NCBI RefSeq assembly: GCF_008727875.1
Contig: NZ_VTWS01000006.1
Location: 310,001 to 374,000, forward strand
Direction: 5' to 3'
Length of the DNA stretch: 64,000 nucleotides
From: Larkinella humicola
GTDB lineage: Bacteria > Bacteroidota > Bacteroidia > Cytophagales > Spirosomataceae
The notes under the pieces are model-generated. The model was not told where the DNA came from. It saw nothing but the letters and a program-made list of their open reading frames with translations, and made no database searches. This document shows positions 1 to 64,000 of the stretch, in pieces. Each line of letters begins with the position of its first letter. Position 1 is the first letter of the stretch. Position numbers and translations under genes: made by a program.

Positions 1-378
1 ACCGTAATCCGTGATACCGTATCGGATCAGCAAACCGCTCAACCATTGCCGTTGCTGATCGATTTCCGCTTCATGGCCGGTAGTCGGTAACAAATGAGGA
101 ATAAGGATATGAAGCTGTGGGGTAATCGAACGGACTTCCAGCCAGTTGTGATCGTCTCTGACGGGTTCCTCCCAAAACCAGACCCGAAAGTGCTTACTTG
201 CCCGGCTTAACAGGTGTTGAGGGCGTTGGTATACAAAGTTCCAACGCAAATGCGAAAAACAAAGTAAATCCTGTAACTGATAAGCGGATGAGATTGATAT
301 TTCCTGTTCTGATACTCGTAATTGGGACAATGGTTCAGAACCCGCTTTGATACCGGCCATTGTTGGATGAATAGACAT
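1..378 (-). CDS. glycosyltransferase, N-terminal part (cut by window edge)
   Basis: Open frame from ATG at 378 down to base 1 with no stop, 126 codons. Residues about 38-60 hold the FSHLRWNFVYQRPQHLLSR segment, which I recognise as the N-terminal signature of a GT-B (GT1/GT4-like) glycosyltransferase family common in Bacteroidota. The catalytic C-terminal half lies outside the window. A second in-frame Met at codon 7 is possible. The GH130 and six-hairpin-like genes a few kb away suggest a shared carbohydrate theme, which is inference. Confidence 0.75.
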   Translation of the reverse strand, partial: MSIHPTMAGIKAGSEPLSQLRVSEQEISISSAYQLQDLLCFSHLRWNFVYQRPQHLLSRASKHFRVWFWEEPVRDDHNWLEVRSITPQLHILIPHLLPTTGHEAEIDQQRQWLSGLLIRYGITDYG

Positions 379-623
379 AATATGCTGATTTAATGATCAT
401 TGATCGACCTCGGCGCATCCCCGGCGGATTTGGACCCGTCGGCAAGAATCCCAGTTCATTGATGTAACCCACTTTCATTTGTAGGCGCCGGTTTTGCGGC
501 CTCACGAATGAGGAAATGGTCCTAAAGACGATTTTCGACCGGACCTTTCCCTTATTTCCAGGCAATTATCCGTAAACATCCGCAGAAGAGCTCGTTTGCT
601 TGAGTATAACAATCACTTGACTG

Positions 624-1037
624 ATGGCTCCCTTTTATTTGTTAGTCGCCGATGATCATATCGATATCGGTAAGCTCCTTCAGCTTACCGTCAGGATGGT
701 CTACAAGGATCAGGTTCACCTAAGAATTGCGCTCACCGTTCCCGATTTGAAGGACTATCTGGTCAGTACCAAGTATAGGCCGGATGTGCTGCTGCTGGAT
801 TACCACCTGCAGCCCTTACCAGAAAAGGCTCCCAATGTCCTACGCTGGATGCAGTCCCAAGACCATCTTCAAGGGTTACCGGTTGTAGTATGGTCCTCGC
901 TGCCCGACGGACCCGAAGCCGATCAGTGTCGACAACTGGGGGCTCAGCGATATGTAACCAAAATGGATGCGATGAGCGATATGGTTCAGTTTGTCAAAAG
1001 CTTGGTCGAAGACAGAGTTTCTAATGAGTCATTTTAG
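624..1037 (+). CDS. single-domain response regulator (CheY-like receiver)
   Basis: 137 aa covering only a receiver domain. The acidic pocket is D10-D11 (VADDH), the phospho-acceptor is D59 in LLLDYHL, the switch Ser is at 91/92 and the conserved Lys is K113 in YVTKMD. There is no output domain, so it must act through protein contacts or as a phosphate sink. It lies 185 bp upstream of a histidine kinase on the same strand, a plausible partner. Confidence 0.85.
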   Translation: MAPFYLLVADDHIDIGKLLQLTVRMVYKDQVHLRIALTVPDLKDYLVSTKYRPDVLLLDYHLQPLPEKAPNVLRWMQSQDHLQGLPVVVWSSLPDGPEADQCRQLGAQRYVTKMDAMSDMVQFVKSLVEDRVSNESF

Positions 1038-1222
1038 ACGACATTCGTTCCGGGATGCAGAAATAGCCGTAGATAATTTGGAGATCGCACTACAACTTGT
1101 CTTTATCTTAATTATCATTAACAGTCTTTCCAAATAAAATTCTAAAACATACGCTTAGTTACCTTGTTTACCTTACAACTGCGACAGCTTGTAGTTCTCT
1201 TTCGCCTGGTCGCCCAATAGGG

Positions 1223-2548
1223 ATGTATCACTTCCGGATCGAACCGCTCAACCGGATGTTGAACCTTTACGAAACCCGTATGGATTCCCTGTCTTTTAAT
1301 CCCCTTCAATCGTTGATTGGTTTGTCCGCCTACTTAGCCACCCGCCGGGAAGTGGTTTTAAACACCTGGCGGACGGCTTGCCAAACAGATCCGGCGTTCA
1401 ATACGACTGCCGACCTGAGCCGCGAGGAATTTAATAATAAAGTCCCTTTCATGATCAACGAATTTGAACGGCGGCTACAGCAACAGCCTCTGGAAGGCGA
1501 TGTGGGGCTGCTGGCCGAAGAACACGGCCTACACCGCTGGCAGAAGGGCTACGCGTTGCATGAACTGCTGAGCGAGGTTCAGCACCTGAACCGGATTTTG
1601 CTGGACGAACACCGACAGTACTGGCTCTTAAATCCGGTAGCCTATCCCGAACCGATTGTCCAATCTTATGAGCATTTAGCTTGGTTTACTACTCTGTGTA
1701 TGAAAGGCAGCATTGAGCAGTACACCGAATTGCAGCGTATTGCCGCCAGCAGCCGGGCGCAAACGCTGGAAAAGACCTTGGAAGAGCTCAATGAACTCAT
1801 GCGCCAGCGGGGCAATCTGCTGCGTACGACTTCTCATGATCTGCGTGGTAGTTTCGGGGTGATTCAAGGTTCTGCTTCGTTTTTGGAGCTAATGGATGCC
1901 AATGAATCCGAACGAAAAGAGATGGTTACGATGCTCAATCGCAACCTGACGACCGTCCGTAATATGGTCGTTCAACTCATGGATCTTGCCAGGTTGGAGG
2001 CCGGTCAGGAGCCGGTTGTCATCAAGGCTTTCAATGCCGGTGAATTGCTACATTCGATAGTGACCTGCTATCAATCCCTGGCTCAGGAAAAGGGACTGGT
2101 GCTGAAATCAGATGGACCTACGGAGTTGATGGTTGAAAGTGACGCCATACTGATGCACCGCATCGTGCAGAATTTGGTGCTGAACGCCCTGAAGCACACC
2201 GACTCGGGCTGGGTGTCGGTTTCCTGGTCAAGTGAGGATCAATACCGCTGGATTATCAGTATCCAGGATTCGGGTCCTGGTCTACCCCGCCAACAAGCCG
2301 ATACACTTGCCCAGGTGTTGTCTCCCGATTCAGAATCGACAGCGTCCACTGGCTTTGCCAATCCCCCGGCCAACGCTCGGGAAGCAACCACGGTTCTGGT
2401 CTCCAGAGCGGGTCAAGGGGAAGGAATTGGGCTCTCGATTGTCAAAAGGTTGTGTGAGTTGCTGGGAGCCAGCCTGGAGATCGAAACAAAAGCGGGCTGG
2501 GGTACATTGTTCCGGATCCGCATGCTGGTTCATAGCAATGATCGCTGA
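1223..2548 (+). CDS. sensor histidine kinase with RsbRD-like N-terminal domain
   Basis: 441 aa, no membrane segment, so probably cytoplasmic. Residues about 25-165 are helical and resemble the RsbRD N-terminal domain (four-helix globin-like sensor). HisKA has the H-box SHDLRGSFG with H205, and the ATPase domain has N321 in the N-box, D349 in DSGPG and the GQGEGIGLSIVKRL glycine box at 397-410. The region between D349 and the last glycine box is longer than usual. Met12 or Met20 could also be the start; an AGGG precedes the first ATG. Confidence 0.85.
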   Translation: MYHFRIEPLNRMLNLYETRMDSLSFNPLQSLIGLSAYLATRREVVLNTWRTACQTDPAFNTTADLSREEFNNKVPFMINEFERRLQQQPLEGDVGLLAEEHGLHRWQKGYALHELLSEVQHLNRILLDEHRQYWLLNPVAYPEPIVQSYEHLAWFTTLCMKGSIEQYTELQRIAASSRAQTLEKTLEELNELMRQRGNLLRTTSHDLRGSFGVIQGSASFLELMDANESERKEMVTMLNRNLTTVRNMVVQLMDLARLEAGQEPVVIKAFNAGELLHSIVTCYQSLAQEKGLVLKSDGPTELMVESDAILMHRIVQNLVLNALKHTDSGWVSVSWSSEDQYRWIISIQDSGPGLPRQQADTLAQVLSPDSESTASTGFANPPANAREATTVLVSRAGQGEGIGLSIVKRLCELLGASLEIETKAGWGTLFRIRMLVHSNDR

Positions 2549-2745
2549 GGAACTTACAGCCTCTAAAGTTAACCTCCTACAGAAGTTCAATGTATCAGTC
2601 GAAAGTAAGACGTTTCTTAAATAAATGATAATCAAAGCGAGTTACGGCCCTGATTATTTATGCTCTATCTGAGACTAATTCCCTTCGCGGACATGAAAGA
2701 AAATTTAATACTAAGCAGATGCTGAAAGGAAAAAGCGATTGCTGA

Positions 2746-2913
2746 CACTTTAGCAGTTTATGGAACAATTCGTTCTGGTTTCAGTCGATGCAAAACTGGC
2801 AAAGCGAATTTTTATCGGTGCTTACGATCATAGTCTCATCCATTTTTATGCGTCAGAAGGGATCTCTCAAGTCCAAACCGGTCGATGCACACGATTCTCA
2901 AACCGATGAATAG
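2746..2913 (+). pseudogene. C-terminal remnant of a small membrane protein (DUF6766-like)
   Basis: The frame open from 2746 to the TAG at 2911-2913 encodes NWQSEFLSVL, a hydrophobic stretch, then FMRQKGSLKSKPVD. I recognise this as the end of DUF6766 proteins, which carry WxSEFLxM...FLRQKGSxESK before a polar tail. The upstream part with the first helices is absent; the only in-frame ATG (2788) would give 41 aa. An ATG at 2693 begins MKENLIL, reminiscent of a family N-terminus, but meets a stop after 10 codons. The rest of 2549-3283 shows no supportable gene. Confidence 0.5.
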
Positions 2914-3283
2914 ACCCATCCCTTAAGATAGAATCTTATATACTTTCCGGCTCCTAGCCCAGCTACGTATAGCAGTGAACGGTTGTTCTGGAATTAGTAA
3001 AAAATGGGCACTTTTACCCAGACGTTTTTGGCAGACTCTGGCTAATCTATCCTTAGAAAATGAACTGGCCTATAGAATAACACCAGCCCGAAGCCGACGG
3101 CCAGGCTGGTGTAAAAAGCATCGTTTACTGGTGAAAGTAAAACCCCCAACCAATTCCGAGCAGAAAGGCTCTGCTAGGCCTTCCAGCTATTTCAGGGGAT
3201 GAAACTGAGCCTGGGCAGGCATGTACCTTCGGGAGACCAAAATTGAGCGCAGAAAACCGGTGTGGTTTTCCTGGCGGTCCAAA

Positions 3284-4075
3284 TCAAACAATGGGCCGTC
3301 CGCCCGTTATACCATAAATCATGCCGGTAATGTAGCTACCTTCCTGCGAAGCCAGCAAAACGTATATAGGGGCTAGTTCGACCGGTTGAGCCGCCCGCCC
3401 AAGCAATGAATCGGACCCGAAACTTTGGGTTTTCTCCTCCGACATGGTTGAAGGGATCAGGGGTGTCCAGACCGGACCGGGAGCCACAGCATTTACCCTC
3501 ACACCCCGTTCCATGGCTTCTTTAGCCAGCAATTTGGTCACGTTGGCAATGGCGGCTTTGGTGGCGGCATAGGCCAGCAAACTCGGCTCGGGCTGGTAGG
3601 CTTGGATCGAGGAGGTATTAATGATCGAAGCACCCGGTTTTAGGTGCGGCATGGCAGCCTTGCACAAATAAAATAGAGCGTAGACATTGGTCCGAAAAGT
3701 CTGATCGAATTCCTGCGTGCTAATGTCCAGAAATGAGGTATGTTCCATTTGAAAAGCCGCATTATTGACGAGAATATCCAATTGCCCAAATTCGTCAATA
3801 GCCCACTGCACCAACTGCCGACAATGAGATTCTTCCTGAATATCGCCCCGAACGGCAATGCCTTTCTGCCCGGCTTCTTCCACCAGCCGCACGGTTTGTT
3901 GAGCATCCTGATCTTCACTTAGGTAAGAAATCAGCACATCGGCTCCTTCACGGGCAAACGCCAGTGCCACGGCCCGCCCGATTCCGCTGTCTCCACCCGT
4001 GATGAGTGCTTTGCGGCCGGTGAGTTTGCCACTGCCTTGGTAAGAGGTTTCGCCGTGATCGGCTTGGGGAGCCAT
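3284..4075 (-). CDS. SDR family oxidoreductase (general-stress/YghA type), leader interrupted by stops
   Basis: 263 aa classical short-chain dehydrogenase. NAD(P)-binding GGDSGIG is at 27-33, NNAA near 104, and the catalytic S155, Y169, K173 in YAATK. The N-terminus PQADHGETSYQGSGKL matches the general-stress SDRs, which normally have about 25-30 more residues of the form DPRxQYxQPP. That leader is present in frame upstream (ATG at 4162) but broken by TAG (4150-4148) and TGA (4090-4088). The annotated start is therefore the first usable Met and keeps the whole catalytic domain. Substrate unknown. Confidence 0.85.
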   Translation of the reverse strand: MAPQADHGETSYQGSGKLTGRKALITGGDSGIGRAVALAFAREGADVLISYLSEDQDAQQTVRLVEEAGQKGIAVRGDIQEESHCRQLVQWAIDEFGQLDILVNNAAFQMEHTSFLDISTQEFDQTFRTNVYALFYLCKAAMPHLKPGASIINTSSIQAYQPEPSLLAYAATKAAIANVTKLLAKEAMERGVRVNAVAPGPVWTPLIPSTMSEEKTQSFGSDSLLGRAAQPVELAPIYVLLASQEGSYITGMIYGITGGRPIV

Positions 4076-4223
4076 TTGAGCATCGGTTCACGGATGCTCC
4101 TGAGTGGTCTGTTCGTACGGTGGTTGAGCATACTGGTAACGGGGATCCTAAGTCGGTTGCATACTGAATGTGTTGCTTGATTTTAAAAAAATCAGTTAAA
4201 TGTGAAGGAATCATTCCACGTTC

Positions 4224-4427
4224 TCAATGCATCTCTACGAACAGGCGGCATTGACTCTTCCCGGCGTTATCGACCAGCATGTCGATGTAAATTTCCTCCG
4301 TGTAATTAATAAATTGTTCGGGGCTAGACCCGAGTGTAGAGTAATCAAAACTGCTTAACCCCAGAATAGTTGATTCCCCGTTCCCAAAACAAGGCAACGG
4401 CCCAGCTTCATCACCTGAGGTATTTTA
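4224..4427 (-). pseudogene. possible decayed coding fragment
   Basis: Between the stops at 4425 and 4224 this frame is open and reads naturally (...SSPEQFINYTEEIYIDMLVDNAG...) but has no start near its beginning. A neighbouring frame just upstream reads IPQVMKLGRCLVLGTGN before a stop, so a frameshifted gene remnant is possible. I do not recognise the family. The alternative is plain non-coding spacer between the SDR and the GH130 gene. Confidence 0.2.
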
Positions 4428-4475
4428 GAACCGGTATTAGCCAGAAAGTAGTAAAAGGCCTAACCCATACAATCT

Positions 4476-5603
4476 CTAGTCCAACGTCAGGATCGGTTTA
4501 GGAATGTGGGTAATCCGGCACGCCAGATCGCATTCTCCCGAAGCGACAATGTACAGATCACCCGCATCGATAATGCCTGTCGTAAAAACTACATCGGAAA
4601 GATAGATCTGGTCTTTTAATGGCTCGGTCAGACCCAGATTAGCTTCCAAGATGGGTGTACGGTCTTCCCAATGCAAAATGTTTCGGGGATCAGCGGCATC
4701 CAGTAATGCCCAGAAAGTGCGGTAAATTCCCACCAGTCCCCGCAGTTCAACACCGTGGTAGAGCAACAGCCAGCCTTGATCGGTCAGAATGGGCTGCGTT
4801 CCGCCCCCGATTTTCATGGTCGAAGCGGAGCCTTTCCGGGCACGAATCAAAGGATCATCCGACGGCTTCCAATGCAATCCATCGGGCGAAGACGCCAGGT
4901 TGATCGATGGGCCGGAATGATAGTCACTGTCCGGGCGGGTGGCAAAGTACAAATCGCCCAGCGGCCGGGTGAGGGCCAAAAACCGTCCATCGATCTTCCC
5001 TTCAAAAAAAACCATATCCTTGTTCTGGTGGTCGAGAATGATGCCCCGCAACCCATAAGTCAGACCATCGGTCGAGGTATACAGGGTAGTCGAATGGCGT
5101 TCCGAACTAACCGAACAGGTGGTCATGTAATACGTATCGTCAATTTTCGTAATCCGGGCATCCTCCACACCATACTCCTGGTACGACCGCTCAGGAGCAA
5201 TGATTTTATCGTAATGCACCGTCACAACGCGGGTACCATCAGGAATCAGTTCAACGGGCAGCAGCCAGGACAGGGAGGTAAGCGCCATGACTTTGTACGG
5301 ATGGCCCAGCACCTGAAACTTGCGTGGATCGGCGGCATCGACACTGACCAGCGGGTAACTGTCCAGCACATATCCTCTGACCGCATCCCAGCGAATTGCG
5401 TGAATCTGCGCCCCAATGATGGGCTGCTTAAGCGCTTCGGCGACCCGGATCATCATCAACAGATTGCCGTTGGGCAGGCGGGTGAGTCCGGGATTGAAAG
5501 CCCCCAGAACGTAGGTATCCGCTTGGATTGTCCGACGAAAAGGGGACTGGTTGAGATCAACATCATTGGGTGAAAAGATGAGCAGATCGGTTGAAAAAAG
5601 CAT
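4476..5603 (-). CDS. GH130 family glycosidase/phosphorylase (beta-mannoside-type)
   Basis: 375 aa five-bladed propeller enzyme of family GH130, which uses phosphate or water to split beta-mannosides and related glycosides. Visible hallmarks are AFNPGLTR at 35-42, GVEDARI at 145-151 with D148 as the expected catalytic acid, GGGTQPI at 266-272 and YHG at 282-284. No signal peptide, so cytoplasmic. It follows the SDR at 5616-6371 by 12 bp, so both are probably on one transcript with the 760-aa protein further upstream. Whether it is a phosphorylase or a hydrolase cannot be told from sequence alone. Confidence 0.85.
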   Translation of the reverse strand: MLFSTDLLIFSPNDVDLNQSPFRRTIQADTYVLGAFNPGLTRLPNGNLLMMIRVAEALKQPIIGAQIHAIRWDAVRGYVLDSYPLVSVDAADPRKFQVLGHPYKVMALTSLSWLLPVELIPDGTRVVTVHYDKIIAPERSYQEYGVEDARITKIDDTYYMTTCSVSSERHSTTLYTSTDGLTYGLRGIILDHQNKDMVFFEGKIDGRFLALTRPLGDLYFATRPDSDYHSGPSINLASSPDGLHWKPSDDPLIRARKGSASTMKIGGGTQPILTDQGWLLLYHGVELRGLVGIYRTFWALLDAADPRNILHWEDRTPILEANLGLTEPLKDQIYLSDVVFTTGIIDAGDLYIVASGECDLACRITHIPKPILTLD

Positions 5604-5615
5604 GGAATCGAAAAG

Positions 5616-6371
5616 TTAAATCAACTGAAGATGCGGACGAAGCTTCACCGAAACCACATCACAGCGCAGCGGTTGGGTTAGGATGTAGTGTACGCAAACC
5701 GCCACATCTTCCGCCCGTAGCATTTCGCCTTTTTCCTGTTTCTCCCGCTCTTCCTCCGCTGTGGTTGACTGCATGTCGGATCCGGTGGCTCCCGGTTCGA
5801 CGAGGCTGACTTTAATCCCGTCGCCGTTGACTTCCTTGCGCAGGCTTTCGGCAAACCCCTGAATGGCCGACTTTGTTGCCACATAGACCGAACTGCCTTC
5901 TTCGCGCACATCGGCACTCATCGACCCGACCAGCACCACATGGCCCCGTTTCTGCGGTTGCATACGTCCGAGGGCTTCTTTGGTGGTGGCAAGATAACCG
6001 ACCAGATTGGTTTCGATGACATACCGCCAGTCGGCATCGTCCATATCGCCGATGCCTTCTGCCCCCAAGGCCGCTGAGTTGATGAGGATATCCAAACCAC
6101 CCAGTTTCGCATCGGCTTGTTGAAAAGCCCGCCGGACATCCTCGGATTTGGAACTGTCGGCCACGATACCATCGGCCTGCCCTCCGGCTTCCCGAATAGC
6201 GGCCAAGGCTTCGTCGAGTTGTTCCTGATGCCGTCCGAAGGTAAAGATTCGGGCACCATATGAACCCATTAGGATAGCAATGGCCCGGCCAATTCCGGTT
6301 GTGCCCCCCGTAATAACAATTCGTTTTCCGTCCAGCGGTTCGACGGTCGTGTGTGCATTCGTCTGCTTCAT
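5616..6371 (-). CDS. SDR family oxidoreductase
   Basis: 251 aa classical SDR with TGGTTGIG at 21-28, NSAA near 98-101 and the triad S150, Y163, K167 (YVATK). It oxidises or reduces an unknown alcohol or ketone with NAD(P). It lies in a tight minus-strand run: 44 bp after the 760-aa protein and 12 bp before the GH130 gene, so a role in sugar metabolism is plausible but inferred. Confidence 0.85.
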   Translation of the reverse strand: MKQTNAHTTVEPLDGKRIVITGGTTGIGRAIAILMGSYGARIFTFGRHQEQLDEALAAIREAGGQADGIVADSSKSEDVRRAFQQADAKLGGLDILINSAALGAEGIGDMDDADWRYVIETNLVGYLATTKEALGRMQPQKRGHVVLVGSMSADVREEGSSVYVATKSAIQGFAESLRKEVNGDGIKVSLVEPGATGSDMQSTTAEEEREKQEKGEMLRAEDVAVCVHYILTQPLRCDVVSVKLRPHLQLI

Positions 6372-6415
6372 ATCATTCGTTTGTAGGTATAAATCGTGAA
6401 TGAATTAGGGTGAGA

Positions 6416-8698
6416 TCAGGCCTTTTTTCCCGGGCTCCATTCCACCCGGAGCCGTTGATTTCCCTGAACCAGGTAATCAAAATACTGAGCCGTTTTTTCG
6501 ACCGGCTTGAGAGCCGAACCGCCCGGGTCATCCTCATCGAAAAGCTGCACAGTTGGCAGCTTCCGGTTTTTGGGCAACAACCGAACCCGGCACTGGCAGT
6601 CGGGCGTACCCGCCAGACGAACCACGACGTAGCCTCTGTTTTTGTCCGTTAGCTGGTAATCAGCCTGGTAAATGGGATAATCCGAAAAAATCACAACGGG
6701 CACACCGGCAAATTCCTTGTAGGCGTAGGTCGTTAGAATATAGGCCATCGCCCCCCCATACACTTCCTGACCTACTTCACCGGCCTGGGTCCAGCCCGTC
6801 GAAATATCCTCCAGCGGCATGGGCAGGTCCCGCATAATCCGTCCCTCGCGGGGCTGTTCACAAACCATCTCCGCAGGCAATTCCGACGGATAATAATACC
6901 GCCCCCGGTGCAAGAGATATTTCATATATTCTGAAAACAACAGGCGGATGGAATCAGGCACATCCCGACCAACCTCCTTGAGGTAATTCAGCATGGTAGC
7001 AAAAATTTCGGCTTCTTCATAAGCTGCCAGGTAGGGCGCATCTTTCAGCGGAGCTACGCCCATGAACGTGCTACGGGTCTTCCCAAAACCAAAATTACCT
7101 TCCCAAATCCACATTCGGGCGATCACGTTGGCAATGCTGAGTCGGCTCAGATCGAAATAGAGTCGATTACCAGTAATCTTCCAGAGTTTGGCCAGCGTCA
7201 GCGAACTCATAATGGTGATGTTCGTCTGATACAACAATTCAAAGCCTTTGCCCTGCAACCGATCGGCCGAGGCTATGGCTTCATCCAGAAAACGCGGGTC
7301 TTTGGTCAGTTCGTACGCCTGAAGCATCACATGGGTATACAACCCGGCCACATCCAGTTCACCCCCTTTTCCTTCGTTCGTTTCGGCCTTCACGATTTCC
7401 AGCGTTCGAATATCATAAAACACCGGCCAGTCATACTTGAACGCATGAGCAGCTTTTATGGCAAACTCCAGCGAGCGAAACAACAGATCTTTGGCTTCGG
7501 TGTCGCCTTTTTCGGCGAGCCGCCCCAGGTTCATCAGCGTATGTAGCAGGTACCAGGAGTCGATTTTATTTGAATCCTGTTCCTCATTGCGGTTTTCGTC
7601 TTTAAAAGCTTCGCCCGGTAACCAACGCATGATGACCTCATGCTGGTCATCATAGAAAGAAGGTAAATTTTTTTGGAGCTGTCCAGCCAGAGGAATCGGT
7701 TTTCCCAACCATTCCTGGTACTCCCAAAGCGGTACCAGAATGGCCAGTTGTACCATACTTTCGGGCGGTTTTCGGGTTGCATCGACGTAGGCATTGAGGT
7801 AGTACTGCTTCTGAATCCGGCGTCCGCAGTGTGGGGATTTGGTCAGGGCCTGAATTGTTCGTTCAGCGATTTTCGGCCAATCAAAATAATCGGTTTCGGG
7901 TTTAGGCAAGTGTTTGTAAAGGCAGGCCATTGCCATCAGAAATTGGTCAGCGGCTTCAAATTCACTTTGCGGAACCGATTCGCTGCAATACATGAAAGCA
8001 TCCGACAGAACAATTTCTTTCCCGGCTTCCAATGGTTTTTCGGAAGAAGGCAGCGCAAAACCAGCTTCCGGCCATTGCACTTTAACGGAGTTGGACGGTT
8101 CCGTCTGGGTGACCTGGTAGTAGTCGTTGAGTGCCGTAAAGTTCTGAAAGTATAAAAGAGACCCTCCGGCAGGCTGGGTGGTAGAAAGGTAGGTCAATCC
8201 GGAGGTCGGCCCGTGCTGCGTAACATACACCATTCCCCCGGTTGTTAAGGGGTCATAATCGGTATCCAACAGATACAAATCCCGGGGAAAAGCCTGTACT
8301 GTAAAGGGCTGTTTGGGCTTCAGAGAGGTGGTATAACGAAGCAGAGGTTCATGCGGAAGCGGTCGTTCGATCACCACCCGGAAAATGCCGATCGCGCCCT
8401 GCACCCGGTATTCGACCAGGGTGTCCGTCGCCCGAAGTTGTTTATAGCTCTGAATTCCCTGCGGATCGAAGCAGGTCCGAATCGCAAGCTTACCCGCATT
8501 TCTCCATTCCCGGATCAGCCAGAGAGAATTGGCCGTCAGGCCGATTTTTAGAGTACCCGATTCAAATGGCAAAGGAACGGCAGCCCAACGGGAAGCCTGT
8601 TTAAGTTGCTGGCCGAGTCCATTTACCCACTGTGAGGTTTCTTCGGTTTTCGTAAGAGTTTGCCAATAGGTGGGACTGTTGTAAGATTTTGTTTGCAT
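6416..8698 (-). CDS. uncharacterised 760-aa protein, six-hairpin glycosidase-like
   Basis: No signal peptide or membrane span. Roughly residues 1-250 look beta-rich, 270-640 are helical with repeated aromatic positions (DWPVFYDI, ELDVAGLYTHVMLQAYEL, WIWEGNFGFGKT), and the last 100 are beta-rich again. That order resembles (alpha/alpha)6 six-hairpin glycosidases, but I cannot point to catalytic residues, so function is open. It starts a probable three-gene transcript with an SDR and a GH130 enzyme, which supports a carbohydrate role. Confidence 0.7.
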   Translation of the reverse strand: MQTKSYNSPTYWQTLTKTEETSQWVNGLGQQLKQASRWAAVPLPFESGTLKIGLTANSLWLIREWRNAGKLAIRTCFDPQGIQSYKQLRATDTLVEYRVQGAIGIFRVVIERPLPHEPLLRYTTSLKPKQPFTVQAFPRDLYLLDTDYDPLTTGGMVYVTQHGPTSGLTYLSTTQPAGGSLLYFQNFTALNDYYQVTQTEPSNSVKVQWPEAGFALPSSEKPLEAGKEIVLSDAFMYCSESVPQSEFEAADQFLMAMACLYKHLPKPETDYFDWPKIAERTIQALTKSPHCGRRIQKQYYLNAYVDATRKPPESMVQLAILVPLWEYQEWLGKPIPLAGQLQKNLPSFYDDQHEVIMRWLPGEAFKDENRNEEQDSNKIDSWYLLHTLMNLGRLAEKGDTEAKDLLFRSLEFAIKAAHAFKYDWPVFYDIRTLEIVKAETNEGKGGELDVAGLYTHVMLQAYELTKDPRFLDEAIASADRLQGKGFELLYQTNITIMSSLTLAKLWKITGNRLYFDLSRLSIANVIARMWIWEGNFGFGKTRSTFMGVAPLKDAPYLAAYEEAEIFATMLNYLKEVGRDVPDSIRLLFSEYMKYLLHRGRYYYPSELPAEMVCEQPREGRIMRDLPMPLEDISTGWTQAGEVGQEVYGGAMAYILTTYAYKEFAGVPVVIFSDYPIYQADYQLTDKNRGYVVVRLAGTPDCQCRVRLLPKNRKLPTVQLFDEDDPGGSALKPVEKTAQYFDYLVQGNQRLRVEWSPGKKA

Positions 8699-8905
8699 GG
8701 TTTCTTTTAGGTTTAAACCCGCTATTTTTCATACTAACCCCTATACGTCAAACTGTCCTGCTTTTTTACCAAAAAAGTAAGGGAACGGAATCTTTCGGGT
8801 TGCGTAATGGTCATTATTCAGATCTTCATACGACCATTGTCTCACTTCGAAAAACATTATCGAACTGACCGGCTTCTACTACTAATTAACGTAGGAACTA
8901 TACGT

Positions 8906-9670
8906 ATGAGTTTTATAGATGAATTACTCGACTGCCCGACTGAAATCACTTATCTATCGGGGGCCAACAATTACACCTGGCTGAATTTTGCGAACGGAAG
9001 AAAAACATTGATCAGCAAACCACTGCGTTATTTTGAAACCCGATTAGACCATTTTATTCGAGTTCATAAAACTGCTCTGATCAATCCTCAGTTCGTTCGG
9101 GACTGGATAGCGCCTGCGCGCTTGAAAATGGCAGGAACAGTCCGCATGAATTGCGGAACGGTTTTACCGGTGGGCCGTCGCCGGTGGCGCCTGTTTATTG
9201 AGAATCTATCGGCTACTGCGGAGGAGCCGGTTGAAACAAAGCCTGGAAAAAACGACCCTTCCGTGATTATTGTCACCGATAGCCAAACCAAAGCATCTTG
9301 GGTACGAAAAGGTTTTCAAAGCAAGTTTGCTAACTGTTTGGTAAACCAGTTGAATCAGGGCGAGGTTATACCGGATTTACTATTTTCATTGCCTGATGAT
9401 CAACTCCCGGCCTTGATTTTACTCGATGCGTGTTCGTCAACGACGGATCGAATGAACACCTTGCGATCATTAAAAGAAACACCCCGGCTGGCTTCTATTC
9501 CCACGCTATTGCTGGTACCCAGAAACACCCCGGAAACCGTTAATCTGGCGTATGCCGGATGGGCAAACTCAGTCGTAACGGTTATGGAAGACCAAGCTAT
9601 TTTTACTCGGACGATGGCCCAGTTAGGCCATTTCTGGTTTCATCTGGTGGCCTTACCATCCCGAAATTGA
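8906..9670 (+). CDS. LytTR DNA-binding regulator with C-terminal receiver-like domain
   Basis: An upstream ATG at 8807 gives 287 aa, but 8906 is preferred because the LytTR domain begins right after it (MSFIDELL) as in relatives. LytTR (about residues 8-105) reads ITYLSGANNYTWLNF, then IRVHKTALINPQFV. The second half (about 119-250) resembles a receiver: VIIVTDS, then ILLDAC with a possible acceptor Asp; the usual C-terminal Lys-Pro is missing. The order is reversed from the usual REC-LytTR. Divergent from the 760-aa gene. Confidence 0.75.
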   Translation: MSFIDELLDCPTEITYLSGANNYTWLNFANGRKTLISKPLRYFETRLDHFIRVHKTALINPQFVRDWIAPARLKMAGTVRMNCGTVLPVGRRRWRLFIENLSATAEEPVETKPGKNDPSVIIVTDSQTKASWVRKGFQSKFANCLVNQLNQGEVIPDLLFSLPDDQLPALILLDACSSTTDRMNTLRSLKETPRLASIPTLLLVPRNTPETVNLAYAGWANSVVTVMEDQAIFTRTMAQLGHFWFHLVALPSRN

Positions 9671-9800
9671 CCGACCTTACAGTTCATCGCGGGTCGTTTC
9701 TACCGCTATTGCCAAGATTTGTCCATTGAGTTCCGGTATAGTTACCCAGTATCAGCAGGTTGGTCGATCTAATCGCAGAAAATAAATCTTTTGAACGTAA

Positions 9801-10289
9801 ATGTATACGTGTATGAACAGAGTACAGTCAAATCGGGATCGCAACCTTCGCAACGCCAGAATACTGGTTGTTGAAGACAATCTGGACCAAGGAATTGTTA
9901 TTCGAAAGGCATTACAACAAACTTTCCCCGATGCCCAACTCGTGCAGGTCGATACGCCGGAACATGCAATATCCTATCTGGAAGAATTGAAGGATTGTGA
10001 ATGGAATTTACCCAAGTTGATTATCCAGGATTTATACATGCCGCAACGGGAAGATGGATGGCAAATATTGGACGCAATCCGGCATTTCCCTATGCCGATT
10101 TGTATGATTCCAGTCATTATGCTGAGTTCTTCCGATCATCCCGACGATATTCGGGAAGCTTACGAGCGAGGAAGCTCTTGCTATGTCGTTAAACCGTTTG
10201 CCTTTGATCAATGGCTGGAACGTTTCGACGGCTTGCGACAATACTGGTGGAACACCGCTAGCCTGCCCACCGTTCGCTATTCTTTTTAA
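9801..10289 (+). CDS. single-domain response regulator
   Basis: 162 aa receiver protein: E25-D26 in VVEDN, acceptor D77 in IIQDLYMP, SSSD near 109-112, and K131-P132 in YVVKPF. The 20 residues before the domain are polar; Met5 (9813) is an equally good start. No output domain. It follows the LytTR/receiver gene by 130 bp on the same strand, so the two may form a pathway. Confidence 0.85.
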   Translation: MYTCMNRVQSNRDRNLRNARILVVEDNLDQGIVIRKALQQTFPDAQLVQVDTPEHAISYLEELKDCEWNLPKLIIQDLYMPQREDGWQILDAIRHFPMPICMIPVIMLSSSDHPDDIREAYERGSSCYVVKPFAFDQWLERFDGLRQYWWNTASLPTVRYSF

Positions 10290-10323
10290 AGGCCTATCCA
10301 GGAAAATCTGGATTAAAAAAAAC

Positions 10324-11085
10324 TTAATGCACGTGATGGAGTAGCGGTTCTTTTTCCGTACTCACTTTCAGCTGCCGGATTTCGCCCTGCTCCCAAGCGT
10401 TGGCCCCCGGCTGAACTTTGAGCATTGGAATATCCGCCCGGTTCCGGTTTTTCTCCGAGGTAGAAATCTCAAACCGTTCATCCCGCCGACAGAGCAGGCT
10501 GTCGGCCAACTGGCCTTCTTTGGTAAACCCCATCATTACCAGCGGATGGCCCAGTGGGAGCTTCAAATCCCGATCCGTATGCCAAGTGTGGAAGGTTTTT
10601 CCGTAGGTTGAAACCAGTTTTTCCATCAATTCGTGTTCAGCAACCAAGGGCAAACCGGGGGCAATCAGGGTTTCTGATTTCACCTCGTGGTGGTGGCTGT
10701 GCCAGAGTTTCTTTTCTTCGTCGGGCAGGGTTTTGAACAGACGCTCGGACACGATGTATTCGACGCCCATAATTTTGGCGTCCTTGCCGTTGCCGTCGAA
10801 AATCATACATTGAACGACGTCTTCATTTAGTTGGGTGCAGTAATGATGGGCTTCCATTTGCCCCTTTATGTTCCCGCTGTAAAAATGAAAACCATTCAGA
10901 TACATGCTCATAGCCTGGAGCGGAGCCTTGTTTTGCAACAAATCCGCACCGGTTTCAAGTACTTCGGTTTTGGTGGTTTTGTCATCCCCTGGCGACTCGA
11001 CATTGGACGAGGTATTTTTTCCACCACAGCCCGTCAAGAAGATGAGCAGAACCCATCCCAAGGTTGAATATCCGTGTTTATACAT
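10324..11085 (-). CDS. OBAP/DUF1264 family lipoprotein
   Basis: 253 aa. N-terminal lipoprotein signal ends in LTGCGG. The rest matches DUF1264 (oil-body-associated protein family): FHFYSGN...[30 protein letters not shown] and [11 protein letters not shown]. The conserved His-rich stretches suggest metal or heme binding, but function in bacteria is unknown. Its start overlaps the end of sdhB by 8 bp, so the two are translationally coupled. Confidence 0.8.
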
Positions 11086-11833
11086 TGTTAGAGGTTAATT
11101 TGGCCCCCAGGTATTCCCGATTGAGTCGGGTGATGTGATCCAGTGAGATAGATGCTGGGCATTCGACCGAGCATGCTCCCGTAAACGAGCAGGCTCCGAA
11201 TCCTTCTGCATCCATCTGGGCTACCATTCGCTCGGCCCGGAGATGGCGCTCGGGCTGCCCCTGGGGCAGAACCGCAAACCGGGATATCTGAGCCGCTGTG
11301 AACAGCATCGCCGACGCATTTTTACAGGCCGCAACGCAGGCCCCACAGGCAATACAGGCGGCTGCGTCCATCGACTGTTCCTGTTTCTCGCGCGCAATCA
11401 GAATTTCGTTGGCGTCGGGGGCCGCCCCGGTATTGACGGAGATATACCCACCCGCCTGAACGATCCGATCAAAAGCCGACCGATCGACCACAAGATCCTT
11501 TATAACCGGAAATGCCCGAGCCCGCCAGGGTTCCACTACAATCGTGCTGCCGTCCTCAAAACTACGCATGTGTAATAGACAAGTCGCCCCGCCGGTCTGA
11601 GGTCCGTGAGCCCGACCATTGATGAACATGGCGCACGAGCCACAAATGCCTTCCCGGCAATCGTGGTCGAACACAACCGGATCTTCGCCCCGGTGGAGCA
11701 AATCCTGGTTCAGCACGTCGAACATCTCCAGAAACGACATATCCGGGGACAGATCTGTTACCTGATACTCTACGAGTTTGCCGGGCGTTTGGCTATTTTT
11801 CTGCCGCCAGACCTTTAAGGTTACATTCATCAC
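11078..11833 (-). CDS. sdhB: succinate dehydrogenase/fumarate reductase iron-sulfur subunit
   Basis: 251 aa. All cluster ligands are visible: 2Fe-2S C59, C64, C67, C85; then C160, C163, C166, C170 ([11 protein letters not shown]) and C215, C221, C225 ([11 protein letters not shown]) for the 4Fe-4S and 3Fe-4S clusters. It passes electrons from the flavin subunit to quinone in the non-classical SdhABC type seen in Bacteroidota. No sdhA or sdhC lies beside it: 512 bp without a gene precede it and a DUF1264 lipoprotein follows. Confidence 0.9.
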
Positions 11834-12345
11834 ATACGGTTTTTCTGATCAACATTTTGTGGTAGAAACACTGAAAAGCGGGCGGGTAAACAACAAGCTA
11901 TCATCAGCTTATCTGGCACCGTTTGGTGAACAATGGAGAAATAATGTCGCTTAAAAAAGTGAGGATTTGGACATGTGCTTATCAAAACATCGGTTGCCCA
12001 CATGATTATCGATCACGGTTTTAAAATGGTCATCGGCGAGATTGCTCCTAAGGTTGATTAAACTCCAGTTTACCTATCCGAAAAGATCGAAACCTGTTTG
12101 ACCAAAACACCCAGATGAAGTATTTCTTTCAGGTTGATTGTTTTCGGGGCACTGATCAGGACTGAAGGCAATTTGCGTGGTTGTGTCATGGCACAACCCC
12201 ATAATTTAACCGGGTTTTTAGATTATCCATAACTCTTTCCGATTATGACTTAATTCACAGTCAAAAATAGTACTTGTACGCCCTTGTTCACAGCGAAACT
12301 CTATTTTTCACGTGAGTAATCTGTATCATTTAAAATCGATCCACC
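11834..12345 (-). other. 512-bp spacer upstream of sdhB
   Basis: No sdhC or sdhA remnant is recognisable. The only candidate is a 39-codon minus-strand frame (12189-12070, MTQPRKLPSVLIS...) of unknown status that may be chance or the end of a lost gene. The AT-rich part near 12190-12330 may contain the promoter for the sdhB operon, though I cannot fix its position. Confidence 0.3.
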
Positions 12346-12963
12346 TTATCCGGCCGCGGACAAGACATTTCGACTTAAGGATTCCAAATCGAGCTTAGAT
12401 GAATGAGTAGTATCGGCTCTCAAGACCCGTTCCATATACGTCAGGGCCATTTTGGTATGGAGCGTTGTATCTGCCGCCAAGCAATCGCCTGGAACGCTCA
12501 GGCCAAACTCCCGCATGTAGGCATCTTTGGCCGAAAAAAGGATGCAGATGTCCGCACTGATACCGGTTAAGATTAAGTGCTTGACATTCAGATATTTAAG
12601 TAGCGTATCTAGTGTGGTGGCAAAAAAAGCTGAATGCTTAGGCTTCAATACAAAATAATCATCGGAGGCCGGATACAGCAGTTCGGCCAGCGGCTGACCC
12701 CGCACGCCGTCTTTCAGACAATGCTCCACCACTTCTTTAAAATCGGATCGCCAACGGCCAAAATTGTCATTGATGTAAATAACCGGAATATTCAAATCCC
12801 TGGATCGCTGTTTCAGGGCCGCAATCTGTTTGGCCGCCTTTACAGACGGTTTTAAAAACCGCCCTCCATTCGGAAATTCCAGGTCATTGATCATGTCGAT
12901 AATCAACAGCGCTATGGGGAACTGATCCGGAACATTGCCGTGTAAATCTTCACTCTTGTTCAT
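12346..12963 (-). CDS. isochorismatase-family cysteine hydrolase
   Basis: 205 aa with the catalytic triad of the family: D23 in LIIDMIND, K107 in VLKPKHSAF, and C140 in TGISADIC. The family cleaves amides or ethers such as nicotinamide and isochorismate; the substrate here is not evident. No signal peptide. It is separated from the ferritin-like gene upstream by a hairpin-rich 150-bp spacer. Confidence 0.85.
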   Translation of the reverse strand: MNKSEDLHGNVPDQFPIALLIIDMINDLEFPNGGRFLKPSVKAAKQIAALKQRSRDLNIPVIYINDNFGRWRSDFKEVVEHCLKDGVRGQPLAELLYPASDDYFVLKPKHSAFFATTLDTLLKYLNVKHLILTGISADICILFSAKDAYMREFGLSVPGDCLAADTTLHTKMALTYMERVLRADTTHSSKLDLESLSRNVLSAAG

Positions 12964-13010
12964 AGTATGAATTCAAAAAAGGCTTCGGTTAGCCCGAAGG
13001 AACTGCCTCA

Positions 13011-13094
13011 TACCCAATTCGATTGGGTACGGAATTCAACACCAAAAACCGGTCGTAAGCCGGTTTTCTATTTCAGTTTACGACCGGTTTTGGT
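13011..13094 (-). terminator. hairpins downstream of the ferritin-like gene
   Basis: Two inverted repeats in a row: TACCCAAT-TCG-ATTGGGTA (13011-13029) and ACCAAAAACCGGTCGTAA pairing with TTACGACCGGTTTTGGT (13041-13094, one bulged base, about 18-nt loop). They sit after the stop of the yciE-like gene and before the hydrolase start, so they probably end or attenuate the upstream transcript. No strong T-run follows. Confidence 0.5.
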
Positions 13095-13116
13095 ATTGGA
13101 TTTCTAAAAAAATCAA

Positions 13117-13626
13117 TTACTCCTGCTTAGCCGATTCATTGATAGACCCTTCGGCGATTTCCGTCAAAAGCGCGTCCGTTTTCTTCTCTTCAGCCAGCGT
13201 TTGTTCCAGTAGTTCAACGGCTTTCGGATAGCCCAATACGCCAGCCAGCGTCCGCAGGGTTCCGTACGAGGCAATCTCGTAATGTTCCACTTTCTGAGCC
13301 GCTGAAATCAGGGCCACATCCCGGGTCAAGCTCCCTTCTTTCGTGTCTTCCAGCAATCCCTCAGCCTCCTCAATCAGGCCTGCCATTGCATCACACTTCT
13401 TGGCCGTGGCCTTTTCTCCCACCGCTTTAAAGACCTGTTCCAGCCGGGAGACATGATTTTCCGTTTCAGCCAGGTGCTTTTCAAAGGCGGTCTGTAACTC
13501 GTCCGAGGTAGCCGAATCCGCCATTTTGGTCAACGCGCTGGTCAAATGTTTTTCCGCCCAGTAAATGTCTTTCAACTCGTCGACAAATAATTCTTTCAAT
13601 TCACTTTCACCTTTTGAAGCTGCCAT
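13117..13626 (-). CDS. ferritin-like protein, YciE/DUF892 family
   Basis: 169 aa, all-helical. The DUF892 pattern is clear: LFVDELKDIYWAEKHL at about 9-24, FEKHLAETENHVSRLEQVF, then KVEHYEIASYGTL and LLEQTLAEEKKTDALL. Glu and His residues in these four helices form the expected di-iron site. Family members are linked to stress responses. It is a single-gene unit with a hairpin after its stop. Confidence 0.9.
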   Translation of the reverse strand: MAASKGESELKELFVDELKDIYWAEKHLTSALTKMADSATSDELQTAFEKHLAETENHVSRLEQVFKAVGEKATAKKCDAMAGLIEEAEGLLEDTKEGSLTRDVALISAAQKVEHYEIASYGTLRTLAGVLGYPKAVELLEQTLAEEKKTDALLTEIAEGSINESAKQE

Positions 13627-13728
13627 TTTGAAAAGTTGTTTTAATAAAACGTGTCAAAATCGTCGATCGCAAAAAATGTATCCGTGCTGGCGATTTAGCC
13701 TCTGAACCTCAAAAGGTCAGTATTGTTT

Positions 13729-13935
13729 CTAAAATTTAGGATCGTTTCCCCAAAAAAACCGGCCCAATCCAGACAAAAATTCCGCTACCTTTTTCTCTGT
13801 GTGGATTATCATACCCAACACAAGGAGTGAATTAACTGTGTAGAGAACTTGCTGCTGTAAGCTGAATTGATTTTTGTGAACTCGTATTTCGTCGCACCCG
13901 AACCCGATCCAGAAATGAAATGGTTGCGGCTTCAT
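13729..13935 (-). CDS. small hypothetical protein, doubtful
   Basis: 68 aa (MKPQPFHFWIGFGCDEIR...) with a hydrophobic central segment (VLYTVNSLLVLGMII) that could cross the membrane. I do not recognise it. It lies alone between the ferritin-like gene and an insertion-sequence remnant; 13936-14229 after it shows no gene. It may be a chance frame. Confidence 0.3.
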   Translation of the reverse strand: MKPQPFHFWIGFGCDEIRVHKNQFSLQQQVLYTVNSLLVLGMIIHTEKKVAEFLSGLGRFFWGNDPKF

Positions 13936-14229
13936 CGCCCAGGTGCTGATTAACCTACACTATTAGCATCACATCTGTTTATTAGATCAACTTTCAGCCG
14001 TTAATACTGTAGCCATTTGCTCCAGAATCGGTAATGTAGCAAACACCAATTTGGATTTAATGACTCTTATACTTAGGAATTATTTCCTAATTTGGAGTAG
14101 AGATTATTAATCAGGTTTTGTTAGTTTTTCATGTGCGCGGGCCAACTTTGCAGGATGCTTCACTAGGCTCATTTTTAAGCCAAGCCTACCCTGTTTCTGG
14201 CTATGACTAGCCTACACTGAGTCGACTGG

Positions 14230-15052
14230 TTGCTCACTGACTTTGCGGACCGCTCTGAGCGCTACTTCCGCTTCCATACCTGGCGGGGGGCCAAACGGGT
14301 CATGCCACGTTTTCAGCCCCAGGCCAATGAAATCCTGGCCGATCCCGCTCAGCAGTTGTTCTTTCTGTTGGTTTGTCTGAAGAATAATCCTCTTCAACAA
14401 TTTCAAGCCGCCCTCTTCGATCTTTTTCAAGGTTCGGTCTCCACCATGATCCGTCGCCTGTTGGCCTTGCTCAACCAAACTCTGAAAGTGCTGGGGCTGG
14501 CCCCTTGTCAGGACACCGACTCGTTGCTCACGCAGTTGGACCGGCTTAAACCTTGTGACCTGAATCTGGATGCCACCGAGCGTCAGGGGCACCGCTTGGG
14601 AGATCCATCAGCTGTGGAGTATTCAGGTAAGTCTGTGGGCACACCAGTAAAAATCAAGTCTTGTGTGACGACAGGGCTTATGTGCTTTTTTTGAGTTGGA
14701 CCTATGCGGATAAAGTGCATGATAAGGCGCTGGCCGATGCGGAAGCGTTGGACTTGCCCGTCGGCGTGTTGTTGCATCAGGACAGGGGTTATCAAGGCTA
14801 TGTCCCCCGGGGGGGCTCGTCAGCCAACCGACCAAGAAGCCGCGCAAGGCCGGGTTGAGCAGGCTGCAAAAGTTGGTCAACCAATCCACTTCGACCCGAC
14901 GGGTGGTGGTCGAGCACGCCATTTGGGGCATCAAGCGGTTGCATTGTCTGGGCTATCTTTTGCGGTTACAAGGTGGAGCGATTCGCGATGCATTGATGCT
15001 GGTCGGCCCAGGACTACACAACCTGCGGGTGAACAGTCCGCTTCGGCACTAG
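14230..15052 (+). pseudogene. IS5-type transposase, frameshifted and 5'-truncated
   Basis: Three frames in succession encode one DDE transposase. 14230-14650 carries TDFADRSERYFRFHTWRGAKR and the DATE catalytic segment; 14661-14815 carries DDRAYVLFLSWTYADKVHDKALADA and HQDRGYQGY; 14855-15052 carries VVEHAIWGIKRLHCLGYLLR. Breaks fall in an A-run near 14650 and in a C5G7 run near 14800-14815. No ATG begins the first frame, and its N-terminal 30-40 residues are missing. No clear terminal inverted repeats were found. Confidence 0.85.
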
Positions 15053-15166
15053 GGTGCTCACGCGCTCATGTGGGCGATATAATAGCGAATCGCAAGCAAT
15101 AACCTCTAGTGTACTAACTAATTTACTGCCTGTTACTATACAATCGAACGATTTATCAAAGGATCA

Positions 15167-15979
15167 CTAGCTCGCGTAGGAATCAATGACACTTTCTAAT
15201 GCCTCTTCTTGCCAGTACTCCTGTTTGAGAAAAGGGCGAATACCGATGGCTTTTTCGAGTTCCTCACGCATAATCACTTCCACATAGGTATCATTGCCCA
15301 CTGTGGTGATGATCGAGTCATGGATGGTGAAAATAGGCAGATCGGGCCGTTCCTGGGCAATACGACGGGCGATGCGATTGAGGAAGATTTCAGATTCGAT
15401 ATTCTGGAGCAACAACGCCAGCGTTCGGTGCTGATGCGACTTGATGAGTTCAAAAAGCCGCATCACGTTCGGAAACAAGCCCCGAAAGATTTCCTTTCGT
15501 TTTTGCATCACGCGGCTGGTGGTCTCATTCTCTGAAAAGAAAACGGTATTTACCGTTTTCTTCATCAGCTCCCGGGTTAGCTTTGTTTTGCCCGTCGCCT
15601 TGACGGCTTCCTGAAGCAAATACTCGTAGAAGGTGCCCTGTTTTACCTTCTCGATCAACAGTTTCCAATCATTATCCTCCTTGCGGCCATTAACTGGCCT
15701 AACCCCCTCGTGACCAGACTCGTACATAGAAGAAAAAGAGCTATTCTCGTACATAGGGAGAGAGCCCCCTGTGGCTGTGGTGTCAGCTGTGAGGGTGGTG
15801 ATTGATTCTCTTGGAGCTCGCCAAAGGCTGTCCAGCTCAGCTATGAAGTCCAGATCGTACGGGGTTAGGCCTTCGGTGTTCAATATTTTGCGTCCAGCCT
15901 GTGGCTGGACGATGGCAGGACGTAAAGAAGCCGGATTTGCTGCCAGTAAACGCTGAATGTCCTGGCTTAACGGCTCCAC
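15167..15979 (-). CDS. polymerase-like protein, C-terminal part (family A / single-subunit RNAP-like motifs)
   Basis: 270 aa from a GTG start; the frame is closed by a TAG nine bases upstream, so it is probably 5'-truncated. The last 160 residues read GTFYEYLLQEA, TRELMKKTVNTVFFSEN, LFELIKSHQHRTLALLLQNIES and FTIHDSIITT. Spacing and chemistry recall motif B (R-x3-K-x6-F/Y) and motif C (HD) of family A DNA polymerases and T7-type RNA polymerases. Motif A is not visible. I believe similar unannotated proteins occur in Bacteroidota mobile regions. It lies beside a dead IS, so it may be a non-functional relic. Confidence 0.55.
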   Translation of the reverse strand: MEPLSQDIQRLLAANPASLRPAIVQPQAGRKILNTEGLTPYDLDFIAELDSLWRAPRESITTLTADTTATGGSLPMYENSSFSSMYESGHEGVRPVNGRKEDNDWKLLIEKVKQGTFYEYLLQEAVKATGKTKLTRELMKKTVNTVFFSENETTSRVMQKRKEIFRGLFPNVMRLFELIKSHQHRTLALLLQNIESEIFLNRIARRIAQERPDLPIFTIHDSIITTVGNDTYVEVIMREELEKAIGIRPFLKQEYWQEEALESVIDSYAS

Positions 15980-16056
15980 TAATGACTAACACTACGGTCG
16001 CGTTGACGAACGGCGCATTGCCAGCGAAGTGAAGTACTAAAGGTTACTGATAAAAG

Positions 16057-16087
16057 AGGATACCCGGCCAAAGTGGCGGGGTATCCT
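16057..16087 (-). terminator. strong hairpin, possible minus-strand terminator
   Basis: AGGATACCC-GGCCA-AAG-TGGC-GGGGTATCCT forms a 13-14-bp stem with one mismatch and a 3-nt loop. Read on the minus strand it is followed by TCTTTTATC, as in a factor-independent terminator. No gene directly upstream on that strand needs it. The rest of 15980-16456 holds no supportable gene. Confidence 0.5.
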
Positions 16088-16456
16088 AGTATTCAATCTC
16101 CCCTATCCAGTTGAAACGAGTCAATTAATCCTGCGGGGCCGCCCGTGCGGTCAAACAACTTCCGTTTTCCGTACTTTGAATGATTGACCGAGTTAATATT
16201 TACTACTAAGATACAGGAAGTTAGTTAAGGGCCCCTTTTTAATCCCACGTTTTCTTGACGACAAAACTGTCTCACAAAATGAGGATTTCATGAGACAAGG
16301 GGTCGTTTTTTTGAGATGGGTGTAGAGTTCAGTAATACCGACTGTGCACTGGGAATTATTAGCAAATGGACAAAGCCCCCAATAGGATCGTTAAGTCCCT
16401 GAAGTGGCAGAAAAAACGGTTTTGTGTTACCTTTAAGGTAGCGCTTTGTAACGCCA

Positions 16457-16493
16457 CAAAAAACCCGGCCAGTGGCAATACCAACCGGGGTTT
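16457..16493 (-). terminator. terminator of the DsbA-like operon
   Basis: On the minus strand AAACCCCGG...CCGGGTTTTTTG forms a GC-rich stem followed by six T, starting about 18 bp after the stop of the DsbA-like gene. Confidence 0.7.
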
Positions 16494-16510
16494 CGTTCGG
16501 CATTAGCTTA

Positions 16511-17548
16511 CTACCGACGGGTCCATAATACACCATTCTTAGTCGTGATCTTACCGAGCTTACCCGCATCCACCAGCTTTTGCAGATACGTGTCACTGTC
16601 CTGTCGGCGAATACCGGACAGCTCCGAAAACTCACGGGATGTCAGCGTCGGGTAGCTTGCAAAAAGACTTTCCCAGTCCTGGTGAATTGGGGCTTTGGTT
16701 GCCGTAGGCAGTTGTTTATGCAAGGTGGCTTCATAAGCTGCATATGGTTTCGACCCATACACCTTTTCCTGATTTCCCTGACCATCGACAAAAAACATCG
16801 TGGGAAATCCGCGTACGCCCAACTGCTGACCTAAAGCCAAATCCTCCTCAAAAAGTGTTTTAGCCTTCCCCTGATAATCGGTTTTAAACCGATCAAGGTC
16901 CAAGCCTGCTTTTTGGGCAGCCGTTACCAGATTTTCCCATTTGGCAATGTTTTTCTTATGCAGAAAAACCATCTCGCGCACTTCCCGCAGAAAGTCGATG
17001 GCCTTATGCTGATCCTGTAGCTGAGCGGCTTTAAAGGCAATCGAGGGAGGGTAGGACGATGCCAGGGGGTCTTCCAGCCAAACGTCCCCATCAATGGGCA
17101 TGTCATAATGCCGACTGACTTCATCCCAGTGATGGGCCACATCGGAGGGCTTGCTGATACCGCCACTGTTATAACTCCAGTCAGGCAGTAGTCCTCCCAT
17201 CCGGTATTCGACCTCAATGCTACTGCCGTACTCAAGCTTTAGCTTACGTAGCTGAGGTTCGATGCCCCAGCATGACGAACAAATGGGGTCAGTATAGTAA
17301 ATAATGTTGATTGGCTTTTTAAAGGCTGAAGCAGCCTGCGCGGGTGATGTAGCCGTCGAGTCTGGCATTTCACACAGCCCCGTTTCTATATCACACAAAA
17401 GTGGATTTTGAGTCTTGTTTTCCATTTTTTTGTTGGTTACTTGGTTCGACTGATCGGCTTGCGCATGGCATCCAGTGGTCAACAAGCTAATCAGGCATAA
17501 CGACAACAGATGCACAATAACAAAGCGTGCCCGAATAAAAATGTCCAT
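16511..17548 (-). CDS. DsbA-family thioredoxin-fold protein (SpxH/FrnE-like), with C-terminal helical extension
   Basis: 345 aa. Residues 80-280 are a thioredoxin fold with CSSC at 90-93 (TDPICSSCWG) and the cis-Pro region GVRGFPTMFFV. The last 60 residues look like a small winged-helix (LTSREFSELSGIRRQDSDTYLQKLVDAGKL). The annotated start gives a lipoprotein signal ending LLTTGC27, but Met42 (MENKTQNPLLCDIETGLCE) is the usual start of the cytoplasmic family, so location depends on the start used. Last gene of the SnoaL-DoxX-DsbA run, with a terminator after it. Confidence 0.85.
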   Translation of the reverse strand: MDIFIRARFVIVHLLSLCLISLLTTGCHAQADQSNQVTNKKMENKTQNPLLCDIETGLCEMPDSTATSPAQAASAFKKPINIIYYTDPICSSCWGIEPQLRKLKLEYGSSIEVEYRMGGLLPDWSYNSGGISKPSDVAHHWDEVSRHYDMPIDGDVWLEDPLASSYPPSIAFKAAQLQDQHKAIDFLREVREMVFLHKKNIAKWENLVTAAQKAGLDLDRFKTDYQGKAKTLFEEDLALGQQLGVRGFPTMFFVDGQGNQEKVYGSKPYAAYEATLHKQLPTATKAPIHQDWESLFASYPTLTSREFSELSGIRRQDSDTYLQKLVDAGKLGKITTKNGVLWTRR

Positions 17549-17571
17549 CCGTCTAGAAAAGTAGGTTCGTT

Positions 17572-18087
17572 TTAAACAGCTACGGCTTTTTTAGTTTCCA
17601 AATTGCGGTCATTGATTTTATTTGGGGATAGCCAGGAATCCACCGAATAGCGCCCGCTACCCATCACAAACAGCACGACGTAAACCAGCAGAAAATGCAG
17701 TGACATTTCCTGTATCCGGAACTGATCACGAAGGTGGATATGAAAGCCGGCTACTGCCATCACAACCATCAGTGGAATGACCGTAATCCGGGTTCCCAAT
17801 CCTATAATCACAAACAGCGAGCAGAAGAACTCGGCAAAGACGTTCACAAACAAGGACATCCCGGCGCTCAAAAACAGAACCGGCGGAAATTCAATGGGTT
17901 CATCGCCAACCAACAGAGCCAGTCGAGGTGTGCCATGAGTCAACATCAGCAGACCAATGCCAACCCGTAGAAGAGCAGCCCCAGATCGGTCATTTTCGTA
18001 GCCTGATTTACGTGCAATAGTTTCATCGTTTTCCGAGTAGTTATTTGGTGAACAATTTCTCCGCGTGCGCCGTATTGGCAAACTCAT
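17572..18087 (-). CDS. DoxX family membrane protein (start region possibly frameshifted)
   Basis: From residue 38 on this is DoxX: LLRVGIGLLMLTHG followed by three more hydrophobic helices. DoxX proteins are small inner-membrane proteins tied to redox or stress functions. The first 37 residues overlap the SnoaL gene and look unnatural. A better N-terminus (MKLLHVNQATKMTDLG) starts at ATG 18026 in another frame, and would join in frame if the G4 run at 17982-17979 had one more G. Either a real lesion or a sequencing error. Confidence 0.8.
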   Translation of the reverse strand: MSLPIRRTRRNCSPNNYSENDETIARKSGYENDRSGAALLRVGIGLLMLTHGTPRLALLVGDEPIEFPPVLFLSAGMSLFVNVFAEFFCSLFVIIGLGTRITVIPLMVVMAVAGFHIHLRDQFRIQEMSLHFLLVYVVLFVMGSGRYSVDSWLSPNKINDRNLETKKAVAV

Positions 18088-18439
18088 CCATACGAGTAAT
18101 TAACCCATCTTCAACCTGATAGACCTGAACCCACTTCTGGGATAAAATTTCGCCGTTTGCTTTGATCTTTTGCTGTTCACTGCCCAAGACGACGACCGTA
18201 TTCCCATCGGCGATAAATTGATCAACCTGAAAATCCTGGATGTCTACTGTCTCAAAAATGGTTTGAATAAACTTTGCTACGCCTGCTTTGCCGACGAATT
18301 CTCCAGCATATGGAATTTCATGAGTCCCATGATAGGTCCATGTGGACGTGTCGGCTACTGTTTGTGTTATACCGTCTATATCGCCTTTTGCAAATGCGCC
18401 AAACATCGTTTGCACCACTGTCATTGCTTGATTTCTCAT
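18041..18439 (-). CDS. SnoaL-like / NTF2-like protein
   Basis: 132 aa with the alpha+beta cone-fold pattern of SnoaL polyketide-cyclase/ketosteroid-isomerase relatives: FGAFAKGDIDGITQTVADTSTWTYHGT at the N-terminus, then VVVLGSEQQKIKANG and KWVQVYQVEDGLITRMDEF. Substrate unknown. First gene of a three-gene minus-strand unit, divergent from the HxlR regulator with a 91-bp shared control region. Confidence 0.8.
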   Translation of the reverse strand: MRNQAMTVVQTMFGAFAKGDIDGITQTVADTSTWTYHGTHEIPYAGEFVGKAGVAKFIQTIFETVDIQDFQVDQFIADGNTVVVLGSEQQKIKANGEILSQKWVQVYQVEDGLITRMDEFANTAHAEKLFTK

Positions 18440-18502
18440 TTTTGCTTTTGTTAAATGTGTAACTTGGATGCAAAGTTCGGCTAGGCAAAAGGAAGAGTCA
18501 AT

Positions 18503-18522
18503 TAGTCAAAAAAACCTGACTA
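18503..18522 (+). promoter_or_regulatory. inverted repeat, candidate HxlR operator
   Basis: TAGTCA-N8-TGACTA (18503-18508 and 18517-18522) is a perfect 6-bp inverted repeat between the divergent SnoaL and HxlR genes, ending 8 bp before the preferred HxlR start. HxlR proteins bind such sites as dimers in divergent promoters; the assignment is inferred. Confidence 0.45.
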
Positions 18523-18530
18523 TAAGAAAA

Positions 18531-18827
18531 ATGCAAAAGCTTGAAAATAGTTGTCCGGCCGAAGAGCTGCTAAAGCTGCTTTCGGGGAAATTGAAACCCC
18601 AAATTTTTCAATTAGCCCTGAATGGTCCTTTGCGGTTTAATACATTGCTACGTGAGATTGCAGGGGCCAACAAACAATCTCTTGCTGTAGCTCTGAAAGA
18701 ATTGGTAGACGAAGGCTATTTGGAAAAAGAAGTGATCAGGCAGAAGCCTCTACATATTGAATATATGCTCTCCGAACGAGGGAAAGCCTTGATTCCCGTC
18801 TTTCAACAGTTAGAAAAATTGCAGTAG
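18531..18827 (+). CDS. HxlR family transcriptional regulator
   Basis: Preferred start is ATG 18531 (98 aa); the frame extends to 18468 but those 21 residues are not typical and cross the operator. The winged-helix HxlR core is clear: CPAEELLKLLSGKLKPQIFQLAL, GPLRFNTLLREIAGANKQSLAVALKELVDEGYL, then the wing and LSERGKAL. The conserved N-terminal Cys (C9) may sense electrophiles or thiol stress. Likely regulates itself and the divergent SnoaL-DoxX-DsbA unit. Confidence 0.85.
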   Translation: MQKLENSCPAEELLKLLSGKLKPQIFQLALNGPLRFNTLLREIAGANKQSLAVALKELVDEGYLEKEVIRQKPLHIEYMLSERGKALIPVFQQLEKLQ

Positions 18828-19069
18828 CGGGTTTAGCAGAACTAAACGTCGATCAATGTGATAAATTAGTTTACCGTCTCTACGGTCTTTTAAAACGCCC
18901 ATTTAATGAGACACAAGATAGGCGTTCATTTCTACCGTCAATTTGAGCCAAATATAGTCTTAAATTGCCATCTCAAAAATCAGTGTCTCATTTCTAACAT
19001 TTCGCCTGAGTTTTTGATACAAAAATCAAGTAAATAAACCTTCCGTTTCAAAACCACTCGTATTAGGGA

Positions 19070-19456
19070 CTAAAAACAACCACAATAACAAGACATTTGA
19101 GCATGGCCTTGCTTAAGTTTGTGGATTTTAGATTGAGTACCAGCAGAGTATGTCAATGTAAGTATGCCATCTTTTGAGGAATACACACCAGACACCTCAG
19201 CAGGAACTGATTCATATGCAACCCCACTGAAGGAATAATAGCTTCCATTCACCTTAAAAGTGCCATTTTGGGCCTGCGTGACCATCGGAAATAAAAGATA
19301 GGCACAACACATGCCACTTAATCGATAGCCTTCCTGATAGGGCGCAAGCTCAACGCAACCTTCCGACCAGGCTTCCGATGGAAGAATCTCGGTACGGGAG
19401 TGACAACTGGATAAGGTAAGCAATCCCAGCCACCAAAAGGTTAGCCTTTTTTTCAT
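19070..19456 (-). CDS. hypothetical lipoprotein
   Basis: 128 aa. MKKRLTFWW then a hydrophobic stretch ending LLTLSSC give a lipoprotein signal. The mature part is beta-rich and contains six further Cys, ending in CYCGCF, which could form disulfides or bind metal. No family recognised. The 240 bp before the HxlR gene hold nothing evident. Confidence 0.6.
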   Translation of the reverse strand: MKKRLTFWWLGLLTLSSCHSRTEILPSEAWSEGCVELAPYQEGYRLSGMCCAYLLFPMVTQAQNGTFKVNGSYYSFSGVAYESVPAEVSGVYSSKDGILTLTYSAGTQSKIHKLKQGHAQMSCYCGCF

Positions 19457-19559
19457 GGGAATAATGACGAAATGCCAATAAAAGACCCCATTTCGACAGA
19501 ACTGGTTGGATTGAAATTGTAAAAAGATCGAAATTAAGATTCAAGTAAATCAAACCTCC

Positions 19560-20045
19560 CTAAACTGTGCCCATATACTTACGAGGTGCATTCATCGACG
19601 CAAGAGCGGCTGCGTTGTTTGCGTCACGGCGTGCCTTGACGAGTTCAGAATCTCTCATTGCCTGCATAAATTCACTGCAGGTAGTTGGCGTAACAACACC
19701 TTCAAACTGAAGTTTATAAGGAATATCGATTCTATCAAGGTCGCGCCCGCCTTTGATCGCGACACCCGCGCGTTCGCGTAAAATGATGGATGGTTCACCG
19801 TTCGATTCATCGAACAAAAACTCACAAAATCTCCCGTGTTTGTACCACAGGCCCGATTGAAGAGATTCTGTTTCATCCTGCGGGTCGTACGGGCGGTGAA
19901 CATACATTGCATGGGCCAAGTCTCTTGTTGCATCCGTATGATGCTGCTCATCCTTTGCGTGGAGTTTTAGTTGAAGTTGCCCCCCTAAGGAATCATTGTT
20001 ATCCTCAACAAAATCTAAGTTGTAGTTCGTCAGTAGTAAACTCAT
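19560..20045 (-). CDS. hypothetical protein
   Basis: 161 aa, soluble, acidic, no signal peptide. Features: MSLLLTNYNLDFVEDNNDSLGG start, a mid-part SIILRERAGVAIKGG, and a helical end AMRDSELVKARRDANNAAALASM. I do not recognise the family. It lies in an AT-rich stretch of unknown genes, which suggests acquired DNA. Confidence 0.5.
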   Translation of the reverse strand: MSLLLTNYNLDFVEDNNDSLGGQLQLKLHAKDEQHHTDATRDLAHAMYVHRPYDPQDETESLQSGLWYKHGRFCEFLFDESNGEPSIILRERAGVAIKGGRDLDRIDIPYKLQFEGVVTPTTCSEFMQAMRDSELVKARRDANNAAALASMNAPRKYMGTV

Positions 20046-20138
20046 ATAGAAGCCGTAATAAGGAAACTGTTTGAAATCTAGCTAAATCTCCGCTGAGGAG
20101 TGATTTTTGCCTGCCAAACCTACGTTTTTTATACTACT

Positions 20139-20477
20139 ATGAAAGTACGAATAATTTTCAGATGGTATGACTTCTGGGTCGGTTTCTTCTGGGATCGACA
20201 CAAGCGAATGCTCTGCATTTTCCCGGTTCCTATGCTTGGAATCCGGCTGGCCTTTGATCGTACTGAGGACCGTATGAATATGGTTGAGCCAAAGGAGTCT
20301 GACATATTCCGGGATTTCGTGCAACGTTACCGGCAAATAAAACCTCCCATTCACAAATCACACGTTTTATGTACCCTTTTATTTATTTTATATTCGTTGC
20401 CTCAGGATAAAATACGCAGTTATAAGGATGGATGGAATAGTGCTACCAATCAGTATTACCCTGTGCCAGATTGCTAA
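20139..20477 (+). CDS. small hypothetical protein with IFRWYDFWVGFFWDR motif
   Basis: From ATG 20139, 112 aa. The first 40 residues (IFRWYDFWVGFFWDRHKR...PVPMLGI) match a widespread, uncharacterised short protein seen in phages and accessory DNA (pattern RWYDxWVGxxWD). The remainder is unlike that family and overlaps the convergent membrane gene by 90 bp, so the true 3' end may have been changed by a frameshift. Confidence 0.5.
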   Translation: MKVRIIFRWYDFWVGFFWDRHKRMLCIFPVPMLGIRLAFDRTEDRMNMVEPKESDIFRDFVQRYRQIKPPIHKSHVLCTLLFILYSLPQDKIRSYKDGWNSATNQYYPVPDC

Positions 20478-20642
20478 TCCCCATGAATAGTAAAATACAA
20501 ATCGATGCCAATTACTTAAAAGATTATGGTTGTAGTCATCATTTGATGTCATATCAGACAATGCTCCCAAGGCAGCAAGTAGTAACCAAAACATTAAGCA
20601 GCTTAGTAAAATTTTTAAATATAACTTCCACCCATTCTTCAT
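20388..20642 (-). CDS. small membrane protein
   Basis: 84 aa with two hydrophobic helices (ILLSCLMFWLLLAALGAL and VILIGSTIPSILITAYFIL) joined by a polar, aromatic loop. No family recognised. Convergent with and overlapping the gene at 20139-20477. Confidence 0.45.
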   Translation of the reverse strand: MKNGWKLYLKILLSCLMFWLLLAALGALSDMTSNDDYNHNLLSNWHRFVFYYSWGLAIWHRVILIGSTIPSILITAYFILRQRI

Positions 20643-20721
20643 GATTTCAAGATAACATAAAAGTCCTAATGATTTCGATTGATTTATTAAATCTCCGATT
20701 CACAAACCATCAATTATCTAA

Positions 20722-20752
20722 ATAAAAAGCCCGGCAGTTCTACCACCGGGAA
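20722..20752 (-). terminator. terminator after the YD-repeat-like lipoprotein gene
   Basis: Minus strand: CCCGGTGGTAGAACTGCCGGG followed by CTTTTTATTT. Located about 50 bp after the stop at 20803. Confidence 0.75.
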
Positions 20753-20802
20753 TTAAGTATCTTCAAGTTCGAGGAAATAATGCCCCGAAACCGCCAAAAA
20801 AC

Positions 20803-21651
20803 CTATTGACAACTGATCTTATAGTCCACAAAACTGTAAGATGTGCTTCCCGCAATTTTCTGGCCTGTACCCGAATAGGTATCCCCCACTGCAACGACTC
20901 GCTTTATCTGGCTGCTTTCATCGAATGTATAACGGTATGAAACCACATTATAGGGGTTTGATTCTGTTTGCCCCGTGAATGTCCAATAGGTAATTATTTG
21001 AGTGGGGAGGTTTTTACTCTGCCTGGGTTCAAAGTTTCTAATCTGGGGGAGGTTTGGTTTAGAAAGATCGTATTCAAAAAGGGTCACTTGTCGCCTATTC
21101 AGTTGAGGGACGATGCGGATGTGTTTGACGATGTTCCCGTTTTCAATCGTATATTCGTCGGTCCCATCAGTAAATGCCTCCTTTCCAGTAGAATAGACAT
21201 AGGTATTTTTTACGATAAACCCATCGGAATCATATTCGGCATTTCTAGGAGGGTATATATTTCCAAATTGATCTGGTGTGTAAACGGTTTTTTCTTCCAG
21301 AGTACCCGTATAACTGAAATACCGGATGACTTGGTTAGGCTGGTATTCGTAACGATCCGTTTTACCATCGTTTGGACTAAATGGAACCGGCAAGGTGGTA
21401 ATCTGACTAAGGCGACCTTCTGAGTCGTAGCTAAATTCTTCGTGCCTAAAAAGTCCAAACTCAACCTGTTTTCCATCGATTTCAAGGGCTACCTTTGGAT
21501 CCTTTGGAGTTATGCTAGGACTATAATAAAGTGCATCCATAATTCTACAGCTTTGGGAGGTCGCTGGGGCCAAGTGATCCTGCACCGAACAAGAACTGAA
21601 CAGAAATAATAATATTCCAGGAATGACGAAGCGGGTAAATGGCAATTTCAT
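20803..21651 (-). CDS. lipoprotein with YD-like repeats (DUF4595-like)
   Basis: 282 aa. Lipoprotein signal ends LLFLFSSC. The mature part repeats short beta segments of the form F-x-YDSEGRLSQI, ...EYDSDGFIVKN, DEYTIENGNIVKHI and YTFDESSQIKRV, as in DUF4595/RHS-like YD repeats. Probably a surface or periplasmic beta structure; function unknown. Single gene with its own terminator. Confidence 0.75.
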   Translation of the reverse strand: MKLPFTRFVIPGILLFLFSSCSVQDHLAPATSQSCRIMDALYYSPSITPKDPKVALEIDGKQVEFGLFRHEEFSYDSEGRLSQITTLPVPFSPNDGKTDRYEYQPNQVIRYFSYTGTLEEKTVYTPDQFGNIYPPRNAEYDSDGFIVKNTYVYSTGKEAFTDGTDEYTIENGNIVKHIRIVPQLNRRQVTLFEYDLSKPNLPQIRNFEPRQSKNLPTQIITYWTFTGQTESNPYNVVSYRYTFDESSQIKRVVAVGDTYSGTGQKIAGSTSYSFVDYKISCQ

Positions 21652-21907
21652 ATGGAATAAATTTTAGTGAATAAATGGCTACTAATATAATGAGATATAG
21701 ACACCAATTTATGATCAAAAGTTGGAAGCTACATTTAATATGAATAAAAATTTACTTAAGCATAATCTACTAAGCCCGATTTGTACCAAAACGTGTCTAA
21801 ATAACCTCCGTTTTCTAGATTAGTAACTACCTCACTTTTTACGTCCTTTCCTGCCCCTTCCCATCCGTGGAACTTCGGCTTTCAATTCAACCAAACCCAA
21901 GTTTTCA

Positions 21908-22093
21908 ATGGACCTCAATTCAACCGCCAAGGCCACGGCCGAAGAAGCCGCCCACCAGATCAACCAGTTGATGGGGGACGAAAGCTACTCGATCGAAGAG
22001 AAAATCGCCATTCGACGGGAGCTGGACACCCTGATCCGCAAGCAGATCGACGACAACATCCTCAAACTGCAAACCCTGCGTTCGTCGATCTGA
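21908..22093 (+). CDS. small helical protein
   Basis: 61 aa, charged and helical throughout (TAEEAAHQINQLMGDE...EKIAIRRELDTLIRKQ). No family recognised. Its stop overlaps the start of the next frame (TGATG), a sign of translational coupling. The 256 bp upstream are AT-rich and probably contain its promoter. Confidence 0.5.
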   Translation: MDLNSTAKATAEEAAHQINQLMGDESYSIEEKIAIRRELDTLIRKQIDDNILKLQTLRSSI

Positions 22094-22446
22094 TGAAGTC
22101 CGCTTTTTCGCTCCGCAAAACGGCCACCGCTCCGGTTCAGACATCGGAGCCGGTGGCCACTCCGGATTTTCGGACGGTAATTAGCAGAGTTTCCGGTGCT
22201 GAGGTCCTCCCGGATTTCAAAAAAGTAAAGGAGTGTATAAAACGCGGCTATTGCAGTCAAAAAAAACCAGTTTCACAATCCGACTCAGAAAAGTCCAGAG
22301 GGTTGGTTTCCCTGCCAATACTTGATGCGAAGCGTGTTCAGCCACGACTGTCAGCGAATGCCGATCCATTCAGGATCGTAACCAGCCGCAACAACTCCTC
22401 ACTGATGGGTTTGGAACGCGAAACGGTCTCCTGCAAACCACTGTAA
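22093..22446 (+). CDS. hypothetical protein coupled to the upstream small gene
   Basis: 117 aa, polar. The first 75 residues (MKSAFSLRKTATAPVQ...FKKVKECIKRGYC) look coding, but the last 35 codons run antisense through the end of pfkA, so the true gene may end earlier after a lesion. No family recognised. Confidence 0.35.
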   Translation: MKSAFSLRKTATAPVQTSEPVATPDFRTVISRVSGAEVLPDFKKVKECIKRGYCSQKKPVSQSDSEKSRGLVSLPILDAKRVQPRLSANADPFRIVTSRNNSSLMGLERETVSCKPL

Positions 22447-23339
22447 ACCAACTCATTATTTACCAAGCCCACCATCACCTTCTGTTTACCCTTCAGCAAG
22501 CCTTCCACGGCGCCCAGCCCCAACCGGCTCGCCAGAATCCGATCACAGGCACTCGGGACCCCTCCACGCTGGATGTGTCCCAGCGTCGTTACCCGCAAAT
22601 CCAATTCAGTACCAGACTGTTTCTTGATTTGTTCAGCAACCACCGTTGCCGTCCCTCTTCCCTCCCCTTCGGCCAGCACCAGGATGGCAGACGACTGGGA
22701 GCCATTCCGGTCCTGCCGGAGTCTTTCAATGAGCTCCGCAGCCGATACTCCGGTTTCCGGCAGCAGCACCCGCTCGGCGCCCCCTGCAATACCCGACTGA
22801 ATGGCAATGTAGCCCGAATCGCGGCCCATCACTTCAATCAGAAAGATGCGCTCGTGCGAATCTGCGGTGTCACGAATTTTGTCGATAGCTTCCACGGCGG
22901 TGTTCACGGCGGTATCATACCCAATGGTGTAATCCGTGCCAAACAGGTCATTATCGATGGTTCCGGGCACGCCAATGACCGGAAACGAAAACTCGTCGAC
23001 GAATTGCAAAGCCCCTTTAAAGGTGCCGTTTCCACCAATAACGATTAGCCCGTCAACCGCCCGATTCGTGAGGTAATCGTATGCTTTTTGCCGGCCTTCG
23101 ACCGTCCTGAATTCAGGACTGCGGGCCGATTTGAGGATGGTTCCACCGCGTTGAATAATGTTGCTGACGGTCGATGAAGTCAGCTGAATACCATCCCCAA
23201 GAATCAATCCGCTGTAGCCCCGGCGGATGCCAATCACTTCAATGCCATGGTAGGCCGCTCCCCGGACCACCGCCCGGATACAGGCATTCATCCCGGGCGC
23301 ATCTCCGCCGGATGTCAAAACTGCCACACGTTTCATCAT
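22338..23339 (-). CDS. pfkA: ATP-dependent 6-phosphofructokinase
   Basis: 333 aa, normal length. Commits fructose 6-phosphate to glycolysis. Visible: TSGGDAPGMNA at 9-19, PGTIDNDLFGTD with the catalytic D129, EVMGR at 169-173, and HIQRGG at 255-260. The ATP-site motif reads GGNGT (102-106); Gly at the fourth position fits ATP rather than PPi use, while the usual Asp of GGDG(S/T) is Asn104 here. Start Met1/Met2 are both possible. Monocistronic. Confidence 0.93.
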   Translation of the reverse strand: MMKRVAVLTSGGDAPGMNACIRAVVRGAAYHGIEVIGIRRGYSGLILGDGIQLTSSTVSNIIQRGGTILKSARSPEFRTVEGRQKAYDYLTNRAVDGLIVIGGNGTFKGALQFVDEFSFPVIGVPGTIDNDLFGTDYTIGYDTAVNTAVEAIDKIRDTADSHERIFLIEVMGRDSGYIAIQSGIAGGAERVLLPETGVSAAELIERLRQDRNGSQSSAILVLAEGEGRGTATVVAEQIKKQSGTELDLRVTTLGHIQRGGVPSACDRILASRLGLGAVEGLLKGKQKVMVGLVNNELVYSGLQETVSRSKPISEELLRLVTILNGSAFADSRG

Positions 23340-23405
23340 AACTCGTACTTTAAATGAATCTTGCCGGGATAACTCCCGAATACATTTCCTTGATTTTCAA
23401 CCCAT

Positions 23406-24383
23406 TCAGGCGTATGCCCGGGTGGCCAGGTGATGAAACACCCGTTCGTCCAGCCGGTAGCGGTCGTTGAGGGTCAGGCTACTGCGGCTGGTGAACAAGG
23501 CATAATTGACCGCGTTGTATAACAACCACAGGGAGGGACCCGTATGGAGCAGTTGTTCTTCCGTCCGCAGGCGCTCGTAAGCTTGTTTGGCCAGTTGGAC
23601 CGGAATGGGTAACTCCCGTACGATTTCGTTGGGGCGGCCCGGTATTTCCGTTTGCTGTAACTGCGAATAGACGGTGGTGGTCAGCGTCAACTCCGGTTTG
23701 AGGTGATCGACCAGCAGGTTATGCAAGTGTTGCCGAAAGACCTCGATGGTTAGCTGGCTGTGGTGAATTTTACGGATGGCCGGGCCGGGCCGGTCGGATC
23801 GGTTTTCGGTCGGGCGGTTTTTGGACGAACGCCCCTTCGCACTTTCTCCCGACCACTGCCCCAGCCAGGTCTGGTAGCTCGACACCTGATCGAAGTGATC
23901 GGCCCAGCCCAACAAACCGTTCTGACACAGCTTCCGGAACATGCTGCTGCGCAGGGCCACCATGGGATCCAGCAAGGCCATCAATGACTGCCCCTGAATA
24001 CTGAAAGGCGTTTTCCCGTTGTAACTGTTGGTTAAGATCAGGCAGCGTTGCAGTGGTTCCCCTCCCAGCATAAACACCTCCGGCAACACAATATTGATAT
24101 TGAACTCCCCGGTTGGCGTATACTTGATCAGGAGCGTATACTGCGGAATAAGTGCATCGACCACGTCCCGAATAACCGCATTGGGAATAATAGAATAATC
24201 GGCACTTTGAATGCCAAATATGGTATTCCGTCCCCCTTTAACCTGCCCAACGATCAATTGCTGCCGATCGGTCGCCACAATGTCGTAGTCCGGCAATAGG
24301 TCGGTCAGCCAGACGGGCTGCACCGGATAACAGATGTCGTCCCAGGAATTGGTCAATTGGGGCTGCGCGCTGATATAAGTCAT
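23406..24383 (-). CDS. DUF932-like plasmid/phage-type protein
   Basis: 325 aa. The pattern WLTDLLPDYDIVATD, ADYSIIPNAVIRDVVDAL, LILTNSYNGKTPFSIQG and SMFRKLCQNGLLGWA resembles DUF932 (plasmid- and phage-borne proteins of unknown role). No signal peptide or membrane span. It faces the 4-helix sensor gene across a tandem operator. Fit to the family is by eye. Confidence 0.65.
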   Translation of the reverse strand: MTYISAQPQLTNSWDDICYPVQPVWLTDLLPDYDIVATDRQQLIVGQVKGGRNTIFGIQSADYSIIPNAVIRDVVDALIPQYTLLIKYTPTGEFNINIVLPEVFMLGGEPLQRCLILTNSYNGKTPFSIQGQSLMALLDPMVALRSSMFRKLCQNGLLGWADHFDQVSSYQTWLGQWSGESAKGRSSKNRPTENRSDRPGPAIRKIHHSQLTIEVFRQHLHNLLVDHLKPELTLTTTVYSQLQQTEIPGRPNEIVRELPIPVQLAKQAYERLRTEEQLLHTGPSLWLLYNAVNYALFTSRSSLTLNDRYRLDERVFHHLATRAYA

Positions 24384-24400
24384 TTTATTTGTTTTCTATT

Positions 24401-24428
24401 TTTACAGTTGTAAATTTACAGTTGTAAA
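24401..24428. promoter_or_regulatory. tandem palindromic operator
   Basis: Two exact, adjacent copies of TTTACAGTTGTAAA (24401-24414, 24415-24428). Each copy is an inverted repeat with 6-bp arms and a GT centre. The site lies in the 82-bp gap between divergent starts, so one dimeric repressor bound side by side could control both. A possible plus-strand promoter TTTG-N19-TAAATTTA overlaps it. The regulator is unknown; the XRE protein at 25651 is a candidate. Confidence 0.65.
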
Positions 24429-24465
24429 AATTAAGAAGCAACTTTTTAAAAGAAAGGGCGTACGT

Positions 24466-25149
24466 ATGAACGGATCACGGATCACTCAGCAAAAAATAAA
24501 AGCAACGCTGCTGCTTTTACCCGTTATGGTGGTGGTTATACTCACGTCGCTGAGTATGCGCAGTACGATGCAGGAGGTGGACCAGGCGCTTGGCTCAGTG
24601 TATGCCGACCGCCTGGAACCAGCCGTAGACATGGTGTATCTAAGTGAAAAATTTCACGCCCGGCGGCATTTGCTGGAAACCGTGCTGATTTCACAACACA
24701 CAGGCTCTGCCAGGATTACCCAGGCAAAGCTAAAACAGTACGATACCGGGATTCAGCAACTCATCGACCAATTTGAGAAAACGAGTCTGGTTGCTGACGA
24801 GAAAACGAGTTTGCTGGCGATCAAAACGGTCCTGTCCGACTACAGACGACTGGAGCAGACCATTTTGCGCCAGTGGGCTTCCGGCCAAAGCGAAGCGGCC
24901 CGTGACGCCTTCAACGGGACCGGGGCGGTTCTCTTTCAGCAAGGTGTGACCCATCTGCATGATCTGGCCCGCATTCAGTCGGTCGTTGGGCAGGAGTTTA
25001 TGAAGAAATCCCATACCGAAGCCCTCCACTTTTATGCCAATTCCACCCTACAGGTCGCAGTGGCGATCATTATGGGGCTGTTAATTCTCAGCACCATTTA
25101 CAATGTAAACCTCCGGGATCGTGATCCGAAATCCTGGCACCTCAATTAA
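24466..25149 (+). CDS. membrane protein with four-helix-bundle MCP sensor domain
   Basis: 227 aa. TM1 at about 13-30 (LLLLPVMVVVILTSLSM), a periplasmic helical domain like 4HB_MCP (30-190; YADRLEPAVDMVYLSEKFHARRHLLE), TM2 at about 195-213, then 14 cytoplasmic residues. There is no HAMP, kinase or methyl-accepting domain, so it can signal only through a partner. Confidence 0.75.
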   Translation: MNGSRITQQKIKATLLLLPVMVVVILTSLSMRSTMQEVDQALGSVYADRLEPAVDMVYLSEKFHARRHLLETVLISQHTGSARITQAKLKQYDTGIQQLIDQFEKTSLVADEKTSLLAIKTVLSDYRRLEQTILRQWASGQSEAARDAFNGTGAVLFQQGVTHLHDLARIQSVVGQEFMKKSHTEALHFYANSTLQVAVAIIMGLLILSTIYNVNLRDRDPKSWHLN

Positions 25150-25205
25150 CAGACAGGTGCCGGGCCGGATGAAACGATCCGTTAACTATTAAAACCGGTA
25201 GAGTC

Positions 25206-25616
25206 ATGACGAATTTAATTATAAACAAGCTGGATTATCAACGACTGATCGATCGGGTGGTGCAAGCCAAATCCGATCCAACAGCCTCTTTTAAACACAT
25301 CAGGACCTTGCTGATGGGCGTCAGCCAGGCAACGCTGCTGGAGCCCTCCGACATTCCGGCGGATGTGGTGACCATGAATTCCCTGGTAAAAATCAGGTAT
25401 CTCGACAACCAGAATACGCTGAACATACGGCTGGTGTATCCCGAACAGGCGAATATTTCCCAGCGCCAGATTTCGATATTTGCCCCGTTGGCTACCGCTT
25501 TGCTGGGCTGTAAAAAAGGCGATTTAATCAGCTTTGCAACCCCGGCCCGAACGGTAAAAATCCAGATCGACGCCATTTTGTATCAACCCGAAGCCGCCGG
25601 TGATTTATCGCTTTAA
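25206..25616 (+). CDS. rnk: GreA/GreB-family protein, Rnk-like
   Basis: 136 aa. The C-terminal half (VRIRY-type LVKIRYLDNQNTLNIRLVYPEQA, then ISIFAPLATALLGCKKGDLISF) is the FKBP-like GreA/B domain; the N-terminus is short and helical as in Rnk, the regulator of nucleoside diphosphate kinase, not a full Gre coiled coil. It binds RNA polymerase in known relatives. Followed after 34 bp by an XRE gene. Confidence 0.8.
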   Translation: MTNLIINKLDYQRLIDRVVQAKSDPTASFKHIRTLLMGVSQATLLEPSDIPADVVTMNSLVKIRYLDNQNTLNIRLVYPEQANISQRQISIFAPLATALLGCKKGDLISFATPARTVKIQIDAILYQPEAAGDLSL

Positions 25617-25650
25617 TGTCCCTGGCGTAGGAACAATCAACTCCTGAAAC

Positions 25651-25932
25651 GTGCATCCGAATCCACCTAAGAAAAGAAGTGCCCTGGTTCATTCCACTTC
25701 CATCCTGGTAAAAGCAACCGATCAGGAACCCTCCTTACAACAAGTTGGGAACCTGATTCGGGATGCCCGCTTAAAAGCCGATCTCACCCAGGGCGATCTG
25801 GCGATGAAATTGGGCGTGTCGATCTCTACTGTCAATAAGTATGAAAAAAAGGGACAACAGGTAACCATCGGAACCCTGTTGAAGATCGCCAGGGTGCTGG
25901 AAATCGATCTGATGGTCGGGTTTCTAACCTAA
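25651..25932 (+). CDS. XRE-family helix-turn-helix protein
   Basis: 93 aa from a GTG start. HTH at about 38-90: GNLIRDARLKADLTQGDLAMKLGVSISTVNKYE, then IGTLLKIARVLEIDL. No other domain. Same strand as and close to the rnk-like gene, so probably one transcript. Confidence 0.8.
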   Translation: MHPNPPKKRSALVHSTSILVKATDQEPSLQQVGNLIRDARLKADLTQGDLAMKLGVSISTVNKYEKKGQQVTIGTLLKIARVLEIDLMVGFLT

Positions 25933-25941
25933 TTTAAAGTA

Positions 25942-25973
25942 TCACCAGACTTGCACGATGTCAGGTCTGGTGA
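25942..25973 (+). terminator. hairpin after the XRE gene
   Basis: TCACCAGAC...GTCTGGTGA, perfect 9-bp arms with a 14-nt loop, 10 bp after the XRE stop. A T-rich stretch begins 20 bp later, so it is a weak terminator call. Confidence 0.5.
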
Positions 25974-26038
25974 CGATATTTGTATCCTGATTTTTTAGGC
26001 CCTGCTTTCTGGGAAGCCTCGTACGTACTCTTCCATTT

Positions 26039-26674
26039 GTGAAAAAAAGAATTAAGCGTCGCTATCGCATTGCCCGTTACGTCATCTACCGTCAAACGAT
26101 TCTGGCACCCGTCGATCATTTCTGGACTTTTCTGGGTGCTTTTACCGCCATCGCATCCCTGGGTTTGATTCAGCAATCCCGCTTTACACCGCAGGACGAT
26201 GTTTTTCTTATTGGTTCTTTCGGAGCTTCGTGCGTCTTAATTTTCGGAACAACCCATAGCCCCCTGGCGCAACCCCGCAACCTGGTCGGAGGACACTTGC
26301 TGGCCTCCCTGATTGGCGTTGCCATCCAGAAGCTGGTTCCCGACCAGATTTGGCTGGCATCCGCTCTGGCCGTTTCTCTATCCATTGTGGGTATGCAGAT
26401 CACCAAAACCATGCACCCGCCGGCCGGAGCCACGGCACTGATCGCCAACATTGGTTCAGAAAAAATCAAAAGTTTAGGATTTGGATATACCTTGGCCCCC
26501 GTCATGACCGGCGTTCTCATCTTACTAACAATTGCCCTGATTGTCAACAATATACCAAAAGGCCGATCCTATCCGGTGGCCCCACTGCCCTGGCAAAAGG
26601 CAGCCAGAAAGCTCAGGAGGAACCCGCCCCAGCGACTTCATTCGGACAAGGTGGATGCGCTGGACGTACCCTAA
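26039..26674 (+). CDS. HPP family membrane protein
   Basis: 211 aa with four hydrophobic helices and the defining MHPPAGATAL motif (about 125-134), preceded by LAQPRNLVGGH. HPP proteins include nitrite transporters in cyanobacteria; the substrate here is unproven. The start is GTG; the basic N-terminus (KKRIKRRYRIARY) precedes the first helix. Confidence 0.85.
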   Translation: MKKRIKRRYRIARYVIYRQTILAPVDHFWTFLGAFTAIASLGLIQQSRFTPQDDVFLIGSFGASCVLIFGTTHSPLAQPRNLVGGHLLASLIGVAIQKLVPDQIWLASALAVSLSIVGMQITKTMHPPAGATALIANIGSEKIKSLGFGYTLAPVMTGVLILLTIALIVNNIPKGRSYPVAPLPWQKAARKLRRNPPQRLHSDKVDALDVP

Positions 26675-26832
26675 AACGGGCAGTATGTCAAGGCGGGTGT
26701 CAGCTGGAATCGTTGGAAATCGTCAGTTTAGCCTGTAATAAAGCGATTTCAGACCGGTCTTTCATCAGTTCAGCGAGCCAGGCTTCACACCAGAATGCGG
26801 AATGATCTACTTTTAATGCAACAACCATTCAT

Positions 26833-27324
26833 ATGCCTGCTTATCAACTCGCCCAGGTCAACGTAGCCCGTTTGCTGGCCTCCCTTGACAGTGAACAATT
26901 AACCGGTTTTGTGGCCAATCTGGACCCCATCAACGCCCTGGCCGAGCAAAGCCCCGGTTTTGTCTGGCGGCTCAAAACGGAAGAGGGAGATGCCACCACC
27001 ATTCAGGCGTTCGACGATTCAATGATCATTGTCAATCTGTCGGTCTGGGAAACGGTTGATGCGCTCAAAAATTTTACGTACGATTCGGCCCATGTGACCA
27101 TCATGAAACGGCGTCGGGAATGGTTTTCCCGGTTTCAAACGTCGTATCTGGTTTTATGGTGGATTGAAAAGGGGCACATCCCGACCCCACAGGAAGCGCG
27201 CCAGCGGCTTGAAATGCTGGATGAACACGGCCCTACCGCCCTGGCCTTCACATTCCGGGCGCTATTCGATAGCCCTGAAACGCATCAGCCTGAACAAAAA
27301 AGCCTATTTCATCAATCAGAATAA
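26833..27324 (+). CDS. DUF3291 family protein
   Basis: 163 aa ferredoxin-like (monooxygenase-type) fold: YQLAQVNVARLLASLDSEQL, PGFVWRLKTEEGDAT, IIVNLSVWETVDALKNFTY, and WWIEKGHIPTPQEARQRLEML. These are signature positions of DUF3291. Function unknown; no signal peptide. Confidence 0.85.
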   Translation: MPAYQLAQVNVARLLASLDSEQLTGFVANLDPINALAEQSPGFVWRLKTEEGDATTIQAFDDSMIIVNLSVWETVDALKNFTYDSAHVTIMKRRREWFSRFQTSYLVLWWIEKGHIPTPQEARQRLEMLDEHGPTALAFTFRALFDSPETHQPEQKSLFHQSE

Positions 27325-27349
27325 CCAGTTGCCGGCGTATAAATGAAAA

Positions 27350-27465
27350 GCGTTATTCCGCTGAGTTAAGCGGAGGAAATCAGAGATACGCAGAGGTTAT
27401 TTTCTCTGATAAACCAGCGGGCGACCCCGTCTTGATTTCCTCCGCCTAACTCAGCGAATTAACGC
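27350..27465. repeat. intergenic inverted repeat, family A copy 1
   Basis: Arms 27350-27383 and 27433-27465 (core CGCTGAGTTAAGCGGAGG and complement) pair with a few mismatches. It lies between convergent genes. Related copies are at 38264-38370 and 41327-41433. Confidence 0.8.
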
Positions 27466-27486
27466 TTCTCAACACTTCCCAAACAT

Positions 27487-27516
27487 AAAAAAACCTCCGG
27501 ATTTTACTCCGGAGGT
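27487..27516 (-). terminator. terminator of the lipocalin-like lipoprotein gene
   Basis: Minus strand ACCTCCGGA-GTAAAA-TCCGGAGGT followed by seven T. Confidence 0.85.
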
Positions 27517-27547
27517 CGTATTCCTATTTCTTAAACGTCTGTACCCG

Positions 27548-28021
27548 TTATTTTTTGGCGTAAATCAACTGAACGCTGTAATTAACCGTCACGGTATCTT
27601 TTTTCGCATTCAGAAACCGACCGCTCTGGGCGACTACTTCACCCAGTAATCGATTGGGAGTCGTTGTGTTGTCATACGTATACTTAAATTCACTGCCGGC
27701 GTCTTCTTTCAATACGAGGTTATTGTTGGTTAACGTCCAGGTGCCCTTGTAGTCAAAAACACTGCCATTGGAGCGTTCTGTGCCGGAAAACGTATTGTCA
27801 TTTTTGATATCAATATCGTCGCGATAACCGGTTACCGTTGGGTTCGACAAATCTTCGTCACCATTAAGCGATACGAAATCGCCCGTAAATCCTGAATAGC
27901 GTGCCCGGTCAACAGACCACTGCCCTACCACTGGTGACGGTGCCGGGTCATCTTCTTTGTTACACGAACTCAGGCCAGCCGCAAACACCACCACGCAGAT
28001 CAAATAAAGTAAACGCTTCAT
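27548..28021 (-). CDS. lipocalin-like lipoprotein
   Basis: 157 aa. Lipoprotein signal ends FAAGLSSC. The mature part begins VVGQWSVDRA and continues with alternating beta strands (DIDIKNDNTFSGTE, YKGTWTLTNNNLVLKED), the pattern of Bacteroidota lipocalin-like lipoproteins. Ligand unknown. Confidence 0.75.
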   Translation of the reverse strand: MKRLLYLICVVVFAAGLSSCNKEDDPAPSPVVGQWSVDRARYSGFTGDFVSLNGDEDLSNPTVTGYRDDIDIKNDNTFSGTERSNGSVFDYKGTWTLTNNNLVLKEDAGSEFKYTYDNTTTPNRLLGEVVAQSGRFLNAKKDTVTVNYSVQLIYAKK

Positions 28022-28202
28022 AATTTTCAGGTTTTTGTGAAATAATAGTTTAGTGTGACTGGATGAGATGACCGTTGGAAACGAAATCTACAAAAAAAAG
28101 TGTCAGGTTGTAAATTTCCGAACAAAAAGCCGGTGTTTTCTCTTCTACCCTACGCAAAAACCGGTCAAAGCGTTGCGTCAGGGCGCAAAACTTCAGAATC
28201 AG

Positions 28203-29567
28203 TTACCGCAAACCCGGGCGCGGAACCACCGGCAAACTCTCGTTTCCATCCTCGCTAACGGCCTGAACGGCAAAGAAATAATTGTCTTTAGAATAGGGCA
28301 GCGTCAGCCCGACCTTTTCCGTATAGAACTTCTTCTGCCAGAACGGCCAGTGGGTTTCGCGCATCAGCACATAATAGCCTTTTATTTTCCGGTTGGCCGA
28401 ATTCCCGGCTTTAGGTGCCTGCCAGAACAGACTCGTGGAGTTGGTCAGACTCCGGGCTTCCACCGTAACGTTTTGCGGCATCGACGGCGCTTTGGCCAGA
28501 TTGGCCAGCACAGCCAGGTTCATGGCGGTATTTTTCCGCAGGTAATCGAAGTCCATAAACTTCACGTAATCGCCGTACTCAACCCCATCCTGCGTGCGCA
28601 GATCCTGGTGCTGGTGGGCAAAATTCTCGTTCATTTCCGTAATGCGAACCGCCGGAAAACCGCGCGTCACAAACGGCGTGTGGTCGCCACCGCGCAAAAA
28701 CCGGTCGTTGCGGTACACCATCACCACTTCCAATTGATCGACATACCGCTCGCCCACTTCTTTGGTATACCGGGCCAGTTGCCGCGACTTTCCGTCGTTT
28801 TCCAAGCCATACTGTCGGATGTTGGCCGCCAGCGAATCCGTCTGATAACCGGGCAAGCCCTCGCTGAATACCCGGACGCGCGTGTTGTCGGTGATGTGCG
28901 TATCGGGGCTGTGGTTCGACCCCATGATGTCGTTGTTCAACAACGCTTCCAGGTTCCATTTTTCGTCTTTCGCCCGTTGCGCCAGGTGGTTGGCGCCCAG
29001 TAGTCCCTGCTCCTCCCCGCAAACCGCCACAAAAATGATGGTGGCCGGAAACGGAACTTTGCTCATCACGCGGCAGAGTTCGATCACGGCGGCCGTTCCC
29101 GAACCGTCGTCGTTGGCCCCCGGCGCATCGGCAGTGCGGTTCATAACGTCACTGACGCGGCTGTCGATGTGACCGCTCACCAGAAAAATCCGGTCGTCGT
29201 TCGGGTCGGTGCCTTTGAGCGTCGCCATCACGTTACCCATTTGCGTCACGGCATCGATCCGCCGTCCGTCCGGTTGCAGCGTCCAGCTATCGATCTGGGC
29301 TGTCAGCCGTCCGCCCGACTGTTTGGCGTAGTGTTGAAACTTGCCCAGCGTCCACTGCCGGGCCGCGCTCAACCCGCGTTTGGGCGTCGCGCTGCTCATC
29401 GTGTGCCGCGTTCCGAAACTGACCAGATTGGTAACGTGTGACCGCAAACTATCCGCCGACACGTCGGCCACGAGTTGGGCAATGGCAGGATCGCGGTTGA
29501 CGGTGGTCTGGGCTTGTAAACCAAGCGAAAAAAGAAGGAGAATACCCGAAAGTGTACAGTTTTTCAT
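28203..29567 (-). CDS. secreted M28 family metallopeptidase
   Basis: 454 aa. Signal peptide ends LGLQAQ. Zinc and catalytic residues of M28: H133 and D135 (SGHIDS), D153 (GANDDGSGT), E185-E186 (CGEEQGL), D213 and H296 (GGDHTPF). The last 90 residues form a beta domain like fibronectin III. Probably an aminopeptidase acting in the periplasm. Abuts the gene at 29568 in the same operon. Confidence 0.9.
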   Translation of the reverse strand: MKNCTLSGILLLFSLGLQAQTTVNRDPAIAQLVADVSADSLRSHVTNLVSFGTRHTMSSATPKRGLSAARQWTLGKFQHYAKQSGGRLTAQIDSWTLQPDGRRIDAVTQMGNVMATLKGTDPNDDRIFLVSGHIDSRVSDVMNRTADAPGANDDGSGTAAVIELCRVMSKVPFPATIIFVAVCGEEQGLLGANHLAQRAKDEKWNLEALLNNDIMGSNHSPDTHITDNTRVRVFSEGLPGYQTDSLAANIRQYGLENDGKSRQLARYTKEVGERYVDQLEVVMVYRNDRFLRGGDHTPFVTRGFPAVRITEMNENFAHQHQDLRTQDGVEYGDYVKFMDFDYLRKNTAMNLAVLANLAKAPSMPQNVTVEARSLTNSTSLFWQAPKAGNSANRKIKGYYVLMRETHWPFWQKKFYTEKVGLTLPYSKDNYFFAVQAVSEDGNESLPVVPRPGLR

Positions 29568-29891
29568 TCAGTCAGTCGATGAGTTTAGTAAACGGGAATA
29601 CAAACGAAGATACACCACTGCGTCGATTTTACGGCGTTTTACGGGCTTTAAAAAGGATTTTTTACCGGAACGCGGAACCCCCTTCGGATGCAGAACCGAA
29701 CGACTGCGTTCGTTCAGCGAAGAAAACACCAACGCCCCCGCCAGCAGAAAAGACAAGCCCAGCGACCAGAACGCAATTTGGCGTGTCGGCACTTGTCGCA
29801 CCGGCTGATAGAATTCCCGGGTTTCGTCTTCCGAAAACAATTCCCGAAAGGAAAAACCGGTATCCTCGTCATCTGGCGGTCCGTTTTTCAT
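29568..29891 (-). CDS. small membrane protein
   Basis: 107 aa: acidic N-terminus (PPDDEDTGFSFRELFSEDE), one membrane helix near 40-58 (IAFWSLGLSFLLAGALVF), and a basic tail. No family recognised. It overlaps the preceding gene by 4 bp and abuts the M28 gene, so it is part of that operon. Confidence 0.6.
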   Translation of the reverse strand: MKNGPPDDEDTGFSFRELFSEDETREFYQPVRQVPTRQIAFWSLGLSFLLAGALVFSSLNERSRSVLHPKGVPRSGKKSFLKPVKRRKIDAVVYLRLYSRLLNSSTD

Positions 29892-30409
29892 AAGCGTCGG
29901 GCCAGGCTCACGCCAAAGGCGGTTTGGGTGGTGCCGGGGAGGGGTTGTGCTGAAAACCCGAAGCGGGCAGCGGCCAGTGCCCGATTGTATTGCGTCACCG
30001 CCTTGCGGGCCTGGGAATTGCCAATGATGCTTAAGCCCAACGTGGCCCCGATCGAGCCAAAATACACGGCCCAGTAGTCGCCCGAACGGGTGTAGGTTCC
30101 CCGGTTACGCGTCAAAACGTAAACCAGTGGGACCAGCGCAACGACCTGTCCGGCCAGCACAAACGTCCGGTAGGTTCGGAAATGGCGGTTGACGATGGGA
30201 TCATTCAATTCGTTAAAGGGAATCTCCAGCGAATTCGGCGACCGCAACCGCTTGCCCCCGTAGAAGTACGATCCATACGACCGCTCAATGGGTTTCAAAT
30301 AGGCCGGAACCGCAGCACCGGGCCGGTAAAAAGTGGAATCGGCAGGGCGTTGCGCACAGGCAACCCCTGCTACGAGCGTGCAGAACAGAAGTACAGACAA
30401 GAATCGCAT
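29888..30409 (-). CDS. hypothetical secreted/membrane protein
   Basis: 173 aa. Signal peptide ends GVACAQ. Mature part: PFNELNDPIVNRHFRTYR, a hydrophobic helix (VLAGQVVALVPLVYVL), then GDYWAVYFGSIGATLGLSIIG. No family recognised. First gene of a three-gene minus-strand run, divergent from the Rrf2 regulator. Confidence 0.65.
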   Translation of the reverse strand: MRFLSVLLFCTLVAGVACAQRPADSTFYRPGAAVPAYLKPIERSYGSYFYGGKRLRSPNSLEIPFNELNDPIVNRHFRTYRTFVLAGQVVALVPLVYVLTRNRGTYTRSGDYWAVYFGSIGATLGLSIIGNSQARKAVTQYNRALAAARFGFSAQPLPGTTQTAFGVSLARRL

Positions 30410-30481
30410 AGTGAATTAACGCACAAATTCGGGATACCACTCAATTTTTAATCAAACGAACGTAAATTTTTCGACCCTGCC

Positions 30482-30512
30482 TTGATTTCACCTTAAAATA
30501 CGACTACCTTTG
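30482..30512 (+). promoter_or_regulatory. promoter of the Rrf2 regulator
   Basis: TTG at 30482-30484, 20-bp spacer, TACCTTTG at 30505-30512: matches the Bacteroidota sigma consensus TTG-N19/20-TAnnTTTG. The start of transcription would fall inside the operator at 30515. Confidence 0.65.
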
Positions 30513-30514
30513 TA

Positions 30515-30535
30515 CTGTAATAAAATTTGTTACAG
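30515..30535 (+). promoter_or_regulatory. Rrf2 operator 1 (autoregulation)
   Basis: CTGTAA-N9-TTACAG, perfect inverted repeat directly after the promoter and one base before the ATG of the regulator. The same site with the same spacing occurs before the downstream oxidoreductase gene. Confidence 0.75.
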
Positions 30536-30536
30536 A

Positions 30537-30947
30537 ATGAACAACAGCCGATTTTCGATTGCCATTCACATCATGACCCTTCTGGCGAGGGCCAATGGGG
30601 AATTGCTGTCGTCGGATTTTTTGGCTGGCAGTGTTAACATCAACCCGGTTCTGGTTCGAAAAGAGGTCAGCAATTTGCGTAAAAAAGGGTTCATTATCAG
30701 CAAGGAAGGCAAAAACGGCGGTAGCATTTTAGCCAAGCCAGCGGACAAAATCCTGCTGTCGGCGATTTACGAGGCTGTCCGGCAATCGCCCCTTTTGGGG
30801 CAAACCAGAAACAGTCCAAATCCCGATTGCCCGGTAGGCCGCCAGATCAATACCCATCTCGACACCCTTTTTCTGGATGCGGAAAAAGCCCTGATTGCAC
30901 GGCTCGACCAAACAACCCTGTCCGATTTTACCAACCAGTTTGACTAA
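30537..30947 (+). CDS. Rrf2 family transcriptional regulator
   Basis: 136 aa from ATG 30537; the longer frame from 30510 would run through the operator. Winged-helix Rrf2: RFSIAIHIMTLLA, LSSDFLAGSVNINPVLVRKEVSNLRKKGFI, KEGKNGGSILAKP. It lacks the three-Cys Fe-S signature of IscR; it has one Cys (in NPDCPVG). Likely represses itself and the oxidoreductase 72 bp downstream through paired CTGTAA-N9-TTACAG sites. Confidence 0.88.
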   Translation: MNNSRFSIAIHIMTLLARANGELLSSDFLAGSVNINPVLVRKEVSNLRKKGFIISKEGKNGGSILAKPADKILLSAIYEAVRQSPLLGQTRNSPNPDCPVGRQINTHLDTLFLDAEKALIARLDQTTLSDFTNQFD

Positions 30948-30962
30948 TTTTTTTTGAACTAA

Positions 30963-30985
30963 ACTGTAATAAAAATAATTACAGT
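30963..30985 (+). promoter_or_regulatory. Rrf2 operator 2
   Basis: ACTGTAAT-N7-ATTACAGT, the 21-bp core being CTGTAA-N9-TTACAG as in operator 1. Lies 35 bp before the oxidoreductase start. Confidence 0.75.
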
Positions 30986-31019
30986 TAAAAATTTACCCAT
31001 AAACTAATTCTAAAAAACC

Positions 31020-31664
31020 ATGAAAATTGCCTTGATTGGAGCCACGGGTTTCGTAGGTTCAGCCTTGTTGAAAGAAGCTTTGCACCGCGGCTATGCCGTA
31101 ACGGCGATTGTCCGCCATCCGGAGAAAATGACGGTAGAAAACCCACAGCTAACAGTCGTAAAAGGCGATGTGCTGAACGAAGCGGAAGTAGCCGGGCTTG
31201 TGGGCGGCCATGACGCGGTCGTGAGTGCCTACAATGCGGGCTGGCAAAATCCCAACCTTTACAACGAGTACCTGGCTGGTTCGCTGGCGATTCAGAACAG
31301 CACGAAAAAAGCCGGTGTGAAACGGTTGCTGGTGGTGGGTGGAGCCGGTAGCCTGGAAATTGCACCGGGCGTTCAATTGATCGACACCCCGCAGTTTCCG
31401 GCCGAATGGAAACCGGGCGCACTAGCCGCCCGCGATTATCTGAATACATTGAAAAAGGAAGAAGACCTGGACTGGACCTTTATCTGTCCGGCCATTTTGC
31501 TCGAACCTGGTGAGCGCACCGGGCAATTCCGCCTGGGAACCAACCAACCGGTGTTCGATGAAAACGGCGTGAGTAAAATCTCCGTCGAAGATCTGGCCGT
31601 TGCCATATTCGATGAACTGGACGAACCGGCACACGTTCACCAACGGTTTACGGCGGCATATTGA
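31020..31664 (+). CDS. NAD(P)H-binding oxidoreductase (NmrA/YwnB-like)
   Basis: 214 aa atypical SDR. Nucleotide-binding GATGFVG at 7-13, KGDV near 48, VVGGAGSL near 104. No YxxxK in the classical place, as in NmrA-like proteins. Paired with an Rrf2/MarR-type regulator in many bacteria, where it is linked to quinone or electrophile stress. Controlled here by operator 2 (inferred). Confidence 0.85.
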   Translation: MKIALIGATGFVGSALLKEALHRGYAVTAIVRHPEKMTVENPQLTVVKGDVLNEAEVAGLVGGHDAVVSAYNAGWQNPNLYNEYLAGSLAIQNSTKKAGVKRLLVVGGAGSLEIAPGVQLIDTPQFPAEWKPGALAARDYLNTLKKEEDLDWTFICPAILLEPGERTGQFRLGTNQPVFDENGVSKISVEDLAVAIFDELDEPAHVHQRFTAAY

Positions 31665-31692
31665 GTCTGACAATTACCAGAAACCGTGTTGA

Positions 31693-33027
31693 CTAAACCG
31701 CTTTGCCAATCAGCACGGTTTCTGGTAAACGAACCAACGGTAACGACAGATAAAACGTGGTTCCGGCCCCCGGCTCGCTTTCAAACCAGAGCTTTCCCTG
31801 CTGAACTTCCGCGTATTCTTTACAAAGAAAAAGCCCCAGTCCTACTCCTTTTTCGTTGTTGGTACCAAAGGTTGTCCGGGATTTAAGCGAAAAGAGCGTT
31901 GCTTTATCTTCCGGTTTTATTCCGCCCCCATTGTCTTTCACAACAATCAAACAATTCGATTGAGATTCCACAACGTCAATTGCAATCGCCCCCCCGGAAG
32001 GGGTAAATTTAATCGCATTTCCCACCAGATTCCGAACAATAAGTTGCAGCATATTGCTATCCGCAACGACTTCGAACGGTGTATGAATTGAATACGTTAA
32101 CTGGATTTCTTTTTTTAAAGCCAGCGGTTTATAAATTTCAATGATGGGTTTTAAAACGGTCGAAATGCTGACGTGCGTAAGCTCCACTTTGGTTCCGCTC
32201 ATCTGGGTTGTCGACCACGACAGGAGGTTGAAAAGCATCTCCTGGGTGTGGTTAATAACATCCAGCAAATCCGATTCGATCCGTTTCTTTTGCGCATCGT
32301 CAAGATCCGTTTCCCTCAATATTTCGATGTACTGTTGAACAGAAGCCAATGGCGAACGCAAATCATGCGAAATGATGGAAAAAAGCTTGCTTTTCTCGGC
32401 GTTGAGCCGTTCCAGCACCACGGATTTTTCTTCGACCAGCCGCTGTTCGGCCCGGTAAGCTTTCTTGAAAAAATAAGTCGCCAGGTAAATCAGCACCGCC
32501 CCTACCAAATACGTCGAACCCACATCAAGCATGTGATTCAGGCGACTCGAGTAGCCGGTAACCACACTGGCAGGATAAACATATTCGACCGATAAAAGAC
32601 CTATTACAGTAAGGAGATTAAAGGAAAACCAGAAGACGTGCAGACGGGATGGCGAAACAATAGCCAATAGAAAATAAACGTACATAAACAGGAGAATGGA
32701 AGGTCCAATGACGCCTGAATTAAAAAAATAATTTCCCGCCAGAAGCAGCGTAATAAACACACCACCCAGGGATACGCTGATGTAAAATTTATTTTTTATC
32801 CGGGATAGATAATAGAGAAATGAAAAGGCGATAAAAAGCAGCAAAGAAACCAGCGAGGCTTCGGTCAGTCCGATGAAATAGTTGAAAGGGATGTTGTAGA
32901 GCATCGCCACAATGCCCACCAAACAGATTGAATTAAAGATCCGGCTTTCCAGCGTAGTTTCCCCCGGCACGCCCACCAGTGCCGCAAAGAAGCGTTGAAT
33001 GGATTTGAAAAGTAGCGGTTTTCCCAA
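31693..33027 (-). CDS. membrane sensor histidine kinase
   Basis: 444 aa. Six hydrophobic helices fill residues 35-190, followed by a coiled coil, HisKA with H221 (SIISHDLRSPLAS), N337 in the N-box, D365 in KDNGGG and GVGLGLF at 394-400. No response regulator gene adjacent, so it is an orphan kinase. Convergent with the oxidoreductase. Confidence 0.88.
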   Translation of the reverse strand: MGKPLLFKSIQRFFAALVGVPGETTLESRIFNSICLVGIVAMLYNIPFNYFIGLTEASLVSLLLFIAFSFLYYLSRIKNKFYISVSLGGVFITLLLAGNYFFNSGVIGPSILLFMYVYFLLAIVSPSRLHVFWFSFNLLTVIGLLSVEYVYPASVVTGYSSRLNHMLDVGSTYLVGAVLIYLATYFFKKAYRAEQRLVEEKSVVLERLNAEKSKLFSIISHDLRSPLASVQQYIEILRETDLDDAQKKRIESDLLDVINHTQEMLFNLLSWSTTQMSGTKVELTHVSISTVLKPIIEIYKPLALKKEIQLTYSIHTPFEVVADSNMLQLIVRNLVGNAIKFTPSGGAIAIDVVESQSNCLIVVKDNGGGIKPEDKATLFSLKSRTTFGTNNEKGVGLGLFLCKEYAEVQQGKLWFESEPGAGTTFYLSLPLVRLPETVLIGKAV

Positions 33028-33115
33028 CGTCGTTTTTCTGTGAGTAGCTGAAAAAATAGGTGATTAAACCCATAGTCTAATCACCTATCTACAAAAATAA
33101 TTAAAATTCTTATAC

Positions 33116-35119
33116 TTATTTCACCACTTTCATTACACCCTGCATGAGTGCTGCATGTCCGGGAAAGGTGCAGACAAACTGGTAATCCCCCGGTGTGGTC
33201 GGAGCTACAAAGTAGAGTGACTCCGAGCTCTCGGGTTGCATCAGGTTGGTGTGAAACAACACGTTTGGCGATACCGGGACATACTGCATCCGGGAACCGT
33301 TCAGGTTCAGTTTCAAAGCCGCATCGCCGACGGCGTTGGCCGTGGCTGGTTTCACGATCACGCAGTTGTGCAGCATGTCGTCGTTGTTGTTGAACACCCA
33401 CCGGATGCGGCTGCCCGCCTTCACTTCGACCTGCGTCTTGTCAAATTTCAGGCCCGGCACGGTACCGATCGTAATCACCTGGTCGGGGCCGTTGGTCCAG
33501 TCGGCGGGTTGTTCGGTCACGCGTTTGGCACTCGCAGCCGCCGGTTTTCCTTTCCCCTCTGCAACCGCCGGTGTGGTTTTAGTGGAAGCCATCGCCATAT
33601 CGGCGTGGTTGTGTTTGGCGGGGGCGGCAATGGTCAACTTCGTTCCGGGCGCAATGTGGTTGAGGGTATAATACCCGGTGTTGTGCAGCAACGCCAGCCC
33701 TTTGTCCGACCTGATGCCCTCGGCTTTCACCTCATGAACATACCCTTCGCGCAGGAGCGTGTCGGCCACAATCCGCACTTTCAGGCCATTGTCCGACACC
33801 ACAACGCCCCGGATGGGCACGGGCCGCGGATCTTCAACCGGGCTGCCGTAGATTTTGTGGTACTTATAGGTAAAGCTGCTCAGGCTGTAGGAAGCCAGAT
33901 CTTCGGCGGTTTTCTTGTCGACCGGTTGCGTGAATTCCACCTCAAAACCGTCGGGCATCGAGCGGATCGCTTTCATTTCAAACGGCGTCAGGCCCGTCCA
34001 CACCAGCCGCTGAACCCCAAACGGATCTTTGCCGGTGGCCGACCAGCCCCGGCTGGTTTGCCCCACAAACATGGAACCGTCCAGCCCCCAGGCCATCCGC
34101 AAAATACCGGACTGAAAACCCGACCGGAACGGAAAACAGGCGCCCTGGTACTTTCCATCTACTTTTTCCAGAAAAACCCGCATCACCTTGCTGTGGCCCT
34201 GGTCGCCCACGAACAACTGCCCGTCGAACGGACCAAACCGGTTGGCGGTGGTGTCTTCCAGAATATCGGAGGTCGAAATTCCCATCATCGTATGCGGAAA
34301 CCAGATGGCCGGTTCTTTCAGGTTCGGAATCGATTTCACCATCTCGTGCATCGGTTTTCCCGTACTCGGCACATCTTCCAGCTTAAGTTTCAAGGGAGAA
34401 TTCGGTTCGGAGGTCCATTTGAGTCCCTCGGGATTCCCGGCAAAATCACCCAGTTCAAGGTGTGTCATCCGGCCGGAACCCACCCAGTCGCCCTGGTTTT
34501 CGGTGTAAAAAATGCTGCCGTCGCGCAAGGCCCGGTAGCTGGAAGGCGACCGCAAGCCGGTGGCAAACGGTTTTATCTCGCCTTTTTCGTTGACTTTCAG
34601 CATCCATCCCCGCCATTTGGCCAGGCTGGCTCCCTTGCCAATCCAGCCGAGGTTGAGCGTAATGAGCATATCGCCATCCGGCAGAAAAACCGGTCCGTAT
34701 GAGTACTCATGGTAATTACCGGACAGCGGCCACTTCACAATCGACTGGTATTCGTTGGCTTCATCGTCGCCATCCGTATCGATCATTTTGGTCAGTTCAC
34801 CGCGTTGTGTGGCGTAAATGGCCCCTTTGTGATACGCCAGTCCGAGCGGTTCGTGGAGACCATAGGCAAACCGTTTGAACTGTGGCTGGCGGCTTCCTTT
34901 CATATACGGATTGCTGATGAACCAGACTTCGCCCCGGCGCGTCGAAACGCCCAGCCGACCGTCGGGCAACACGGCCATGCCTCCCACTTCCAGTTGCACT
35001 CCTTCGGGCATGGGAATGGTGATGAGCCGGTAATAATCGTCTTCCGTCAACGGGCGCTGGGCCACCGCGAACGAGGAAATAAAAAGAGAGAGAAAGAGAA
35101 ACGAGAGTCTATTTTTCAT
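33116..35119 (-). CDS. secreted beta-propeller protein fused to azurin-type copper domain
   Basis: 667 aa. Signal peptide ends SSFAVAQ. Residues about 25-400 are a glucose/sorbosone dehydrogenase-like propeller (GGMAVLPDGRLGVSTRRGEV, YSYGPVFLPDGD, GQLFVGDQGHSKVMR). A beta domain follows, then a low-complexity Lys/Ala linker (about 510-540), and a type I copper domain: His in DDMLHNC, then C650, H655, M659 in CTFPGHAALM, the exact azurin spacing. A periplasmic redox enzyme with its own electron acceptor is likely. Last gene of a three-gene transcript. Confidence 0.85.
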   Translation of the reverse strand: MKNRLSFLFLSLFISSFAVAQRPLTEDDYYRLITIPMPEGVQLEVGGMAVLPDGRLGVSTRRGEVWFISNPYMKGSRQPQFKRFAYGLHEPLGLAYHKGAIYATQRGELTKMIDTDGDDEANEYQSIVKWPLSGNYHEYSYGPVFLPDGDMLITLNLGWIGKGASLAKWRGWMLKVNEKGEIKPFATGLRSPSSYRALRDGSIFYTENQGDWVGSGRMTHLELGDFAGNPEGLKWTSEPNSPLKLKLEDVPSTGKPMHEMVKSIPNLKEPAIWFPHTMMGISTSDILEDTTANRFGPFDGQLFVGDQGHSKVMRVFLEKVDGKYQGACFPFRSGFQSGILRMAWGLDGSMFVGQTSRGWSATGKDPFGVQRLVWTGLTPFEMKAIRSMPDGFEVEFTQPVDKKTAEDLASYSLSSFTYKYHKIYGSPVEDPRPVPIRGVVVSDNGLKVRIVADTLLREGYVHEVKAEGIRSDKGLALLHNTGYYTLNHIAPGTKLTIAAPAKHNHADMAMASTKTTPAVAEGKGKPAAASAKRVTEQPADWTNGPDQVITIGTVPGLKFDKTQVEVKAGSRIRWVFNNNDDMLHNCVIVKPATANAVGDAALKLNLNGSRMQYVPVSPNVLFHTNLMQPESSESLYFVAPTTPGDYQFVCTFPGHAALMQGVMKVVK

Positions 35120-35130
35120 GATCTTTAGTA

Positions 35131-35469
35131 CTAGGCAATTCGGGAGCCGTTTTCAGTTTTGCGTTCGGTTTGCAGTAAAGTTACTTCCCCGTCGGGGCCA
35201 ATGGCACCCAAAACCAGGCATTCACTTTTAAAGGTTGCAATCTGTTTGGGCGGAAAGTTGATGACCGCAACGACCTGCATACCAGGCAAATGCTCGGCTT
35301 TATACAATTGGGTTAACTGCGCGGAGGAGCGTTTGATGCCTTTTGCGCCAAAGTCAATGGTGAGTTTGTAGGCCGGTTTGCGGGCTTCCGGAAAGGCGTC
35401 AGCGGCCACGATGGTTCCGGTTACTATCTCCACCTTTTCGAAGTCGGCCCAGGTGATGCGGTTTTCCAT
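35131..35469 (-). CDS. csaA: tRNA-binding protein CsaA
   Basis: 112 aa OB-fold: WADFEKVEIVTGTIVAADAFPEARKPAYKLTIDFG, RSSAQLTQLY, VINFPPKQIATFKSECLVLGA. Full-length match to CsaA, a homodimeric tRNA-binding protein with chaperone-like activity. It sits 6 and 11 bp from its neighbours, so it shares their transcript, an unusual setting. Confidence 0.92.
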   Translation of the reverse strand: MENRITWADFEKVEIVTGTIVAADAFPEARKPAYKLTIDFGAKGIKRSSAQLTQLYKAEHLPGMQVVAVINFPPKQIATFKSECLVLGAIGPDGEVTLLQTERKTENGSRIA

Positions 35470-35475
35470 AACGAA

Positions 35476-37236
35476 TCACCACAAGAGCGAATACTGAACC
35501 GTTGCCGAACCGCCCTTCATGGGAACCGGCATCAGCAATTCCTGCCGACCGGAACTGGTTCGCATCGTCGGTTTAAGCTTCGGATCAATCCGGATGTAAT
35601 ATTTTCCATCGACCGCATACAACCCCTTCGCAACTTCGTCCAGCGACGCCCCAACCGCCAGCCGACAGTAGAGCGACTCGTTGTCCGGTCCTTTCACGCT
35701 CAGCGTCCGTGTGATGGATTTGCCGTCGGCATCGGGCAAAACCGCATCGGTGACGTCCAGATCCCGCATGCGATACTGAGGAATGGGATTACCCTGTTTA
35801 TCCATTGACAAACCGGTGTATTTCCACTCATTGTCGGACAAACTATCAGGCCAGTATTGGTTGGCATTGGCCATCAACGCCAGCGGGCTTTGCGCCGACA
35901 AAACCGCTACCGTTCCCAGCGGTTTCAGCAATTGCGGTTCTCCACGTTCATACCACATGTCGGTTACGTCGGCAAACTGCCCGCGCCAGACCTGCAACAA
36001 CGCGCCCTGGTTCAGATCGACGGTGTAGTTCAGACCCGTCGGGCTGCCCACGGAGAGGCAATGGGTTTTCTTTTTGGAACCAAAATTGACGAAGGAACGG
36101 ATGACCGCCGGTTTGGTACCGGGTTCCACCGCAATTTCGCCAACGGGATCGGGTTCGGGCAACGAGGCCCGGGGGTGCAGCGCCTGAAACTTGGTGTCGG
36201 GAGCCGAGATGAAAAAACCCAGACCCGGCCGGGGCCACGACCGGCCGAAAAACAGTGTGAAGGGATGTTTCCCCGCCGTCAGGTTGATTTTGGCCGTGTT
36301 CATGTAGCCCAGATCGAGCCGCTTGTTGGCAATAATTTCCTTGCCGTCGATTTGCAGGGAAGCAAAACCGCCCTGCTGCAAGGCGATGGTGTAGGGGCCG
36401 GTTTTATCGACCACCAGATCACCCGTGTAAACAATGCCGTGCCAGCGCGGCTGACCGTAGGAAACTTCGTAGGTCAGGGCCGAAACCGTATCTTCCTTGA
36501 CCAGTTTCAGATTGGCTAACTCGGCCTGCGAAACCGTTTCCGTTTTGTTCTCGTATAGTTTGTAGCGGATGTTGGTCAGCTTTGCCACCGGACGATCCGT
36601 AATTAGCTGATACCCAATGTTCCGAACCGCCACCGTGCCGGTTGTCACGTTCAAACTCACCGTGCCGGGTTTTCCGCCGGTGGCCTTCGGCAGCACCAGG
36701 CTTTCTTGAACCAGTGTGCCGTTGAGCGTCATTTTCTCCAGTGTGGCCGGGCCTTTGCCTTCGCCCTGAAGCAGAATTTCGAGTTGTTGCCACAAACCCG
36801 GCGCTTTTCCGGCATTCTGTAAAGGCAAGAGGGTGCTGCTGCCTTCAATGGCACCAAAGGTCGTGGTGTTGACTTCCGGTTTTCCCCAATGGTCTGCCAG
36901 GTGAATGCCTGTGCCGCCAAACGACAGGGTGGCCTCCGCGCCCGGCGAAAGCATCACGTCCATCACCAGCCGAACGTCGTTGGCATTGGTCAGCAAGGTG
37001 AGCGGCTGACCGGGCGTTCCGACCAGAACACCCGTTCCGGCCTTCGTCTTCTGATCCGGTCGGAGGGGATTCACCAGAATGGAAGCCGCCGGTTTCCAGT
37101 TGGCGGGCACAGCCGGTAATCGGTCGGTGGGAAGCAGCGTCAGGGATTCGTCAACGGATTGGGCCCAAACCGGTAGCGTTCCTGCCAGCAGCAGGAGGGC
37201 GGTTCCACGGTTGAACCATCGTAGAATGGGATTCAT
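35476..37236 (-). CDS. secreted DUF1080/PA14-like sugar-binding or glycosidase protein
   Basis: 586 aa. Signal peptide ends LPVWAQ. Residues about 60-210 look like a DUF1080 (3-keto-disaccharide hydrolase type, concanavalin fold) domain (DVMLSPGAEATLSFGGTGIHLAD). Residues about 220-355 resemble PA14 (WHGIVYTGDLVVDKTGPYTIALQQGGFASLQIDGK). The remainder is beta-rich and unassigned. Its gene pairing with the propeller-azurin protein suggests joint action on sugars; inferred. Confidence 0.75.
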   Translation of the reverse strand: MNPILRWFNRGTALLLLAGTLPVWAQSVDESLTLLPTDRLPAVPANWKPAASILVNPLRPDQKTKAGTGVLVGTPGQPLTLLTNANDVRLVMDVMLSPGAEATLSFGGTGIHLADHWGKPEVNTTTFGAIEGSSTLLPLQNAGKAPGLWQQLEILLQGEGKGPATLEKMTLNGTLVQESLVLPKATGGKPGTVSLNVTTGTVAVRNIGYQLITDRPVAKLTNIRYKLYENKTETVSQAELANLKLVKEDTVSALTYEVSYGQPRWHGIVYTGDLVVDKTGPYTIALQQGGFASLQIDGKEIIANKRLDLGYMNTAKINLTAGKHPFTLFFGRSWPRPGLGFFISAPDTKFQALHPRASLPEPDPVGEIAVEPGTKPAVIRSFVNFGSKKKTHCLSVGSPTGLNYTVDLNQGALLQVWRGQFADVTDMWYERGEPQLLKPLGTVAVLSAQSPLALMANANQYWPDSLSDNEWKYTGLSMDKQGNPIPQYRMRDLDVTDAVLPDADGKSITRTLSVKGPDNESLYCRLAVGASLDEVAKGLYAVDGKYYIRIDPKLKPTMRTSSGRQELLMPVPMKGGSATVQYSLLW

Positions 37237-37474
37237 CGAATAGGTAAAGTTTCAGTGGTTAAAGCAATTGACTGCTTACATTGCAAAAGGGAAAGTACCG
37301 TCTTTTTTACCCTAAACCAAACCTGAACAGTTCAGTCTGGCAAAGCAAAAATAGTGTATTCCGGTTGGATATTCAGCAATTCCGTTGGTAGACCTCAAAA
37401 CCCTTATTTCCATGAAAAAAGAACGTTTCCCAATACGCGACTCATTCCGTTGATTGCGGGACGGAGTCACCCCG

Positions 37475-38239
37475 TCACTCGTATAACGCCTTCACATCCA
37501 GGTTCGCCAGTTCGAGCAGGAAACCGCTCAGTTTTTGGGTGACGTCCTCAAAATACCGTTTCCCTTTTTCCGCCGTGGCCTGTTTCGGATTGCCAATCCC
37601 GGTGTCTTCCGTCACCTGCGACCATTTGCGTTCCGCCCACGCCCAGCCTTCTCGTAGTGCCTGGACCTTCCATTTTTTGGCCGCTCCGTCGCCGGCTTCA
37701 TCCAGCGGCAAGACCAGATCCGGGCGGAGGTGCAGCAACAGACTCGTCTCCATTTCGTCGGCATGGTCGCCTTTGGGTTCATCGAAATACTTCGATTTAT
37801 CAAGCGTATTGAACCACGAACAGGTGCTCAGAAACATGTTGGGATACTGAACGCCCAGTTCGCGCAGCATGGTTTTGAAGTCATTGCCGCCGTGGCTGTT
37901 CAGAATCAGGAGCTTGTGAATTCCCTGCCGGTTCAGCACTTCGATGATGTCGTTCAGAATCGCTTTCTGGGTGCTCGGATACAGGTTGATATCGAGTAAA
38001 ATATCGGTCTGACCGGTGTTGACCCCAAACGGAATGGTGGGCAACACCATTACTTTCGCGCCCTGCTCCCACGCCAGCCGTGCCGACTCAGCCGCAATCG
38101 TGTCGGCTTCAATCACGTCCGTCGCATACGGCAAGTGGTAGTTGTGGGCTTCCGTAGCCCCCCACGGCAGAATGACCAGGTCGATCGGTTGGTCGTGAAT
38201 GTGTTTCCAGTTGGCTTCAGCAAGAATGTAAGGACGCAT
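37475..38239 (-). CDS. creatininase family protein
   Basis: 254 aa metal-dependent amidohydrolase fold. Metal ligands in WGATEAHNYHLPYATD (E30, H32, H35 region, D41) and in NSHGGNDF (H116). The family opens cyclic amides or acts in cofactor pathways. It is 238 bp before the DUF1080 gene on the same strand; that gap holds no gene. Confidence 0.85.
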   Translation of the reverse strand: MRPYILAEANWKHIHDQPIDLVILPWGATEAHNYHLPYATDVIEADTIAAESARLAWEQGAKVMVLPTIPFGVNTGQTDILLDINLYPSTQKAILNDIIEVLNRQGIHKLLILNSHGGNDFKTMLRELGVQYPNMFLSTCSWFNTLDKSKYFDEPKGDHADEMETSLLLHLRPDLVLPLDEAGDGAAKKWKVQALREGWAWAERKWSQVTEDTGIGNPKQATAEKGKRYFEDVTQKLSGFLLELANLDVKALYE

Positions 38240-38263
38240 ATTTTAAGGGGTTATTTCCTAGAC

Positions 38264-38370
38264 GAGTTATTTCGCAGAGTTAAGCGGAGGAAATCAGAGT
38301 TTATCAGAGGGAAAAAATAAAAAACGCTGCTTAACTCTGATTTCCTCCGCTTAACTCTGCGAAATAACTC
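38264..38370. repeat. intergenic inverted repeat, family A copy 2
   Basis: Perfect 36-bp arms (38264-38299, 38335-38370; core CAGAGTTAAGCGGAGGAAAT) with a 35-bp AT-rich loop. Here it lies between divergent genes (creatininase and cydA), not after convergent ones like the other copies. Confidence 0.9.
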
Positions 38371-38460
38371 TTTTTATCACACTCTCGAAAATCTTGTTCA
38401 AAACCATTATTTCGTGTCCCGTTCCGTAGTAACTTGCCCCCATTCCCATCTCCACCGGCT

Positions 38461-39812
<1,352 letters not shown>

Positions 39813-39825
<13 letters not shown>

Positions 39826-40274
39826 TGAACGATGAACGATGAACATTCAGCTTGCGAGGTTTCTCTTTGTATTAAGAATAATGGTACGGATTAACTTCAA
39901 TAAGCTATTGGCGTCATTGTAAACACTAATAAACTCCGTATCAGTCAGGTAGTCAGTCGCTTTCAATAGCTCGAGCCAATAGATAACTTCATCGCATTCC
40001 TTTTGGGCAATACCCATTTTATTGATGAAATCAGCCTTACTAACGGCATTATCTGCTTCACGAATATTAGCACCAATAGAAGTGCCGGAACAAAGCAACT
40101 GTTTGCTCAAAACATATTCCTGTTTACTCTTCGTAATGTATTGAAACAGGCGGATGGCGCGGATGGCAAACTGAAAACTTTTTTCACGAACGATATTAAC
40201 TTTTTTCATGATCTAAATAGTAACGGTGGATACTCCATAAAGCTAAACCATTCATCGTTCATCATTCATAATTC
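39813..40274. mobile_element. candidate cassette: inverted-repeat-bounded four-helix-bundle gene inside cydAB
   Basis: Perfect 24-bp inverted repeats GAATTATGAATGATGAAC... at 39813-39836 and its complement at 40251-40274 enclose a reverse-strand gene. Next to the left repeat, GATGAAC is repeated three times in tandem (39825-39846). The whole 462-bp unit separates cydA from cydB, which are adjacent in nearly all genomes. Confidence 0.65.
39847..40209 (-). CDS. four-helix-bundle protein (23S rRNA IVS/bAvd-like family)
   Basis: 120 aa, all helical: SFQFAIRAIRLFQYI, SKQLLCSGTSIGANIREADNAVSKADFINKMGIAQKECDEVIYWLELL. The S-GTSIGAN-EA pattern defines the family found in 23S rRNA intervening sequences and, as Avd, in diversity-generating retroelements; most copies have unknown role. 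Codon use is AT-rich compared with cydA and cydB. It stands on the opposite strand between them. Confidence 0.88.
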   Translation of the reverse strand: MKKVNIVREKSFQFAIRAIRLFQYITKSKQEYVLSKQLLCSGTSIGANIREADNAVSKADFINKMGIAQKECDEVIYWLELLKATDYLTDTEFISVYNDANSLLKLIRTIILNTKRNLAS

Positions 40275-40288
40275 ATCGTTAAAAAATC

Positions 40289-41323
40289 ATGGACACAATC
40301 CTCGGTCTCGACCTTCCCACCTGGTGGTTTTTGCTGATCGGTGCGCTCATTAGCGGGTACGGTATTCTCGACGGTTTCGATTTGGGTGCGGGGGCCTTGC
40401 ACCTGTTTTTTCGGAAAGAACAAAGCCGCCGGATTGCCCTGAACGCCATCGGCCCGGTTTGGGATGGCAACGAAGTCTGGCTTGTGATTGGCGCGGGCGC
40501 GCTGTTTGCGGCCTTTCCGCTGGTGTATGGAACGCTCCTGTCAGTTTTTTACCTGCCGTTTATCCTGCTGCTGGTCGCCATTATTTTCCGAGCCATTTCG
40601 ATTGAATTTCGGAGCAAGGAAGAAATGACATGGTGGCGCACGTTGTGGGATGTGTGTTATTGTCTGTCGAGCAGCACCATTGCCTTGCTGTTCGGGCTGA
40701 TTCTGGGCAACCTGATTCAGGGCATCCCGCTCGACAAAGACTACCAGTTTGTCGGACGCTTGCGGGACTTCTTCAACCCTTATGCGCTGCTGATTTCGGT
40801 GACGGTTTTGTCACTGTTCATGCTACACGGAGCGATGTATCTCGCCATGAAAACCGAAGACCGGCTCTACGCCAAAATGACGATTCTGATCAACCAGACC
40901 AGTAAATTTTTCATTCTCTGCTTCATCACGGCGTCCATGGCCACGCTTATTTACGTACCGCACATGGCCGCCATTTTTCACAAATACCCCATTTTGTTCG
41001 CCTTGCCGGTCAGTGCGGTGCTGATTGTGTTGAACATGCGCCGGATGATCGAAAAACGGCGGTATTTGCGGGGATTCATTTCGTCAGCCGTCACAACGGC
41101 CCTGCTCCTGGTATTGTTTGCGTCCGGTTTGTATCCCAACCTGGTGCTGTCCAACTACGACGTGCGGGGTAACATCAGCATCTACGAAGCTGCTTCGACG
41201 GACAGTTCTTTGCGGACGATGCTGCTCTTTGCCGCCATCGGAATGCCCCTCGTACTGACCTACACGGTTTTTGTTTTCTGGACGTTTCGGGGGAAAGTGA
41301 AGTTGGAGGATACGAGTTATTGA
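40289..41323 (+). CDS. cydB: cytochrome bd ubiquinol oxidase subunit II
   Basis: 344 aa. N-terminus LPTWWFLLIGALISGYGILDGFDLGAG, then GPVWDGNEVWLVIGAGALFAAFP, both CydB hallmarks; about eight membrane helices. Partner of CydA. Expression may depend on read-through of the inserted four-helix-bundle gene or on a new promoter in the 79-bp gap. Confidence 0.93.
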   Translation: MDTILGLDLPTWWFLLIGALISGYGILDGFDLGAGALHLFFRKEQSRRIALNAIGPVWDGNEVWLVIGAGALFAAFPLVYGTLLSVFYLPFILLLVAIIFRAISIEFRSKEEMTWWRTLWDVCYCLSSSTIALLFGLILGNLIQGIPLDKDYQFVGRLRDFFNPYALLISVTVLSLFMLHGAMYLAMKTEDRLYAKMTILINQTSKFFILCFITASMATLIYVPHMAAIFHKYPILFALPVSAVLIVLNMRRMIEKRRYLRGFISSAVTTALLLVLFASGLYPNLVLSNYDVRGNISIYEAASTDSSLRTMLLFAAIGMPLVLTYTVFVFWTFRGKVKLEDTSY

Positions 41324-41326
41324 ACA

Positions 41327-41433
41327 AAGAGTTATATCGCAGAGTTGAGCGGAGAAGGCGGAGTTAAGCGGAGTTTTTTAAGAACTTCTCTGCTTAACTC
41401 CGCCTTCTCCGCTCAACTCCGCGATACAAGTTC
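41327..41433. repeat. intergenic inverted repeat, family A copy 3
   Basis: Arms about 41327-41373 and 41385-41433 pair over nearly 50 bp with a few mismatches (core GAGTTGAGCGGAGAAGGCGG) and an 11-bp loop. Between convergent cydB and the S41 gene; may serve as a two-way terminator. Confidence 0.85.
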
Positions 41434-41436
41434 TTT

Positions 41437-42468
41437 TTAAAACTTAGTTAGTGCCGCTTCCAGCACCTTGTCTTTCCCGGCGGCAAGGTCTTCTTTGGTA
41501 TTGACAACCGTAATTTTGGGTGCAATTCCGATGCCCTCGTAGTTTTTGCCATCAGCCGCCCGGAAGTCGCCCGGTGTGACGCTGTAAATCCAGCCATTTG
41601 GCAGTTCCCGCTTCGGATTGTCGGAGAAAACGCCGTACGTCTTGTCGCCCAGTTGCGTAACGTTGCGGTTTTGATTCATCGCCAGCGTCAACGTTTCGCC
41701 CGCGCTTTGGGTGATCCGGTTCGTCAGCAGTACAATGGGTTTCGTATACTGACTTTTGCCGCCCGGCTCCACATACCACTCGATGGGAGCGGTGAAATCG
41801 CTGTGTTTGGGACCATTGCGAAACCGGGTGGTCATGAACAATTTCCGTTCCGAAGCAAACCGACCGGCAATCCGCTGGCTTGAGCGGTCAAGGCCACCGG
41901 GAACATTCCGGGCGTCCACCACCAGACCTTTCGTATCAGCCAGAGCCGCCAGCGCATCATCCAGAGCCTGGTCGTAGAAATCCGGAGCCAGTCCCAGATC
42001 AGTAAAGAGAATGTACCCGACATTCCCGGCCAGCTTTCCATACAGCACCTTGACCCCATCTTCCGCCCGGACCTCCTTCACGTCCCGAACGTATTTTTTC
42101 ACCACATCAACGCTGAATTCATCCAGCGGATACGTCGGGCCGCTATCGTAGCGCCGGTAGTTCGGGCCTTGTTTCAGTAGCCAAAGGTGACCGTTATTCA
42201 ACTCGCCCAGCATCGCCGACAAAAGGTCAAAAAGCTGGTCGTCCGACATCCCCGGTTTTACCTGAGACCGGTATTTCTGTTTCATCGTGTTCCAATCTAT
42301 TTTCTGAACGTCAAACAGGCCGTACATCCGGTCAAATTCCTGCCAGAGTACATCGAAATTGGATTCGGGGGTGTTAGCCGGTTCGGGGCCAACCGCCAGG
42401 TCGTTGCAGGAAACCAGCAACAGGGCCGAAATCCCCAGCAAAAGCGACTTTAAAAACTTGATTTTCAT
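41437..42468 (-). CDS. S41 family peptidase, lipoprotein
   Basis: 343 aa. Lipoprotein signal ends LLLVSC. Helical cap (FDVLWQEFDRMYGLFDVQKIDW), then the tail-specific protease core GNVGYILFTDLGL, VVDARNVPGG and the nucleophile Ser in ITQSAGETLTLAM. Surface or periplasmic. Last of the S41-barrel-S41 run, 25 bp after the beta-barrel gene. Confidence 0.85.
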   Translation of the reverse strand: MKIKFLKSLLLGISALLLVSCNDLAVGPEPANTPESNFDVLWQEFDRMYGLFDVQKIDWNTMKQKYRSQVKPGMSDDQLFDLLSAMLGELNNGHLWLLKQGPNYRRYDSGPTYPLDEFSVDVVKKYVRDVKEVRAEDGVKVLYGKLAGNVGYILFTDLGLAPDFYDQALDDALAALADTKGLVVDARNVPGGLDRSSQRIAGRFASERKLFMTTRFRNGPKHSDFTAPIEWYVEPGGKSQYTKPIVLLTNRITQSAGETLTLAMNQNRNVTQLGDKTYGVFSDNPKRELPNGWIYSVTPGDFRAADGKNYEGIGIAPKITVVNTKEDLAAGKDKVLEAALTKF

Positions 42469-42493
42469 GATAGTAACTTAATGATGGTGTTGT

Positions 42494-43309
42494 TTACCGG
42501 GATTGGTATTGAAATTTATAAACCAGGGATACTGAAGCTGCGTGAGCGGCCGTCTGAATGACGCGCGGTTCGGTGTAGCGCATCCAACTGTAGCGATAAT
42601 CGGCCCGTAAAGCGATGCGGGGCGTGGCATCGAAGCGGTAACCAATACCCACTTGCGGATTCAGAAACCGGTTGAACGCAGCGAGTTGCGTTCCGCTGAA
42701 AAAGGTCTTGGTGTCCGAGCTGTTCGGCTTTGAAACGACGTTGCTGTAGGGCATCCGGCTAACAGCCGCCAACACCGGCAGCGAGACGTTGACGTTAAAC
42801 GTATTTTTCTTCCCAAGCCGTAGCTGCGTCTGATAAAGTGCGCTGACAGCCGCTGTATTCATCACCCAGGTGTTCAACGCCAACCCGTCTGCGTAGCCAA
42901 ATGTATCGTGCAGACCGACACCAAGCCGGGTGGTTCGGTTGGCCGTCTGGTGAATCAAACGCCGGTATTCCAGGTCAAGGGTGCCGCGGTACAGGGTTGG
43001 CACCAGATACAAGGGCTGCTCCTGTTCCGGCGAAAATTTGATCCCGCGAATCCCCAGTGTCGGCGAAATAAAATCGGCCAAACCGGCTTGCAGACCAAAC
43101 CGCCATTGATTTTTAGCCGTTTGCCGGGTGTAGGCCAGTCGTCCCCCGTTCAGATTGGCCACATAACGCATCGGCGATGCCTGCAAGTCACGCAGGGTGA
43201 ATGTTTCCCGAACGTAGCCAATTTGCAGTTCCGAAACGGTTTGGGGCGGTTGTGCAACGGCAACAAGGCCCCCAAGCGACAGCAGAGCTGTCGAAAAAAT
43301 GATGTTCAT
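42494..43309 (-). CDS. predicted outer-membrane beta-barrel protein
   Basis: 271 aa. Signal peptide ends LVAVAQ. The mature part has repeated amphipathic strands typical of small barrels (WRFGLQAGLADF, TLDLEYRRLIH, TRLGVGLHDTFG, IALRADYRYSWMRYTE) and ends SLVYKFQYQSR. No family name. Between two S41 peptidases in one operon. Confidence 0.65.
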   Translation of the reverse strand: MNIIFSTALLSLGGLVAVAQPPQTVSELQIGYVRETFTLRDLQASPMRYVANLNGGRLAYTRQTAKNQWRFGLQAGLADFISPTLGIRGIKFSPEQEQPLYLVPTLYRGTLDLEYRRLIHQTANRTTRLGVGLHDTFGYADGLALNTWVMNTAAVSALYQTQLRLGKKNTFNVNVSLPVLAAVSRMPYSNVVSKPNSSDTKTFFSGTQLAAFNRFLNPQVGIGYRFDATPRIALRADYRYSWMRYTEPRVIQTAAHAASVSLVYKFQYQSR

Positions 43310-43332
43310 AAATCGGTTGTATTTGTTGTAAA

Positions 43333-44781
43333 TTAATGGGTACTGCTGTTATTCGTAGTGGGTGCCGACGTGCTTTGAATGAGTTCAAGAGCTTGTTTCA
43401 TCGCCCGGTCGTTGTTCGTTAACACATCATCGACGGTCGGCACAACGGTGTGATCCGGGATGATTCCCTGCCCCAGTTTGAAGTTGTTCGGCAAGTTCGC
43501 CATGCGGTAGCCGAACATACCGATGCCGAGATCAATTTTGGAATTCGGGAGTTGGGTGACGGTAAAAATTCCACTGTTGTCGCCTGCATAGCCGCCCCCG
43601 GTTTCCTGACCGACAAAAACCGCTCGTTTGTCGGCGTGTATGCGAGCTGCCAACTCTGTGGTTACCGAAAAGCTCAAGCCGTTAACCAGCACCAGCAGCT
43701 TGCCGTGAAAAGCATCGCGCTTTGGTTTCTGGATTTTCAGACCGGGCTGTTTGGTAAACACATACCCCTCGCCCCGCTTCTGGACGACGAGCCACTTGAA
43801 TTTCCGGTAAATTGCTGGTGTCCAGGCCGGAAACGAGTAGCTTTTCTTTTGCCGAACGCGGATATGATCGTAATAGCGGAACGGTTTTTCGGTCAGGTAC
43901 TGGTACAAATTAATGCCGTAGGTCTCTTCTCCGCCTTCGTTGTTTCGCAAATCGAGCACCAGATTCTGCACCTGCTTTTCTTTCAGTTTCCGGAACGAAT
44001 CTTTTAGAAACGCCCGGTAGTCCTGCTCTTTTTTGTCGTCCCAAAACCGCTCGATGGTCATCACCGCCGTGGTCCCATTTTCGATCAATGCCAGCCGGAA
44101 AGGCCGTTGCCTGGCGGGCTTGTGTTTTTCGTTGTACGCGTTGATTTGACCAAGCGTTACGGATGAAAGCGATGCCGTTTTTTCCTCATTTCCAGCCCGA
44201 TACCGAACCTCGTGCACATCCGGTGATGCGATAAACGTAGCATAATAACCGCTAAAAAACTGATTCAGGTCTTCGTATTTCCCGTTGACGGTATGGCCAT
44301 CCGCAAAGGTCATGCTAGGCAACAGTTCCTGAATAATATCCGCAACGGACTTTCCATTGATCCGGGTCAGTTCAACCCCGTTCGGGACGGTTTCGGTTCC
44401 GTAACTTCCCACCACCCAGGCTCTGTTTTCCACCACATACAGTTTCAGCGGGAAAAGCTTACCGGTATGAAACGGGTAGTGTTCATCCTGACCCGCCGGA
44501 ATCCATTTGACGTGACCATCTTTCAGCGCCACCAGCAGAGGAACCATCGTTTTGTAAAACGCCTGCTGCGTCATCGGACGATTTAGCTGAGCTTCCGTTG
44601 CCGTAAAAAGGGAGTCGAACGTGGCTTTGGATGTATATTGGTACGGGGCCGGATGGGCTTCATTCAAGGCCGTCCGGAAGCGGCTAAAGTCGGTGCGTAG
44701 CTGCTCCGGCGTAAGCATCTGGGCAACCGCCACTGACCACTGGAGAAGGAAGACTGAAGTTAGTAACAAGCTGGTTTTCAT
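43333..44781 (-). CDS. S41 family peptidase
   Basis: 482 aa from ATG 44781 (MKTSLLLTSVFLLQWSVAVAQ signal peptide); the frame extends 40 codons upstream without merit. Tail-specific protease: TTAVMTIERFWD, NLVLDLRNNEGG, nucleophile Ser in NGLSFSVTTELAA, and GQETGGGY. First of the S41-barrel-S41 run, 104 bp downstream of the LytTR regulator gene. Confidence 0.85.
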   Translation of the reverse strand: MKTSLLLTSVFLLQWSVAVAQMLTPEQLRTDFSRFRTALNEAHPAPYQYTSKATFDSLFTATEAQLNRPMTQQAFYKTMVPLLVALKDGHVKWIPAGQDEHYPFHTGKLFPLKLYVVENRAWVVGSYGTETVPNGVELTRINGKSVADIIQELLPSMTFADGHTVNGKYEDLNQFFSGYYATFIASPDVHEVRYRAGNEEKTASLSSVTLGQINAYNEKHKPARQRPFRLALIENGTTAVMTIERFWDDKKEQDYRAFLKDSFRKLKEKQVQNLVLDLRNNEGGEETYGINLYQYLTEKPFRYYDHIRVRQKKSYSFPAWTPAIYRKFKWLVVQKRGEGYVFTKQPGLKIQKPKRDAFHGKLLVLVNGLSFSVTTELAARIHADKRAVFVGQETGGGYAGDNSGIFTVTQLPNSKIDLGIGMFGYRMANLPNNFKLGQGIIPDHTVVPTVDDVLTNNDRAMKQALELIQSTSAPTTNNSSTH

Positions 44782-44885
44782 CGCATTTGTTGTTCGTTTT
44801 AGCGACACAAAACTGCCTGAAAAAAGCCGCTGACCCAACGCTGTGTCCACCGAATTGTTGAGTTTTGCCTCCGAAACGTCGGATT

Positions 44886-45689
44886 TCACTCCCCTAACCA
44901 AATCCGGAACTCTCCGGCTTTTTCCCGGCTGACGATCACTTCCTCTTCAAAAACCGGGCGCAGGCTCACTTTGAGTTTTCCGTTAAAATAGAGATTCACT
45001 TTGTCGATGGCCCGCAGTTCGGCAATGACCTGGCGGTTCAGCCGAAAAAACCGGTTGGGATCGAGCAGGGACGAGAGCTCGTCCATCGTATAATCGATCA
45101 TCCATTCGTGTTCGTCGCGGGTTTTGAGGAACGACAATTTATTGCGGGTAAACAGGTACGCTACATCCGACAGGGGAACCGAAAAAAGCCGTTGTCCCTG
45201 CTTGACCAAAAACCGGTCGCGATACACGGGTTCGGCCGACGCGGGCGGCTCTTCCGTAGACGACGAGGCTGCCAACTTCCGCAGCAGCGTCGCCAGCGAG
45301 GTTTTCAGGCCGTCAGGCTGTTCGAGAAAAGCTTCTTTCATCCTGCGCAGTTTCGTCAGGGCGCTCCGCAGTTCGTCTTCCTTGACGGGTTTCAGCAGGT
45401 AATCGATGCTGTTGACTTTGAAGGCTTTAATGGCGTATTCGTCGTAGGCCGTCACAAAAATAACCGGACTCGTGACCGACACCCGGTTAAAGATTTCGAA
45501 ACTCTGGCCGTCGGCCAGCTCAATATCCATCAGGATCAGATCCGGTTTGGGGTGGGTTTGCAGCCACTCCACCGACTCGTCTACACTAACTGTGATACCG
45601 GCAATGATCGCGTCGGGTTCCACTTCCTGCACCAGCCGACGGAGTTTCCGGGCCGTTGCTTCTTCGTCTTCAACGATGAGAATAGTCAT
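44886..45689 (-). CDS. LytTR-family response regulator
   Basis: 267 aa. Receiver: E7-D8-E9, acceptor D55 (LILMDIELADG), T80, K100-P101. A 35-residue linker, then LytTR: RLFSVPLSDVAYLFTRNKLSFLKT and RFFRLNRQVIAELRAI. Overlaps its kinase gene by 20 bp; the pair forms one operon and may control the S41/barrel genes downstream (inferred). Confidence 0.92.
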   Translation of the reverse strand: MTILIVEDEEATARKLRRLVQEVEPDAIIAGITVSVDESVEWLQTHPKPDLILMDIELADGQSFEIFNRVSVTSPVIFVTAYDEYAIKAFKVNSIDYLLKPVKEDELRSALTKLRRMKEAFLEQPDGLKTSLATLLRKLAASSSTEEPPASAEPVYRDRFLVKQGQRLFSVPLSDVAYLFTRNKLSFLKTRDEHEWMIDYTMDELSSLLDPNRFFRLNRQVIAELRAIDKVNLYFNGKLKVSLRPVFEEEVIVSREKAGEFRIWLGE

Positions 45690-46716
45690 AGGCAGTCACT
45701 TCAATCAAAGGAATCATCACCTGAAAACAGTCCCCGGTTTGCCGGACCACCACTTCGGGTTGTTTCAGGAGCCGGTATTTGGCCGTTATGTTTGACAGTC
45801 CGGTACGGTTCGAGGGAATTACATTCTGTTTTTTTTGTAAGCTATTGACCACAAACAGATTATGAGCCTCATCCGTATAAATCCGGATGAGCAGCGGTTT
45901 GGTGGGCAAGGCGACGTTGTGCTTCACGGCGTTCTCCACCAGCAGTTGCAGCGTCAGCGGTGGCACCAGAAAATCCTCATACCGTTCATCGACGGTTATT
46001 TCAAGCTCCACACTGCGTCCAAAGCGCATTTGAAGCAAGTTGAAATACGCCCGGACAAAGGTTAATTCGTGGTCTAAGCTCGTCAGCAGTTGCTCGTTGG
46101 TGTGCAGCACGTAGCGATACACCGACGCCAGTTCTTCAATAAACCGCTCGGCCTGTTTGGCATCTTCGGTCACCAGCGACGAGAGCGTACTGAGGCTATT
46201 GAACAGAAAATGCGGGTTGATCTGCGCCTTGAGCGAATCGAGCTGGCTTTGCAGGTTTTCTTTTTTGAGTTGCTCGGCTTCATAATAGGTTGTCCACCAC
46301 TGGCGATAGAGGTGTTGCCCCTCATAAATGGCGGCAATCGGCAGGGTGAATAAAAACGAGACGAGGGTCGTCACCCAGTAGGTTCCACCCGGCAAGGGAT
46401 AGCCCCAGAATTGGGTCACGTCGTAGATATACGTCACCGTCACCCGCTGAATAATCGTGGCCCCTACGAACCAGCTCAGTTCCAGCAGAATCCGGTTCCG
46501 GGTCTGGTTCAGCCGCGGAAATTTCCGGCGGGCGAGCAGGATTCCCTGCCGGTTCACTTCGAGCAAAACCGTCCACTCAATCAGGCTAATGAACAGTCCA
46601 TGGAACCAGGTGATGTCCTCGGGCCCATTGTCGGGCAAATAAAAAACAAACGTAGCAACCACCGCCACCACCAGGATGCCGAGCAGGCGCAACCATTTGT
46701 CGTTCAGTTTTTCCAT
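45670..46716 (-). CDS. LytS/YehU-type sensor histidine kinase
   Basis: 348 aa. Four membrane helices (10-140), a short coiled coil, then the His_kinase domain with H169 in QINPHFLFNSL, and the ATPase part (LTLQLLVENAVKHN). Cognate of the overlapping LytTR regulator. Confidence 0.92.
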   Translation of the reverse strand: MEKLNDKWLRLLGILVVAVVATFVFYLPDNGPEDITWFHGLFISLIEWTVLLEVNRQGILLARRKFPRLNQTRNRILLELSWFVGATIIQRVTVTYIYDVTQFWGYPLPGGTYWVTTLVSFLFTLPIAAIYEGQHLYRQWWTTYYEAEQLKKENLQSQLDSLKAQINPHFLFNSLSTLSSLVTEDAKQAERFIEELASVYRYVLHTNEQLLTSLDHELTFVRAYFNLLQMRFGRSVELEITVDERYEDFLVPPLTLQLLVENAVKHNVALPTKPLLIRIYTDEAHNLFVVNSLQKKQNVIPSNRTGLSNITAKYRLLKQPEVVVRQTGDCFQVMIPLIEVTAYDYSHR

Positions 46717-46883
46717 CGTTTGGTAAAGATGCTATAAAAGCCGCTGAACCGAAAGGCAGGGTTGCTGAAGTGTCGGAAAGAGACGCTTGGGTGTTGGAAT
46801 TGCAGATCTAAAATGAAACATGCAGTATTTACCTAACTTTTTGGTGACGATTTGAAAGGATCAACGTCTAACTACCATGCCAG

Positions 46884-47222
46884 ATGTCGTTTAGAGATAT
46901 GTCGAATTCAAAAGCGTATTATACACGTTGGTTACTGCATCTTGAAGCCGAACAACTGGAACTAATCGGTTTGGTATTGCAAGTCGAACTGGCCCTTTAT
47001 GAGATACAGAAATTTCTGTATCTGACGAGAGAAAAAAGTGATTTTGAGAGTTATATTTACAATGAGATCATTGCAAGCCAAGTCCGCCTTAAAAATAGCA
47101 TTAAACGGTATCACCGTGAATTGGAAGAAATAGAACTAGATATTTCACACTGCCGATTCATGCTGGAACGCATAACAAATACCGATTATGATGAATCCTC
47201 AGGAAAAGACGAAACAAATTGA
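46884..47222 (+). CDS. small coiled-coil protein
   Basis: 112 aa, helical, charged (LHLEAEQLELIGLVLQVELALYEIQK, VRLKNSIKRYHRELEEIELDI). No family recognised. Overlaps the next small gene by 35 bp. Met6 (46899) is another start. Confidence 0.55.
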   Translation: MSFRDMSNSKAYYTRWLLHLEAEQLELIGLVLQVELALYEIQKFLYLTREKSDFESYIYNEIIASQVRLKNSIKRYHRELEEIELDISHCRFMLERITNTDYDESSGKDETN

Positions 47223-47367
47223 AATTGCTTATTCGGCTGTTGATCGGGCGAATGATCTTCTTACTAAAATCGCCTTGAAGACTGCTCAATTAGATCGTGA
47301 TGTCAAAAAGCTCAAAAATGTACTATCTGAGCGCCTGGCTGAGCAAGAAGATCAGCAGCAAAAATAG
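47188..47367 (+). CDS. 59-aa coiled-coil protein
   Basis: ATGATG at 47188, ends TAG 47365-47367. Sequence MMNPQEKTKQIEIAYSAVDR... then KIALKTAQLDRDVKKLKNVLSERL, a heptad-rich helix ending in EEQDQQQK-type tail. Overlap with the gene at 46884 suggests coupling and perhaps a heteromeric pair. No family recognised. Followed by a strong terminator. Confidence 0.5.
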   Translation: MMNPQEKTKQIEIAYSAVDRANDLLTKIALKTAQLDRDVKKLKNVLSERLAEQEDQQQK

Positions 47368-47400
47368 GGTTGTAATCCGGTTTTCCGATCCGGCAGAAAA

Positions 47401-47460
47401 CCATTCACCGAAAAACGCCCGATCGTTCCAATGAACAATCGGGCGTTTTTCGGTGAATGG
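47401..47460. terminator. bidirectional terminator
   Basis: Perfect 23-bp inverted repeat CCATTCACCGAAAAACGCCC... (47401-47423 with 47438-47460) between convergent genes; A and T runs lie inside the stem on both strands. Confidence 0.85.
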
Positions 47461-47469
47461 CAGGTTTCC

Positions 47470-48372
47470 TTACAATTTGATCCCCATCTTCTTCGCCATA
47501 TCGGCGAACATTTCCGGATCGATTTCGTCATCGCCGGGGGCATTGAGTTGGGGTTCTGCTTCCAGATCGGGTGCCGGAAACCCTTCAGGACTTCCGAACA
47601 CAACTTCCACTTCCTGTCCATCGTCGGGGTGCGTTCCGTTCCAGATCAATCCGGCGGTTTGGTAATCTTCCTTGCTGAACGTATACAGTTTCAGGTGCAG
47701 TTTATTTTCCATAAACTTCTTCGCTTCCGGGAAGGCGTTGTTGCTCAGGTTCGGAATCGGCAACAGCTTGGTTACTTCCACCCCCGTCAGTTTTTCGAGC
47801 GCTTTGGCATAGGCCACCACGTGCAAACCGCCCCGCACCAGCAGATACCCGATCATGGTCCGCGCCGTTGGGTCGCTTACCATCTCATAGACCCGCATTT
47901 TATTGGCACGAGCCCCACATTCCAAAAAGAAATTGTGTAGCAAATCCAGCTTCAGATTGCCGCTGCTGAACACATTGTCTCCCGTCCAGAAATGGCCCAT
48001 CGAATCCATCGGCAGGGCGGCCTGACCGCTGGCAATAAAATGGTGGGTATTGCGGGCATTGACCGCGTCGGCCAGGGGCGCCGTGGTGGGGTCGAAACCC
48101 CGTTTGCTTGCCCCCGTCAAAAGCAGGTTGACGGTATAGGCGACGACTTCAATATGACCGTATTCTTCACCGGCAATGCTGCTGATGACATCGTAGAACG
48201 GACGGATTTTCTTGCGGCCCCTGAAATTAAAAGACTGGTAGGTGTAGTTCATCAGGGTCGACATTTCCCCGAATTTTCCACCGAGGAGTTCCTGAACCGC
48301 AGCCGCATCATTCGGCGACGGATTACTGGGTGTAGGTAGCTCAATTGGCAACCGATCCATTTTCAAAATCAT
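47470..48372 (-). CDS. manganese catalase family protein
   Basis: 300 aa. Di-manganese ferritin-like core: ELLGGKFGEMSTLMNYTYQSFNFRG, AGEEYGHIEVV with metal-binding Glu and His, and FFLECGARANKMRVYEM with RGGLHVVAYAKAL supplying the second Glu/His set. Decomposes hydrogen peroxide. The acidic C-terminal tail (EIDPEMFADMAKK) is typical of relatives. Monocistronic. Confidence 0.93.
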   Translation of the reverse strand: MILKMDRLPIELPTPSNPSPNDAAAVQELLGGKFGEMSTLMNYTYQSFNFRGRKKIRPFYDVISSIAGEEYGHIEVVAYTVNLLLTGASKRGFDPTTAPLADAVNARNTHHFIASGQAALPMDSMGHFWTGDNVFSSGNLKLDLLHNFFLECGARANKMRVYEMVSDPTARTMIGYLLVRGGLHVVAYAKALEKLTGVEVTKLLPIPNLSNNAFPEAKKFMENKLHLKLYTFSKEDYQTAGLIWNGTHPDDGQEVEVVFGSPEGFPAPDLEAEPQLNAPGDDEIDPEMFADMAKKMGIKL

Positions 48373-48575
48373 AACAGGAGCAAATTAGAGTGAAAACAAC
48401 TTGTGTACTCTACTCCAACAGCCTCCCTGACCGATGGTTGTTCTTTTCCTTTTCAAATAAACCCACCATTGGCTAACTCGCTAAGCAGAAGACCTTTTTG
48501 CAAAACCGCCATCCGGGTTGTTATCCAACGGCCCGGCAGCGGACACCAGAAACCGTTTACGAAGACCACTGATCG

Positions 48576-49280
48576 TCAGTCCGGACGGCGCTCCCCGCGT
48601 CGCAGGGCGTTGACGAGGTTGTGCGTCAGGCGGGTGGGTTCGGGAATCCGGTAACCGTATCCCCGCCGGGCACCGTCACACTGCAACGTCAGCGCGATGG
48701 CAGTTTCCAGATCGATCAGATGACCGGGCGACACGTAGACCGGGTTTACCTTGTTTTTGGTTCGCAAAGCGGCCCCGATGGTTTCGCCGTAGTGTTTCAT
48801 CGGCGACCACGCCCCCCGCTCCGGAGCCGGTTCGTCGTATCGGCCAACCAGAACCGACTTCGCACAGCCGAACGTGGGGCGGTTAAGAAACAGGCCGCCG
48901 TGCGAGGCAATGCCAATCCGGCGCGGATGCGCGATGCCCTGGCCGTCGAACATCACGACATCGGGCTCGGTCTTCAGTTTCGACCAGGCTTCGAGCAGCG
49001 ACGGTATTTCCCGAAACGACAGCAGTCCGGGAATGTACGGAAACGTAGCCGAACTGATTACGCCCACTTCTTCAACCACTTCCAGTGTATCGAGCCGCAA
49101 AACGACAATACCGGCATACACTGTTTCCTCGAATTTGTTGAAGGAAATATCGCAACCGGCAATGGTTTCCACGGGTTTACTGAGCGGTTGAATCCGGATT
49201 TCGTGCCGCAGTTGCTGTTGCAGGGCGACGGCTTCGGCGGGGGTTACGGTCCAGTCGTGGAGAAGTTGGTAGGTAGCCAT
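48576..49280 (-). CDS. nfi: endonuclease V
   Basis: 234 aa from ATG 49280; the frame runs on to 49694 but only antisense to the next gene. Cuts DNA near deaminated bases such as inosine. Catalytic D44 (GCDISF), E91 and D112 (MFDGQGIAHPR), and the wedge motif PYIP (81-84). Confidence 0.93.
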   Translation of the reverse strand: MATYQLLHDWTVTPAEAVALQQQLRHEIRIQPLSKPVETIAGCDISFNKFEETVYAGIVVLRLDTLEVVEEVGVISSATFPYIPGLLSFREIPSLLEAWSKLKTEPDVVMFDGQGIAHPRRIGIASHGGLFLNRPTFGCAKSVLVGRYDEPAPERGAWSPMKHYGETIGAALRTKNKVNPVYVSPGHLIDLETAIALTLQCDGARRGYGYRIPEPTRLTHNLVNALRRGERRPD

Positions 49281-49413
49281 GAATTTGGTTTTGTTGCGTA
49301 TCCCTAACTCTGATTCCCTATCCGAAGTTTGAAGTCCACATCGGTACTGGCATTTCTGCTTGACTATCTGCTTTTTTCCGTTAGTTTTGACGCCAAACCT
49401 TCTTCCTGAAATC

Positions 49414-50127
49414 ATGAAAAAAGTAATTCTTACCTTCCTCCTGCTGCCTGCTCTCTCCTTTTGGGCCACTGCCCAAACCACGCCCACAGCCGATGAAATT
49501 ATTGCGAAATATCTGACAGCCGTGGGTGGGAAGGATTTCCTATCCAAAATTGACAACCTTGTCATTGAATTGTCGACGGAAATGCAGGGCAACCCGATGG
49601 TCATTACGTTGAAACAAAAAGCACCCAACAAGTTTTCCCGGGTGATGATTGCCGGCGGTATGGAAGTGTTCAAAATGACCAGCGACGGCACCAAAGTCGC
49701 GATGGGCGGAATGCGCGGAAATGGTCAGGTACTGGAAGGCAAAGACGCCCAGCCAATCATTATCCAGAGCGCGCTCTGTCCAGAACTGCATTTTGCTGAA
49801 TCAGGCGTAAAAAGCACCGTCGAAGGAACCCAGAAAGTGGGCGGGAAAGATGCCTACAAAGTCAAGCATTCGGCTGCCGACGGAACGGTTTTGTGGACGG
49901 ATTACTATGACGTAGCTTCCGGTCTGAAAACCCAGGCGGAATCGATCCAGAAGTCACCGCGCGGAGAAATGCAACAAATCACCCAGTATCTTGACTACAA
50001 AGACTTTAAAGGGTTGAAATATCCATCCACGATGGTGCAGGGAAATGGTCAGTTTCAGATGCAGATGACGGTTGATAAAGTCAAAATCAACGACGGCGTC
50101 AAGGATTCAGAGTTTGTCGTAAAATGA
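49414..50127 (+). CDS. LolA-like outer-membrane lipoprotein-sorting protein
   Basis: 237 aa from ATG 49414; signal peptide ends FWATAQ. TADEIIAKYLTAVGGKDFLSKIDNLVIEL opens a half-barrel fold of the LolA/LolB type seen in many Bacteroidota periplasmic proteins; DYYDVASGLKTQ and YPSTM follow. Likely binds a lipid or acyl group. Its stop abuts a repeat element. Confidence 0.75.
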   Translation: MKKVILTFLLLPALSFWATAQTTPTADEIIAKYLTAVGGKDFLSKIDNLVIELSTEMQGNPMVITLKQKAPNKFSRVMIAGGMEVFKMTSDGTKVAMGGMRGNGQVLEGKDAQPIIIQSALCPELHFAESGVKSTVEGTQKVGGKDAYKVKHSAADGTVLWTDYYDVASGLKTQAESIQKSPRGEMQQITQYLDYKDFKGLKYPSTMVQGNGQFQMQMTVDKVKINDGVKDSEFVVK

Positions 50128-50267
50128 CACCCTGTCAGCGATCGCAGACCCTGACAGCGGTGAGGGGATTCGATTATTACCCCCCTTAACAGCGGTCGTA
50201 GAAGTGGAGTCTGACCACCCTGTCAGGGTCTGCGACCGCTGACAGGGTGATCAGGTTCCACTTCTAC
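50128..50267. repeat. nested inverted repeats, family B, overlapping the M1 peptidase 3' end
   Basis: Arm A 50128-50157 pairs with C 50220-50249 (29/30). Arm B 50198-50225 pairs with D 50240-50267 (25/28). C overlaps both B and D, so the two hairpins exclude each other. The M1 gene stop (50223-50225) and its last codons lie in this repeat. Confidence 0.85.
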
Positions 50268-53156
50268 CACTTTTACGTAAAACCGGGTTTCGTCGACTTC
50301 AAAGTCATCGGCGGTCAGGTTGGGGAGTGTCATCGTTTGCCAGATGGTCGTGGGCGTGATGAAATCGGAGTGGTTTTCGGTTTTTGTCACCCGAATGGGC
50401 ATCCGGAAATTGGGTACGTCGGCTCTCCAGCGATACTTCACGACTAAATCCTGCGTCTTTTCTATCAATTGAACTTCCAGCGTTGGAATCGTCGTATACT
50501 TCAGGTACTGATCAAAAAACCAGGTGTAATCTGTCCCGGTTTTTTCGTTGATATACCCGACAATATCCGTTGTGGTTACGGTTTGTAACCGAAACCGTTG
50601 CTGGATTCCTTTCAGGATTTCAGCCCAAAGCTTGTCATTGTTGAGCATGTGCCGAAAGGTGTACAGCATTAGGCTGCCTTTAGAATACAGATCACCAATG
50701 TCGTAATGAATGTGGTTCACATCCCGAACACCGATAATCGGCTCTTTGCCGATGACCTGCGGTGGAAGCGATGCGATGTAGCCCAGTTCGCCATCTTCCG
50801 GAACCGCCGATTCCAGGTAAAACCCCTCCGAATAGGTGGCAAATGCTTCGTGAATCCACATATCGGCCAGATCGCGGCAACTGACGTTATTGCCCCACCA
50901 CTCGTGCGAAACTTCATGCCAGGCCAATTGCATAATTCGCAGGGAATCCCCCAAAGTCAGCGAATCGGCGCGTTCGGCGGGTAATTTCCCAAACGAAACC
51001 GCACTCTGGTGCTCCATCGGATAGAGCGATTCCATCAACGTAAATCCGTCGCGCGGAAACGGATACGGGCCGTAGTGTTTCTCCAGCGTCGCCAACATCG
51101 GTTTAACCCCGTCGAAAACCCAGCGGAATTTCTCCTGGTTGTAGGGCATGCAATAGTAATCCAGCGTCAGCGAATCCGGGCCATAGGTTTCGCGCCGGTG
51201 GGCATATTTTCCGATGTTCAGCGTTACGTTGTAGTTGTTGATCGGATAACTTACATACCACTCATAATTCGTCCAGTGGTCCGGCAAGGCGGTTTTTCGC
51301 AACAGCCGACCGTTGGAAATGTTCATCAAACCGTCCGGCACGGTCACGCTGATGCGCATGCTGTCGGGTTCGTCGGAGAGGTGGTCTTTGTTGGGCCACC
51401 ACAAACTGGCACCCGATCCCTGACAAACCACCTGCACCCACGGATGACCTTCCTGGTCTTTGTCCCACAAAAAACCGCCCATCATCGGCACCGACCAATC
51501 CGGCACCTGCGGGGTGCCCGAATACTCAATATCGAGTTCCTGCTCACTGCCCGGCTTCAGCTTTTCGGGAAACTGCACAAAAACCGCATCGAATTCCCGG
51601 GTGTAGGCCAATGGTTTTCCGGCGTACGAAATCCGGTGAATCGCCATATTGGCATATAGGTCTATCTGTAGTTTGTCCAGCGGATTCAAAACCTTGAACC
51701 GCATCCGGTTTTTGCCGCTAATCGCCTTGTTTTCAAGATCTACTTTGACTGCCAGATCGTAGAACGTCACGTCATAATTACTGCGCAAAGGCGTGAGTTT
51801 GCCGCGTAGGGTGTCGGCCCGGGTAAAACCGTTCAGCCGGTTTCCAACCCGGTTTTTCAACGCGCTCGAAACCGGCGTTTGCTCCAAAACCGAATCGGCC
51901 GAAACCGCCTTTTGAATGTTGTAGTTTTCCCAGAAATTCGGGTCGTTCTGTTCGCCGATCAGCGTGTTCATCGAGTTGCGGTTATCGGCAATGTCGCCTT
52001 CAGCAAATGGCTGAAGGCCTTTTGCCACCACGTCCGTGACCGTAAAACTGGTCGCTACTTTCCAGATTTTATCGACGATTTTCCGGGATGGGCTGTTGAT
52101 GCGGGCTTCATAGCGTCGTTCCACATTGTTCAGGTGCCAGGTGCTCCCATGCTTTGTATACGTAATAACTTCCTTAAAATCAGAGAGCTTAAAATTCTGT
52201 TTATACACGATGGAGGCTATTTTTTTCATCAGCCAGTCGTTGCGGTTTTCCTTGTCCAGCCCGGCCTGGCTGATCTGCAGTTCGGAGCGAACAAACGCCA
52301 TCGTCTCGGCATCGATGTAAAATTTGCCCGTAGCATACGATTTCCGCTTCGGTTTCCCCGGCCGGATTTCAATGACGTAGGTCGTCCGGTCGGCCATCAG
52401 CGTACTCAGTCTGAAATCGTAATTTTTGAAATTCCGCTCGTTGAGAATGCTGTTCTTGTGAATGGGCTGCTTGATGAAATCGGCCATCAGCGAATTTCGC
52501 GCGCCGTTGCTCAGGTTGATAATCGGCGGCAGGTTGTACTTGGTTAGTTTGTAATTCTTCTTGCGGCCTTTTAGCAACTTCATCTGATCTTTCAGATCCG
52601 ACTGGTTATAAGCCGCTTTGTAGACTGACAATACGGCTTCATTGAACGTCATCGGCTCGTTGTCAAACCGGGCGTCTTCCCGGTAAAAAGCCGTCATCTG
52701 CACCGAGGTGGTGTCATAATTACGTGGAATAGCGGCAATGGCTTCCCGCAGAATATCGACAGCGGTTTTCCGCCGGGTCTGCACCCGCACTTCGTCCAGC
52801 GTAATGGCAGCGGTTTTTAACCGGATGACCAGATTTTGGTTTTTTGCCAGTATAATCGGTTGCGTAAAGGATTGATAGCCTACACTGGAAACTTTCAGAC
52901 TGTCCCTTTCAAACTCGTTCGGCACCTTCAACAGAAAGGCACCCACTACGTTGGAGACCGTCCCGATGCTCCGCCCCACCACCGAAATACCCGCAAACGG
53001 AATCGGTTCGCCGGTCTCCTGATTGATAACTTTCCCGGAAAGCGTCAAATAACCGGATTGGGCATTGGCAATCACTGTCAAAAGGGTAAAAAGAAATCCA
53101 AAAATGGAGGTTAGGCAGAAATTGGCTGAATACGTCATTTGGCTTGTTGTTTGCAT
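50223..53156 (-). CDS. M1 family aminopeptidase with N-terminal CarboxypepD_reg-like domain
   Basis: 977 aa from ATG 53156 (or 53138); the open frame continues to 53294 only through repeat DNA. Signal peptide ends VIANAQ. Residues about 33-115 are a CarboxypepD_reg-like beta domain (LTLSGKVINQETGEPIPFAGISV), then about 350 unassigned residues, then the M1 core with MEHQSAVSF (GAMEN-like), zinc motif HEVSHEWWG and downstream HEAFATYSEG. Acts in the periplasm or outer membrane. The last residues DHPVSGRRP are encoded by the family B repeat. Confidence 0.9.
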   Translation of the reverse strand: MQTTSQMTYSANFCLTSIFGFLFTLLTVIANAQSGYLTLSGKVINQETGEPIPFAGISVVGRSIGTVSNVVGAFLLKVPNEFERDSLKVSSVGYQSFTQPIILAKNQNLVIRLKTAAITLDEVRVQTRRKTAVDILREAIAAIPRNYDTTSVQMTAFYREDARFDNEPMTFNEAVLSVYKAAYNQSDLKDQMKLLKGRKKNYKLTKYNLPPIINLSNGARNSLMADFIKQPIHKNSILNERNFKNYDFRLSTLMADRTTYVIEIRPGKPKRKSYATGKFYIDAETMAFVRSELQISQAGLDKENRNDWLMKKIASIVYKQNFKLSDFKEVITYTKHGSTWHLNNVERRYEARINSPSRKIVDKIWKVATSFTVTDVVAKGLQPFAEGDIADNRNSMNTLIGEQNDPNFWENYNIQKAVSADSVLEQTPVSSALKNRVGNRLNGFTRADTLRGKLTPLRSNYDVTFYDLAVKVDLENKAISGKNRMRFKVLNPLDKLQIDLYANMAIHRISYAGKPLAYTREFDAVFVQFPEKLKPGSEQELDIEYSGTPQVPDWSVPMMGGFLWDKDQEGHPWVQVVCQGSGASLWWPNKDHLSDEPDSMRISVTVPDGLMNISNGRLLRKTALPDHWTNYEWYVSYPINNYNVTLNIGKYAHRRETYGPDSLTLDYYCMPYNQEKFRWVFDGVKPMLATLEKHYGPYPFPRDGFTLMESLYPMEHQSAVSFGKLPAERADSLTLGDSLRIMQLAWHEVSHEWWGNNVSCRDLADMWIHEAFATYSEGFYLESAVPEDGELGYIASLPPQVIGKEPIIGVRDVNHIHYDIGDLYSKGSLMLYTFRHMLNNDKLWAEILKGIQQRFRLQTVTTTDIVGYINEKTGTDYTWFFDQYLKYTTIPTLEVQLIEKTQDLVVKYRWRADVPNFRMPIRVTKTENHSDFITPTTIWQTMTLPNLTADDFEVDETRFYVKVVEVEPDHPVSGRRP

Positions 53157-53236
53157 CAAAACAAGCCAAAAGCCAAGGTTCAGTCTGCTCAAATCCGGAT
53201 TTGAGAGGTAATATTCCTCGAACAGGCCGTATACAC

Positions 53237-53601
53237 CACCTTGAAAGGGTGAAATCATTACCCCGCGGTAAAGCCGTGGGCGCCGAATGACCACATACCC
53301 GGCGACGGCCCACCCTACAAAACACCCTGAAAGGGTGAGATCATCAACCCGCGGTAAAGCCGTGGGTGCGTCCGCTGAGTGTTTATCCGATGGGAATCCG
53401 CCGGTAGGAATTCGACGGTATGGATCCGCCGATAAGAATCCGCTGACAGAAATCTGCCGATGGGATCCGCCGATAGGAGTCCACCGTAGGAAAACCCACG
53501 GCTTTAACGCGGGTTAATGATTTCACCCTTTCAGGGTGTTTTGTAGTCGCTGGGTACGGTCATTCGGCGCCCACGGCTGATGATCCCACCCTTTCAGGGT
53601 G
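53237..53601. repeat. composite element, family C: REP-like copies around a 14-bp tandem array
   Basis: Copies 53237-53280 and 53323-53366 (CACCCTGAAAGGGTG...CGCGGTAAAGCCGTGGG) face inverted copies 53495-53538 and 53570-53601 (the last internally deleted). Between them, 53387-53490 holds about seven degenerate 14-bp units near ATCCGCCGATAGGA. Further inverted similarity (CGCCGAATGACC / GGTCATTCGGCG type) joins the outer parts. No gene in 53157-53677. Confidence 0.85.
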
Positions 53602-53677
53602 TTTTATCGATCGGGCCGTCGCCGGGAATGGGTATTCGTCCGGCTAATGATCCTGGCTCTTCGAGGTGTTATTGTCT

Positions 53678-54814
53678 TTACACCGCCTGCCGGTTTACAT
53701 ACTCTTTCGGCGAATGCCCGGTCATTTGCTTGAACGTCCGCTGGAACGTGGCCTGGGAATTGAAACCGCATTCGAAGGCAATGCCGGTCAGCGTCAGGTT
53801 AGCACTGGCCGCATCGTTCAGCCGCCGTTTGACATCCGCCACCCGGTATTCATTGACGAACGTGTTGAAACTCTTGCCGAGGTGTTGATTCAAAACCGCC
53901 GAAACCGTTTTGACCGGCAGCCGCAAATGCCGCCCGACTTTTTCGACGGTCAGTTCCGGGTCAAGGTAAAGCTGATCGGTTTCCATCGCTTTGATCAATC
54001 CACTCGTCGTTTCCTGAATCAGCTCGTCGGGCAAAACCGCCGGACTGGATTTGCGAACGGGTTCGGGCCAAACCGCGTGACGGGCGTGGAAATACCCACC
54101 CAATCCCAGCCAGTAAATCATCACCGCAATCGGAATATAGAGTGGATACCAGCCAAACGCATCCAGCAGGGCATTACTGGTTTGGGGAAGAATATACGGA
54201 ATCAGATGCAGAAACCAGATCGTTTGAAAGGCCGCAAAAACCATCAGAAACTGCCGCAGCCAGCGTACGCTCGCCCGCTGTTGCGCCGTTAGGTCGGAAT
54301 TCATTTTCTGAAACCGGGCCAGCCAGCGGTAGGATAGCAGGCCATAAAGAGTCACAGAAATCCAGCGCGGAATGTCAGCGTATTTATCGTAGTCATCCAT
54401 CAGGGAGCCCACCTTCCGGTTGTCGCTGTGTTCAAAAAAACCGAACAGCAAGCCGAAGAGGAAAATCCAGGCCATCAATTTGCTCCCAAAGTCGATACTA
54501 ACCAGCCAGAAATGCCGCCGTTCGCGTTTGCCCAACCGAAAGTCGGGGTCCAGCAACGAACGGGTATAAAAAAACATCAGCGGCCCCAACGGCATGATAA
54601 TGATCAGCGGAACAAAATCGACAAACAGATGAATCCACGGATTCATGATTGGTATGCCAACCGCCAGACTGGCCGATGCCAGTAAACCCACCAAAACCGC
54701 CAGCAAACGGTTCGGGAGCCGGTTGCCTTTTCGGTTAAACCACAACAAAGCCGCCAGGATGAAACCCTGCGCCGTACCCAGCAAAAGAATTAAATCCAGT
54801 GGAGGTATAGTCAT
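53678..54814 (-). CDS. membrane-anchored AraC family regulator
   Basis: 378 aa from ATG 54814 (MTIPPLDLILLLGTAQGF). About seven hydrophobic helices (10-245) precede a cytoplasmic AraC double HTH (280-378): LTVEKVGRHLRLPVKTVSAVLNQHLGKSFNTFVNEYR, then LTGIAFECGFNSQATFQRTFKQMTGHSPKEY. This layout is common in Bacteroidota. Signal and targets unknown. Confidence 0.88.
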   Translation of the reverse strand: MTIPPLDLILLLGTAQGFILAALLWFNRKGNRLPNRLLAVLVGLLASASLAVGIPIMNPWIHLFVDFVPLIIIMPLGPLMFFYTRSLLDPDFRLGKRERRHFWLVSIDFGSKLMAWIFLFGLLFGFFEHSDNRKVGSLMDDYDKYADIPRWISVTLYGLLSYRWLARFQKMNSDLTAQQRASVRWLRQFLMVFAAFQTIWFLHLIPYILPQTSNALLDAFGWYPLYIPIAVMIYWLGLGGYFHARHAVWPEPVRKSSPAVLPDELIQETTSGLIKAMETDQLYLDPELTVEKVGRHLRLPVKTVSAVLNQHLGKSFNTFVNEYRVADVKRRLNDAASANLTLTGIAFECGFNSQATFQRTFKQMTGHSPKEYVNRQAV

Positions 54815-54880
54815 ATGGCAAAGTACCGAAAAGATTGGCACCGCTCAAGGTTCCCGAACGGACTTTTCTTACAAAAAAGA

Positions 54881-54912
54881 AAACCCGCCTTCTGTCGGGA
54901 GAAGGCGGGTTT
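54881..54912 (-). terminator. terminator of the Spy-like gene
   Basis: AAACCCGCCTTC and GAAGGCGGGTTT, perfect 12-bp arms, 8-nt loop; the minus strand continues with TTCTTTTTTG. Confidence 0.85.
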
Positions 54913-54934
54913 GAAAATTAGAAACGGATCGGGA

Positions 54935-55345
54935 TTAGCTCCGGCGGCCGTAGCCGTTGTTGCGATCAAAGCGGTTGGATTGTTGAAAGGCAAACCATTT
55001 TTCACGTTGTTTCGGCGTCAGCACATTCAGGATTTCGGTCTGCTTTTGAGCCTGAATCCGTTGGTATATTTTTGGGTTGCGACGTTGCAGGCTGATATTC
55101 TCGCGGGTATCGTAGCGGTCTTCAATGCGTTTCAACTCCTTTTCCTGTTTCCGCGACAGGTTGACGATGGCATCCAGCCGGTCGATCTTGATGTCTTCCT
55201 TCACATCGTCGTAACGCGAGCCGGGGTTGGTGTTGCTGTAGGGGGCCGGATTGCGGTTTGCGTTGGGATTGTATGTGCGTTGAGCCATTGAAACGCCGGT
55301 ACTTAAAAGGGCTACAGTTGCGAGGGCAATGATGGTCTTTTTCAT
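54935..55345 (-). CDS. periplasmic Spy/CpxP-like helical protein
   Basis: 136 aa. Signal peptide ends GVSMAQ; then Asn/Pro-rich linker; then helices IDRLDAIVNLSRKQEKELKRIEDRY and IQAQKQTEILNVLTPKQREKWFAFQ, the LTxxQ pattern of Spy-like chaperones. Own terminator follows. The region 55346-55686 upstream shows no supportable gene. Confidence 0.7.
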   Translation of the reverse strand: MKKTIIALATVALLSTGVSMAQRTYNPNANRNPAPYSNTNPGSRYDDVKEDIKIDRLDAIVNLSRKQEKELKRIEDRYDTRENISLQRRNPKIYQRIQAQKQTEILNVLTPKQREKWFAFQQSNRFDRNNGYGRRS

Positions 55346-55686
55346 GTTCGTGATTGTTTATTTGTTCGTTACTGAAGGTTAGAAGCCCAATCGGGGGCTG
55401 CGTTTAACCCGCCTTTTGCCCATTCGACCGGGAGCCGGTTTTTCCCGATCAGCCGGGCGGTTTCACCGATGAGCATCCTGTGAAATGTACCCCGTGGACG
55501 GGAGTTGTTTCCGAAACCCGACCACTTACCAGATGCCGCTGGCGGTTGCGGCCGACATCCCCCAACTTTAGGTTGCAAAGGTTTGTCAAGAGCGATCACT
55601 TCATGTATATTGGAATCGCTTTTCACCCTTCGCTCAACCGCCTAAAAAACTGATTACGACGACATAAGCTCCACCGAAACCACCCT

Positions 55687-58185
55687 ATGGAAGCGTTCTT
55701 ACTGGTTATTGTCATTGTTCTCATCCTGGTTGCCTTCAGCCGGTTTGCAGACGTCAAGCAACTGATTTTGCGGCAAAGCGATGAGATCACTCAATTGCGC
55801 GCCGATTTCAAAGCCTTTCAGAACACCGTTGGCTCAACTGACCAGCCGGTGAAACCCACGATGCTGGACGAACGGGGGGCGGTGATCGAAGTCATAGAAC
55901 CGCTGGCTCCTTCCGTAGTGATTCGGCCCGAGCCCATACCGACACCAGAACCGGAACCAGCGCCCGTAGTCGAACAACCGGCATTTCGGATCGAAAGCAC
56001 CCTTCCTCCGCCGATTCCCAAGGACATCAGCGAGTCACCCCTTCCGGTTCTACCTCCACCCCCACCGGTTCCGGCCGAACCGCAGCTATCGTTTTTTCAA
56101 CGTTTTCTGCGCGACAATCCCGATCTGGAAAAATTCATTGGCGAAAACCTCATCAACAAAATCGGGATCGGCATTCTGGTGCTGGGCATCGGCTACTTTG
56201 TCAAATACGCCATCGATCAGGAGTGGATTAACGAGATTGGCAGGGTCTTCATCGGTGTGCTGGCGGGTGGAGCGCTCATCGGCATTGCCCACCGCTTGCG
56301 GAAATCGTTCGGTGCCTTCAGTTCCGTGTTGGTCGGGGGCGGTTTAGCGGTTCTGTACTTCACCATTGCCATTGCCTTCCACGATTACCACATTTTCAAC
56401 CAGACGACGGCTTTTGTACTGATGGTCGTCATCACCGGTTTTTCCATTCTGCTAGCCATTTCCTACGACCGCGTCGAACTGGCCGTCGTGTCGCTGGTCG
56501 GCGGTTTTGCCACCCCGTTTATGGTCAGTTCCGGCGAGGGCAACTACGTGGTTTTATTGACCTACATTCTGATTCTGGACGTGGGCATGCTGGTGCTGGC
56601 CTATTTCAAGAAATGGAATCTGGTGCACATCGTCGCCTACGGGTTCACGGTTCTACTCTTCGGAGCCTGGCTGTCCGACAGCATTCTCGAAAACAAACCG
56701 CATTATCAAGGCGCCTTCATTTTCGCAGCCTTGTTTTACGTCGTCTTCATGGCGATGAATCTGATCAATAATCTGAAAGAAAAAGCCCGGTTTTCGGCTG
56801 TGGAAATTAGTTTGTTGCTGAGCAGTACAGCTTTCTTCTTCGCAGCCGGGATGGTGATTCTGCTCAATAGCGGCCATCAGAACTACCAGGGTTTGTTTAC
56901 GGTGGCACTGGCCGTCGTCAACTTCGGGCTGGCGGTTTTTCTCTATCGCCGGGAGGCCGTGGACCGCACGCTGATTTACCTGCTGATCGGTCTCGTGATA
57001 ACGTTCGTGAGTCTGGCGATTCCGGTGCAGCTCGAAGGCAATTTCATTACGATGTTCTGGGCGCTGGAAGCCGTCTTGCTGTTGTGGTTGGCCCAAAAAT
57101 CCGGTCTGACGCTGGTTTCAACCGCTTCGGTGCTGGTTTTGGGCCTGATGCTCGTGAGTCTGGGCATGGACTGGGCGGATCTGTACGGTGGCGTTTCGAC
57201 CTCGCCCCTGCCCATTTTGCTGAACAAAGCCTTCATTACCAGCCTGGTTTCCATCGTTGGTCTCCTTGGTGTCAACCGGTTATTGAACACACAGACCGAG
57301 CCTTTCCGGTTCTGGATTGGTCAACTGGACGTGGAAAGCTATCGCCGGTTTCTGCGGTTCATCACGGTAGTGGTGCTCTACCTGAGTGGGTTGTTCGAAC
57401 TGGATTATCAGTCGGCACTACGGATCGGGTTTGGTCCCAACCAGACCATTTTGCTCGGTTGCTACAACCTGTTTTTCGGGGCCGGTTTGCTGTTCAATGC
57501 CCAGCGTTCCGGCAAACGCGGATCGCTCTGGATCGCTGTCGGTCTCGGACTCCTCGGCATCATCGCCTACCTGTCGACCTACAGCCCGGCGACGATGACG
57601 CTGCTGAACGATTATTTTTTAGGCGACGAACCGAGCCTGATTGGCTTCCCGGTCCATTATGTCAGCCTCCTTTTTACCATCGTGATTCTGTGGCTCATCG
57701 ACCGCAACAAAGCCCAACTGACGCCCCTGCCGCCGGTTCTGCTGCGAATCTGGCCCTGGTTTATCGGCTACGTCATCGTGTATCTGGCCACCTCGGAATT
57801 GTTCGCGCACGTCATTTATTTCAGTTTTGCAGGATCAAAAACCGGTGGTTTGGCAGGCCAGCCGGCGCTGGTGCGTTTCGATGAACTGCTGATTCAGACC
57901 AATAAAGTTGGCCTGCCGATTCTCTGGGGTGTCTGTGCCTTTGTGTTTATGTGGATTGGATTAAACCGCAAAAACCGCCAGCTCCGGATTCTGTCGCTCA
58001 GCCTGTTTGCCCTGACCATCCTGAAGTTGTTTATTTACGACATCGAGGGCATTTCGGAAGGCGGAAAAATTGCGGCCTTTATTTCGCTGGGCGTGCTGTT
58101 GCTGATCATTTCGTTCATGTACCAGAAAATCAGAAAGTTAATCCTAATCGACGACGCCCATGCGACGCATGAACCGACTGCTTAA
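55687..58185 (+). CDS. DUF2339 multi-spanning membrane protein
   Basis: 832 aa. One N-terminal helix, a coiled coil and Pro/Glu-rich linker (about 20-135), then about 20 or more membrane helices starting FIGENLINKIGIGILVLGIGYFVKYAI, the DUF2339 signature. Function unknown; it overlaps the DUF3999 gene by 26 bp and the two families usually occur together. Confidence 0.9.
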   Translation: MEAFLLVIVIVLILVAFSRFADVKQLILRQSDEITQLRADFKAFQNTVGSTDQPVKPTMLDERGAVIEVIEPLAPSVVIRPEPIPTPEPEPAPVVEQPAFRIESTLPPPIPKDISESPLPVLPPPPPVPAEPQLSFFQRFLRDNPDLEKFIGENLINKIGIGILVLGIGYFVKYAIDQEWINEIGRVFIGVLAGGALIGIAHRLRKSFGAFSSVLVGGGLAVLYFTIAIAFHDYHIFNQTTAFVLMVVITGFSILLAISYDRVELAVVSLVGGFATPFMVSSGEGNYVVLLTYILILDVGMLVLAYFKKWNLVHIVAYGFTVLLFGAWLSDSILENKPHYQGAFIFAALFYVVFMAMNLINNLKEKARFSAVEISLLLSSTAFFFAAGMVILLNSGHQNYQGLFTVALAVVNFGLAVFLYRREAVDRTLIYLLIGLVITFVSLAIPVQLEGNFITMFWALEAVLLLWLAQKSGLTLVSTASVLVLGLMLVSLGMDWADLYGGVSTSPLPILLNKAFITSLVSIVGLLGVNRLLNTQTEPFRFWIGQLDVESYRRFLRFITVVVLYLSGLFELDYQSALRIGFGPNQTILLGCYNLFFGAGLLFNAQRSGKRGSLWIAVGLGLLGIIAYLSTYSPATMTLLNDYFLGDEPSLIGFPVHYVSLLFTIVILWLIDRNKAQLTPLPPVLLRIWPWFIGYVIVYLATSELFAHVIYFSFAGSKTGGLAGQPALVRFDELLIQTNKVGLPILWGVCAFVFMWIGLNRKNRQLRILSLSLFALTILKLFIYDIEGISEGGKIAAFISLGVLLLIISFMYQKIRKLILIDDAHATHEPTA

Positions 58186-59398
58186 TCTGACGACGGTTTT
58201 CATATTGACCTGGGGAATAGGCCGGACGCAATCCTTTGACTTTCGGGCGGGGATTCCTCCGGTGACGCAACCCGGTTATTACCGGATTCTGTTGCCCCCC
58301 CCCGTGGTCGGGCGGCTGAATGCCGCCAAAACCGACATCCGGCTCTATGATGACCAAAACCGGGAAATACCGTATCTGCTGACGCAAAAACAACCCGGTG
58401 AGCACGTTCAATTCAGGGAATATGAGCTGGTTGGTAAAACCACCACTTCGGTATCGACCCAGTTGGTGCTGCGGAATGGCAACAAAACGCCGATCAATTC
58501 CCTGGGCCTGATCCTGAAAAATACGAACCTCCGCAAAAAAGCCCGGCTGAGTGGCAGCAACGACGGCAAAACGTGGTACGGGATTGAGGATGATTATTTA
58601 CTCGAACCGGTTTCCAACAACCAGGCGACGTCGGAGGCCAAAATCCTCGGTTTTCCACTGAGCGATTACGAATATTACCAACTGGAAATCAACGACTCGC
58701 TCAGCGCCCCGCTGAATATTCTCAAAGTCGGGTATTACACTACGACCTCCGAAGCGGGTAATTATTCCGACATTCCCGGTATTTCTTTTACGCAACGCGA
58801 CAGCAGCGATCACAAAAGTTACGTCCACATCACTTTCCCGACGCCATCGCGCCCGGACAAACTGATTATTTCAGTACAATCGCCGGACCAATACCGCCGA
58901 AGTGCGGAGTTGGGGCAGTTCCGGATTCAAAAGCAGAAGAGGAATCGCCGGCACCGTTTTTTCGAAACCTTGAGGAGTTTCGAACTCCACTCGATGGACA
59001 GTCTGCATACCGTCCTGCTGCCGAACCAGCCCACGCACGACCTGTTCCTGATCATCGAAAATCAGAATAATGTTCCGCTGACGCTGGGTAGCATCAAGGC
59101 CCAGCAGTTAACCACGGAATTACTGGCAGAACTGAAACCGGGCGAATCGTACCATCTGGCGTTTGCCAATCCCGCCGTGGGTGCGCCGACGTATGATCTG
59201 GTGCATTTTAAGACGAAAATACCGACTAACCCGCCGGTAATTCAGGTCCATCAACCCGTGTCGGTTCACGTTTCCAGCGGTTCTTCCCCTTCGATTTTCA
59301 CCTCCAATCCCTGGCTCATCTGGCTGGCGATTGGGCTGGTTGTGGCCATGCTCAGCTACTTTTCCTACCAAATGGTGACGGATATGAAAAACCGCTAG
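58160..59398 (+). CDS. DUF3999 family protein
   Basis: 412 aa. Signal peptide (LTTVFILTWGIGRTQS), then beta-rich periplasmic part (FDFRAGIPPVTQPGYYRILLPPPV, DIRLYDDQNREIPYLL, RLSGSNDGKTWYGIEDDYL), and one C-terminal membrane helix (WLIWLAIGLVVAMLSYFSY). Partner of the upstream DUF2339 protein. Function unknown. Confidence 0.88.
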   Translation: MRRMNRLLNLTTVFILTWGIGRTQSFDFRAGIPPVTQPGYYRILLPPPVVGRLNAAKTDIRLYDDQNREIPYLLTQKQPGEHVQFREYELVGKTTTSVSTQLVLRNGNKTPINSLGLILKNTNLRKKARLSGSNDGKTWYGIEDDYLLEPVSNNQATSEAKILGFPLSDYEYYQLEINDSLSAPLNILKVGYYTTTSEAGNYSDIPGISFTQRDSSDHKSYVHITFPTPSRPDKLIISVQSPDQYRRSAELGQFRIQKQKRNRRHRFFETLRSFELHSMDSLHTVLLPNQPTHDLFLIIENQNNVPLTLGSIKAQQLTTELLAELKPGESYHLAFANPAVGAPTYDLVHFKTKIPTNPPVIQVHQPVSVHVSSGSSPSIFTSNPWLIWLAIGLVVAMLSYFSYQMVTDMKNR

Positions 59399-59510
59399 CC
59401 GGTTTCCAGCCCAATCCAGAATCTCCATCCCCTCCCCGTCCCCGGATTGCATCCGGGGATATTCACCCCTGGCCCTGCGGGCTGCTTTACACAGTTTCTG
59501 AATAAAAAAA

Positions 59511-59555
59511 ATCCTCTTAAATTCAATTATATTGAATTTAAGAGGATTTTTTTTA
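59511..59555. terminator. bidirectional terminator after the DUF3999 gene
   Basis: ATCCTCTTAAATTCAAT-TAT-ATTGAATTTAAGAGGAT, perfect 17-bp arms, with seven A before and eight T after. The inner 18 bp recur at 59705-59722. Confidence 0.9.
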
Positions 59556-59650
59556 TTACCCCAAGCCTAAGACACATGATAAGCCCCTTTCTTCATTTAT
59601 TCTTTAAAGCCACTTTTTTTTTATTTTTATAGCAAAATATCAAAAATAAT

Positions 59651-59681
59651 TTTGAAAAAACCACTAAATTTTATAGCCTTG
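59651..59681 (+). promoter_or_regulatory. candidate promoter of the SusC gene
   Basis: TTTG (59651-59654), 19-bp spacer, TAGCCTTG (59674-59681): close to the Bacteroidota consensus. Leaves a leader of about 35 nt before ATG 59726. Confidence 0.5.
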
Positions 59682-59704
59682 CAGTGAAATTATTCCTAAT
59701 TCAT

Positions 59705-59722
59705 AATTCAATTATATTGAAT
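59705..59722 (+). promoter_or_regulatory. palindrome directly before the SusC start
   Basis: AATTCAATTATATTGAAT, identical to the core of the terminator at 59520-59537. It ends 3 bp before ATG 59726 and could fold into a weak hairpin over the ribosome site. Confidence 0.45.
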
Positions 59723-59725
59723 ATT

Positions 59726-62700
59726 ATGAGATCCTTAACAATTTACTACAAAAAAATAGTTCTCCTGTTTTTGGTCACCGTCTGGCCACTCCTGAGCTGG
59801 GGGCAGATAACCATTTCGGGGAAAGTCACCGAAGAAGGGGGACAGGCCCTACCCGGCGTAACGATCATCGAGAAAGGCAGTACCTCCGGCACCACCACCC
59901 AAACGGATGGCACCTACAGCCTGAAAGCAACGTCTGCCCAATCCGTACTGGTTTTTTCATTCGTAGGTTATACATCCGAAGAAAGGGCCATCGGTAACCG
60001 ATCCACCATCAATGTGGTGCTGCTGCCCGACACCAAGCAACTGGGCGAGGTTGTCGTGGTCGGCTACGGAACCCAGCAGAAAAAGGACCTAACCGGCTCC
60101 GTAGCGTCGATTTCGGCCAAAGAGCTGCAACGCATCCCGGTTTCGGGGCTCGATCAGGCGTTGCAGGGACAGGTGCCGGGCTTGCAGATTTCCACCACCT
60201 CGGGCGCGCCGGGCGGTAACACGAACATTCTGGTACGCGGGATTGGCTCGGTCTCTGGTGGAGTCGAACCGTTGTTTGTGGTCGATGGGTTTCCCATTAA
60301 CAACTCCGGGGTCGGCAATCCGCTCAACACCATCAACCCGGCCGATATCGAATCCATTGAAATCCTGAAAGATGCGTCGGCGACGGCCATTTACGGCTCA
60401 CGGGGCTCCAACGGCGTGATCATCGTCACCACCAAACGCGGAAAAACCGGTCAGGCCCAGATCACCGTCGATGCCTACGTCGGCATGCAGGAACCGGCCC
60501 GGCTGCTCAAAATGATGAATACCCGGCAGTTTGCCGAATTTGTCATTGAAGGACACAACAACGGCTGGCTCGATAACGGCGGCCCCAATGCCAAAATCAC
60601 CGACCCGAACAGTGTCCGCTCCGCGTCGTACCGGATTCCGGAAGCGTGGCAGGATCTGAACAACCTGCCCAAGGTCGACACCGACTGGCAGGACGTGATT
60701 TTCCGCAATGCGCCCATCCAGAATTACCAGGTTTCGGCCACCGGCGGCACCGAAAAGTTGCGGTATGCGATCTCGGGGGGGTATTTTAACCAGAAAGGAA
60801 TTTTGATCAGCTCCGGATTTGAGCGGTATTCGGCCCGGCTGAACCTCGACGGCCAACTGACCAAACGGCTCAAAGTGAGCATGAACCTGGCACCGAGCTA
60901 TACCAGCACCGACAACGTTCCGTCCACCGGTCACTACGGAGATTATAACATCGTCGCCGAAGCTCTTTCCATGCCGCCGATGATCCCGGTTTACAACCCC
61001 GACGGTTCCTACGGCAACACCTTCGACCTGACGAATGTGGGTATGGGCGCGATTGCGAATCCACTCAAAACCGCCAATGAATACAAAAGCACGAATGCTC
61101 AATTCCGGATGCTCGGCAATGTTTTTGGCGAATACGAACTGGCGACCGGTTTGAAATTGAAGGTCAGCGTGGGAACCGATTTTAATTATTACAACACCAA
61201 TACGTTCAAACCCTCGACCCTATCGGGCAGTGCTTCGCTGTCGCCCGCGACCTCCAACATCGTCAACACCTCGGATGTTAACTGGCTGAATGAGAACACG
61301 ATCAACTACCGGCGCAGCTTTGGCAGCCATTCCTTTGACGCTCTGGCTGGGTTCACCATCCAAAAATCGACCACCACGGCAACCACCACAGCGGCCACGA
61401 ATTTTGCCGACGACCTGCTCGAAAACATCAACGGCGGTCAGATTACGGGCGGGAGTTACACCGTCGGGCAATGGGCGCTGCTTTCTTACCTGGGCCGCGT
61501 CAATTATGCGTACAACGACCGGTATTTACTGACGGCCACCATCCGGACCGATGGCTCTTCCCGCTTCGGATCGGCCAATCGCTGGGGGACGTTTCCGTCG
61601 TTTTCGGCGGGCTGGCGACTGTCGGAAGAACCGTTCCTCAAAAACCTCAACCTGTTCGACGACTTCAAAATCCGGGCGGGCTACGGTTTTTCGGGCAATA
61701 ACGCCATCGGAAACTACCGTTATTTAGGCCTGCTTTCTGCGACCAATTACGTCTTGGGCAACACCCAGGTTCCGGGGCTCGCACAGGGCAGTTTCACCAA
61801 CAACCAACTCGGCTGGGAAACCAGCAAACAAATCGACATTGGTCTGGATCTGGCCTTTTTCAACAGCCGACTCCAATTCACGGGCGATTATTACAACCGT
61901 CGGAATACCGATATGCTGCTCAACAAAGCCATTCCGGCGGTTACGGGCTACACCACGGCCTGGGTCAACATTGGTGAACTGGAAAACAAGGGCGTCGAAC
62001 TGGCACTGTCCGGCAAACCCATCGCCACCCGGGATTTTCAGTGGACGAGCAGTTTCAACGTGACCTTCAACCGGAATAAAGTGTTGCGGCTCGGTTCGGA
62101 GGGCGAACAGCTCTTTTCCGACGGCGGACGCGGGGATGTCAGCATCACGCAGGTGGGCCAGCCCATCGGGAGTTTCTTCGGCCACGTAGCCGAAGGCGTT
62201 TTTCTGACGCAGGAACAGCTTTCGACCCATGCCAAACAAAATGGAGCCAAGCTGGGGGATTTAATGTACAAGGATGTGGACGGCAACGGCACCATCACCG
62301 ACGCCGATCGGACCATCATCGGCAACCCGCAACCTCGCGCATTCTACGGTTTTAACAACACGTTCAGCTACAAAAACTGGTCGCTGAGCGTGCTGATGAA
62401 CGGCGTTCAGGGGCGCGATGTGTTCTGGGCCGGGGCGGTTTTTGTGCGCGGGTATCACGGGGTGCAGAACAACCTCAGTGAAGTCATCGACAACTACTGG
62501 AAATCACCCACCGACCCGGGCGACGGCAAATCCCCCCGCATCATCCGGGGTGCCCTCAACAACAACCTGCGCTACAGTTCCTTCTTCAATTTCGACGGTT
62601 CGTACCTGCGGGTTCGTAACGTCACCCTGAACTATAATCTGTCGCAAGGGCTGGCGAAACGGCTGGGGATGCAAACCGGCCGGGTTTACCTGACGAGCAA

Positions 62701-62842
62701 CAACCTCTTCACGTTTACGAAATACCCCGGCTACGACCCCGAAATCAGCAACTCCGGCGACAACATGCTGGCGGCCGGAATCGACTACCTCGGCTATCCG
62801 CCCGCCCGCACCTTCACCCTTGGTTTAAGTCTCACCTTCTGA
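59726..62842 (+). CDS. SusC/RagA family TonB-linked outer-membrane protein
   Basis: 1038 aa from ATG 59726 (signal peptide MRSLTIYYKKIVLLFLVTVW... ending LLSWGQ); the frame opens at 59684. CarboxypepD_reg-like domain (ITISGKVTEEGGQALPGVTI), TonB/plug region (VVVVGYGTQQKKDLTGSVASIS), SATAIYGSRGSNGVIIVTTKRG plug motif, then a 22-strand barrel ending in ARTFTLGLSLTF. Imports oligosaccharides or peptides with SusD as lid. The substrate cannot be read from the window; no anti-sigma or hybrid sensor gene is adjacent. Confidence 0.95.
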   Translation: MRSLTIYYKKIVLLFLVTVWPLLSWGQITISGKVTEEGGQALPGVTIIEKGSTSGTTTQTDGTYSLKATSAQSVLVFSFVGYTSEERAIGNRSTINVVLLPDTKQLGEVVVVGYGTQQKKDLTGSVASISAKELQRIPVSGLDQALQGQVPGLQISTTSGAPGGNTNILVRGIGSVSGGVEPLFVVDGFPINNSGVGNPLNTINPADIESIEILKDASATAIYGSRGSNGVIIVTTKRGKTGQAQITVDAYVGMQEPARLLKMMNTRQFAEFVIEGHNNGWLDNGGPNAKITDPNSVRSASYRIPEAWQDLNNLPKVDTDWQDVIFRNAPIQNYQVSATGGTEKLRYAISGGYFNQKGILISSGFERYSARLNLDGQLTKRLKVSMNLAPSYTSTDNVPSTGHYGDYNIVAEALSMPPMIPVYNPDGSYGNTFDLTNVGMGAIANPLKTANEYKSTNAQFRMLGNVFGEYELATGLKLKVSVGTDFNYYNTNTFKPSTLSGSASLSPATSNIVNTSDVNWLNENTINYRRSFGSHSFDALAGFTIQKSTTTATTTAATNFADDLLENINGGQITGGSYTVGQWALLSYLGRVNYAYNDRYLLTATIRTDGSSRFGSANRWGTFPSFSAGWRLSEEPFLKNLNLFDDFKIRAGYGFSGNNAIGNYRYLGLLSATNYVLGNTQVPGLAQGSFTNNQLGWETSKQIDIGLDLAFFNSRLQFTGDYYNRRNTDMLLNKAIPAVTGYTTAWVNIGELENKGVELALSGKPIATRDFQWTSSFNVTFNRNKVLRLGSEGEQLFSDGGRGDVSITQVGQPIGSFFGHVAEGVFLTQEQLSTHAKQNGAKLGDLMYKDVDGNGTITDADRTIIGNPQPRAFYGFNNTFSYKNWSLSVLMNGVQGRDVFWAGAVFVRGYHGVQNNLSEVIDNYWKSPTDPGDGKSPRIIRGALNNNLRYSSFFNFDGSYLRVRNVTLNYNLSQGLAKRLGMQTGRVYLTSNNLFTFTKYPGYDPEISNSGDNMLAAGIDYLGYPPARTFTLGLSLTF

Positions 62843-62856
62843 CCAAACCCGACCTC

Positions 62857-64000
62857 ATGAAAGCCAAAAGCCTTTTTCTTTCGCTGTTCAGCCTGCTCAT
62901 TCTGGCCGGTTGTCAGGATGATTTTCTGGCCCTGTCGCCCGAAACCGACCGCAACACGGTTAATTTTTACAAAACCGCAGCCGATTTCAACAATGCCGTG
63001 GTGGGAACGTATGCTTCGCTCAAACTGGGTGGCACCTACAACACATCCTTGTACTGGATGGGCGAAGTATCGACCGATAACGCCAATTACGGCGTAACGA
63101 CCCGGCAGGCTGTCAACGTCGACAATTTTCAGTTCATCGATCATTCCTACACCTCGCTCAACGACATCATCTACGCGGCCTGGCGCGATCATTACCGGGG
63201 CATTAGCCGCGCCAACGCCATCCTGAGCCGCATTGAAACCGCCAGCATTCCCGATAACCTGAAGGCACAGTACCGGGGAGAAGCCCAGTTTCTGCGGGCG
63301 TTGCTGTATTTTAACCTGGTCCGCCTGTACGGCGATGTGCCGCTGGTAACAACCGAAATCACCGACGCCGACGGTGCCAGCAACCTCACCCGAACCCCAA
63401 CCGCTGAAGTCTATAACCTGATCATCAGCGATTTGCAAAGCGCCGAACAGGTTTTGCCCGTCACCTATGGTTCAACGGATGTCGGGCGGGCACCGCAGGG
63501 CGCGGCCAAAGCCCTGCTCGGCAAGGTGTACCTGACCCGCAAGGAATGGGACAAAGCCGCTACTAAACTCAAGGAAGTCATTTCGTCGGGCCGGTTTCAG
63601 TTGCTGCCCAAATATGCAGATGTCTTCAGCTTTGCCACACCGACCAATGCCGAAACCCTGTTCAATGTTCAGTATAAATCGGGCAACACGGGTCAGGGAA
63701 GCGGTTTCGGGCCGGTTCAGGCCAGTGAAGGCGCGCGCATAACGGGCGGGAGCATGCGGTATGTGACGGCAGACATGGAAACCGCTTACGAGACCGGCGA
63801 CCTCCGCAAGTCCTTTTCGATGAAATCTTCCTACCTTGATGCCACCGGGCAACTGGTGACGCAGCGGTATGTCAGTAAATACGTGCAATTCGGAGCCCTC
63901 GCCGGGGATTCGGACATCGACTTTCCCGTCATCCGCTATGCCGACGTGCTGCTGATGTCCGCCGAAGCACTCAACGAAGTGGGTTTCAACCCCGAAGCCG
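62857..64000 (+). CDS. SusD/RagB family lipoprotein, N-terminal part (cut by window edge)
   Basis: ATG 62857 then lipoprotein signal MKAKSLFLSLFSLLILAGC with C19. Open to the window end (381 codons). SusD hallmarks: FYKTAADFNNAVVGTYASL, EAQFLRALLYFNLVRLYGDVPLV, GAAKALLGKVYLTRKEWDKAATKL (TPR-like), and RYADVLLMSAEALNEVG at the end. Surface glycan- or peptide-binding partner of the SusC protein 14 bp upstream. Confidence 0.95.
   Translation, partial: MKAKSLFLSLFSLLILAGCQDDFLALSPETDRNTVNFYKTAADFNNAVVGTYASLKLGGTYNTSLYWMGEVSTDNANYGVTTRQAVNVDNFQFIDHSYTSLNDIIYAAWRDHYRGISRANAILSRIETASIPDNLKAQYRGEAQFLRALLYFNLVRLYGDVPLVTTEITDADGASNLTRTPTAEVYNLIISDLQSAEQVLPVTYGSTDVGRAPQGAAKALLGKVYLTRKEWDKAATKLKEVISSGRFQLLPKYADVFSFATPTNAETLFNVQYKSGNTGQGSGFGPVQASEGARITGGSMRYVTADMETAYETGDLRKSFSMKSSYLDATGQLVTQRYVSKYVQFGALAGDSDIDFPVIRYADVLLMSAEALNEVGFNPEA

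Follow-up and report, generated by a model that had tools for sequence, protein, structure and literature searches.

A four-helix-bundle gene inside a heptad-repeat palindrome between cydA and cydB of Larkinella humicola, a probable copy of a small dispersed element

The window analyzed in this report—a stretch of 64,000 nucleotides from the 7.86-Mb genome of Larkinella humicola—carries a small reverse-strand gene between cydA and cydB, enclosed by a perfect inverted repeat. The locus is composed of the following features.

38434..39825, forward strand: cydA, an open reading frame whose last codons and stop lie inside the left arm
39812..39836, no strand: left palindrome arm, 25 nt perfect, with heptads extending to about 39844
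39847..40209, reverse strand: four-helix-bundle gene (S23/IVP, PF05635, TIGR02436), 120 aa, antisense to cydAB
40251..40275, no strand: right palindrome arm, 25 nt perfect
40289..41323, forward strand: cydB, with its start codon 13 nt past the right arm

A first-pass annotation of this DNA had described a reverse-strand gene between cydA and cydB within a perfect inverted repeat, which is confirmed by the arms at 39812-39836 and 40251-40275, although the repeat is perfect over 25 nt and not over the 24 bp originally given. It was also correct that the stop codon of cydA falls within the left arm, which is continued by three GATGAAC units. Both arms consist of degenerate 7-nt units (ATGAACG/TTCATCG) and, in the predicted RNA of positions 39790-40300, they form a stem that encloses the entire insert (z -3.84). 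There is no transposase among the reading frames between the two arms. The cyd operon is itself bordered by two gene-less hairpins (38264-38370 and 41332-41429) of another family, which has units of about 10 nt (CAGAGTTAAG type); in relatives both arms change in concert.

The 120-aa protein scores 91.6 bits against PF05635 (curated cut-off 33.8) and 100.8 bits against TIGR02436 (curated cut-off 24), and the earlier assignment of the gene to an IVS/bAvd-like family is upheld. Its predicted structure has four helices (mean pLDDT 92.5), and the solved folds closest to the model are 2rld (BT_0352, S23 family; TM 0.89 on query) and 2gsc (Xcc0516; TM 0.80), entries that contain five chains each. According to this model, the protein shares the fold of solved S23-family proteins. 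The Avd proteins of diversity-generating retroelements have the same fold as the modelled protein (4dwl, TM 0.76, and 8ub7, TM 0.78 on query), albeit with weak E-values (0.06-0.08). However, Avd needs a partner reverse transcriptase, and the Larkinella genome has no RVT_1 match at E<=0.001, while the control search was positive in 3 of 14 genomes. An RVT_1 partner for the four-helix-bundle gene, which we considered, is thus unsupported.

Within the genus, cydB was located in eight of nine genomes, and the cassette lies between cydA and cydB in three of these eight (our own genome, G007 and G003), which means that it is not an insert shared by all relatives with diverged repeats. The idea that relatives would display an empty site is only partly correct: the gene is missing from five of the eight genomes, but most of these do not have a clean site. 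A gapped search of the cydA-cydB gap found hairpins built from a different type of repeat in G004 (score 20), G008 (33) and G002 (17), against maxima of 11, 10 and 14, respectively, in 100 shuffles. In G006 there is a marginal gene-less hairpin (12 versus a shuffle maximum of 11), and in G005 the same search found no hairpin (10 versus a shuffle maximum of 12), which counts against a mobile element. The cydA-cydB element thus occupies a place that in several sister species is taken by a different hairpin, and because gene-less hairpins of other types stand there in G004, G002 and G008, the cassette seems to have been exchanged for a hairpin and not just inserted. CydA ends in NPSPI or NPSLI in G002, G004, G005 and G008 and in arm-coded tails in the three carriers (NYE in our own genome, FEL in G007 and IEL in G003). 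Furthermore, in a cydB tree G004, which lacks the gene, is nested among carriers, and synonymous divergence differs between the gene and its neighbor (dS of 0.21 for the gene and 0.65 for cydB between G007 and G003; 0.32 and 0.23 between our own genome and G007). The cassette thus does not simply follow the genes that flank it, and by eye the three copies look like mosaics. Their dN/dS values (0.09-0.27) indicate that the protein is kept by selection.

Two other junctions of the genus, which from our reading of the sequence we take to be acrA-acrB and macA-macB, are each occupied in one of nine genomes (G008 and G004, respectively). In the genomes without the gene, hairpins of other families reach a threshold of 16 in five of eight cases for acrAB, five of eight for macAB and two of five for cydAB by ungapped search. 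Summed over the three junctions, 12/21 cells contain a hairpin, compared with 11/76 cells (6/25 gaps) in syntenic control gaps, a comparison between small sets with slightly differing search windows and cells that are not independent.

The arms of the cyd locus are one instance of a hairpin family found throughout the genome. When the 701-bp locus was searched against its own genome, 87 rows were returned—one for the locus, two for its arms matching each other and 84 elsewhere—where a single place may yield two rows, and the 84 rows elsewhere are restricted to the arms. All seven gene-less loci that we inspected form hairpins or near-hairpins in which a few tens of bases separate the arms, and hairpins with a perfect core occur at 13 places in the genome, versus none for a reversed control pattern. 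In a 464-kb sample consisting of the window and 20 evenly spaced genome stretches, there are 56 hairpins with a score of at least 18, versus none in block-shuffled copies. The self-match of their arms is 0.469 at lag 7 (0.448 at lag 14), and five of the 56 overlap coding sequence over more than half of their length. The repeats thus recur across the genome rather than being confined to the cyd locus, and gene-less hairpins with arms like those of the cyd locus are scattered over the genome that carries the gene. By eye, the loops of gene-less hairpins resemble the ends of the gene cassette no more than weakly. By eye, several heptad types coexist (ATGAACG, AAATGTA, GTTTACGG, GAGTTAA, GAGACAA, GATTGACC and GAGTGATT), and there are hairpin families of non-heptad design beside them. 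Two of the latter, the CCCCTAAATCCCCT and GGTAGCTCCGGAGGAGCG types, are abundant (L157, L158, L162, L165, L166, L168 and L169). A separate motif, GGCTGACGC or GGCTAACGC, is repeated in hairpins with differing heptads (12 of the 56 sampled, 27 occurrences in the 464 kb; L161, L162, L163, L166, L169, L170, L171 and L172).

The Larkinella genome has six PF05635 genes, and for five of them the arms match a sampled gene-less hairpin with a score of at least 18; the remaining copy, L012, counts against our reading of the locus as a mobile element. Arms matching gene-less hairpins of our own genome were found for 22 of 29 copies from the genus and for none of 57 copies from other genomes of the phylum.

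The association between gene and palindrome extends across the Bacteroidota, where 143 of 198 genomes have the PF05635 family at E<=1e-12. Our phylum set comprises one locus, the best-scoring copy, from each of 70 genomes, a choice that under-samples old or decayed copies; 30 of these loci came directly from the family search and 40 were added. At a score of 14 or more, inverted repeats flank the gene at 57/70 phylum loci and 29/30 genus loci, compared with 6/99 control genes; the controls are real genes from the same regions, as a cross-locus null was distorted by oppositely oriented orthologous pairs (99th percentile 33). When loci with homologous flanks were merged and the best member was counted, 29/33 phylum junctions and 11/11 genus junctions passed. 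The loci under the threshold (13/70 in the phylum and 1/30 in the genus) count against a mobile element. Direct repeats in place of palindromes can be rejected because their scores are at background (10/70 phylum loci, 4/30 genus loci and 6/99 controls), with the exception of the plasmid locus L187 (direct 73, inverted 15). The arms have a median length of 35 nt (n=86), and the 5' arm contains more G than C at 100 of 107 loci. Arm self-match is 0.478 at lag 7 (control 0.302) and 0.470 at lag 14, versus 0.245-0.326 at other lags. Among the classified copies of the phylum sample, 52/60 lie in tandem gaps, and 48 of these 52 are co-directional with both neighbors. The antisense copy in the window therefore has a minority orientation, and the notion that the gene is antisense by rule is rejected. 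The read-through or antisense-coupled control of cydB that the first-pass annotation proposed is conjectural.

The heptad follows the protein. We compared 5467 pairs of loci without homologous flanks, with reading frames chosen by BLAST, and found arm scores of at least 16 in 17/41 pairs with protein identity of 60% or more, 16/327 at 50-60%, 17/1686 at 40-50%, 8/1294 at 30-40% and 1/2119 below. Protein identity and arm similarity at these non-homologous sites are correlated with r 0.227, a value reached in none of 1000 permutations (maximum 0.100). The relationship holds across wide taxonomic distances: among pairs with at least 55% identity that join the Bacteroidota with other groups only, 7/19 pass, against a permutation mean of 0.37 and a maximum of 3. 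For example, arms of GGAGTCAGAAGTCAG type accompany proteins with 60-65% identity in Bacteroidota (L116 and L136) and in plasmid loci of the Nostoc group (L194, L195 and L198). The cyd-type gene itself is found at other loci with ATGAACG-type arms in Spirosoma utsteinense (72% identity) and in a Bacteroidetes MAG (58%). Gene and arms thus occur together, and the heptad tracks the protein lineage between sites and phyla. The correlation is nevertheless modest, and pairs with 50-60% identity mostly have unrelated arms, both of which count against the mobile-element reading. Where junctions are homologous and the proteins 50-60% identical, arms of different loci have for the most part lost their resemblance (median score 10, n=70, all loci having been selected for a within-locus palindrome of at least 14), showing palindromes that are kept while the sequence of their arms changes.

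Relatives of the gene are present on 28 plasmid records, of which we examined 16 (14 cyanobacterial, one from Azospirillum and one from Gemmatirosa). At 15 of these 16 plasmid loci outside Bacteroidota, the inverted-repeat score is at least 14, L191 being below, and the L187 locus is mainly a direct array. The Azospirillum plasmid copy, L199, lies within a 23S rRNA gene (RF02541) with a heptad palindrome around the gene, which indicates that 23S intervening sequences (IVS) and intergenic elements share a design. A search of named genomes, whose single protein query reaches close relatives only, yielded eight loci; two of them represent the cyd locus in sister species and the remaining six (in Spirosoma, a Bacteroidetes MAG, Planctomycetota and Verrucomicrobiota) all have inverted repeats scoring at least 16. 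The pairing of gene and palindrome, repeated in several bacterial phyla, points to a single type of mobile element that has been overlooked. In addition, three cyanobacterial plasmid copies in heptad repeats are flanked by cas genes (L186, L187 and L193), the neighbors being either cas6 and cas4 or cas10 and a cmr3-family gene. They resemble the 18 IVP genes in cas loci reported in the available text of one paper (PMC3936711), and such genes may be insertions rather than cas genes.

Taken together, these findings make it probable that the cydA-cydB locus is a copy of a small dispersed element, composed of a PF05635 gene and a palindrome of ~7-nt repeats belonging to the same protein lineage, built like a 23S IVS and settled mostly in operon gaps. 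The original proposal of a small mobile cassette is thereby strengthened, given the presence of the gene at cydAB in three of eight genomes, the genome-wide repeats and the Spirosoma utsteinense gene found elsewhere in the same heptad type. In such a scheme, the gene and its cognate palindrome would be moved or copied as a whole unit, by a process that may target or replace hairpins, and would settle in operon gaps prone to contain them. Counting against movement of this kind, the unit contains no transposase and the genome no RVT_1 match. A ring-forming protein could bind its own heptads, and the four-helix-bundle gene itself may provide the element's own function, in which case the cassette would not be non-autonomous as first proposed. 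By analogy with 23S IVS, the RNA stem might fold the insert out of the host transcript or be processed by RNase III. If it folds the insert out, the arms need only be complementary and their sequence would be free to change.

An alternative, which we regard as unlikely, is that the hairpins came first—REP-like heptad hairpins of independent origin, with arms that are a property of the host—and that the gene is a passenger in hairpin loops that tolerate inserts in operon gaps. This would fit with gene-less hairpins being far more numerous than genes, with the occupation of the same junctions by hairpin families of unrelated design, and with the match between the arms of genus copies and the hairpins of our own genome. 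It is at odds, however, with heptads that track the protein lineage over sites and phyla, since a passenger would adopt the arms of whichever hairpin it hit, whereas the cyd-type gene keeps ATGAACG-type arms elsewhere in Spirosoma and in the Bacteroidetes MAG. Less probable still is a conserved operon regulator, in which RNA stem and protein tune how strongly the neighboring genes are expressed relative to each other, and the common anatomy results from selection for this job instead of mobility. The purifying selection on the protein, the preponderance of co-directional copies in tandem gaps and the occupation of some junctions in many genomes of the phylum are what a regulator would produce, but its patchy occurrence in the genus (at cydAB, acrAB and macAB alike), the functionally unrelated junctions, which include 23S rRNA and cas loci, and the antisense orientation of the window copy are not. 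Finally, it is very improbable that the hairpins, with or without gene, are REP-type elements mobilized in trans by a RAYT-like Y1 transposase: REP-like dispersal and seven Y1_Tnp matches in the genome speak for it, but such a palindrome stands beside none of the seven Y1_Tnp loci (inverted-repeat scores 8-14), and the heptad period and the linkage to the protein point to PF05635. An association in cis between a Y1 transposase and heptad hairpins, with 0/7 Y1_Tnp loci flanked, is unsupported.

The small dispersed element that we favor has evident counterparts among known systems. In Coxiella, the available text of one report (PMC4990558) describes a 23S IVS that ends in an inverted-repeat stem and in which the S23p ORF is preceded by three tandem heptamers, hence a gene of the same family in an inverted-repeat loop, as at the cyd locus. 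The same text considers S23p to be probably not expressed and its ORF to be decaying, which counts against the mobile-element reading. The window copy resembles a 23S IVS in having terminal inverted repeats, here perfect and predicted to pair in RNA around the insert. It differs in its location between the protein genes cydA and cydB rather than in rRNA and, unlike 23S IVS, in the dispersal across the genome of gene-less hairpins with the same arms.

A second parallel is with the heptameric simple-sequence repeats of bacteria, among them the cyanobacterial STRR. The arms and hairpins of Larkinella share with these repeats (STRR, TAACTGA and GGGAATC) a tandem unit of 7 nt, an intergenic location and a multi-copy nature. 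In the parts of the two reports available to us, TAACTGA (PMC4679880) and GGGAATC and GGGGAYT (PMC4692102) are described; horizontal spread of TAACTGA among cyanobacteria and Bacteroidetes is suspected, for which "no mechanism is evident" (PMC4679880), and 70 and 75 inverted pairs are reported for the heptameric repeats of Xanthomonas (PMC4692102). The latter text also states that the repeats of Xanthomonas and Nostoc are generally not found with mobile elements, which counts against our reading. The same parts of PMC4679880 and PMC4692102 tie no gene or protein to these repeats, while here each heptad type comes with a PF05635 lineage. REP/RAYT and CGTC-tagged palindromes, in what is available of PMC3733652, are likewise dispersed, extragenic and in some cases linked to a gene, with CGTC repeats said to be without a dedicated transposase. 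In contrast to the long heptad arms, these palindromes have short stems tagged at the end with GTAG or CGTC and, in REP/RAYT, the linked gene is a Y1 transposase, whereas the heptad-linked gene is not a transposase and the Y1 genes of Larkinella are unflanked.

In the open-licence literature, we did not find PF05635 genes connected with heptad palindromes before. S23 proteins, 23S IVS and heptameric repeats are each known, and within that literature what is new is that a protein lineage goes with a heptad palindrome of its own outside rRNA. A broader hypothesis, which we put forward tentatively and hold to be possible but doubtful, is that S23/IVP proteins are the missing agents of bacterial heptameric repeats. 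A pentameric ring would bind the heptads of its own lineage, anneal or copy hairpins, and spread both the gene-bearing palindrome and gene-less hairpins into existing hairpin sites, so that 23S IVS, the IVP genes of cas loci and intergenic heptad hairpins would be one element class. About one unit per subunit could be bound, as suggested by the median arm of 35 nt (5 x 7) and the five chains in 2rld and 2gsc; the TRAP ring, for comparison, reads triplets. Our reading of the locus connects three subjects so far reported separately: how 23S rRNA intervening sequences arose and what S23 proteins do, how heptameric repeats originated and spread horizontally in cyanobacteria, Bacteroidota and other groups, and the IVP genes of CRISPR-cas loci. 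It predicts that every protein lineage recognizes its own 7-nt repeat.

Two minor observations concern particular insertion sites in the phylum. First, the junctions adjoining a gene that by our reading of the sequence is thiolase-like are occupied by PF05635 genes with differing heptads in several taxonomic families of the phylum (L009, L043-L045 and L082; the group of L067, L072, L073, L076, L077, L079 and L087), which may represent long retention or a preferred site. Second, in L070, L092 and L112 (as well as L107), the family gene is located within a large frame on the same strand, a DNA methyltransferase by reading of the sequence. This frame stays open across the insert in another frame than that of the gene, and the insert thus seems to be coding in two frames at these loci.
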